The position numbers and the translations under genes were made by a program. A stretch of 35,000 nucleotides of DNA, from assembly GCA_022563535.1 (NCBI GenBank), contig JADFNE010000022.1, positions 1 to 35,000 on the forward strand, given 5' to 3'. The stretch comes from Myxococcales bacterium (GTDB taxonomy: Bacteria > Myxococcota_A > UBA9160 > UBA4427). Positions within the stretch are counted from its first letter, which is position 1, and each line of letters opens with the position of its first letter. Below are positions 1 to 35,000 of the stretch, in pieces. The notes under the pieces are model-generated. The model had not been told where the DNA came from. It saw nothing but the letters and a program-made list of their open reading frames with translations, and made no database searches.

Positions 1-510
1 GGTGGCCCGGCGCACAGTACGCACCAGCTCGGCGAGCACTCGAGGATCTTGCCCAAATTCGATACCCCCGCTCTTCACGTGAGGGCACGACGCATTGACC
101 TCGATTCCTTCGACCTTCGCGACGCCGGCGAGGCGCTTTGCGACCTCGGCGTACTCGCTGATCTCGGTGCCGAACAAGCTGGCGACCACCGGCACCCCGT
201 CGGGAATTTCGGGCAGCTTTTCTTCGATGAAGGCGTCGACACCGACGTTCTCGAGACTGATCGCGTTCAGCATGCCCGCGCGAACCTCGCCGATCCGAGG
301 AGGCGGGTTTCCGAAGCGCGGCAGCAGGGTCAGACTCTTTGCGACAAAGCCTCCAATGCGGCGCAGATCCATGAAATCCTTGAACTCGGTGCCGTAGCCA
401 AAGGTGCCCGAAGCAGTCAAGACGGGGTTGCGAAGGGCAATTCCGGCCAAATTGGTTCGGGTATCTACCTTGCCTTTCGATGCTTTGTCCGAGGATTTGT
501 TCGCCATCAT
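1..510 (-). CDS. pyrD: Dihydroorotate dehydrogenase, class 1B catalytic subunit (partial)
   Basis: This is the N-terminal 170 codons of the FMN-containing subunit that oxidises dihydroorotate to orotate in pyrimidine synthesis; the rest lies beyond the left edge. Reverse translation gives the expected order: NLAGIALRNPVLTASGTFGYG, then GGFVAKSLTL, then NPPPRIGE, then MLNAISLENVGVD, then a segment ending VNASCPHVKSGG. The asparagine-Ser/Ala-Cys-Pro part is the family's substrate loop. The start overlaps the pyrK stop as ATGATGG: ATG at 510-508 or 507-505, both in frame, so translation is probably coupled. About 12 residues precede the core, rich in Lys and Ser. Class 1B is inferred from the adjacent pyrK, since 1B enzymes work as a PyrD2-PyrK2 complex using NAD+. 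Confidence 0.93.
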   Translation of the reverse strand, partial: MMANKSSDKASKGKVDTRTNLAGIALRNPVLTASGTFGYGTEFKDFMDLRRIGGFVAKSLTLLPRFGNPPPRIGEVRAGMLNAISLENVGVDAFIEEKLPEIPDGVPVVASLFGTEISEYAEVAKRLAGVAKVEGIEVNASCPHVKSGGIEFGQDPRVLAELVRTVRRAT

Positions 511-1361
511 GGGATCCCCGGCCAATCGAGTTCGGCCGCGTCGTAGACCGGACCGCGATGGCAAACCAAGCTAAAACCCCCGCCAGCCATCGGGACCGCA
601 CAGCCCAGACACACGCCAAAGCCACACGCCATCCGGTTTTCGAGGGCCACCGTGCACGCCACTCCGGCTGCCCGGGCGAGTTCGTTGCACGCGCGCATCA
701 TCGCCGTGGGTCCGCAGGCAAAGAGCGTGGTGTCGGCCCCGTCGGTTTCGGCGAGCAGTTCCGTGAGGACGTCGGTGACGAGACCCTTGCTGCCGCGACT
801 CCCGTCTTCCGTCGCAATCCGCAAATTGATCCCGAGTTTCTCGAAATCCCCAGCAGCCATCAGCAGTTCGGCTCGCTGGGCTCCAAGCACGACGGTCACC
901 GATCCCGCCGCCCGCGCGGCTCGGGCAAGACTGTACAGGGATGCCGCGCCGGTCCCGCCGCCTACCAGAATGCTCCGCGACCCCTCGGCGGGAGTTGCGA
1001 AGCCCTGGCCCAGAGGACCCACTACGCGAACACGATCTCCTACTGAGGCAGCGCCGATGAGTTGCGTTCCCCGGCCCTCGACCTTGTACAGCACCTCGAT
1101 GCGCTCGTGCCCCGGCTCGCCGTGACTGTCAAAGATTGCCATGGGCCGCGGCAACAGCGGGTCGTAGCGGACGGCTGCTTCGGCCACGGCACCCGGCGAG
1201 AGCATGACGAATTGCCCGGGCGTCCAGGCCGGCCAATTTTCGACCTCGAGCACGATGCGGCGATTGGTCTCCCCTTCGCGTTCGTTGGCAACAACCCTGG
1301 CCTGAACGCGGATCGGTGAAGATCGCTTCGTGTCGCCATTGGCCGGTTCGGCGCTCGCCAC
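507..1361 (-). CDS. pyrK: Dihydroorotate dehydrogenase electron transfer subunit PyrK
   Basis: This 284-residue iron-sulfur flavoprotein passes electrons from the FMN of PyrD to NAD+. The N-terminal FAD-binding barrel carries the RPMAIFD motif, followed by the YKVEGRGT segment. The NAD-binding half begins with GGGTGAASL. The C terminus has the [2Fe-2S] cysteine cluster ACGFGVCLGCAVP plus a distal Cys (LVCHRG). Length fits the family, allowing for a ~20-residue N-terminal extension. The start is GTG at 1361-1359, the only start codon after the in-frame stop at about 1407, with GGGAG seven bases upstream. The stop overlaps the pyrD start. It diverges from the large TPR gene. Confidence 0.95.
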   Translation of the reverse strand: MASAEPANGDTKRSSPIRVQARVVANEREGETNRRIVLEVENWPAWTPGQFVMLSPGAVAEAAVRYDPLLPRPMAIFDSHGEPGHERIEVLYKVEGRGTQLIGAASVGDRVRVVGPLGQGFATPAEGSRSILVGGGTGAASLYSLARAARAAGSVTVVLGAQRAELLMAAGDFEKLGINLRIATEDGSRGSKGLVTDVLTELLAETDGADTTLFACGPTAMMRACNELARAAGVACTVALENRMACGFGVCLGCAVPMAGGGFSLVCHRGPVYDAAELDWPGIP

Positions 1362-1780
1362 TCCATCGCTCCCGAATTTGAATGTGGTGAATAACCAACG
1401 CGATGATTATCACGATCGCTCGAGAGCGGACAGCCATCTGTTGGAATCAAGCTGCCCGAGGTTTACCACGTCGCTCGGATTCGCGGAAGCGAGCGAGATC
1501 GACAGATGGTGGACCACAAGCAAAGCCGCGGTGCCAACAGGAAAGTGGTGTATTCACCCCAAAACTCGATAAATGCAACCGCCCCCGGCAAGAGCCAGGG
1601 GTGAATTACCTTCATCCCCGGCTTTCACCCGAGAGCGGGAACTACGCGCCGTTCTAACTCCTTGAAAAAATTCACAATTGGAACTCGGAGGCGAACGATT
1701 CCCGGTCAAGACCGTGCCCTCCTGCGTCGATAGTTCCTTTGAGCAACTCCGCGGCATGACGTCCGCAGGAAGGGAGAGGC
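1362..1780. other. Non-coding divergent region between pyrK and the TPR giant
   Basis: This 419-nt spacer must hold the promoters of both flanking units. I see no convincing -35/-10 pair. A hairpin CCCC-c-GGC-AAGA-GCC-a-GGGG sits at 1582-1601 without a T tract. The pentamer TTCAC recurs at least four times on the two strands between 1550 and 1675. A purine-rich ribosome binding site (AGGAAGGGAGAGG, 1767-1779) lies directly before the GTG at 1781. Short open frames here have no recognisable content. Confidence 0.5.
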
Positions 1781-4700
1781 GTGGGCGCAATTCTAGATCA
1801 GCACAAGAGTTCGTTTGAGTCAGATCCGTCGAACCGGCTGGCCTTCGAAGCCATCGAGGAACACCTGTTCATGTCGGGTATGTGGAATGAGCTGATTGCG
1901 CTCTACAACCGCCGACTTGAAGCCCCTGAGTTTGAAAGTGATCCCCTTCTCTCCATACCCATATTGTTTCGCCTGGCCCAGGTCTGCGAAGAGCGGGCTC
2001 TTGCCGTCGATCGCGCCATCGAGACCTATTGGAAGGTTGCCAAGATCGATCCGAGTTATCGCCCGGCGCTGCGTCAGCTACGTCAGATCTACGCCCACCG
2101 GGAACAGTGGGACATGGTGCTGCAGATTGCCGAAATGGAAGAGCAGCTTGAGATGTCGACACACGAGAAGGCAAGTTTCTCTGCGGAACTCGGCGATGTC
2201 TGGAAGGGAAAGCTCAACGATCCCACCGAAGCGCTGATCCACTATGAAAAGGCTCTCGCTCTGGTTGACGATCACATCCCCGCCCTGTCCGGACTGGCGC
2301 AGGTTCACGAAGGGCTCGGCCATCACGAACAGGCGGCAGCGGCCTGGGAGCGCTTGTCCGAACGCACACGCGGACCGGATCGCGCACCCATCCTGGTTTC
2401 ACTCGGCAATATTCTGGACAAGCATCTCGATCAGTCCAGTCGCGCCATGGAGTGCTTTCAGCGCGCACTCACCGATGATCCGCGCTACGCCAGCGCGGTG
2501 GAAGCCCTTTCGGTCACAGCCACCAGACTCGAAGACTGGCTACTTGTCGCCAAGTTGTATGAACGTCGCTTCGACATTGCATCCGGCGCGCGCAAGCGCA
2601 TAGGCATCGCCGTCGATGCCGCGCGCCTGAACCTCGAAGAGTTGAATGACACGCAGGCATCCCGTATGTGGTTGGACCGCGCTCTTGAATTCGGGGATGG
2701 AGACGCGCCGGTCTACGAGGTGCTCGCAGAACTCGAGCGCCGTACGGGCAATCGCGACGCATTGCGCACAGCGCTCGATCGACTGATCGAACTCCAGGGC
2801 GACGACGTATCCACCAGCTTGCTGGTGGAAGCGGCGGATCTGTATTCGGAATCTGGTGTCGAAGCAGAGGCAATCGCGTTGCTGCGAAAGGCACAAATTC
2901 GCGAACCGGAAAATACCCTGGTCATCGAGGCCCTCTCCGACGGTTTGGCGCAACTGGGTATGAATGTCGAACTCGTCGAAGTGCTCGAACGACGGGCGGC
3001 ACTGACCGAAGACGACCCCCAGGCCAAAAGCGAGATTTACGCCGAGATTGGCCGCATTCGCCTCGAAGATCTCGACGAGCCAGAAGCGGGCATGGAAAAT
3101 TTCACCAAGGCCTTTGATCTCGACCCCAGCACCAAGGGCGCAGCCGCGCAACTCGAACGGCTCTACCGAAAAAACGAAGACTGGAGTGGCCTGCGCACAC
3201 TCCTGGAACGCGCTGGCCGCGAAGGTCCGGCTTCGAAACGTTCACACTATTTCGCTTCGTTGGGCGAAGTATGCGAACAACAGTTTGAGGACAACGACGG
3301 GGCGATTTCGGCGTTCGAGTCCGCGCTAGAACTCGATCCCCATTGTGTGATCGCGCATCAGGGAATGGCGCGCATCGTCCACGCCTCAGGAAATCCAGAC
3401 GAACTACTGCGGATCTGCGAGCGCGAAGCCGAGACCACCACGGATCGCGTGCGGATGGGCGAACTGGTCTGGAGCATGCTCCCCCTGCTTCAAGAGCGTG
3501 AGCGTCATGGGGATGCGCTGACCTGGGTCGAAAAACTGAACCAGATGTGTCCCAATGACTGCAACACCCTGAAGGCGGTCGTGGAATTGCGCGAAGCCCT
3601 GGGACAGCGGGACGAGCTTCAAGATCCGATGGAACGACTCGATCGTGTCCTCAGCGGTGCCGAGCAGACCACCAACCGACGCAAGCTCGCCCAGCTCCAT
3701 CGCGACGCCGGCCGGCACGAGCAAGCGATCGAGTGGTATCAAACGGCCCTCGACAGCGACCCGGGCCACCTCGAGTCGCTGCGATCCCTCAAGGCCCTTT
3801 ACAGTGAGACCCGCGATCTCGATTCACTGGCGCGAACGATGCGGCGGCTGGGGGAAGTGCTGCCCGATCAAGAGAGTTGCGACGAATTCGGAGACCTTGC
3901 GAGTTTGCTCGCCGAGCAGATTGGGGACGTCGAGGGCGCGATCGTCGTCCTCTGGCGTCTGGCGAAGATTCCCGCAGGCCAGCGCCCAGACGACATCGAC
4001 GAGAGACTCGAAGGACTGCTGGAACGAGCGGACCGATTCGAAGAACTCGTGCAGCGGCTACTCGAGCGGCGGCGGATGTTCGATGATGAGAGCAATGCGG
4101 CGCGCGAGCTGGACCTGCGTCGAGCAAAGCTGTTGTTGGAGCACCTCGGGCAGTACGAAGAAGCGGCATCGCTGTTCGGAAGTCTCCGCGCGCACGATTC
4201 CCAAAACAAAGAAATCCTCGATGGTCTCGAAAAAGCATTGCGACTCGGCAACGACGTCGAGAGACTGGTGGACTTGCTCGCGGACCTCGCGGAGCATGAA
4301 TCCGACCCGACGACTCGCACCAATATCGAGATGGAGCGCGCAACACTTCTCGAAGACATACTCGGCGCGTTCGACGAAGCCCTGATCGCACTCACCAAGC
4401 TCGCCGAGCAGACCGACGTGCCAGAACTCGCAGATCAGGCAGGCCAGCAGCTCGAAAAGCTCCTGACCCGCAGCGGTGATTGGGAGGCATTGCGCACCCG
4501 ACTGGTTGGACGACTGGGAAACGGCAGCCAAGAAGACGATCTAGCGCTTCACGAAGAACTCGCGCTCCTGTCTCGAGATCGCTTTGGTGAACCCGAAGCC
4601 TGTGTCGAACATCTCGAGGCGGCCGGCAAAATCGCACCCGATCGCCAACCCATCTGGCACAACCTCGCGGTTCTCTACGCCGAACTGGATCGCCCCGAAG

Positions 4701-7700
4701 ACCTGCTGCGCGTGCTCGAACACGAACTTACCCTCGGTCTCGACCTCGAGCGCGAAATCATGCTGCGCTCCCGCGCGGCACGATTGGCGAACGATCTCGA
4801 AGACCGCCAAGAAACTTGCAGCCAACACTACGAACAGATCCTTCGACTCGAACCCGGCCACGCAGAGGCCACGGAGTATCTGCTGGAATTCTACGATCGA
4901 GAGTGCCGACCCGCCGACATGGCTGGCCTGCTTCACGCTCGACTCGACGCAACCGTCAACAGCGACGAACCCTCCGACACAGTGACCGCCAGCGCGATTT
5001 CGCTGCGCCTGCGCATCTCCGCTCTGGAATCCCTTGCGCTCGATGATGACGCAGCCGCGGTCGCAACCCTCGAACCCGCAATCGCCGAGGTCGGACCCAC
5101 CGCTGCAATCGCGAAGCCGCTCGTCGAACTCTACCAGCGACTCGGAAGGCGTGAGGAATACATCGCCCTCAGTCTGCGCGCCGCCGACCACTGCGATCAA
5201 CCCGAAGAACGTGCGGGCTGGTTTCTCCGGGTGGGCGACGCCCTGCGACAGGAAGGCGAAGCAGAGCGTGCGATCGAAGCCTATGGTCGCGTGCTCGAGA
5301 ATTGTCCAGACGATCTCGATGCACAGTCGGCGCTGCGAGAGTTGCACAGAGAACGAGGAGATTCCGAACCCCTCGCAGCATTGCTTGCGCGGGAGATCGA
5401 AAGACGCTCGGGTGAAAACACGATCCCGTTGCGCTTCGAACTCGCGATTCTGCTCGCCGGCCCACTGGCCCGACCGGATTCCGCACTCGAGGCCTTCAAC
5501 GAAATCCTCGAAGCAGACGAGCGCCACCCCGAAGCTTTCGTTCACGCTCTCCACCTGAACATCAGTCTCGAGCGACACGAAGAAACCCAACAGCTACTGG
5601 AAAGCGGCCTTTCCCGTACCAATGCTCCGAGTGCACGGGCGGCTCTGCTCGAGCGACTCGCCGACCTCGAGGCCGGTCCACTCGAATTGCCCTCGACTGC
5701 ACTCGGGCGCTACCGCGAAGCCCTGAGTCTCGACCCGTCGCGCTCGAGCGTCCGCGCAAGCATGAACGCAATCTTGACGGACCTCGGTCGCTGGGTCGAA
5801 TTGCTCGACAGTCTCTTCCTCGAAGCTCAGCGCGCCGAGCCGAGCGAGCGCGGTCAGATCTACGAGCGCGCGATCGAAATTGCGAGTCGCGAAGTCTCCA
5901 CCGACGCGCCCCTCCCTTGGCTCGAACGACTCCATGCTGCAACGCCAGAAGACGCCGATGTCTTGTCGAGAGTTGCCGACATTCATCGACAGGCGGGTCG
6001 CCCCGAGGCGTTGCTACGCGCCCTGGAAGCCCAGATGCTCCTGCAGACCAACCCAACCGAACTGCACGCACTTCATTGCGACATCGGCAGGATCCTGGAG
6101 CGCGATCTGTCGGCACCCGGCCGAGCCGTCATGGCACTCGAAGCAGCACATGCGATCGATTTGGACGATGCGGAATTGTTGACCAATCTCGATCGTCTGT
6201 ACGAAACATTGGGGCGCTTTGCAGATCGTGCTGGAATCATCGAGGAACGAATCGCCTGCCCGGAAACCCCGGCCGATTTGCTGGCAACACTACATCGCGA
6301 AGTTGCCGAACTCTGGCACACAAAGCTGTCGTCACCCGAAACAGCGACGCGCCATCTATTGCACAGCCTGAACCTGAGCGAACCGGAATCGCCAGATGTG
6401 TTGCCCGTGATCCGTCACCTCCAGCAGACCCTGCGCGATACCGGCAGACTCGACGGCTGGGCACGAGCGGCGGAGTTCGAACTCGAACGACTTGTCGCCA
6501 CCCGCGATCCGATTCACGATAAACGGCGCTACGAACTCCACAGCGAGCTCGCGGACTGCTGTGAAAACGTGCTCGCGCGACCCCAACTCGTCCAACGTCA
6601 TCTGCTCGCATTGCTCGACGATTGGAACGGCGCGCAGCCCCTCACCACAGAACAAATCGACGCGGCCGAAGCTGCGTTGATCCATCACCTGCGCCGGGAA
6701 CACAATCACGTCGAACTCGACCGACGTCTCGGCGCGCGACTGGATCGCAGCGACGGAAGCGCCGAGGACTGGCTCGAACTCGCGGGCTTGCAGCTGGAGA
6801 GACTCCATCGACCGAGTGCAGCGCGACGTGCATTCCGCAAAGTGCTCGATCAACGCCCCGAATGCCTGGACGCCATTCGCGGATTGCGTCAGGCATCAGA
6901 AACTCTGCGCGATTGGCAGGGTGTCGCAGAGAGCCTCGATCTCGAACTCGCACTCGACAATCGTTCCCGTACAGCACAAGAATCGTCCGCGCTGTTGCGT
7001 CGCCTGGGCGAGATCACTTGGAAGCAGTTGCAGACCGACGATGCCCTCGAACGTGCGTCCCGGGCGTATTGCGAAAATCTCATCCAGGTGCCCGACGATC
7101 TCGACAGCGTGCGCGCCCTTCAACAGATCGAAGAGGAGCGCGGAGAATACGCAGCGGCGGTAACTCGCCATCGGCAGGAAATCGACATCCTCGGCGACGC
7201 CGAGCCCGATCAGCGCCAGCGAGTCTGGCTGCGAATCGCCGATCTCACGCGAGACAAGACCGATGAACTCGAGCGCTCGATCGAAGCATTCGCCTCTGCC
7301 GCCGAGTGCGCCGATCTCTCGGTGCAGCGCCTGCGCGAGTGGGCGGAGCTATATCGAACCTCGGAAAACTGGGAACGCTTTGCCGATGTCTTTGGTCGCT
7401 GGTGTGATGCTCGGGGAACCCCGGCAGGCTGTTCGGACTTGTTGGTTCTCGTCGATGTACTGAACGAACTCGGCCAGCATGACCGGGCTCTCGAACGCGC
7501 CGAAAAGGCGATCGAAGCCGATCGCACCAGCGCCACCGCCTTTGAGCGCGCCGCCGATCTTCGCGAACAAAGTGGAGATCTTCGCGCTGCTGCCGATCAC
7601 CTCGCGGAGGCGGCCGAACTCACCGACGCGCCCACCGCGACGGTCCAGCTGCTGCGGGCCTCGCGGATGCTCAGTGATGTTGACCCCGAACGCACTGCGG

Positions 7701-9706
7701 CTCTGCTGAAACGCGGCGCCGAACACGACGCCGCGTCCCAGGAGATTCAGGCGCGCACAGCCATCGTCTGCGAACAACTCGAGCGCTGGGACGAAGCCGA
7801 AACCGCTGCAGCGCGCGCTCTCGACTCCAGTTTGGATCGCAGCCTTCTCGAAGATGGGCTGCTGTTGAAAGCCGCCCTCGCGGGAGGTCGCGCGGCCTGG
7901 CGGGGCGATGCGATCGAATCGGCGACTCGATTGTTTTCCGCCGCCCGGGACCTCGAATCCGAGAACATCGAAGCCCTGGACGCCCTCGGCGAGCTTCTCC
8001 ATCTGAGCGGAGACGTGCGCGCCGCGCGAGATGTCCTCGACATCCGGCTCGCAATGCCGGGTGAAAATCCGAAGGCGGGCCTGCAACTCGCAATCGTCGG
8101 AGAGGCCCAGGAACTCGACGAAGAATTTGCACGTGCGCTCGAGACCTACCTGCGAGCCATCGAAACGGATCCGGCCCAGGACCATGTTCACGACGGCATT
8201 GTCCGCATTCACCTGATCAACGAAGACCAGACAGCTGCCATAGAGGCCCTCGACAACTGGCTCGCACTGCTGGAAAACGTCACAAAGAAATCCGCCCAGC
8301 TGGTTCGCGCCGCTGCTCTCGAACAAGGCATCGACAAAGACGAAGCTGCGCTCTCGCGTTTGCGCGAGGCCACCGACATCGACCCCGCGAATGCGGATGC
8401 CTGGACAATGCTGGCCGATCTGTTGCTCAAACTCGACCAGCCCGACGAGGCCCTGGAAGCCGCAACCTCTGGGCTCGCCGTGATCGATGGTGCAGATCGG
8501 TCGAGCGTGGCCACCCTCGCCTACATTCGCGGTTTCACCCTCGAGCGGAGCGGCGAAGAGACCCAGGCCGCGGGCGCGTATGGTCTGGCGGTTGAAAACG
8601 ATGCCACCCAATCAGAGGCCGTACTCGCCCAGTCGAGACTATTGCGGAGCACCGGTGAATGGCAGCTCGCGGCCGAGGTGCTCGACAACTTTCTCGACAA
8701 TCACCCGGAGCCCATGAACGAAATGCTGGCCCAGGTGAATTACAAGCTAGGTCGATTGCTCGCTGGCCCCCTCGAGCGAGTCGAGGAAGCCATTCAGTGT
8801 TACGAACGCGCCATCGCGATCGATTCCGATTTCACTCGAGCGATTGAGCCCCTCGCCAATCTGCTCAGCCACATGCCCGACCGATGGCAGGAAGCGGTCG
8901 GCCAACACCTCTCCCTGCTTCGAGAGGATCCCGCGCGGGAGTCTTCGATTCGCTCGTTGATTGCGATTTGCGAGCAGCGTGGCGACGACCGCGGACGACA
9001 AATCGGACTCGCGATCCTGCGGGCATTGGGCGCGACCTCCGACGACGAATTCGCGACCGCCCCGGACAAACTCGGGTTCAAGGTGGCGGGGAACTCTGAA
9101 CTCTCCGATCCGCATGAGGAACGTTTGCGCAGGATGGTCGTGCAAGCCCGCGACGAAATTTCCCAGGCACTGCGGGGCGTGGCGACACCGAGCAATGAGA
9201 CAGAACCCATGGGGCTGCATCCAGCGCAACAGGCGTTCATGGATTCGGTCGGCACGGCAGTCGATGAGTTGTCGGTGCCAGGGTTCGGCACCCTCGACCC
9301 GCAGATCATCGGACAGACGCTCCAACAGGTCGCCGCGTTGGCGCTGGACGTCGAGCGACCAGAAATTGACCCGACGATCGCGGATCTACTCGAAGGCTCG
9401 ATCGGCCGCTGGGCGCGCCGCAAGCTGCGCAAGTGTCTGGACGGAACCGGCCAGGACGAAATCCAGAACATTCGCTGGGACGATTGGCAACAGTCGCTTC
9501 GCGGTGCTGGGGCCGCCGTAGCCCTGGATCGCAACCAGGGCGATCTGCGCTGCGCACTACTTGCACTTTCGGCAGAAAGTGAAGATTCCGGCGCCGAAGA
9601 ACTCACGGAAAGCGAGAATATTGCCGATCGAGTCCGCAGCAGGGAGATCGCTTTTTCACTGCTGCGCCAGGTTACGCGGATCTGGTGTACGCAAATTGGC
9701 AAGTAA
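1781..9706 (+). CDS. Giant tetratricopeptide-repeat protein, 2641 aa
   Basis: This is an almost entirely alpha-helical repeat protein with no signal peptide or membrane segment, so it is probably cytoplasmic. Repeats start within the first 40 residues. The compound unit is about 70-75 residues, two TPR hairpins, marked early by W35, W110, a copy near 182 and W253. Each unit reads roughly W..L..LY.RRL, then R...LA.I.E..L.D...A...Y..AL..DP....AL..L. Such units continue to about residue 2400, implying some 30 or more copies. The last ~190 residues are not obviously TPR and contain a basic stretch (RWARRKLRK). TPR arrays bind proteins; no catalytic motif is visible. The start is GTG at 1781, with a purine-rich Shine-Dalgarno sequence. 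A PilZ gene follows 53 bases later. Similar giants occur in myxobacterial-type genomes, from memory; the function is unknown. Confidence 0.9.
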   Translation: MGAILDQHKSSFESDPSNRLAFEAIEEHLFMSGMWNELIALYNRRLEAPEFESDPLLSIPILFRLAQVCEERALAVDRAIETYWKVAKIDPSYRPALRQLRQIYAHREQWDMVLQIAEMEEQLEMSTHEKASFSAELGDVWKGKLNDPTEALIHYEKALALVDDHIPALSGLAQVHEGLGHHEQAAAAWERLSERTRGPDRAPILVSLGNILDKHLDQSSRAMECFQRALTDDPRYASAVEALSVTATRLEDWLLVAKLYERRFDIASGARKRIGIAVDAARLNLEELNDTQASRMWLDRALEFGDGDAPVYEVLAELERRTGNRDALRTALDRLIELQGDDVSTSLLVEAADLYSESGVEAEAIALLRKAQIREPENTLVIEALSDGLAQLGMNVELVEVLERRAALTEDDPQAKSEIYAEIGRIRLEDLDEPEAGMENFTKAFDLDPSTKGAAAQLERLYRKNEDWSGLRTLLERAGREGPASKRSHYFASLGEVCEQQFEDNDGAISAFESALELDPHCVIAHQGMARIVHASGNPDELLRICEREAETTTDRVRMGELVWSMLPLLQERERHGDALTWVEKLNQMCPNDCNTLKAVVELREALGQRDELQDPMERLDRVLSGAEQTTNRRKLAQLHRDAGRHEQAIEWYQTALDSDPGHLESLRSLKALYSETRDLDSLARTMRRLGEVLPDQESCDEFGDLASLLAEQIGDVEGAIVVLWRLAKIPAGQRPDDIDERLEGLLERADRFEELVQRLLERRRMFDDESNAARELDLRRAKLLLEHLGQYEEAASLFGSLRAHDSQNKEILDGLEKALRLGNDVERLVDLLADLAEHESDPTTRTNIEMERATLLEDILGAFDEALIALTKLAEQTDVPELADQAGQQLEKLLTRSGDWEALRTRLVGRLGNGSQEDDLALHEELALLSRDRFGEPEACVEHLEAAGKIAPDRQPIWHNLAVLYAELDRPEDLLRVLEHELTLGLDLEREIMLRSRAARLANDLEDRQETCSQHYEQILRLEPGHAEATEYLLEFYDRECRPADMAGLLHARLDATVNSDEPSDTVTASAISLRLRISALESLALDDDAAAVATLEPAIAEVGPTAAIAKPLVELYQRLGRREEYIALSLRAADHCDQPEERAGWFLRVGDALRQEGEAERAIEAYGRVLENCPDDLDAQSALRELHRERGDSEPLAALLAREIERRSGENTIPLRFELAILLAGPLARPDSALEAFNEILEADERHPEAFVHALHLNISLERHEETQQLLESGLSRTNAPSARAALLERLADLEAGPLELPSTALGRYREALSLDPSRSSVRASMNAILTDLGRWVELLDSLFLEAQRAEPSERGQIYERAIEIASREVSTDAPLPWLERLHAATPEDADVLSRVADIHRQAGRPEALLRALEAQMLLQTNPTELHALHCDIGRILERDLSAPGRAVMALEAAHAIDLDDAELLTNLDRLYETLGRFADRAGIIEERIACPETPADLLATLHREVAELWHTKLSSPETATRHLLHSLNLSEPESPDVLPVIRHLQQTLRDTGRLDGWARAAEFELERLVATRDPIHDKRRYELHSELADCCENVLARPQLVQRHLLALLDDWNGAQPLTTEQIDAAEAALIHHLRREHNHVELDRRLGARLDRSDGSAEDWLELAGLQLERLHRPSAARRAFRKVLDQRPECLDAIRGLRQASETLRDWQGVAESLDLELALDNRSRTAQESSALLRRLGEITWKQLQTDDALERASRAYCENLIQVPDDLDSVRALQQIEEERGEYAAAVTRHRQEIDILGDAEPDQRQRVWLRIADLTRDKTDELERSIEAFASAAECADLSVQRLREWAELYRTSENWERFADVFGRWCDARGTPAGCSDLLVLVDVLNELGQHDRALERAEKAIEADRTSATAFERAADLREQSGDLRAAADHLAEAAELTDAPTATVQLLRASRMLSDVDPERTAALLKRGAEHDAASQEIQARTAIVCEQLERWDEAETAAARALDSSLDRSLLEDGLLLKAALAGGRAAWRGDAIESATRLFSAARDLESENIEALDALGELLHLSGDVRAARDVLDIRLAMPGENPKAGLQLAIVGEAQELDEEFARALETYLRAIETDPAQDHVHDGIVRIHLINEDQTAAIEALDNWLALLENVTKKSAQLVRAAALEQGIDKDEAALSRLREATDIDPANADAWTMLADLLLKLDQPDEALEAATSGLAVIDGADRSSVATLAYIRGFTLERSGEETQAAGAYGLAVENDATQSEAVLAQSRLLRSTGEWQLAAEVLDNFLDNHPEPMNEMLAQVNYKLGRLLAGPLERVEEAIQCYERAIAIDSDFTRAIEPLANLLSHMPDRWQEAVGQHLSLLREDPARESSIRSLIAICEQRGDDRGRQIGLAILRALGATSDDEFATAPDKLGFKVAGNSELSDPHEERLRRMVVQARDEISQALRGVATPSNETEPMGLHPAQQAFMDSVGTAVDELSVPGFGTLDPQIIGQTLQQVAALALDVERPEIDPTIADLLEGSIGRWARRKLRKCLDGTGQDEIQNIRWDDWQQSLRGAGAAVALDRNQGDLRCALLALSAESEDSGAEELTESENIADRVRSREIAFSLLRQVTRIWCTQIGK

Positions 9707-9759
9707 TTAGTAATTGGTGATTGATACCAGCACTTCGACAAGCGCGAGGAGACTCAGAA

Positions 9760-10107
9760 ATGGCACAGCGAACGCCCGACGACACCCGACGATTCCGCCG
9801 ACAAGGACTTCGTATCCTGGTGGATTACAGCTGTGACGGAGGGCTCCACTGTGACTATGCAACGTCGATATCCGCGGGCGGACTCTTCATCGAAACCGAA
9901 TCGGCCCTTCCACTCGAAAGTTGCATCAAGCTTCGGTTTCGCCTGACCAACGGCGAGATGCTCCACGAGATCGAGGGGCGCGTGTGTTGGTGTAATGACA
10001 ACACCGACACGAATGCAGCCCAGCAAGCTCCCGGTTTCGGAATCGCTTTTACCAATGGCGAAGGCACCGTCTTGCTGGCACGCGAACTGGAAGACCTGGA
10101 ATTTTAA
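9760..10107 (+). CDS. PilZ domain protein (c-di-GMP receptor)
   Basis: This is a 115-residue single-domain PilZ protein. The N terminus has the arginine motif RRFRRQGLR, matching RxxxR, and the second motif appears as ATSISAGGLFIE, matching the (D/N)xSxxG signature with Thr in the usual acidic position. A beta-barrel pattern follows, ending GFGIAF. Both c-di-GMP-contacting motifs are therefore essentially present. ATG at 9760 is chosen because GAGGAG lies about eight bases upstream; an in-frame TTG at 9721 would add 13 residues with no homology and no ribosome site. It follows the TPR giant on the same strand and may be co-transcribed. It probably relays c-di-GMP to a protein partner, since it has no output domain. 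Confidence 0.88.
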   Translation: MAQRTPDDTRRFRRQGLRILVDYSCDGGLHCDYATSISAGGLFIETESALPLESCIKLRFRLTNGEMLHEIEGRVCWCNDNTDTNAAQQAPGFGIAFTNGEGTVLLARELEDLEF

Positions 10108-10108
10108 A

Positions 10109-10129
10109 TCGCGCAGCCTGCGGGCGCGA
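10109..10129. terminator. Hairpin between convergent pilZ-type gene and lpxC
   Basis: TCGCGC (10109-10114) pairs with GCGCGA (10124-10129) around a nine-base loop, in the 30-nt gap between two convergent genes. There is no T tract on either side, so intrinsic termination is uncertain. Confidence 0.35.
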
Positions 10130-10137
10130 CGGCCGAG

Positions 10138-11049
10138 CTACGGTGTAGACACTTTCGCCGACGCCGGATCGAACGGATTCGCATGGCCCCCCCGATCGCC
10201 GCGCAAACTCCAGGCATCGCGCTGCCGGAGCAATTCTTCCACCAGGCGATGGTGAGTTGTATGTCCGCCGCGTTCGACGCGAACGTGACCGTGGACGGGA
10301 ACTCCGAGCAGCGATAGATCGCCAATCAGGTCCAGCACCTTGTGGCGTACGAATTCGTCTCGCCAGCGCAGTCCCCCCGGATTCATCACCCGGTCTCGAT
10401 CCAACACCACGGTGTTCGCCAGAGAGCCTCCGCGCGCCAGCCCAGCGCGACGCAGCGACTCTAGTTCGTCGAGAAAGCCGAAGGTTCGCGCGCGAGCCAC
10501 CTCGACTTCGAACGACTCCGGTCGCAGTCGCTCGATCTCGAGCTCCTGAACGCCGATCAGGGGATGTGCAAAATCGATTCGATAGGAAATTCGCAGATAC
10601 TTCGCGGGCTCGATACTGATCGACCGCAGTCCATCGCGACAGACAACCTTTCGCTCGATCTGCATCACGACACTGGGTTCGTGTTGTTCGTAGAGCCCGG
10701 CGCTGCGGATCATGTGGACAAACGGCGCAGCACTCCCGTCCATCACGGGGATCTCGGGACCGTCGACCTCGATGCGGGCATTGCTCACACCGAGGGCATA
10801 GAGCGCCGCCAGCAGATGTTCGACGGTGGAAACGCTCGCGTCACCGGTTCCCAGGGTTGTCGCGTGCGAGGTTGCGCTGACGGATTCGTGGCGGGCGACA
10901 ATCTCGCTCGAAGTCGATCCCTTGTGCCGCACGAATCGAATTCCGGTACCGACGCGGGCCGGGTGCAAGCTCAGCCGAACCGGCGCGCCCGTGTGAAGGC
11001 CAAGCCCGGTACAGCTGACTTTCTGGGCGAGGGTTCGCTGCTGGTACAA
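10138..11049 (-). CDS. lpxC: UDP-3-O-acyl-N-acetylglucosamine deacetylase LpxC
   Basis: This is the zinc amidase for the committed step of lipid A synthesis. At 303 residues it matches the family. The zinc ligands align with the E. coli enzyme: H78 in STVEHLLAAL, and H236 and D240 in FVRHKVLDLIGDL. The catalytic general base E77 and the catalytic histidine H263 (GGHTTHHRLVEEL) are present. The start is TTG at 11049-11047, preceded by GGGGAGGAAGAGG. It lies 39 bases downstream of the kinase gene on the same strand, so the two are probably one transcript. LpxC is commonly controlled by regulated proteolysis; whether the kinase matters for this is only a possibility. Confidence 0.97.
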   Translation of the reverse strand: MYQQRTLAQKVSCTGLGLHTGAPVRLSLHPARVGTGIRFVRHKGSTSSEIVARHESVSATSHATTLGTGDASVSTVEHLLAALYALGVSNARIEVDGPEIPVMDGSAAPFVHMIRSAGLYEQHEPSVVMQIERKVVCRDGLRSISIEPAKYLRISYRIDFAHPLIGVQELEIERLRPESFEVEVARARTFGFLDELESLRRAGLARGGSLANTVVLDRDRVMNPGGLRWRDEFVRHKVLDLIGDLSLLGVPVHGHVRVERGGHTTHHRLVEELLRQRDAWSLRGDRGGHANPFDPASAKVSTP

Positions 11050-11088
11050 GGGCCTCTTCCTCCCCGGGGCGTCTGCACCCCTACGACC

Positions 11089-13689
11089 TCAGCTGGACTT
11101 TACGGTTGGCGCGCTGCTTTGCCCCAGTGAGGCGCGGACCTCGACCAATATATCGCGAGCGGACTGATAACGCTGGGCCGGATCCTTCTGCATGCAGCGT
11201 GTCACAACAGCCGCCAGACCCGCCGGAAGTTCAGGTCGCAGATCTCGCACGTCGGGGGGCGGGGTGTGGACGTGGTGGTAGGGAATGTTTCCTTCCTTGA
11301 AGGGAACCGTCCCGGTGGCCATTTCGAAAATCGTGACACCCAACGAATAGATATCCGTGCGATGGTCGATATTGCGCCCCAGGGTCTGCTCGGGACTCAT
11401 GTAGTAGGGCGTTCCCGCAACCACGGTCGTCTGATTGCGACATTCTTCGAGAACCCTGGCGAGTCCAAAGTCCATGATCTTGGCCTTCTTGTCTCGCGTC
11501 CACATGGTATTGGCGCTCTTGATATCCCGATGTACGACGCGATTATCATGGGCGTACGCCATGGCCTCACAGACCTGCACGACGACATGGAGAATGCCAG
11601 CCGGCGAAATGACTCCGCGGCGGCGCAAGATTTCCTTCAGGGTGGTTCCGTCGACATACTCCATCGCGATGTAGTAGCGACCATCTTGCTCGCCGGTGTC
11701 GTAGACCGTCACGATTCCGGGGTGATTCAATTTGGCAGCGGCCTTCGCTTCGCGCATGAAGTTTTTTAGCGCTTGCGGGTTGTCCGCCAGGGTGTCGGGC
11801 AGGACCTTGTAGGCGACGATGCGGTCGAGTGCCGTGTCCTTGGCTTTGTAGACGATCCCCATGCCACCGCGGCCCAACTCGCCGACGATCTGATAGCGAC
11901 CCGGTTGGCCGCCGCCTCCAACGACACTCCGATTCGCGGTGGCACCCTCTTGCGTTTCGATTGGCGGCAGGCTCTGCACCAGATCACGGGCCTCGATCAG
12001 GCGCTGTTCGACATCGCGATAGTGGTAGTCGAAAGCGAGAATTTTCTCGAAGATCTCGACACCTTCTGCAGGTTGGTTGTCGGAGGCGTAGAGTACGGCG
12101 AGCGAGTAGAAGGCCTCGAGATTTTCTCGGGACAGGACATCGTCTCCGATGGCCTGCTTGAGTTTCTTGATCGCCAGGGAGAGCTGGCCGCGGCTGCGGA
12201 AGATGTCTCCCAGCAGTGCCGATGCCCGAGCGAATTCCGGCTTGTCGGGTTCGACTCTTTGCAATACGGAAATTGCTTCCTCGTCGACTCCCTCCCGGTG
12301 GTACACCTCGCCCGCACCCAGAAAGTTGCCCGCCTTGGCGAGGAGTTCGGCTTCCTTGTCTGAGTTTCCAACGAGTGCCCAACATTCTGCGGCTTCGGTA
12401 TACCGTTCGGCGAGTTCGAAGCACTCCCCCGCCTGGGCTCGATCGCCGGATAGCCGAAACATCTCGGCGGCCTGGACATAGCCTGACTGTTGACGATAAC
12501 AGTGCCCCGCCCGCTCGTAGTTCTCGAGTTGGCGATAAAAATCGCCCGCCTCGAGAAAGTCTCCCGCCTCCTCGAGGAACGCAGCCGCTTCTTTGATCTC
12601 CCCCAGATCTCGGTGGTGCTCACCGAGAATGCGAGCGGCGGCTTCGGTTTCGCCGAGTTCGTTCAGCGCCTCTGCGGCTCGGGGCAGTGACCCTCCGTCG
12701 CGAAACAGGGTCGCAGCCTTGGTGAACTGCTTGAGCTGCTGCGCAACCTCTCCGGCTTCGACGAACAAGCCACCCTTCTCGAGTGCAGCGAGGGCGAGTT
12801 CGGGCTCCCGGGCGCGCAAGTAGAGCTTGCCCGACTGTCCCACCAACTTATTGAGTTCCGCCATGGCCTTTGGATCACCCTTGTTGGCGTTGGCGCTCTC
12901 CTCGCCGAAGACTTTCTCGAGGCATTCGGCCGCGTGGAGCCAGGCCTTGCTCTTCACGAAACACTGCGCGGCATGGCGCAGGAAATCGGCATCTCGATAA
13001 CAGACCGCGGCCCGATGATGATCGCCGGCTTTTTCGAACATCTCCGCCGCCTGACTGGCATTGCCCAGTTCGAGGTGGCACTCGGCCGCCTTTTCCCACT
13101 CTTCCTGCTGGGCGAATATGGCGGCGGCCGAAGACGGGTTGCCCGCCCTGATATAGAGCTCGGCGGCGTCGTGGAAGCGATTTTGGTCGTGTCGAATCTC
13201 GGCCGCACGCACGTAGTCTTCCGCCTTGATGAACAAATCTGCGGCGCGATCCATCAGGTCGACCGAAAACAACAACTCGGCGGCCTCCGCGACATGCCCC
13301 TTCTTCGCCAGCGCGTTTGCGCGTCGCTGGGTCTTCTTCGCCACCGCTCGGTCGACGCTCGGAAGCCCACTGTCGGCCTTGTCAGCCCCATCGCTCTCGT
13401 CATCGTAGCGCGTGGGCAACCCGGCAAGACCCAGCAGCAACAGGCCGATCGGCGTCAGAAGAAACCGCAATCCCCCGGCCAGGCCGGCTTCAATGGTGTC
13501 CGGATAGATGATATCGAAGGGATCGGGCACGTTTGCCTCGATCATGGTGGAAACCAATTTGAACATGATTTCACTCAAGCGAAGTGAGATCGTCGCCTGA
13601 GGCGCATAGGCCCAGAGCAGTCCCGCGATGCCCGTCACCAGAAACGGCAGACTCAGCAGGGCCAGCAATGTTCGTCGTGCGATTTGCAA
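11089..13689 (-). CDS. Membrane-anchored helical-repeat Ser/Thr protein kinase
   Basis: This 866-residue protein has an unusual order, with the kinase at the C terminus. Two hydrophobic segments (about 7-28 and 73-91) come first, suggesting inner-membrane anchoring. Next come two helical-repeat blocks (136-265 and 299-484), then a TPR-like part (485-570) and a Hanks-type kinase (599-855). Kinase landmarks are the glycine loop GRGGMG (606-611), K628, E647, HRDIKSAN with D722 and N727, DFG at 740-742, and SPE (765-767) in place of APE. All catalytic residues are present, so activity is expected. The repeats have a strict 13-residue period (see findings). The start is TTG at 13689, the only early option after an in-frame stop, with a weak ribosome site. 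lpxC follows. Confidence 0.93.
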   Translation of the reverse strand: MQIARRTLLALLSLPFLVTGIAGLLWAYAPQATISLRLSEIMFKLVSTMIEANVPDPFDIIYPDTIEAGLAGGLRFLLTPIGLLLLGLAGLPTRYDDESDGADKADSGLPSVDRAVAKKTQRRANALAKKGHVAEAAELLFSVDLMDRAADLFIKAEDYVRAAEIRHDQNRFHDAAELYIRAGNPSSAAAIFAQQEEWEKAAECHLELGNASQAAEMFEKAGDHHRAAVCYRDADFLRHAAQCFVKSKAWLHAAECLEKVFGEESANANKGDPKAMAELNKLVGQSGKLYLRAREPELALAALEKGGLFVEAGEVAQQLKQFTKAATLFRDGGSLPRAAEALNELGETEAAARILGEHHRDLGEIKEAAAFLEEAGDFLEAGDFYRQLENYERAGHCYRQQSGYVQAAEMFRLSGDRAQAGECFELAERYTEAAECWALVGNSDKEAELLAKAGNFLGAGEVYHREGVDEEAISVLQRVEPDKPEFARASALLGDIFRSRGQLSLAIKKLKQAIGDDVLSRENLEAFYSLAVLYASDNQPAEGVEIFEKILAFDYHYRDVEQRLIEARDLVQSLPPIETQEGATANRSVVGGGGQPGRYQIVGELGRGGMGIVYKAKDTALDRIVAYKVLPDTLADNPQALKNFMREAKAAAKLNHPGIVTVYDTGEQDGRYYIAMEYVDGTTLKEILRRRGVISPAGILHVVVQVCEAMAYAHDNRVVHRDIKSANTMWTRDKKAKIMDFGLARVLEECRNQTTVVAGTPYYMSPEQTLGRNIDHRTDIYSLGVTIFEMATGTVPFKEGNIPYHHVHTPPPDVRDLRPELPAGLAAVVTRCMQKDPAQRYQSARDILVEVRASLGQSSAPTVKSS

Positions 13690-13745
13690 TCTCGTCGAGC
13701 CTTTTCAAGTTCAGGGTCAAGCAGCAAGTGGGGATGCGTCCCTGT

Positions 13746-13755
13746 GCAATATTGC
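13746..13755. promoter_or_regulatory. 10-bp palindrome upstream of the kinase gene
   Basis: GCAATATTGC is a perfect palindrome centred about 60 bases upstream of the kinase start, inside the 293-nt spacer that separates it from ruvB. Position and symmetry fit a regulator site, but no family-specific match is claimed. Confidence 0.25.
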
Positions 13756-13982
13756 GCCCGATCCCAGACCGGCCTCACAACACGCACCTCCACACCCTGT
13801 CTATCGGTGGGCCCTTAAGTTGTCCTGAGAGGTCTTCACCCCAACTCCGGGTCCATCTGGCCATAATGGGGGTGGGTCGTGGGGGGATCGTCCTGGGCTT
13901 CGACGGCGTGCGTATCTTCGCTCTCGCCTACAAAACCCTCGCCTGAGAACCGTCGTGATTCCCGCGGGTAACTGGCTGGCTG

Positions 13983-15050
13983 CTAGATCAAGCTGCCCTG
14001 GCCGTTTGGATTCACTCTGGCCGGCCCCGGGCCCGGGGCGAAGCCCAGGTACAGGCGGGCGTGCCGGGTGGCGACTCGTCCGCGGGGAGTGCGATCCAAA
14101 AAACCGCGATGGATCAGGAAGGGTTCGACCACGTCTTCGAGGGTGCCCTTGTCCTCGCCGACCGCCGCTGCGAGGGTTTCGAGGCCAACTGGCCCTCCGT
14201 CGAATTTTTCGATCAATGTCATGAGAAAACTACGGTCGAGACGGTCGAAACCTTCTTCGTCGACGTCGAGCCTCTCGAGCGCATCGCGGGTACACGGGCC
14301 GTCAATCTCGGCACTCGTGCCCTCGGCGACCTCCGCGAAGTCTCGCACCCGACGCAGCAGTCGGTTGGCAATACGCGGAGTTCCACGCGATCGGCTCGCA
14401 ATCTCACCCGCCGCCGAATCGGTCACCTGAAGCCCCAGCACGCGGCTCGAACGCGTGACGATCTTTTGCAGATCCTCCACCGGGTAGTACTCGAGGCGCG
14501 CGCTCCAGCCAAAGCGATCGCGCAGAGGCGAGGTCAGCAGGCCGGCGCGGGTCGTGGCCCCAATGAGGGTGAAGCGGGGTAGATCGAGCCGAATCGAGCG
14601 TGCGCTGGGTCCCTCGCCGATCAGGATGTCGAGTTGAAAGTCCTCCATGGCGGGATAGAGGATCTCCTCGACGGTGGCGGTCAGACGGTGGATTTCGTCG
14701 ATGAAGAGAACGTCACCGGATTCGAGGTTGGAAAGCAGGGCCGCGAGATCGCCGGGACGTTCGATGGCCGGGCCGCTCGTGGCACGAAATTGTGCGCCCA
14801 TTTCGTTGGCGACGATCCGCGCGAGAGAAGTCTTGCCCAGGCCCGGAGGACCGTAGAAGAGCAGATGATCGAGGGCCTCTTCCCGCTCTCGGGCCGCCCG
14901 CACAAAGACGGACAGATTCTCGCGCAAACGGGTCTGGCCGATCATTTCGTCGAGGGTCTCGGGGCGCAGACTCTGTTCGCTGCGCTTCTCGGTCTCGAAT
15001 GGCTCGGGCGAAATCAGGCCTCGGCTCTCTGCTTCAACTTCAATCGTCAT
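13983..15050 (-). CDS. ruvB: Holliday junction branch migration ATPase RuvB
   Basis: This AAA+ motor drives RuvA-bound Holliday junctions. It has 355 residues, normal length. Walker A is GPPGLGKT (67-74), Walker B ends DEIH (118-121), and sensor 1 is GATTRAG (164-170). The [19 protein letters not shown] segment carries the sensor 2 arginine, and a C-terminal winged helix ends [15 protein letters not shown]. The N-terminal [11 protein letters not shown] is typical. Its ATG (15050-15048) overlaps the ruvA stop in an ATGA, so translation is coupled. It is the last gene of a yebC-ruvC-ruvA-ruvB group. Confidence 0.98.
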
Positions 15051-15670
15051 CGCGCAAGCCTCCGCAACGCATTGCGAATGAGTTCTTCGATCGAGGCGCC
15101 AGCACCCAATTCAGCTGCCGCAGCGTCGACCACTCGCTCTGCCTGTGCTTTGGGATAACCGAGATTGAGCAGCGCCGAAAGCGCCTGAGCGCGGGTTTCG
15201 ACATCTGCGTCCGCCGCGGGTACGGCGCGGGGCGGAAGTCCCGCCCCGGCGCTTTCGCTGGACGCGAGTTCGGCGGCTCTCTCCTTGAGTTCGACCACCA
15301 TGCGCTCGGCCAACTTCTTGCCGACGCCCGGGGCGCTGCACAGCAGCTTTATATCTCCGTCTCGCAGGCCGCCGACAACTTGTTCGGGATCGATCCCCGA
15401 GAGAATCGTCTGCGCGAGCTTCGGGCCCACGCGGTTGGCTTTGAGGAGCAATTCGAAGATTTCGCGCTCCCGAGCGGTCGCAAAACCGTAGAGCAGCAGC
15501 GCGTCCTCACGGGCCACGGTCTTGGCGTAGATCGAGACGGTCTTTCCAATGTCGGGCAAGTTGCCAAACGTCGAAAGCGAGATCAGCAGCTCGTATCCAA
15601 CGCCGCGCACGTCGACCACGACGCGTTCCGGCAGCTTCTCTCGCAGGGTTCCCTCGAGCCATGAAATCAT
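15047..15670 (-). CDS. ruvA: Holliday junction DNA helicase subunit RuvA
   Basis: This 207-residue protein forms the tetramer that holds the four-way junction. The N-terminal OB-fold begins [12 protein letters not shown] and contains [10 protein letters not shown]. Two helix-hairpin-helix motifs follow ([10 protein letters not shown] and [17 protein letters not shown]). The C-terminal domain that contacts RuvB (from about 155) carries [16 protein letters not shown]. The ATG at 15670-15668 overlaps the ruvC stop (ATGA), and the stop overlaps the ruvB start in the same way. This is an ordinary, tightly packed resolvasome operon. Confidence 0.98.
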
Positions 15671-16215
15671 CGCGCGGTGCTCGTCGCGAACTGGCTGCGG
15701 GCTCGGGGACGGCGACGGCCGCGGGAATTCCGCACCCCCAATCCGGCCAGTTTTCCAGCGTGGGCCTGGCAGATTGCGATCGCGAGGGCATCGGCGGCGT
15801 CGCTGGGCGGAACTTTGGAAAGGTCGAGCAGACGCTTCACCATGGCCTGGATCTGGAGCTTGGTCGCCGCTCCCGTACCGACCAGCGCCTTCTTGACCTC
15901 CCGAGCCGAAAGCTCGTGGACCGGCAGCGCACCGGTCCCGAGAGCGGTGAGGGCCGCACCGCGAGCCTGGCCGAGGATCAGTGCCGACCTCACATTGACC
16001 GCGACGAAGACTTGCTCGATCGCGCAGGCCGCCGGCTGGAACTCGCTTACGACCTGCAGAATTTCTCGATGGATAAAGCTCAGTCGCTCGGCGGTCTGGG
16101 CTGATTTTGGCGGACGAATGACGCCGTGGGCGACGTGCCGGAGCTGCCCCCCGGAATAATCGACCACACCGTAGCCGGTTGCATTGGAGCCTGGGTCAAT
16201 CCCGAGAATTCTCAT
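15667..16215 (-). CDS. ruvC: Crossover junction endodeoxyribonuclease RuvC
   Basis: This is the metal-dependent nuclease that resolves Holliday junctions. With the ATG at 16215 it has 182 residues and begins MRILGIDPGSNATGYG, the normal family N terminus. An in-frame GTG at 16242 would add nine residues overlapping the yebC stop and is less likely. The four acidic metal ligands are D7, E67 (AIEQVF), D139 and D142 (PSDAADALAIAICQ). The C-terminal ~20 residues are basic (RGRRRPRARS). It starts 26 bases after yebC. Confidence 0.96.
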   Translation of the reverse strand: MRILGIDPGSNATGYGVVDYSGGQLRHVAHGVIRPPKSAQTAERLSFIHREILQVVSEFQPAACAIEQVFVAVNVRSALILGQARGAALTALGTGALPVHELSAREVKKALVGTGAATKLQIQAMVKRLLDLSKVPPSDAADALAIAICQAHAGKLAGLGVRNSRGRRRPRARSQFATSTAR

Positions 16216-16241
16216 CCCTGCCCTTTGTCGCCAAGCAGTCA

Positions 16242-16988
16242 CTACGCAAGCCGCGCCATCTCCGCGTCAGAGATGTCAAAGTTTGCGTAGACGTTTTGCA
16301 CATCGTCGAGTTCTTCGAGGGCTTCCATCAGATTCAACATGCTTTCCGCCTGCGGGCCGGCGAGTTCGACCGACGTAGACGGAACCATGCTCACCTCCGC
16401 GTTTGCGCAGGTAAATCCCTGTCCGCCGAGGATTTCCTGAATTTTGGAAAGCTCTGCGGGGAGCGTCACCACCTCGATGCCATCGCCGCCGTCGGATACA
16501 TCCTCGACCCCGGCCTCCATCGCCGCTTCCATCAGGGAGTCCTTGTCCAATCCCTCGGCATCGAAACTGAGAATGCCCTTCTTCTCAAATAGATACCCGA
16601 CGCAACCCGTGGCACCCAGGTTCCCGCCTCGTTTGCTGAGGACGTGGCGCACCTCGCCCACGGTCCGGTTCTTGTTGTCGGAGAGGGTCTCGATCAAGAG
16701 CGCGACGCCGCCCGGGCCGTAGCCCTCGTAGATGAATTCGTCGTAGGCCGCGGAATCCCCCCCGCCAACGCCCTTTTCGATTGCGCGCTTGATGTTGTCT
16801 TTGGGCATGTTCGCGCCCTTGGCCTTGTCGATCACCAGGCGCAGGCGCGGATTGCCGTCGGGATCCCCACCCCCGATTGAAGCTGCCGTAGAAATCTCGC
16901 GAATCAGTTTGGTGAAAATCTTGCCGCGCTTGGCGTCGAGCGCGCCCTTCTTTCGCTTGATCGTGGACCATTTCGAGTGGCCTGACAT
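16242..16988 (-). CDS. yebC: YebC/TACO1 family protein
   Basis: This 248-residue protein has the family signature start [27 protein letters not shown] (only the MSGHSKW and KRGKIF parts are needed for recognition), then [23 protein letters not shown] and LSDNKNRT. Family members have been described as DNA-binding regulators and, more recently, as translation factors that help ribosomes through proline stretches; the sequence alone does not choose. An upstream frame opening at 17081 would add 31 residues outside the family; ATG at 16988 gives the canonical N terminus. Placement before ruvC is common in bacteria. Confidence 0.96.
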
Positions 16989-17306
16989 GGTGTCTTCTGC
17001 GTCCTCGTGATGCGGGCCAGGAGCCTCGAAATGGCTTCGAACTCTCGGATCTGGGCCTGTGGAGTAGTGCTGCGGATGCACTCTAGCAATTTGGGGGCGA
17101 AAGGCCGTGTTGACGCCTCGGTCAGCGCCGGCAACAGCGAATTTGAAGGCATTCAGAAGCTGTTCCGTTCGACCGATATCTCTCGATGACGTTCTGCGCC
17201 CCCATGGGGTACAGAAAGCGGATTTGAGAAAACAGGCACTGGTTGCGCGGGCAGGCTGCGAGCTTCGAGTGCCGTCAAGCTGAGCTGAAAAAATAGGGAG
17301 CTGGGT
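16989..17306. other. Non-coding divergent region between yebC and the Hsp70 gene
   Basis: This 318-nt spacer carries the promoters of the yebC-ruv group (minus) and the chaperone pair (plus). I see no heat-shock CIRCE element (TTAGCACTC inverted repeat) and no convincing sigma-32 site. AGGGAG at 17295-17300 is the ribosome site for the GTG at 17307. Open frames in it look spurious. Confidence 0.5.
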
Positions 17307-19358
17307 GTGGCAGACCTTGCAATTGGCATCGATCTCGGGACGAGCAACTCGTGCGTCTCAATTATGCGCAACAACAAGCTCGAGGTGCTTTCGAACGCCT
17401 TTGGTGAGAAGACCACTGCGAGCGTCGTGGCCTTCCACGAGGACGGCTCCATTACCGTCGGCAACGCTGCCCGGGCCAACATCATTCACCATCCAGCTTC
17501 CACGGTCTCGTCGGCCAAGCGATTGATCGGCCGCTACCACTTCTCGGAAGAAGTTCGCAAGGCACAGGCGATCTGTTCCTACAAGATCGTGGAAGGACCA
17601 AACCACGGCGTCCGCATTCATGTCCGGGACGAAGATTTTTCTTTGCCCGAGATCTCCGCCATGGTGCTGCGGGAGATGAAGCAGGTCGCCGAAGCTCGTC
17701 TCAACAAAGAGGTCACGAAGGCAGTGATCACGGTGCCCGCCTACTTCAATGACAACCAGAGACAGGCGACCAAGGACGCCGGACAAATCGCCGGCCTCGA
17801 GGTACTGCGCATCCTCAACGAGCCGACCGCGGCTGCACTGGCCTACGGTTTTGGCAAGGGTCTTGAACAGAAGGTCGCGATATACGATCTCGGCGGCGGT
17901 ACGTTCGACATCTCGGTGCTCGAGATCGGTCAGGATGTGTTCGAGGTATTGTCGACCTGTGGTGACACCTTCCTCGGAGGTGACGATTTCGACGATCGCA
18001 TTCTCGACCTGTTGGCCGACGAATTCGTAGCCAAAGAAGGCATCAACCCCCGCAATGATCCCTATGCCCTCGAAAAGCTCAAAGTTGCCGCGGAAGCGGC
18101 CAAGCGGGGCCTGTCGGTAGAAGACGAGGTCGAAATCCGAATTCCCGACTTGCTCGTCGGCGAAGATGGCGAAACGCGATCTCTCGAGCGCACCATTACC
18201 ACCCAAGAGTTCGGCGAACTGGTGCAGGATCTCGTGGGGCGCACCTTCAAGGTATGCGACGAGGCGCTGCAGCAGGCTGACCTGACTGTGCGTGACCTCG
18301 ACGGCATCATCCTGGTCGGGGGTCCAACTCGTCTACCCATCATCCGCGATGCTGTGAAGAGCTACTTCCAGCAAGAACCTCAGTTGAACGTCGATCCAGA
18401 CGAGGTCGTCGCCATGGGCGCCGCGATTCACGCGGCCTCGTTGGTCAGCTCCACTCAAGACGCCTATCTACTCGACGTGACGCCGTTGGATCTGCGCATT
18501 GGTGTTGCCGGCGGGCTGGCCGAACCGATCATCGAACGCAACACACCCGTGCCGATCGAGCAGAGCCGCAGTTTCAGCCCGTTCAAGGACTTTCAGGAGT
18601 CGGTCAAGCTGAAGGTTTACCAGGGTGGCTCGCGCCAATCCGAAGAGAACGAGTTGTTGGGGCAGTTCGAGTTTTCAGGTTTCACCCCGGGTCCGCGCAG
18701 CAAGACTTCAATTGAGGTTCGCTTCGAAATCAACGCCGACGGAATTGTAAACGTGATCGCGCGCGATCCCGCAAGCGGGCAGGAAGCCTCCACCAAAATC
18801 ACACTTTCTTCGGGCCTCAGCGACAACGAGATAGACTCGATCATCACTCGCAACCGCAGTGCGGACATCATACAGACAGGGTCCGATCTGGACGAGCTCA
18901 AAGCCCCGTCGCTCGAGACGCCCACCGAAGACGACGGCGAACTCGAGCTGCTGGCGGATAACGACGACGCTTTCGATGATCTCGAAGACATCGACGAAGC
19001 AGAACTCGACAACATCGACGAAGTAGAACTCGACAACATCGACGAGGTAGAACTCGACTCCATCGCGAGCGAAGTCGTCGAAGATTCAAACTCGATCGGC
19101 CGGAACGAAGACATGGAATCAATAGACGACGATGACTTTTTGGCTCTCGACCTCGAGGATGAGGCTGCGGGCCCGGCGATCGGCGCGGTCAAGCTAAAGA
19201 CGGTGGCGGTCGCTCCCGAGCTGCCCAAGGCCCCGGGCGCAGATGTGGACCCCGATACCAGTCTGATCCAGGGAATCGAACAGGTCCAGAAGGCAAAGGA
19301 CGATCTGTTCGATCGTTCCGACGATGTCGACCTCGCGGACGCGGAGCTAGAGGAGTAG
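17307..19358 (+). CDS. Hsp70 (DnaK-like) chaperone with acidic tail in place of the lid
   Basis: This is a 683-residue ATP-dependent chaperone. The nucleotide-binding domain (1-380) has phosphate-1 GIDLGTSNS (7-15), the connect motif around [16 protein letters not shown], phosphate-2 [11 protein letters not shown] (193-203) and adenosine motif LVGGPTRLP (336-344). A linker (LLDVTPLDL, 388-396) leads to a beta-sandwich substrate domain ending near 510. The normal ~100-residue alpha-helical lid does not follow. Residues 525-683 are instead very acidic, include three 8-residue repeats IDEVELDN (562-585) and end DLADAELEE without an EEVD. It is thus not the housekeeping DnaK in form. GTG start with AGGGAG six bases upstream. 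A J-domain gene follows after six bases. Dedicated DnaK homologues affect surface polysaccharide and motility in Myxococcus (SglK, StkA), a possible but unproven parallel. Confidence 0.92.
18990..19061 (+). repeat. In-frame 24-nt tandem repeat, three copies
   Basis: Three consecutive 24-nt units encode I-D-E-(A/V)-E-L-D-(N/S) inside the acidic tail of the Hsp70-like gene. Copies 2 and 3 differ only at a few positions, so the array arose recently enough to expand or contract between strains. Confidence 0.85.
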
Positions 19359-19364
19359 GCGAGA

Positions 19365-19877
19365 TTGTCGGATCTGAGTCGCCTTGAGATTGAAGCACTC
19401 GCCAAGATCATGGACGAGCTCGACTACTACCGCCTCTTGAATGTCGAGAAGGAGGTATCGAGCCGCGATCTAAAGCTCGCCTACTACCAGAACGCGCGAA
19501 CCTACCACCCAGATGCCAACCGTACATTGGACGCACCGACCCAGGAGCATTGTCATCAGATCTCGAAGGTCATGACCGAGGCCTACTGTGTGTTGCGCGA
19601 TCCGCGAAAGCGCGCGGCCTACGACCTGCATCTCGAATCCGGCGAGGGACTGCGCATACAACTTGCGGCCGCTCGCGCGGCGCACGCCAAGATCCAGTCC
19701 GAGAGGCGCATGGGCACCACGCCCCAGGGCAAGCAGTTTTTGCTCAAAGCCGAAGATGATATTCGGCGGGACAACATTCCAGGCGCCATCCAGAACTTGC
19801 AGATGGCCCTCACCTTCGAACCCGGCAACAACGGCTTCAAAGAGATGCTTGAAGAATTGCGGAAGAAGACGAGTTAG
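19365..19877 (+). CDS. J-domain co-chaperone with TPR-like C terminus
   Basis: This 170-residue protein has a J domain at about 19-86: DYYRLLNV, then LKLAYYQNARTYHPDAN with the HPD motif at 48-50, then AYCVLRDPRKRAAYD. It lacks the Gly/Phe region, zinc domain and C-terminal domains of DnaJ. Residues 120-168 form a single TPR-like hairpin (LKAEDDIRRDNIPGAIQNLQMALTFEPGN). The J domain should stimulate the ATPase of the Hsp70 encoded just upstream, with the TPR part contacting a client or the acidic tail. The start is TTG at 19365; GAGGAG overlapping the end of the Hsp70 gene serves as ribosome site, and the gap is six bases, so coupling is likely. Confidence 0.9.
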   Translation: MSDLSRLEIEALAKIMDELDYYRLLNVEKEVSSRDLKLAYYQNARTYHPDANRTLDAPTQEHCHQISKVMTEAYCVLRDPRKRAAYDLHLESGEGLRIQLAAARAAHAKIQSERRMGTTPQGKQFLLKAEDDIRRDNIPGAIQNLQMALTFEPGNNGFKEMLEELRKKTS

Positions 19878-20236
19878 TTCCCGGGTTTTTTTGCATTTTT
19901 TCCAAGACGCCAGAATCGGGGAGAGGTGGGCTCCGGCTCATGGCTCGCAACAGTTTCGGGCGTATTAGCTTGTTGTTGCGATTCTGGTTTTAAGTTTTTG
20001 GGCGTCAGTGCCGGGTGGGTGGCTGCGCTTTACTTCGCCTGCGCCCACCTCTCCCCGATTCTGGCTTTTGCCGGTTCGTTACAAAATACGGGAGCGGGGG
20101 GCTTCTTTTGCAGATTCTCTCGCTGGTGGCGGGCGGGGGTGATTGCTGGCATTGTTGTTGGGTGGAATTGCGGGTTCGGTTTCGCTGAGCGCGCTTTGAT
20201 TTTGTACGCGAGACAACTCCCACGAGGCAATACGAA
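19878..20236. other. Non-coding region with long inverted repeat
   Basis: This 359-nt stretch follows the J-domain gene. It begins with CCCGGGTTTTTTT (19881-19892) and a second T run, which could aid termination. It is T-rich compared with its neighbours and contains the 23-bp inverted repeat described separately. Open frames on both strands have odd composition and no recognisable domain; I consider them non-coding. Confidence 0.55.
19909..20065. repeat. Perfect 23-bp inverted repeat with 111-nt spacer
   Basis: GCCAGAATCGGGGAGAGGTGGGC-type arm at 19909-19931 is matched exactly by its reverse complement at 20043-20065. A third, partial copy (CGATTCTGG followed by TTTT) lies at 19979. The arms could form a long stem in RNA, or be the ends of a small non-autonomous element. 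No target duplication is visible at the outer ends. Confidence 0.85.
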
Positions 20237-20665
20237 ATGGATATCACGGCAAGTGATGGAGCCATGCTTCCGATCGTCCCCTTTTTGAAGATGCCGAAAG
20301 GCCAGGCCCCCTACCTCGAAGGACAGGAATGCGGTGGCTGTGGCGCAATCTTCCTGGGCGAACGCATCAGCTGTGCGAGTTGTGGGGTCGAGGGGAAGTT
20401 TTCGGCCAAGCGTCTTTCCAATCGGGGCGAACTCTACGTCTATTCAATCGTCTATCGCTCTTTCCCGGGCATCGACGTGCCATACGTATCGGCCATCGTG
20501 GACCTCGAGGGGGGAGGCACGGTGAAGGGCAACCTGATCAACGTGGAACTCGATCCAGAAAAGATTCAAATGGGGATGCCCGTCGAGGTTGTGTACCTGA
20601 CGGCCCCGCGCAAGGACTCGGATGGCAACGAATATCTCATGTACAGCTTTCAGCCCCGCTCTTGA
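20237..20665 (+). CDS. DUF35-type zinc-ribbon/OB-fold protein
   Basis: This 142-residue protein has a rubredoxin-like zinc ribbon with cysteines 32, 35, 46 and 49 (two CxxC pairs), followed by an OB-fold (YVYSIVYRSFPGIDVPYVSAIVDL and GGTVKGNLIN). The family (DUF35/ChsH2-like) partners acyl-CoA-binding thiolase-fold enzymes, for example in sterol side-chain breakdown, where it supports hydratase or aldolase chemistry. The thiolase-fold gene lies 70 bases downstream, supporting a complex of the two. ATG start with GAGG about ten bases upstream. The substrate cannot be told from sequence. Confidence 0.88.
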   Translation: MDITASDGAMLPIVPFLKMPKGQAPYLEGQECGGCGAIFLGERISCASCGVEGKFSAKRLSNRGELYVYSIVYRSFPGIDVPYVSAIVDLEGGGTVKGNLINVELDPEKIQMGMPVEVVYLTAPRKDSDGNEYLMYSFQPRS

Positions 20666-20735
20666 TTGGGCTGCACAGCAGACACGGATTGCCAGGAATA
20701 CAGACAGTTAGCCAAGACTCCCAAGGAGAATCAGC

Positions 20736-21878
20736 ATGAGTGATGTCTACGTGATCGGCGTCGACATGATCAAGTTCGGAAGGTTCCCCGAGACCAGCGT
20801 TCCAAAACTCGGCGCGGAATCGGCGAGACTGGCGCTCGCAGATGCGGGTCTCAAAATTCAAGACATGCAGGCGTTGTATTGCGGCAATCTCGCCCAGGCC
20901 GGTGCCATGGTGGGCCAGCGCATTCTGGCCGAAATTGGACAGACGGGCATTCCGGTGACCAATTGCGCCAACGCCTGTGCGACCGGTGCCACCGCCCTGC
21001 GCGAGGGCTGGATGGCGATCAAAGCTTCTGTCTACGACCTCGTTTTGTGCATTGGGGTCGAGCAGATGGGCCGGGGATTGTTGGGCGGTAAGGGTCACGG
21101 CAAAGGAATCTCTACCGAAGGCCTGCTCGGTTCGGGCACGATGCCCTGTGTGTTCGCCGAAGCCGGTATGGAGCACACGCGCAAGTACGGCACGACCTTT
21201 GAACAGTTTGCCCAGGTCTCGGTCAAGAATCACCATCATTCCACCATGAACAACAAGGCGATGTACCAGATCGAGACGCCCCTCGAGACGGTGATGAACG
21301 CCGAGATGATCGCCTACCCGAACACCAAGCTGATGTGCTCGGTGAATGTCGATGGCTCCGCCGCCGCAGTGCTCTGCTCCGAGAAGAAGGCCAGAGAACT
21401 CGGCATGGGGCGAGCCGTGCGGATCAAGGCCTCGGTGCTGACGAGCGATCCCTATTCGGAGCGCAACCTCACCATGCCCGACGTCAATAGCTGCACCCAG
21501 CTCGCCGCAAAGGCCGCCTATGAAATGGCCGGGGTGAGCGCGAGCGACGTAGACCTGGTGGAACTCCACGATTGCTTCGCCACGGCCGAAATACTCCACT
21601 ATGGAAACCTCGGCCTGTGCCCGCCCGAAGATGCGGGCAAGTTCGTACAGGACGGCAATTCTGCCCTGGGTGGGCGCACCCCGGTCAATGTCTCGGGGGG
21701 CCTGCTCTCGAAGGGACACCCCCTCGGTGCGACGGGGATCGCCAACGTGTACGAAATCTCGACCCATCTGCGGGGCGAGGCGGGCAAGCGACAAGTCGAG
21801 GGAGCGCGGATCGGTTTGACCCACGTGATCGGCCTCGGCAGCGCCTGTGCGATCCACATTCTCGAAAAGGTGGATTGA
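20736..21878 (+). CDS. SCP-x/lipid-transfer type thiolase
   Basis: This 380-residue thiolase-fold enzyme resembles the SCP-x/non-specific lipid-transfer group. The nucleophile is C81 in NACATGATAL. H278 appears in the ELHDCFATAE motif, typical of this group in place of NEAF. H328 lies in SKGHPLGATG and the second catalytic cysteine C371 in GLGSACAIHIL. All thiolase residues are retained, so C-C cleavage or condensation of an acyl-CoA is plausible, unlike the aldolase-type relatives that lost the cysteine. With the DUF35 gene upstream it probably forms a two-protein enzyme for branched or steroid-like acyl-CoA. ATG start with AGGAGA seven bases upstream. Confidence 0.92.
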   Translation: MSDVYVIGVDMIKFGRFPETSVPKLGAESARLALADAGLKIQDMQALYCGNLAQAGAMVGQRILAEIGQTGIPVTNCANACATGATALREGWMAIKASVYDLVLCIGVEQMGRGLLGGKGHGKGISTEGLLGSGTMPCVFAEAGMEHTRKYGTTFEQFAQVSVKNHHHSTMNNKAMYQIETPLETVMNAEMIAYPNTKLMCSVNVDGSAAAVLCSEKKARELGMGRAVRIKASVLTSDPYSERNLTMPDVNSCTQLAAKAAYEMAGVSASDVDLVELHDCFATAEILHYGNLGLCPPEDAGKFVQDGNSALGGRTPVNVSGGLLSKGHPLGATGIANVYEISTHLRGEAGKRQVEGARIGLTHVIGLGSACAIHILEKVD

Positions 21879-21883
21879 CCCGT

Positions 21884-21920
21884 TCTATCCCGGGCAGTCG
21901 AGATGTGAGTCCAGGATAGA
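21884..21920 (+). terminator. Possible hairpin after the thiolase gene
   Basis: TCTATCC (21884-21890) can pair with GGATAGA (21914-21920) around a 23-nt loop, six bases after the thiolase stop. The loop is long and no T tract follows, so this is a weak candidate. Confidence 0.25.
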
Positions 21921-21986
21921 CAGCGGGACTGATCCCTATCACTCCAGCTGCTTGCTCGGGTTCGAACCCGTGCTTATGCTCCGCCA

Positions 21987-24032
21987 ATGCAAGCAAAGTC
22001 CGCTCTCTGGGTTGGTCTGATTTTCGTCGCCGGATTCGCAGCAGTCATGAACGAGCGATGGGATCCATCTCCATTGACGGAATCGACGCAACCGCAAGTG
22101 GCTCCCGTCTTCCAAAGCAACCGAGAAGAGGCCGTAGACCTGGGGCTCGCCGATCCGGCATCTAACACGACCGTCCCCACCGCGACGAGACATCCCAAAG
22201 AACGTCCGTTGCAATCCTTCAGCGGCACCGGGCTCGATGGCGAGCGGCTTTCGATCTCGGACTTCGTCGGCAAGCGCATGATGATCTTCTTCTTCAACCC
22301 CGAGGTCGACGAAGCCGCTTTTGCAGCAGTGGCGGTGTCGCGGGTAGCAGCGTACCGCGGGAAAAACAACTTCCACCTGATCGGCGTTGCGATCGGATCG
22401 GACCGCTTCACTGCAAAAACGTTCGCCGAGAGCAAGGGACTCGATTTCCCAATCTTCGACGATTCGAACGGCGCGATCGCCTCCAAACTGGGCCTGCGGA
22501 ACCCGGTCGTCATCTTCGGCTTCGACGACGAGGCCTACTACGAATTCGGCGTCGGCTTTTTCAACAAAGACGTTTCCGACCCCGCTGGCGTCGTCGAAGA
22601 ACAACTGCGGAAGAAATTGCGCCTGCCGCCGCGAAGCACTGGCACAGCCGGCGTCCTCGACGTACGCCCCCTCGCGCCGATGTTTTCTACCCGGCGACTC
22701 GACCAGAGCGAGCCCTTCGAACTCTCCAGTCTCTCGGGCAAGCCCCTGGTGTTGATGTTCTTCCTCCACACTTGTCCACACTGTCACGCGGCGTTCGACT
22801 TCTTCAAACAACAGCTCGCAAAATTGCCCGACGACAAGCGGCCGGAACTTGTCGCGATCTCCGCGGCCAATCAACCGGTAGCGGTGCGCAGGATGTTGCG
22901 AGAGAGGAAACTCGAAGACCTGGAGATGCAGATGCTGTTCGATCCAGACGGGGACGTGATGGAGACGTACGGTGTCTTCGCCGGTTTCCCGGACATCTTC
23001 TTGATCGACCGCTCGGGAAAGATCTTGCACCGCACCCAGGGCTGGCAAGACGATCGGGACCCGGCGCTCAATCGCATGATCCTCTCGAAGATTGCCGGAA
23101 CGAGAATCCCCATGTTGCTCAACCCCAGAGGCTACACGGGGAGCGACGTGTGTTCGGTATGCCATGAACTGGAGGCGCAGACCTACCAGTTCACGCAACA
23201 CGCCGATGCGTTCAACACCATCGTTACCCACAACGAAACCCGCAACCCAGAGTGCGTAAGTTGCCACGTGGTGGGCTTCGAAAAACCGGGTGGATACAGC
23301 TTTGACGAAACGCCCGTGCATCTCGAGAACGTGGGCTGCGAATCGTGTCATGGCCGCGGCGGACCGCATCTGTCTCCCGATTTCGTCCCCAAAGTGAACG
23401 GCGTGAAGAACTACGAAACCGTGTGCCAAACCTGCCACAACCCCACGCACTCCATCAGCTTCGATTACGCGAGTTTCCGATCGAAGATTTCGCATGTGAA
23501 AATCGGGAGCCTCTCGAACACACAGCGGAGCGCATTGATCGACGACGCAGCGAAGCCGCGCGACGTACTCCCGAAAAACGCGGACTACGTCGGCTCGAAC
23601 GCCTGCCGGAGTTGTCACCCGAGCGAGTACAAAACCTGGGCGAGCAGCCCGCATCGCCACGCGGTCGACACCCTCGACATCAAGGGCAAAGCGGATGACG
23701 CCACCTGCCTCAAGTGCCACACGACCGGAATGGGACGCGCCGGCGGTTTTCCAAAGGACGGTAAGGGCAGCGACCGCAGCCATGGGGACCTCGCGTCGGT
23801 GGGATGCGAATCGTGCCACGGGCCCGGGGGCAACCACATTGCACCCGCGGCAAAGAAGTTCGGAAGCATCGTGAGCCTGGCCGACAAATGCGATTCTTGC
23901 GCGATTCTGCAAATCTGTGGCTCATGTCACGACCAGGCCAACGATCCCGGGTTCGAATTTGAAGTCGAAGCAAAGATCGAACTCCAGAGGCACGGAACCA
24001 TCGAGGTGGGCACTGGGAAGCCGCTGAATTGA
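21987..24032 (+). CDS. Two-thioredoxin-fold / octahaem cytochrome c fusion protein
   Basis: This 681-residue protein starts with a signal or anchor segment (4-21), so it should face the periplasm. A peroxiredoxin-like domain (75-210) lacks cysteines. A second thioredoxin-fold domain (225-370) has the active-site pair CPHC (263-266) and a cis-Pro-like GFPDIFLID. Residues 385-681 contain eight CxxCH haem sites at 389, 423, 451, 480, 540, 574, 607 and 644, plus CDSCA at 635 that lacks the histidine. The haem part is an internal duplication: CVSCHVVGFEKPGGY ... VGCESCHGRGG is echoed by CLKCHTTGMGRAGGF ... VGCESCHGPGG. Tetrahaem units of this type resemble the cytochrome c-554 group. The redox partner is unknown. 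No good ribosome site is seen before ATG 21987. The stop overlaps the next gene. Confidence 0.92.
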   Translation: MQAKSALWVGLIFVAGFAAVMNERWDPSPLTESTQPQVAPVFQSNREEAVDLGLADPASNTTVPTATRHPKERPLQSFSGTGLDGERLSISDFVGKRMMIFFFNPEVDEAAFAAVAVSRVAAYRGKNNFHLIGVAIGSDRFTAKTFAESKGLDFPIFDDSNGAIASKLGLRNPVVIFGFDDEAYYEFGVGFFNKDVSDPAGVVEEQLRKKLRLPPRSTGTAGVLDVRPLAPMFSTRRLDQSEPFELSSLSGKPLVLMFFLHTCPHCHAAFDFFKQQLAKLPDDKRPELVAISAANQPVAVRRMLRERKLEDLEMQMLFDPDGDVMETYGVFAGFPDIFLIDRSGKILHRTQGWQDDRDPALNRMILSKIAGTRIPMLLNPRGYTGSDVCSVCHELEAQTYQFTQHADAFNTIVTHNETRNPECVSCHVVGFEKPGGYSFDETPVHLENVGCESCHGRGGPHLSPDFVPKVNGVKNYETVCQTCHNPTHSISFDYASFRSKISHVKIGSLSNTQRSALIDDAAKPRDVLPKNADYVGSNACRSCHPSEYKTWASSPHRHAVDTLDIKGKADDATCLKCHTTGMGRAGGFPKDGKGSDRSHGDLASVGCESCHGPGGNHIAPAAKKFGSIVSLADKCDSCAILQICGSCHDQANDPGFEFEVEAKIELQRHGTIEVGTGKPLN

Positions 24033-24811
24033 TGTCTGACGAACCACGAAGCAATGATCCGAGAGAAGAGGCGCGATGCTTGATCGGGTCGTTGCGAGAG
24101 TTATTGGTCGATCTCCGCGACGAAGGGGTGGATACCCTGGAGGTCGTGGCACTCGATCCACAAACGTTGCCGAGCGCCAAACCCGAGATCAAACCACCCA
24201 GCGCGCCACCGCCTCGCGCCACGCCTTCCCCGGCTCGCGAAGGAGTCAGTTGGGGGGCAGCGCCGACGCTCATCCAAGTTCGGGATGAACTCGGAGACTG
24301 TCGCCGCTGTGGATTGTGCGAGGGACGCAATTCCATTGTCTTCGGCAGCGGCAACCCAAACGCCGACCTGATGTTCATCGGTGAGGGACCGGGCGAGCAA
24401 GAAGACCGCACGGGCCTGCCGTTCGTCGGCCGGGCGGGTGATCTGCTGACGCAAATGATCGAAAAGGGAATCGAGATTTCGCGCGATGACGTCTACATCT
24501 GCAATATCGTCAAATGTCGTCCGCCGAACAATCGCAACCCGCTGCCCGACGAAGTCGCAGCCTGCCGACCTTTCTTGGACGGCCAGATCGACGCCGTAAA
24601 ACCCAAGGTGATCGTATCCCTGGGCAAGCCCGCCGCGAGTCTGCTGCTCGGTCGTGATGTCGCAATCACCCGCGAGCGGGGAATCTGGCAGGAGTACCGA
24701 GGCATCCCCCTGATGCCGACCCTGCACCCGGCCTACATTCTGCGGCAATACACCGCGGAGAACCGGCGCCACGTCTGGGAAGACCTGAAGGCTGCAGTCG
24801 CTAGAATCTAG
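24032..24811 (+). CDS. Family 4 uracil-DNA glycosylase
   Basis: This 259-residue [4Fe-4S] repair enzyme removes uracil from DNA. The cluster cysteines fit C90 and C93 (CRRCGLC), C162 (KCRPP) and C178 (ACRPF). Motif A is GEGPGEQED (118-125), KCRPPNNRNP follows, and motif C is HPAY (232-235). The first ~80 residues form a linker-like, Pro-rich extension often seen in this family. ATG at 24032 overlaps the previous stop by one base (TGATG); an in-frame TTG one codon earlier is possible. The overlap implies coupled translation with the cytochrome fusion, although no functional link is apparent. Confidence 0.94.
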   Translation: MSDEPRSNDPREEARCLIGSLRELLVDLRDEGVDTLEVVALDPQTLPSAKPEIKPPSAPPPRATPSPAREGVSWGAAPTLIQVRDELGDCRRCGLCEGRNSIVFGSGNPNADLMFIGEGPGEQEDRTGLPFVGRAGDLLTQMIEKGIEISRDDVYICNIVKCRPPNNRNPLPDEVAACRPFLDGQIDAVKPKVIVSLGKPAASLLLGRDVAITRERGIWQEYRGIPLMPTLHPAYILRQYTAENRRHVWEDLKAAVARI

Positions 24812-24826
24812 CTAGGAGATCCAACC

Positions 24827-25279
24827 ATGGGAAAGTTTAGCCGAGCCGAACTCGAAGAAGCATTTCAGAACTACCAGGAAACCGCCTTGCGTGCGGGCAC
24901 CTCCGGAGACTGGCGCGCATGGGCGGACCAGTTCACAGAAGATGCCACCTACATCGAGCACATGTTCGGCACGATGGGCGGGCGCGAGGCGATCTACAAC
25001 TGGATCACCGAAACGATGGCTCGCTCCCCCAACGATCAAATGAAGTACTTCCCGGTGGAGTGGTACATGATCGACGAGGAGAAGGGCTGGGTCATCGCGC
25101 AGGTGTGGAACCGCATGGTCGACCCCGGGGACGGAAGCCTCCACCAAGCCTACAACTTCACCCTCCTCAAATACGCGGGAAACGGCAAGTGGTCCTACGA
25201 AGAGGACATCTACAATCCCAAACAATTCATCGAAATGGTTCAGGGTTGGATGGAGCGAAAGAAGAAGCTCGAAGCCTGA
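24827..25279 (+). CDS. SnoaL-like (NTF2-fold) protein
   Basis: This 150-residue protein has the cone-shaped NTF2/SnoaL pattern: an N-terminal helix, then WADQFTEDATYIEHMFGTMGGREAI, a motif typical of limonene-hydrolase/SnoaL-like proteins, and a sheet ending in YEEDIYNP. Members can be cyclases, hydrolases or ligand binders; the catalytic type cannot be fixed here, though Asp/His positions in DATYIEH may line a pocket. ATG at 24827 has AGGAGAT nine bases upstream, 15 bases after the glycosylase stop. Many SnoaL-like genes accompany steroid or polyketide pathways, which would fit the DUF35/thiolase pair upstream, but the link is weak. Confidence 0.85.
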   Translation: MGKFSRAELEEAFQNYQETALRAGTSGDWRAWADQFTEDATYIEHMFGTMGGREAIYNWITETMARSPNDQMKYFPVEWYMIDEEKGWVIAQVWNRMVDPGDGSLHQAYNFTLLKYAGNGKWSYEEDIYNPKQFIEMVQGWMERKKKLEA

Positions 25280-25297
25280 CGGGCAGGCAGTTCGCAG

Positions 25298-25861
25298 CTA
25301 GAATGGGCGCTCGGGAACCGCCGCCGTCTGCTTCTTGCGAAAAGCGTCGAGCGCACGACGAACCTTGCCGTCGGATCCCGCCAGAATTGCAGCGGCGAAC
25401 AGTCCGGCGTTCTTCGCCCCGCTTTTTCCAATGCCGAAGGTGGCGACCGGGATGCCTCCCGGCATTTGCACCGTGGCCAACAGCGCATCGACCCCGTTGA
25501 GAGCCGAACTGTCCAGCGGCACTCCGAGCACCGGAAGCGGCGTGAGGGCTGCGGTCACCCCGGCCAGGTGCGCGGCAAAGCCCGCACCGCAGATGAACAA
25601 CTCGATCCCCTTGGACTCGGCCTTGGAAACAAATGCCGCGTGGCGGTCAGGCGTGCGGTGGGCGGAAATGACCCGCACATCACAACCCACGCCCATGCCC
25701 TCGAGGACGTCGACCGCGGGTTTCATCGAATCCCAATCGCTCTTGCTCCCCATCAAAACCGCGACCCGGAGCTTCTTCCCCGGCGCCTTGGCCGCCGCTT
25801 TCCGAGCCCCCTTTTTCGAGGCCTTTTTCGATGATTTGTTTGCTGCCCGAACCGGAGCCAT
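25298..25861 (-). CDS. purE: N5-carboxyaminoimidazole ribonucleotide mutase PurE with basic N-terminal tail
   Basis: This purine-synthesis enzyme converts N5-CAIR to CAIR. The core begins at residue 31 with RVAVLMGSKSDWDSM (GSKSDWDSM at 38-46), has SAHRTP (66-71) with the catalytic H68, then FICGAGFAAHLAGV, and PLPVLGVP. The core matches class I PurE. The start at 25861 (ATG, GGAGGGG five bases upstream) gives 187 residues. The first 30 residues are an added tail rich in Lys, Ala and Ser (nine Lys in residues 9-30). An alternative frame start at 26026 is rejected because it overlaps the aroE promoter. No purK is adjacent. Confidence 0.95.
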   Translation of the reverse strand: MAPVRAANKSSKKASKKGARKAAAKAPGKKLRVAVLMGSKSDWDSMKPAVDVLEGMGVGCDVRVISAHRTPDRHAAFVSKAESKGIELFICGAGFAAHLAGVTAALTPLPVLGVPLDSSALNGVDALLATVQMPGGIPVATFGIGKSGAKNAGLFAAAILAGSDGKVRRALDAFRKKQTAAVPERPF

Positions 25862-25985
25862 ATCGCCCCTCCACCTATGAGAATGGACGGGTGGATACCG
25901 CAGGTTCGGCGGGTTTGCAGCGGGGCGGCGCCAGCCACCCGTGACGGGTACGCTGGGCTGCGAACAACCCTGGGAGATTGCACCC

Positions 25986-26810
25986 GTGGCGCCTGAGATC
26001 ACCGCGAAAACGGCCCTGTGCGGCATTGTCCTTCACCCCGCCGGGCATACGCGATCGCCGCGCATGCACAACGCCGCCTACGCGGAGCTGGGCATCGACG
26101 CGGCCTACCTCGCCTTCGATGTGGAGCCGAGCGAACTCGGAACCGCCATGGCGGGAATTCGCGCGCTGGGTCTCGAGCAGATCGCCGTGTCGATCCCCCA
26201 CAAGGTCGCGGTGATGGAGCATCTGGACGAGATCGACGAACGGGCCCGGCGGATTGGGGCGGTCAATACCGTGACCGTCCAGAATGGGCGTCTGTTCGGG
26301 AGCAACACCGACTGGATCGGAGCAAACCGCGCACTGGAAACTGAGACTGAACTCGCGGGAAAACGCGCCGTTGTGCTCGGTGCCGGCGGCGCCGCCCGAG
26401 CCGTGGTCTATGGCTTGATCGAGGCGGGGGCGACGGTTCACGTGCTCAATCGAACGGTCGAGCATGCAGAAAGCCTGGCAAAGGACCTCGCTGCCCAGGG
26501 CGCCGGACCCCTCGCAAGTCTTGCAGATCTTCCCCACGACATCTTGATCAACACGACTAGCGTCGGCTTGCGCTCCGACGCATCACCGGTGCCGGCCCAA
26601 CATCTGCGCGCAGATTCGATCGTGATGGATATTGTGTACGACCCCGAGAAGACCCGGCTGCTGGAAGATGCGCGCAAGTGCGGCGCGCGGCCGATCGGCG
26701 GAAAGTGGATGCTGGTCTATCAAGCCGCGGAGCAGCTTCGGATCTGGACGGGGCGCGATGCGCCGATCGAAGTCCTCGCAAGGGCTTTCTCGGCCAGCGA
26801 CGGGTCTTGA
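25986..26810 (+). CDS. aroE: Shikimate dehydrogenase
   Basis: This 274-residue NADPH-dependent enzyme reduces 3-dehydroshikimate in aromatic amino acid synthesis. The substrate loop HTRSPRMHNAAY is close to the usual HSLSPxxHNAA. Catalytic K73 lies in SIPHK and D109 in GSNTDWIGA. The nucleotide-binding loop is GAGGAARAVVYGL, followed by LNRTVEHAE whose NRT fits NADP preference. GTG at 25986 has GGGAG about nine bases upstream; a GTG 15 codons earlier has no ribosome site. It diverges from purE across 124 bases and converges on the ferredoxin gene. Confidence 0.95.
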   Translation: MAPEITAKTALCGIVLHPAGHTRSPRMHNAAYAELGIDAAYLAFDVEPSELGTAMAGIRALGLEQIAVSIPHKVAVMEHLDEIDERARRIGAVNTVTVQNGRLFGSNTDWIGANRALETETELAGKRAVVLGAGGAARAVVYGLIEAGATVHVLNRTVEHAESLAKDLAAQGAGPLASLADLPHDILINTTSVGLRSDASPVPAQHLRADSIVMDIVYDPEKTRLLEDARKCGARPIGGKWMLVYQAAEQLRIWTGRDAPIEVLARAFSASDGS

Positions 26811-26894
26811 TATTCTTGCTGGTGCTGGTGCTGGATGCTGCGGATGGGGCGCGGTCGTGAAAGACCGACTACTTCCGCCGTCTACTATTCCGAG

Positions 26895-27245
26895 CTACGC
26901 CGTATAGCCCCACTTCTTGCGGTTTTCTTCGACCTCTTCCGGGGTCGGCGGGTCTAGATCGACGTGCTCGGGCACTTCGAATTCGTCGCGGGTCTTGACG
27001 ATATCTGCGTTCAGCACGGTGTCTGCGGCAAAAATTTCCGGAACCTGCTCGTCTTCGAAAATGGCTTCCCAAGGACATTCGGGTTCGCAGACACCGCAAT
27101 TGATGCACTCATCGGGGTCGATATAGAGTTGATTGGGATACTTGGGATCATCGCCCTTGTACACAACAATGCAGTCCACAGGGCAAACTTCTACGCAGGC
27201 CATGTCTACCTTGTCCCTGCACAAGCTCGTGATTACCCATGTCAT
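26895..27245 (-). CDS. fdxA: 7Fe ferredoxin ([3Fe-4S][4Fe-4S])
   Basis: This 116-residue electron carrier begins MTWVITSLC, as in Azotobacter ferredoxin I-type proteins. By alignment to that family, C9, C17 and C57 hold the 3Fe cluster, and C21, C47, C50 and C53 hold the 4Fe cluster; C25 is the usual extra cysteine. The C12 found in many relatives is replaced by Lys, which makes a second 4Fe cluster unlikely. The acidic C-terminal extension (about 60-116) is as expected. ATG at 27245 has GGGAGGAGAAG six bases upstream. It lies 99 bases downstream of rpmG on the same strand. Confidence 0.93.
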
Positions 27246-27344
27246 GCTTCTTCTCCTCCCGGAATGAGACTCGACAACGCCCGCTTCAGGTGCGCCACAC
27301 TTTTCTGCTAGACGCCCTTTCGGACGCTCTATCGGAACAAGTGC

Positions 27345-27512
27345 TTATTTGAGCTTAGTCTCTTTGTAGAGAACGTGCTTGCGTACGACGGGATCGTACT
27401 TCTTGAACTCGAGCTTGTTCGGCGTGTTCACCCGGTTCTTCGTAGTGGTATAGAAGTGCCCGGTTCCCGCTGACGACTCCAGCTTGATCTTCTCTCGTTT
27501 GCTCTTGGCCAT
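27345..27512 (-). CDS. rpmG: Ribosomal protein L33 (zinc-free form)
   Basis: This short gene encodes 55 residues: [14 protein letters not shown], then [35 protein letters not shown]. The family order is complete. The two CxxC zinc pairs of C+ L33 are absent (there is no cysteine), so it is the C-minus type. ATG at 27512-27510 overlaps the L24 stop by one base (TGATG), implying coupled translation. L33 is more often found with L28 or before secE-nusG. Confidence 0.95.
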
Positions 27513-27841
27513 CAGTTCGCCGCCGGTTCGGGTACGACTTGACCGCCACGTGAAAACACGCGGACCCGTTTGCCATCCTGTTCTTCGATGCGAATCCGCG
27601 ACGGCTTGCCATCGGCCGCGTTCACGACCATCACGTTCGACGCCGCGACGTATCCCTCGCGCTCGATGATACCGCCCTGCTGTGCACCGCGGCTGCCGGG
27701 CTTGGTGTGATGCTTCTGCATTTTCACGCCCTCGACACGCACCGTCGACTTCGCTCGGTCGACGGCGATTACGTGCCCCTGCTTACCACGGTCCGCACCT
27801 GTGACGACCTGAACCAGGTCACCCGTCCTTATCTTTGACAT
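27512..27841 (-). CDS. rplX: Ribosomal protein L24
   Basis: This 109-residue KOW-domain protein initiates 50S assembly. The sequence [28 protein letters not shown] carries the KOW motif, followed by [16 protein letters not shown] and a C-terminal beta domain ([32 protein letters not shown]). Nothing is missing, so it should be functional. ATG at 27841 has GGAGG about eleven bases upstream. It is isolated from the spc ribosomal operon (L14-L24-L5), where rplX normally sits, and is paired with rpmG. It may be a relocated or a second copy. Confidence 0.96.
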
Positions 27842-27867
27842 TGCTATCTTGCCTCCGGAGAGCGGTA

Positions 27868-27896
27868 GGTATCCCGGAGTCCGAGGCCTTCGTCAA
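27868..27896 (-). promoter_or_regulatory. Candidate sigma-70-type promoter for rplX-rpmG
   Basis: On the minus strand, TTGACG (27896-27891) is followed after 17 bases by GATACC (27873-27868), about 26 bases before the L24 start. The -35 box is good, the -10 box poor, so this is tentative. Confidence 0.35.
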
Positions 27897-28052
27897 GGCT
27901 TTCCCCGGAGGGATTGAAACTTTTCGGACGATGCACCGTCTCAATCCCAACTTCTGGATATTTCACGGGATTGATCACTCCTTACGGGCTAGAAAAGGAC
28001 AAAAGAAGGGTCGGATCCGGACGCATTCACCACCATTTGGAGCGCGAAAATC

Positions 28053-28889
28053 TTGTTCAAAACGCTGAGGTCCCAGTTGCCTTTCCCGCGCCTCCACTGC
28101 CTGTTTCTCGCGCTGTGCCTGGCTCTCCTGGCTTCACAGGCCAAGGCCGAATCGGCACTTCAGCTGCCATACCCCAATCCAGCTTCCTTTGGTGATTTCA
28201 CCGCCGCGACCTACGACGACGCTGGCCAGCGGGTCGGGGACGCCTCCATCCAACTCAAGCGACTCGAAAACGGTCACGTCACCCTGCGGCTGCGCAGCGG
28301 CTTCGACAAGGGAGCGCGGATCGAACTCGACGCCGAACTCGAACCCATCGAAGCCGGGGAGACCCCCAACTTGCGCATCCTGCGCGAGCGCTCCCAATCC
28401 TTCGACCCAAAGGGCAAGCCGTTGGTGATCCTGTTGATCGATCACGAGAAGGGCGAGGCGAGTTGCACCCCTCCTGAAGGAGTCAAGGGCAAGGCGAGCG
28501 TGCTCGCCCTTCCCTCGCCGGACCGGGTCGTGAATGTTCCCCTCAACCTGCTGTTCCAACCTCTCGCCCTGGGTGAAGTCGACTCCGTCGAGACCCAGGC
28601 ATTCTTCTGCCTGGGTGGGGCCCGGATGCTGGGTTTCACGGGCAGGCTTGCAAAAGGGCAAGGGACGCTCGATCGCGAGGGGCGACGCATTCGGGAAGTG
28701 CGCTACGGACCCGACGGCAAGAATTTCATGAGTTGGGCAGCCAAGGCCTTCGCGCCAAAGATTTCGTTCTGGCTGGACGTCAATCGCCGAGGCATCTACG
28801 TCGCTCACCGCATGCCACTCTATTCTGGAGGGCCGGTGGTCTACGTCATCCTGGATGGGGTCGAGCCGAGTTCGGTGCTGGCTCGTTAG
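28053..28889 (+). CDS. Secreted protein of unknown function
   Basis: This 278-residue protein has a clear signal peptide (basic start, hydrophobic stretch LFLALCLALLA, cleavage predicted after AKA at about 32). The mature part is beta-rich, with about 240 residues. It has two cysteines, near 137 and 185. Features such as NLRILRERSQSFDPKGKPLVILLIDHEKGE and GIYVAHRMPLYSGGPVVYVILDG are visible, but I recognise no family. The start is TTG at 28053; GGAG about 13 bases upstream is distant, so the exact start is uncertain. It diverges from rplX and ends nine bases from a convergent lipoprotein gene. Confidence 0.8.
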   Translation: MFKTLRSQLPFPRLHCLFLALCLALLASQAKAESALQLPYPNPASFGDFTAATYDDAGQRVGDASIQLKRLENGHVTLRLRSGFDKGARIELDAELEPIEAGETPNLRILRERSQSFDPKGKPLVILLIDHEKGEASCTPPEGVKGKASVLALPSPDRVVNVPLNLLFQPLALGEVDSVETQAFFCLGGARMLGFTGRLAKGQGTLDREGRRIREVRYGPDGKNFMSWAAKAFAPKISFWLDVNRRGIYVAHRMPLYSGGPVVYVILDGVEPSSVLAR

Positions 28890-28898
28890 CCAGCCGGC

Positions 28899-30764
28899 TC
28901 ATCGACTCGGAGCGGCCATTCCCTGGCTCTTCGAACTCTTACGAGCCACAAACGTAAGCGGCGCGCTATCGACGACCTGAAGACCTTGTTTGCCCGCTGC
29001 AACGATGAATCGTCCCATCCGGGCGAGATGTTGCTTCGGCTGGATATCTACCGTTTCGACGACCCGTCGGAACTTGGCATCGAGCATCTGCAAGCCTCGA
29101 TTTCCGAGCACGAACAAACGCCCCGCCACAGCGACAAGATCTTCGACCTGACCAAGTTTCTTCATCGACAAGCGCGAGACGATCTTGGGCTTACCGGGAT
29201 TTTTGAGGTCAATCACGACGACGCCGCCATTGCCGAGCACCGCGGCCAAATGACCGAAACCCACCACACGATAGGGCGCGAACTCGTAACCAAGCTCTAG
29301 CTTATGCTCGACCTGCTGATGGCCGAGCAACTCGAGGTTTGAAATGATCACCGACTCGCCGTCGGTGAATACCAACGAGTCTTTCACCCGGGCGAGCCCC
29401 TTGATCGGTCGCCGCAGCAAGCGTCGCGGGTTGCCGCCGTTGTGATCGATCATCAACAGGCCACGGCTGCTCGCCAGAATCAGCTCCTTGCCGAACGGAA
29501 CAACCGCCGCGATCGAGCCGACCGCCGGGCGCTCCTGGGCGCCGAGTTTGCGCGGACCCGATTTGCTGAACCCCACGACTTCGACGCCGTCTTCGCCGTA
29601 GATCACTACCCGCTTGCCCAGGATCTTGATCCCGTTCCAACGGGTGAAATCCTTGGGGCGCGAATACTTCGCAAGCGGAAACGCCGCCTCGGAATTGGCC
29701 AGCTCGAGTAGCTGGAACTCACCATTGTCGAACAGGATCGCAGTTCGATCGCCAGCGCTGTCGATTGCAATAATTTCCCTCTCCGCCGTCACAGGTTTGC
29801 GCAACACCACGCGATTGGGCCAGGAAGCCACCGGCACGAAGAACGACTGCCAAAACGAAAGGGCATTGGGGTTGAGCACCACCGAGCTGCCGTCAGAGTG
29901 TTGTTCACTGTCGAGGCGCTTCCGAAAGACCCGCTGCCAGATGGGTTTGTCGGCCAGATCTGCATAGAGACTCACCCGGGTCGTGGCGAGCATGCCAGGC
30001 CGGCTGAAATTGCCATTTTCGAGTTTCGCCTTGGTCGGGGCTTCCTTGTATTCGATGACGAGGTGGGCCCTCGGGTTCTTTGCGCGCTGCGATTGGGTCT
30101 GGGATTCGGGGACATCGACCATCTGATACCCCGCGCTCTTGAATCTCCGACGTGCCCGGTCAGTGAACGCGCTGACGAGACGTGCTTTTCCTGGAGTCCC
30201 TGGCGAGACGCGAACGGTCAAGCCGACTCGCTTGAACTGCCTTCGCGCTTTCAACTCAAGGGCCTGCACGCTCTTCAATGCTTCGGTTGTGTAGTCACTG
30301 CTGGGATGGGACTGGGCAAATTCAGCCAGACCTTTCGTTCGGTTGCTGAAACCTCCAGCCTTTAGATAAGCCATGTTGCCCAGCGCACGCGCGGCGTTCG
30401 GACCCTCGGGATAGAGCGCCAGGAATTGGGTGTACCCAGCGGATGTACCGGCGAAGCGCGCGCGATTGAAGGCCAGGGGCTCGAGCTGGTCGCGCAGCGG
30501 ATCGGCGAGTTTGCTGTCCGGGTACTTCACCTTGAAGTTGTCGAAGCCGTCGAGAGTGAGATTTCGCTCTAGTTCGAGAACCGCCATGTGTTCTTCGGCT
30601 TTGGCAATGTGGCGCGAGTCGGGATTCTTCTGGATGAAGCGGCGAAAGTCTGCCAGGTTGTTCCGCTTTTCGACCGAATACCACGAGCCACTCATGCATG
30701 AAGTCAGCATCAGCGAAACCAGCACCGGCACCAGTATTGTTCTCAACCCTCGAACTGCTCGCAT
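28899..30764 (-). CDS. Lipoprotein with TPR and beta-propeller (LVIVD-like) repeats
   Basis: This 621-residue protein has an N-terminal lipobox LMLTSC with C23 as the lipidation site; residue +2 is Met, so outer-membrane sorting is likely. Residues 35-165 contain helical TPR-like pieces resembling BamD/YbgF-type (NLADFRRFIQKNPDSRHIAKAEE and FAQSHPSSDYTTEAL). After a middle beta domain (about 180-330), the second half has propeller blades such as GKELILASSRGLLMID, HLAAVLGNGGVVVIDLKNPGKPKIV and GRLFVLGNRGLQMLD, close to LVIVD repeats. It may be a cell-surface or periplasmic scaffold. ATG at 30764 has GGGAGAAGAG ahead; an upstream in-frame start at 30830 would spoil the signal peptide. Confidence 0.87.
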   Translation of the reverse strand: MRAVRGLRTILVPVLVSLMLTSCMSGSWYSVEKRNNLADFRRFIQKNPDSRHIAKAEEHMAVLELERNLTLDGFDNFKVKYPDSKLADPLRDQLEPLAFNRARFAGTSAGYTQFLALYPEGPNAARALGNMAYLKAGGFSNRTKGLAEFAQSHPSSDYTTEALKSVQALELKARRQFKRVGLTVRVSPGTPGKARLVSAFTDRARRRFKSAGYQMVDVPESQTQSQRAKNPRAHLVIEYKEAPTKAKLENGNFSRPGMLATTRVSLYADLADKPIWQRVFRKRLDSEQHSDGSSVVLNPNALSFWQSFFVPVASWPNRVVLRKPVTAEREIIAIDSAGDRTAILFDNGEFQLLELANSEAAFPLAKYSRPKDFTRWNGIKILGKRVVIYGEDGVEVVGFSKSGPRKLGAQERPAVGSIAAVVPFGKELILASSRGLLMIDHNGGNPRRLLRRPIKGLARVKDSLVFTDGESVIISNLELLGHQQVEHKLELGYEFAPYRVVGFGHLAAVLGNGGVVVIDLKNPGKPKIVSRLSMKKLGQVEDLVAVAGRLFVLGNRGLQMLDAKFRRVVETVDIQPKQHLARMGRFIVAAGKQGLQVVDSAPLTFVARKSSKSQGMAAPSR

Positions 30765-30828
30765 CGCTCTTCTCCCGCAGTTACACAATTCCTGCGTCAC
30801 AGGACATCCCAGAGAATGCAGACATTGC

Positions 30829-30856
30829 AAATTGCAGCTCGCTGCATCGGCAATTT
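30829..30856. promoter_or_regulatory. Inverted repeat in the lipoprotein gene promoter region
   Basis: AAATTGC (30829-30835) and GCAATTT (30850-30856) are perfect 7-bp arms separated by 14 bases, with a second stem TGCAG/CTGCA inside. It lies about 65-90 bases upstream of the lipoprotein start. It could be an operator; no regulator is assigned. Confidence 0.3.
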
Positions 30857-31012
30857 ACGAGAAATCCTTGAGCAATACAGAGGTGATGAAGATCACGTCC
30901 CGATGGCGAATAAGCTGGTCATTCCGGGGAAATAGAGCAACCGACACGCACTCCGCAGTGCGCGGTGAATCGCTTGCGCACGAGTACCGCCAGTCCAAAA
31001 TTATTCAACGGT

Positions 31013-31034
31013 ATGAGAATTCGTCTCATTTTTT
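31013..31034 (+). terminator. Terminator-shaped hairpin with T6
   Basis: ATGAGA (31013-31018) pairs with TCTCAT (31024-31029) around ATTCG, and six T residues end at 31034. This has the shape of a short intrinsic terminator on the plus strand, but the only upstream annotated gene points the other way. Confidence 0.45.
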
Positions 31035-31113
31035 GGCAACTCTGGCCGATCAGTTGGAGACGAGCGTGGACAAAGAACGTCGTCCGGCAGTAGAGAGCAG
31101 GAAGGTTCCCTGC

Positions 31114-31210
31114 TCTCCTCGAAAAGGCAAACCCGCGGTAACGCGGGGACGCAAAGCCAGTGCCCTTCACTCGGTAAATCCGAGCGGGTCGAACGGCTAC
31201 CGAAAGGAGA
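31114..31210 (+). promoter_or_regulatory. Class I cyclic-di-GMP riboswitch (GEMM-I)
   Basis: The conserved GEMM-I segments occur in order. P1 is TCTCCT (31114-31119) with AGGAGA (31205-31210). GGCAAACC is at 31126-31133. P2 is closed by a GTAA tetraloop of the GNRA class (31138-31141). GGGACGCAAAGCC is at 31146-31158. P3 contains CTCGG/CCGAG (31170-31174 and 31180-31184). The final conserved GGCTACC is at 31195-31201. The aptamer is complete, so c-di-GMP binding is expected. It precedes the secreted HYR-type gene by about 120 bases. Whether ligand turns expression on or off cannot be read, because the expression platform is unclear. Confidence 0.92.
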
Positions 31211-31330
31211 ACAGGCCCAGTGAAGGCCTTCCTGGCACATCGCCACCGCTCATTCCCGTAACGCACCTGACCTCCGCGCCTTATCAGGACAGGTCTGCAC
31301 TCGCGTCTGGTTTCCATCTGGAGACTAAGC

Positions 31331-34300
31331 ATGAGAGTCAGACTGAGTAACAAACACGCTCTCGCCGAGCACCGACTGGGTGTCATGGCCGCGTTGGTGG
31401 CGGCGATCAGCGGGCTGCTTTGCCTGACGATCGCACCCGCTGCGTTTGGCCAGGCCATTTTGGATTCGAATCAGATCCGCGGTCAGATCAAATTTACGAA
31501 CAGCAACTCTGCCATCGTCGCGATCCTTCACAACGGCGATGGCTTGAGATACACCAGCGTCCGCGCCGACAGCATCGGCGTAACACCGGCGCTCAACAAC
31601 AGCACCTGGGTCACGACCAGTGATCCAATGGCCCTTGACTACGAGATCACCGTCGAGAGTGGGTCACCGGGTGTGAGTTATGACGTGCGAGCCAGCGCGA
31701 GCCTCGCGGCCGGCATGAAACGCTACGTATTCGAGAAGAAAACTTCTGCGCCGGTCGAGCCCGAACCCGCTGCGGATACGATCGTCAACTTCAGCGAATG
31801 TGCTGGCGTGGTCGACGTTCGTTGGCATGACACGCTGGGCAATCCGTTCGAGGTTTCCGGCGGAACCATGCAGGCGTACCGCAGCGATGCAGATGGCCGC
31901 CGCAGAATGCAGGCATATGTCTACCGAATCCCCCCGGACAGCAGCCAGGAATACATGATCGTGCGAGGTGATGGTGCAAGCTATGAGGTCTCGATCAACT
32001 ACGAAACCGGCAACGATCCCTTCGCCACCACCGTGCGTGCGATCTGCAAAGAAACTGTCGTGGTTTCTTGCGACGAGATCGTAGAGATCGACTGCATCAT
32101 CCCCCCCGGCGGCCAGCTCGGAGATATTTCCGGAGTGATCGACATGGAGGGAGAGGACGAGCATGACATCGGCAATATGACGCAGATGTTCGCGTTCGAC
32201 GGTCCCCTCGGCAATTTGCGCTACGACAAGATCGAGGGCAATCCCGCGTCTGGCCCGTTCTTGCTGCAAAATCTCATGCCCTCGGATGCCGAGGCTACTC
32301 CCAAGGGTTACGCGGTCTACGGCCAAATGATCTTTCGCACCGGCTATCGGACCCAACGGCTGCGAACTCCCTACCTCTACAACTCGATCAATGGGGGCCG
32401 CGTGATGGTGACTGCCGGGGAGACAACGGATCTCGGTGACACCTTCGTGATGAAGCCGGGCTACCTGACCGGCAGCATCTTTTTGACCGGACCCGCCGAC
32501 GGCACCGGGACGCCGGCGCTCGCAACGCTCTACCGAGATGCGGACATCGATACCGATGGCGACGGCATCCCGAACAACTACTACCTCTCTTCTGGCTCGT
32601 ACATTGCGGCCGAAGGCATCCACAAAGTCGCTCCGGGCGCCACCAATACGGCATGGGGTGGCTATGCGCGTACTTCGTTCGCCGGTGGGTTCGATTCGAC
32701 CGCACAACAGTTCACAGGCGACTATGAAATAGTGCTTGGAGGTCTCGCACGAGAGAGCTCCATCTGGAGGCCAGCTGGACTTTCTCTGACCTTCCGCGAT
32801 ACCTCGACCCCGTGGGATCCCGACAGCTACTACAATTCATCTGTCTACGTGAGACCGTCGTTGTATGAGACGGTCGAAATTGTTCCGGGTGAAACGGTCA
32901 CGCGCGACTATGCACTGTGCATGAGCGAAGTCGATCTCAGCTATCGGTCCGTATCGGGTGTCTTCTACAGCCCGAGGACCAGCGGCAGAGGAAGCTTCAA
33001 GGGCGAAGACTTCCGGGGCATCCAGACCGAATACACGAGTTGGATCGGGTATTCGGCAGGCACGCCGGAAAATCTTGCCGACGCTTCAGACCACGGCCTG
33101 GTCAAGATGCTGCTGCCCGAGGGCAGCTATTCGCTGACCCCCAATGTCATGGCGGTCAATCCGGGTGGAGGCACCAGCTACACTGAGTTGCGTCCGGTTA
33201 CAATTGAAGTGGGTTGCCAACAGCGACTCTCGCTATCGACCGAGTTGCAAGTGAGCGTTGCCGACTTGGACCAATGCGTCGACAACAGGGCGGTTGCCCT
33301 CGTCGGTGCGGTATCGGGCGGCGGTGAGGTCAGCTCGCTCTCGTACGTGCTCAATGATGCTGCGCCGGTGAACCTTTGCAGTGGTGATTGCGGTGTTGAT
33401 CCGACATTCGAGACCAGCTTCGAGGCCGAGGGCTGTAGCGATACGATTACAGTCACCGCTCTCGATGCGAACGGAAACAAAGCCTCGGTCGAAACGCGCA
33501 TTCAAGACAACGAGCCACCGGTCCTCTCCAGCTGCGACGACATCTTTGTCGACACGCTCCCCGGTGGGCTGAATGCGTCGGTCGACTTCGAAGTCGTCGC
33601 GACCGACGATTGCAAGGCAGCTCCGACCGTTGCCTGTGATGCCGAGGCGGGGGATCTTTTCCCGATCGGCTCCACCACCGTCTCGTGTGAGGCCCAGGAT
33701 GCGTGTGGCAACGTCAGCCAGTGCAGCTTCAGTGTCACGGTCACCGGGATCGCGGCACCGGAACCAGAGCCGGAACCGGAACCGGAGCCGGAGCCCGAGC
33801 CGGAAGATCCTGAATCCGACTGGGTAGACGAGACTCCTGTGGGCGACGAGGACGAAGTGGACCTCAACGTTTGTCTGGACGAGCCCGAGGATCGCACGCC
33901 CATCGTGACCTGTGGTGTGGAGCGGCCGAAACTCTGGCCCCCGAACCACAAGCTGGTTCGTCCCGGCTTCACAACCAAAGCTGTCGATTCTTGTGAGAGC
34001 GTTGGCGGGGATCAGATGGAGACGGTGCTGGCGACTGCCACCTGGGTCTACAGCGACGAGCCGGAAATTTCGGTGCCGAGCAATGGCGGGAGCAATGCCG
34101 GGCCCGGTAATTCTGGGTCCAAGGGCAACCAGGGCTCCGAGCCGCAAGCAACCCGGGGCGGCAAGGGTGGCAGTCGCGTGATCAGCAGCAACGGAAGCGG
34201 CAGGCATGCCCCCGACGCAAAGGATCTGGATGCGGATCTTCGGCTGCGGGCGGAGCGGGCCGGCAGCGGGGATGGTCGCGTTTATCTCGCGATCAGTGCC

Positions 34301-34492
34301 TCCGAAAACGAGGCGGGCAACGAAGGTTGGGCTTGCTGCACGGTCATTGTGCCGCACGACTTGAAACACAGCAGCCTGGTTGATTTGCAGGACGCCGCGG
34401 ACGAGGCCCGCGACTACTGCGAAGCCTATGGCGAGGCACCGCCCGACTTCTTTGAGCACGGACTCTCGGAGGAAATCGGACCGATGCAGTAA
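31331..34492 (+). CDS. Secreted HYR-domain, Cys-containing surface protein under GEMM control
   Basis: This 1053-residue exported protein has a signal peptide with an unusually long n-region and cleavage predicted after AFG at about 40. Residues 45-720 form beta-rich domains of unclear family, with paired cysteines. About 727-808 is a HYR-like Ig-fold domain (DNEPPVLSSCDDIFV, ATDDCKAAP, GSTTVSCEAQDACGNVSQCSFSVTVTG). A Pro-Glu repeat (807-825) forms a stiff spacer. A second module has CGVERPKLWPPNHKLV near 860-872, a Gly/Ser-rich linker (about 917-960), and a C-terminal domain with RLRAERAGSGDGRVYL and WACCTVIVPHD. HYR domains usually act in adhesion. ATG at 31331 has CTGGAGA nine bases upstream. 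The riboswitch upstream suggests production tied to attachment state. Confidence 0.9.
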   Translation: MRVRLSNKHALAEHRLGVMAALVAAISGLLCLTIAPAAFGQAILDSNQIRGQIKFTNSNSAIVAILHNGDGLRYTSVRADSIGVTPALNNSTWVTTSDPMALDYEITVESGSPGVSYDVRASASLAAGMKRYVFEKKTSAPVEPEPAADTIVNFSECAGVVDVRWHDTLGNPFEVSGGTMQAYRSDADGRRRMQAYVYRIPPDSSQEYMIVRGDGASYEVSINYETGNDPFATTVRAICKETVVVSCDEIVEIDCIIPPGGQLGDISGVIDMEGEDEHDIGNMTQMFAFDGPLGNLRYDKIEGNPASGPFLLQNLMPSDAEATPKGYAVYGQMIFRTGYRTQRLRTPYLYNSINGGRVMVTAGETTDLGDTFVMKPGYLTGSIFLTGPADGTGTPALATLYRDADIDTDGDGIPNNYYLSSGSYIAAEGIHKVAPGATNTAWGGYARTSFAGGFDSTAQQFTGDYEIVLGGLARESSIWRPAGLSLTFRDTSTPWDPDSYYNSSVYVRPSLYETVEIVPGETVTRDYALCMSEVDLSYRSVSGVFYSPRTSGRGSFKGEDFRGIQTEYTSWIGYSAGTPENLADASDHGLVKMLLPEGSYSLTPNVMAVNPGGGTSYTELRPVTIEVGCQQRLSLSTELQVSVADLDQCVDNRAVALVGAVSGGGEVSSLSYVLNDAAPVNLCSGDCGVDPTFETSFEAEGCSDTITVTALDANGNKASVETRIQDNEPPVLSSCDDIFVDTLPGGLNASVDFEVVATDDCKAAPTVACDAEAGDLFPIGSTTVSCEAQDACGNVSQCSFSVTVTGIAAPEPEPEPEPEPEPEPEDPESDWVDETPVGDEDEVDLNVCLDEPEDRTPIVTCGVERPKLWPPNHKLVRPGFTTKAVDSCESVGGDQMETVLATATWVYSDEPEISVPSNGGSNAGPGNSGSKGNQGSEPQATRGGKGGSRVISSNGSGRHAPDAKDLDADLRLRAERAGSGDGRVYLAISASENEAGNEGWACCTVIVPHDLKHSSLVDLQDAADEARDYCEAYGEAPPDFFEHGLSEEIGPMQ
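33759..33812 (+). repeat. Pro-Glu hexanucleotide tandem repeat
   Basis: About eight to nine hexanucleotide units (CCGGAA/CCGGAG variants) encode consecutive Pro-Glu pairs between the HYR domain and the C-terminal module. Such repeats form extended linkers in surface proteins and can vary in copy number. Confidence 0.85.
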
Positions 34493-34503
34493 AGCGCAAT
34501 GGA

Positions 34504-34538
34504 GAGTGGAGGTTCGGGAAAGCCCCGGACCTCCACTC
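34504..34538. terminator. Strong hairpin after the HYR gene
   Basis: A 15-bp stem (34504-34518 with 34524-34538, one G-T pair) and a five-base loop begin 12 bases after the stop codon. No T tract follows on the plus strand. Confidence 0.6.
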
Positions 34539-34553
34539 GAATGCTCGAATGAA

Positions 34554-34586
34554 AGCGGTGCGTCGGCGTGTGGCCGGCGCACCGCT
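34554..34586. terminator. Second hairpin between convergent genes
   Basis: A 14-bp stem (34554-34567 with 34573-34586, one G-T pair) has a five-base loop and is followed by CACATTTT on the plus strand and TTTC on the minus strand. With the first hairpin it probably ends transcription of both convergent genes. Confidence 0.65.
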
Positions 34587-34629
34587 CACATTTTAGCCTC
34601 TGAAAGACGTGCGCTGACTACAGCGCTGG

Positions 34630-35000
34630 CTACAGACCGAACAACCCAACAGAGACTCCCACAGGACCGTCGAGCAGAGTTTGGTCTCCTGCCAGGCTTC
34701 GGAGCGGCGCCATGTCCCCGGTGTCGGTTCTCCCGTGTACGGTGACACTGTCGCCTGAAAAGTTCGTCACGAAGAGTTCTTCGCCGCGAACAAAAACTCT
34801 TTCGGGATCGTTCAGGCCCGTACTGGCTCCGGTGATCGTTCGAAGTGGGGCGACATTACCGTCGTCCCCCGTATCAAATACGGTAATGGTGTTGCTGTTG
34901 ATGTTGGCGACGAAGATCTCACCTCGAGTTGCATCCACAAAAATTCCACGCGGTTCATCGAGTAGAGTATTGCCTCCGGTGATGATCCGCGTAGGAGCGA
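34630..35000 (-). CDS. Beta-propeller repeat protein, C-terminal part (partial)
   Basis: The reading frame is open to the right edge, and the 123 visible codons form the C terminus. They contain tandem ~45-residue blades: an IITGGNTLLDEPRGIFVDATRGEIFVAN type unit is followed by TITGASTGLNDPERVFVRGEELFVTNFSGDSVTVH and a last SLAGDQTLLDGPVGVSV. Each starts with P-L/T-R-x-I-x-G and contains the (E)-(I/L)-F-V-(A/T)-N strand, as in YVTN/NHL-type propellers. These are often secreted. Signal peptide and total blade number lie outside the window. It converges on the HYR gene. Confidence 0.85.
   Translation of the reverse strand, partial: APTRIITGGNTLLDEPRGIFVDATRGEIFVANINSNTITVFDTGDDGNVAPLRTITGASTGLNDPERVFVRGEELFVTNFSGDSVTVHGRTDTGDMAPLRSLAGDQTLLDGPVGVSVGLFGL

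Follow-up and report, generated by a model that had tools for sequence, protein, structure and literature searches.

The window, i.e. the whole 35-kb stretch of DNA analysed, comes from an uncultured Myxococcota-type bacterium and carries a c-di-GMP-I riboswitch aptamer ahead of the gene for an exported HYR-domain protein. Comparison with related sequences shows contact bases of the c-di-GMP type, a conserved pairing between an SD directly 3′ of the aptamer (SD1) and an anti-SD strand in an extended P1 helix, and an alternative pairing of the same strand in an upstream hairpin, P0. The reading preferred here, to which a probability of about one half is given, is that loss of translation of a short leader ORF at high c-di-GMP lowers HYR expression, possibly via Rho, with SD1, P0 and P1 forming a switch that acts at the ribosome. 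The features concerned are as follows (window coordinates).

31093–31101 (+): 5′ arm of P0 (GAGAGCAGG), the anti-anti-SD; forms a 9-bp hairpin with 31109–31117, −16.4 kcal/mol
31109–31121 (+): 5′ strand of P1 and anti-SD (CCUGCUCUCCUCG), common to P0 and P1; pairing and covariation in 31 relatives
31116–31204 (+): c-di-GMP-I (GEMM-I) aptamer; RF01051, 63.2 bits; G20 = 31126, A47 = 31153, CC 31200–31201
31132–31147 (+): P2 hairpin with GUAA (GNRA) tetraloop; Rfam match and subtype alignment
31205–31209 (+): SD1 (AGGAG), immediately after the 3′ end of the aptamer, within extended P1; an SD is present in 31/31 intact subtype members
31220–31261 (+): leader ORF of 13 codons (MKAFLAHRHRSFP) with a GTG start, the sole start codon in reach of SD1
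31227–31304 (+): C-rich, G-poor stretch, candidate Rho loading region; 34 C and 15 G in 78 nt
31292–31344 (+): hairpin around the HYR SD (GGAG, 31320–31323) and ATG; −24.8 kcal/mol (z −2.7), a stability reached in 2 of 200 shuffles
31331–34492 (+): ORF for an exported 1053-aa HYR-domain protein; HYR domain at 33503–33742, LWPPNHK at 33932

Aptamer class and contact bases

A scan of the 35 kb with Rfam models gave a match to c-di-GMP-I (RF01051) with an E value of 2.8e-10, which covers positions 1–87 of the 87 in the model and exceeds the gathering cut-off of 35 bits; no second Rfam family scored above its own cut-off anywhere in the window. The initial annotation, made from the sequence alone, had claimed a class I c-di-GMP aptamer with a GNRA loop on P2 and proposed this covariance-model scan. 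Both claims held, and the sequence comparison confirms a genuine c-di-GMP-I riboswitch aptamer of a known kind, with c-di-GMP as the putative ligand. The aptamer lies inside the bounds then given for the element (31114–31330), but the switch reaches further upstream, to about 31093.

The ligand contacts are G20, A47 and C92, the last within the conserved CC, in the numbering by which G11/A38/C81 of Bc1 correspond to G20/A47/C92 of Vc2 (PMC11218506). As judged by sequence, these bases are of the c-di-GMP type and favour c-di-GMP over cGAMP, the window aptamer having G and not the A of GEMM-Ib/cGAMP RNAs at position 20. Identity with c-di-GMP-I-GGC (RF03167) was rejected, the score of 55.1 bits lying below the cut-off of 59 and the model consensus (GACGCGAA) having G47 where the window has A47. 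The canonical P3 tetraloop receptor (CUAAG/UAUG) of GEMM-I type I is absent from the window aptamer, whose receptor region is non-consensus. In the subtype described below, alignment and covariation indicate that the place of the receptor is taken by a conserved bulged helix, and on this comparison the aptamer is assigned to a lineage-specific subtype without the canonical receptor.

The subtype in relatives and the base at position 20

RF01051 was found in 22 of the 61 genomes searched. Canonical-type loci scored about 72–79 bits; their receptor is CUAAG/UAUG-like, and a terminator-like GGUCCC-U run often comes after the aptamer. Window-type loci scored about 49–65 bits, carry several kinds of GNRA loop and GCCAGUGCCC...GGGUCGAACGGC in P3, and have, directly after the aptamer, a purine-rich SD to which their 5′ strand is complementary. 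With pattern searches the window-type set grew to 32 distinct copies, of which 31 are intact and one is degenerate; those with a named source come from MAGs that bear the label Deltaproteobacteria, Myxococcota or Deferrisomatales. The collecting motif fixed parts of P2 and P3, where invariance is therefore built in, but it did not include position 20, the SD or either strand of extended P1.

In all 31 intact copies the SD begins no more than 10 nt past the aptamer end, and a start codon follows 4–13 nt beyond it in 30. Extended P1 is paired in 84% of alignment cells, as compared with 28–43% in slid controls, and in three of its pairs both partners have changed; none of 500 shuffles matched the observed pairing or covariation of the whole subtype structure. 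The anti-SD/SD duplexes of the copies are stronger than swapped ones (326 of 20,000 permutations). Own P0 hairpins average −14.24 kcal/mol versus −12.29 kcal/mol for swapped ones (3 of 20,000 permutations; the region from −85 to −120 gave no signal), this pooled test being the only significant one, as individual P0 hairpins are mostly non-significant against shuffles of their own upstream region. For the window hairpin, 1 of 200 shuffles was equally stable, and the MFE fold of the leader switches from P1 to P0 once the P0 arm is included in the folded segment.

In the window, the anti-SD strand pairs with SD1 over 31205–31210 (6 bp) and continues through CCUG/CAGG (31212–31215) and UCG/CGA, giving the second strongest extended P1 duplex of the 32. 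So strong a duplex could be closed even without ligand, which speaks against a ligand-dependent switch. The subtype has its SD paired with the closing stem of the aptamer, with covariation, and an SD conserved in this position should be hidden by bound ligand, i.e. translation would be switched off.

Several relatives differ in what follows the aptamer. Canonical-receptor aptamers of L005, L007, L010–L014 and similar loci lie upstream of large exported proteins and are followed by a terminator-like CGGUCCC-U run, which could pair with GGGACCG of the aptamer; the arrangement looks like a transcriptional switch. L028 (G005:C176) has a 29-aa hydrophobic ORF about 20 to 107 nt after a window-type aptamer and then a terminator-like hairpin, and possibly encodes a riboswitch-controlled small membrane protein. 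L113 and L115 (G033:C54) are neighbouring genes for exported DUF6701 proteins of 1.4–1.5 kaa with one window-type aptamer each.

The base at position 20 divides the copies by target. A20 was found in 12, all 12 of which have an SLT lytic transglycosylase gene downstream with ATG 6–8 nt after the SD; G20 was found in 19, none of which precedes SLT. SLT was identified by Pfam for L001 and in the others by reading similar open frames, some of them cut by contig or locus ends. On the tree the A20 copies form one cluster, for which one change is needed, with weak support. Hence the 12 are not 12 independent events, and by sequence the association of A20 with SLT is probably one inherited locus. Among the G20 targets are EAL-HDOD (four), HDOD and PilZ proteins, redoxins, a subtilase, a type IV pilin, a gene pair one product of which is reprolysin-like, the two DUF6701 proteins, large lipoproteins and the HYR protein of the window. 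DUF6701 occurs in the MSHA pilus protein MshQ. An exported HYR protein therefore fits this set, in which c-di-GMP enzymes, PilZ and pilins stand beside exported proteins such as the MshQ-like DUF6701. A search for DUF6701 in the genome of the window gave no match, but its control likewise matched nowhere, so that absence is unproven.

Two RF01051 copies above the cut-off occur in this genome, the second (L001:1501–1592; G000:C32:30963–31054) scoring 64.7 bits. It has A20 and lies directly before an SLT lytic transglycosylase gene. GEMM-Ib RNAs that prefer cGAMP are associated with replacement of G20 by A20. The L001 aptamer is predicted to be a 3′,3′-cGAMP OFF switch, and this sister copy probably reads cGAMP, another signal than that of the window copy. 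A candidate source of the signal is encoded in the same genome.

G000:C18:76347–76823 (L069/L116): GGDEF protein with the Ser signature, candidate GMP-AMP cyclase; from the sequence signature

Ser replaces Asp at the guanine-reading position (GHLVGS...GGDEF) in exactly one of the 17 readable GGDEF proteins of the genome, and this signature has been described for Hypr GGDEF proteins (PMC6456294). A relative of this protein is present in 59 of the 61 genomes, and the 30 relatives that were read all have Ser. The PilZ-type receptor noted earlier in the window is indeed encoded there (9784–10068, +, 42.6 bits), about 21 kb from the riboswitch. This gene shows c-di-GMP signalling but has no special link to the riboswitch, being one of about 29 PilZ domains in a genome with 26 GGDEF matches. 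Elsewhere in the window, a 2641-aa ORF at 1781–9706 (+) consists largely of TPR repeats, and at 21987–24032 (+) AhpC/TSA-type redoxin stretches are fused to multihaem cytochrome c554/MtrC-like domains.

The leader and proposed control of the HYR gene

The HYR product starts with a signal-peptide-like stretch and contains a single HYR domain (Pfam PF02494, aa 725–804, 44.5 bits), a (PE)n spacer and LWPPNHK, as the initial annotation had described. Beyond the one HYR domain, comparison with Pfam, NCBIfam and PDB gave no family or solved-structure match, and for this reason the proposed role as an adhesin or matrix protein stays an unproven guess. Among 60 relatives, the search for a HYR orthologue gave nothing beyond two partial matches, both weak, and the gene is missing from the other members of the genus. 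The LWPPNH DNA motif is present in five relatives, and the protein has no meaningful similarity to the targets of the relatives' aptamers. The gene is monocistronic, and since its upstream neighbour (28899–30830) is divergent and its downstream neighbour convergent, HYR is the only real gene that the leader can serve.

Convergent to HYR are giant minus-strand frames of 3458 to 3783 codons, which occupy 34630–35000 in the window, extend to about 45–46 kb of G000:C22 and are overlapped by a plus-strand frame of 3435 codons; the part in the window looks repeat-type (beta-propeller-like).

The initial annotation had taken the 120-nt platform to be without an obvious terminator and favoured translational control, giving no sign for the response. 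No intrinsic terminator was found on the plus strand, and a terminator-type platform was dropped. Far from featureless, the platform holds SD1, the 13-codon ORF, the C-rich, G-poor stretch and the hairpin at the HYR start. Translational control is preferred to a terminator because all 31 intact members of the subtype hold their SD next to P1, but the sequestered SD is not that of HYR: SD1 serves the 13-codon ORF, and HYR has its own SD 115 nt further on, its start (31331) being 127 nt downstream of the aptamer. Direct control of HYR by c-di-GMP, also claimed at the outset, is borne out as to ligand class and gene context; ligand binding, the OFF direction and the route of the signal to HYR are inferred.

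The leader ORF is in the HYR frame but is closed by TAA at 31259, with TGA at 31268, and its end leaves a gap of 70 nt before the HYR start, which makes ordinary translational coupling unlikely. In L060, L046 and L019 the leader ORF runs past the start of the main gene, evidently as a coupling relay. In the window, the frame across the HYR start is open to 31350 and has no start codon near SD1, and coupling of the L060 type was therefore rejected. The C-rich stretch belongs to the top 0.18% of 78-nt stretches in the window, and its level was reached by 43 of 4000 random 121-nt blocks (about 1%). L027, from another genus, has a similar layout of SD, short ORF, C-rich gap (C minus G 17) and large lipoprotein gene. 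This gap and the likeness of L027 favour a decrease of HYR expression through lost leader translation.

At low c-di-GMP, the anti-SD strand (31109–31118) would be held in P0 and SD1 could be free. At high c-di-GMP, the aptamer would close P1, the anti-SD strand would pair with SD1, and translation of the 13-codon leader would stop. The untranslated C-rich RNA might then be open to Rho, or ribosome delivery to the hairpin-locked HYR start might be lost, or both, and HYR expression would fall. Against this OFF model, the hairpin at the HYR SD is identical in every computed fold. In the ligand-free MFE fold a strand of aptamer P3 pairs over the leader GTG (31219–31226) and the computed accessibility of SD1 is near zero, so that the ligand-free state may also be poorly exposed.

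The opposite sign, with c-di-GMP turning HYR on as the bound aptamer keeps UCUCC (31114–31118) in P1 and off the HYR SD, or favours a fold in which HYR is translated, appears unlikely. UCUCC is complementary to GGAGA of SD1 and of the HYR SD alike, and adhesins usually go up when c-di-GMP is high, which such a switch would match; c-di-GMP increases expression of the adhesin genes CD2831 and CD3246 via class II riboswitches (PMC6366702). However, the anti-SD paired with the distal HYR SD in no computed fold, the HYR hairpin always being local, and the SD of the relatives, inside P1 right before a start codon, reads as OFF. The distance to HYR also bears on whether HYR responds at all: its start lies far from SD1 and has its own SD, whereas the target starts 4–13 nt after the SD in 12/12 A20 and most G20 relatives. 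A real aptamer might control only the 13-codon ORF, as L028 drives only a 29-aa ORF, or it might be a copy that landed upstream of HYR and whose original target was lost; the arrangement is not found with any HYR orthologue in the genus. Yet the aptamer, P1 and P0 are intact, with duplexes among the strongest of the set, which argues that the element is under selection or recent; moreover, L027 repeats the layout in another genus and no other gene is available to the leader. Independence of HYR is thus considered rather improbable.

That the window copy binds 3′,3′-cGAMP instead of c-di-GMP is very unlikely, as its G20 is that of Vc2 and it groups with G20 copies, the targets of which include c-di-GMP enzymes and PilZ. 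The Hypr Ser-signature GGDEF, conserved in relatives, and the A20 paralogous aptamer in the genome speak for cGAMP, and position 20 influences selectivity without being a strict filter (PMC9262584).

Two possible signals on one scaffold and comparison with known systems

Taken alone, the window element adds another case to the c-di-GMP riboswitches upstream of exported proteins that are known from Clostridioides difficile and Vibrio. The predicted OFF sign of a platform with the SD in P1 runs against the usual expectation that c-di-GMP raises adhesins. The wider comparison matters more: a single genome holds a natural G20/A20 pair together with a candidate cGAMP cyclase, and the lytic transglycosylase becomes a candidate cGAMP target outside Geobacter. 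In the open-licence literature, no publication was found that connects cGAMP or GEMM-Ib riboswitches to a transglycosylase. Tentatively, and with the odds somewhat against it, this Myxococcota order may run two parallel cyclic-dinucleotide circuits on one RNA scaffold differing at base 20. A20 copies would read 3′,3′-cGAMP, made by the conserved Hypr GGDEF, and shut off SLT; G20 copies would respond to c-di-GMP by shutting off surface genes, pilus genes and genes of c-di-GMP turnover. Both would close the SD into P1, with a relay by a leader ORF in some (HYR, L027, L060). It is this pairing of two signals across the lineage that merits testing.

The window aptamer resembles c-di-GMP-I (GEMM-I, RF01051) RNAs Vc2, Bc1 and Cd1 in its P2/P3 architecture, GNRA loop on P2, G20/A47/C92 and envelope or surface genes downstream. 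It differs from them in P3, where GUGCCC...GGGUCGAAC with a 3-nt bulge stands in place of the canonical tetraloop receptor, and in having the SD built into extended P1, an upstream P0 competitor and no terminator. Bc1 of Bacillus thuringiensis has a platform of about 220 nt from aptamer to start with two intrinsic terminators (PMC11218506); a long platform and possible regulation at more than one level are common to both, whereas no terminator was found here. E. coli ribB-type riboswitches, which combine a translation block with Rho termination, share SD sequestration and a leader without an intrinsic terminator; the ligand class and the intervening leader ORF set the window apart, and its Rho step is only proposed. 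The Geobacter GEMM-Ib (3′,3′-cGAMP) RNAs have the same RNA fold, and with their Hypr cyclase GacA they find a parallel in the A20 second aptamer and the Ser-signature GGDEF of the genome. The pgcA copy of Geobacter acts through a terminator (PMC6456294), whereas here the SD is sequestered, the A20 target is an SLT transglycosylase and the window copy itself has G20.
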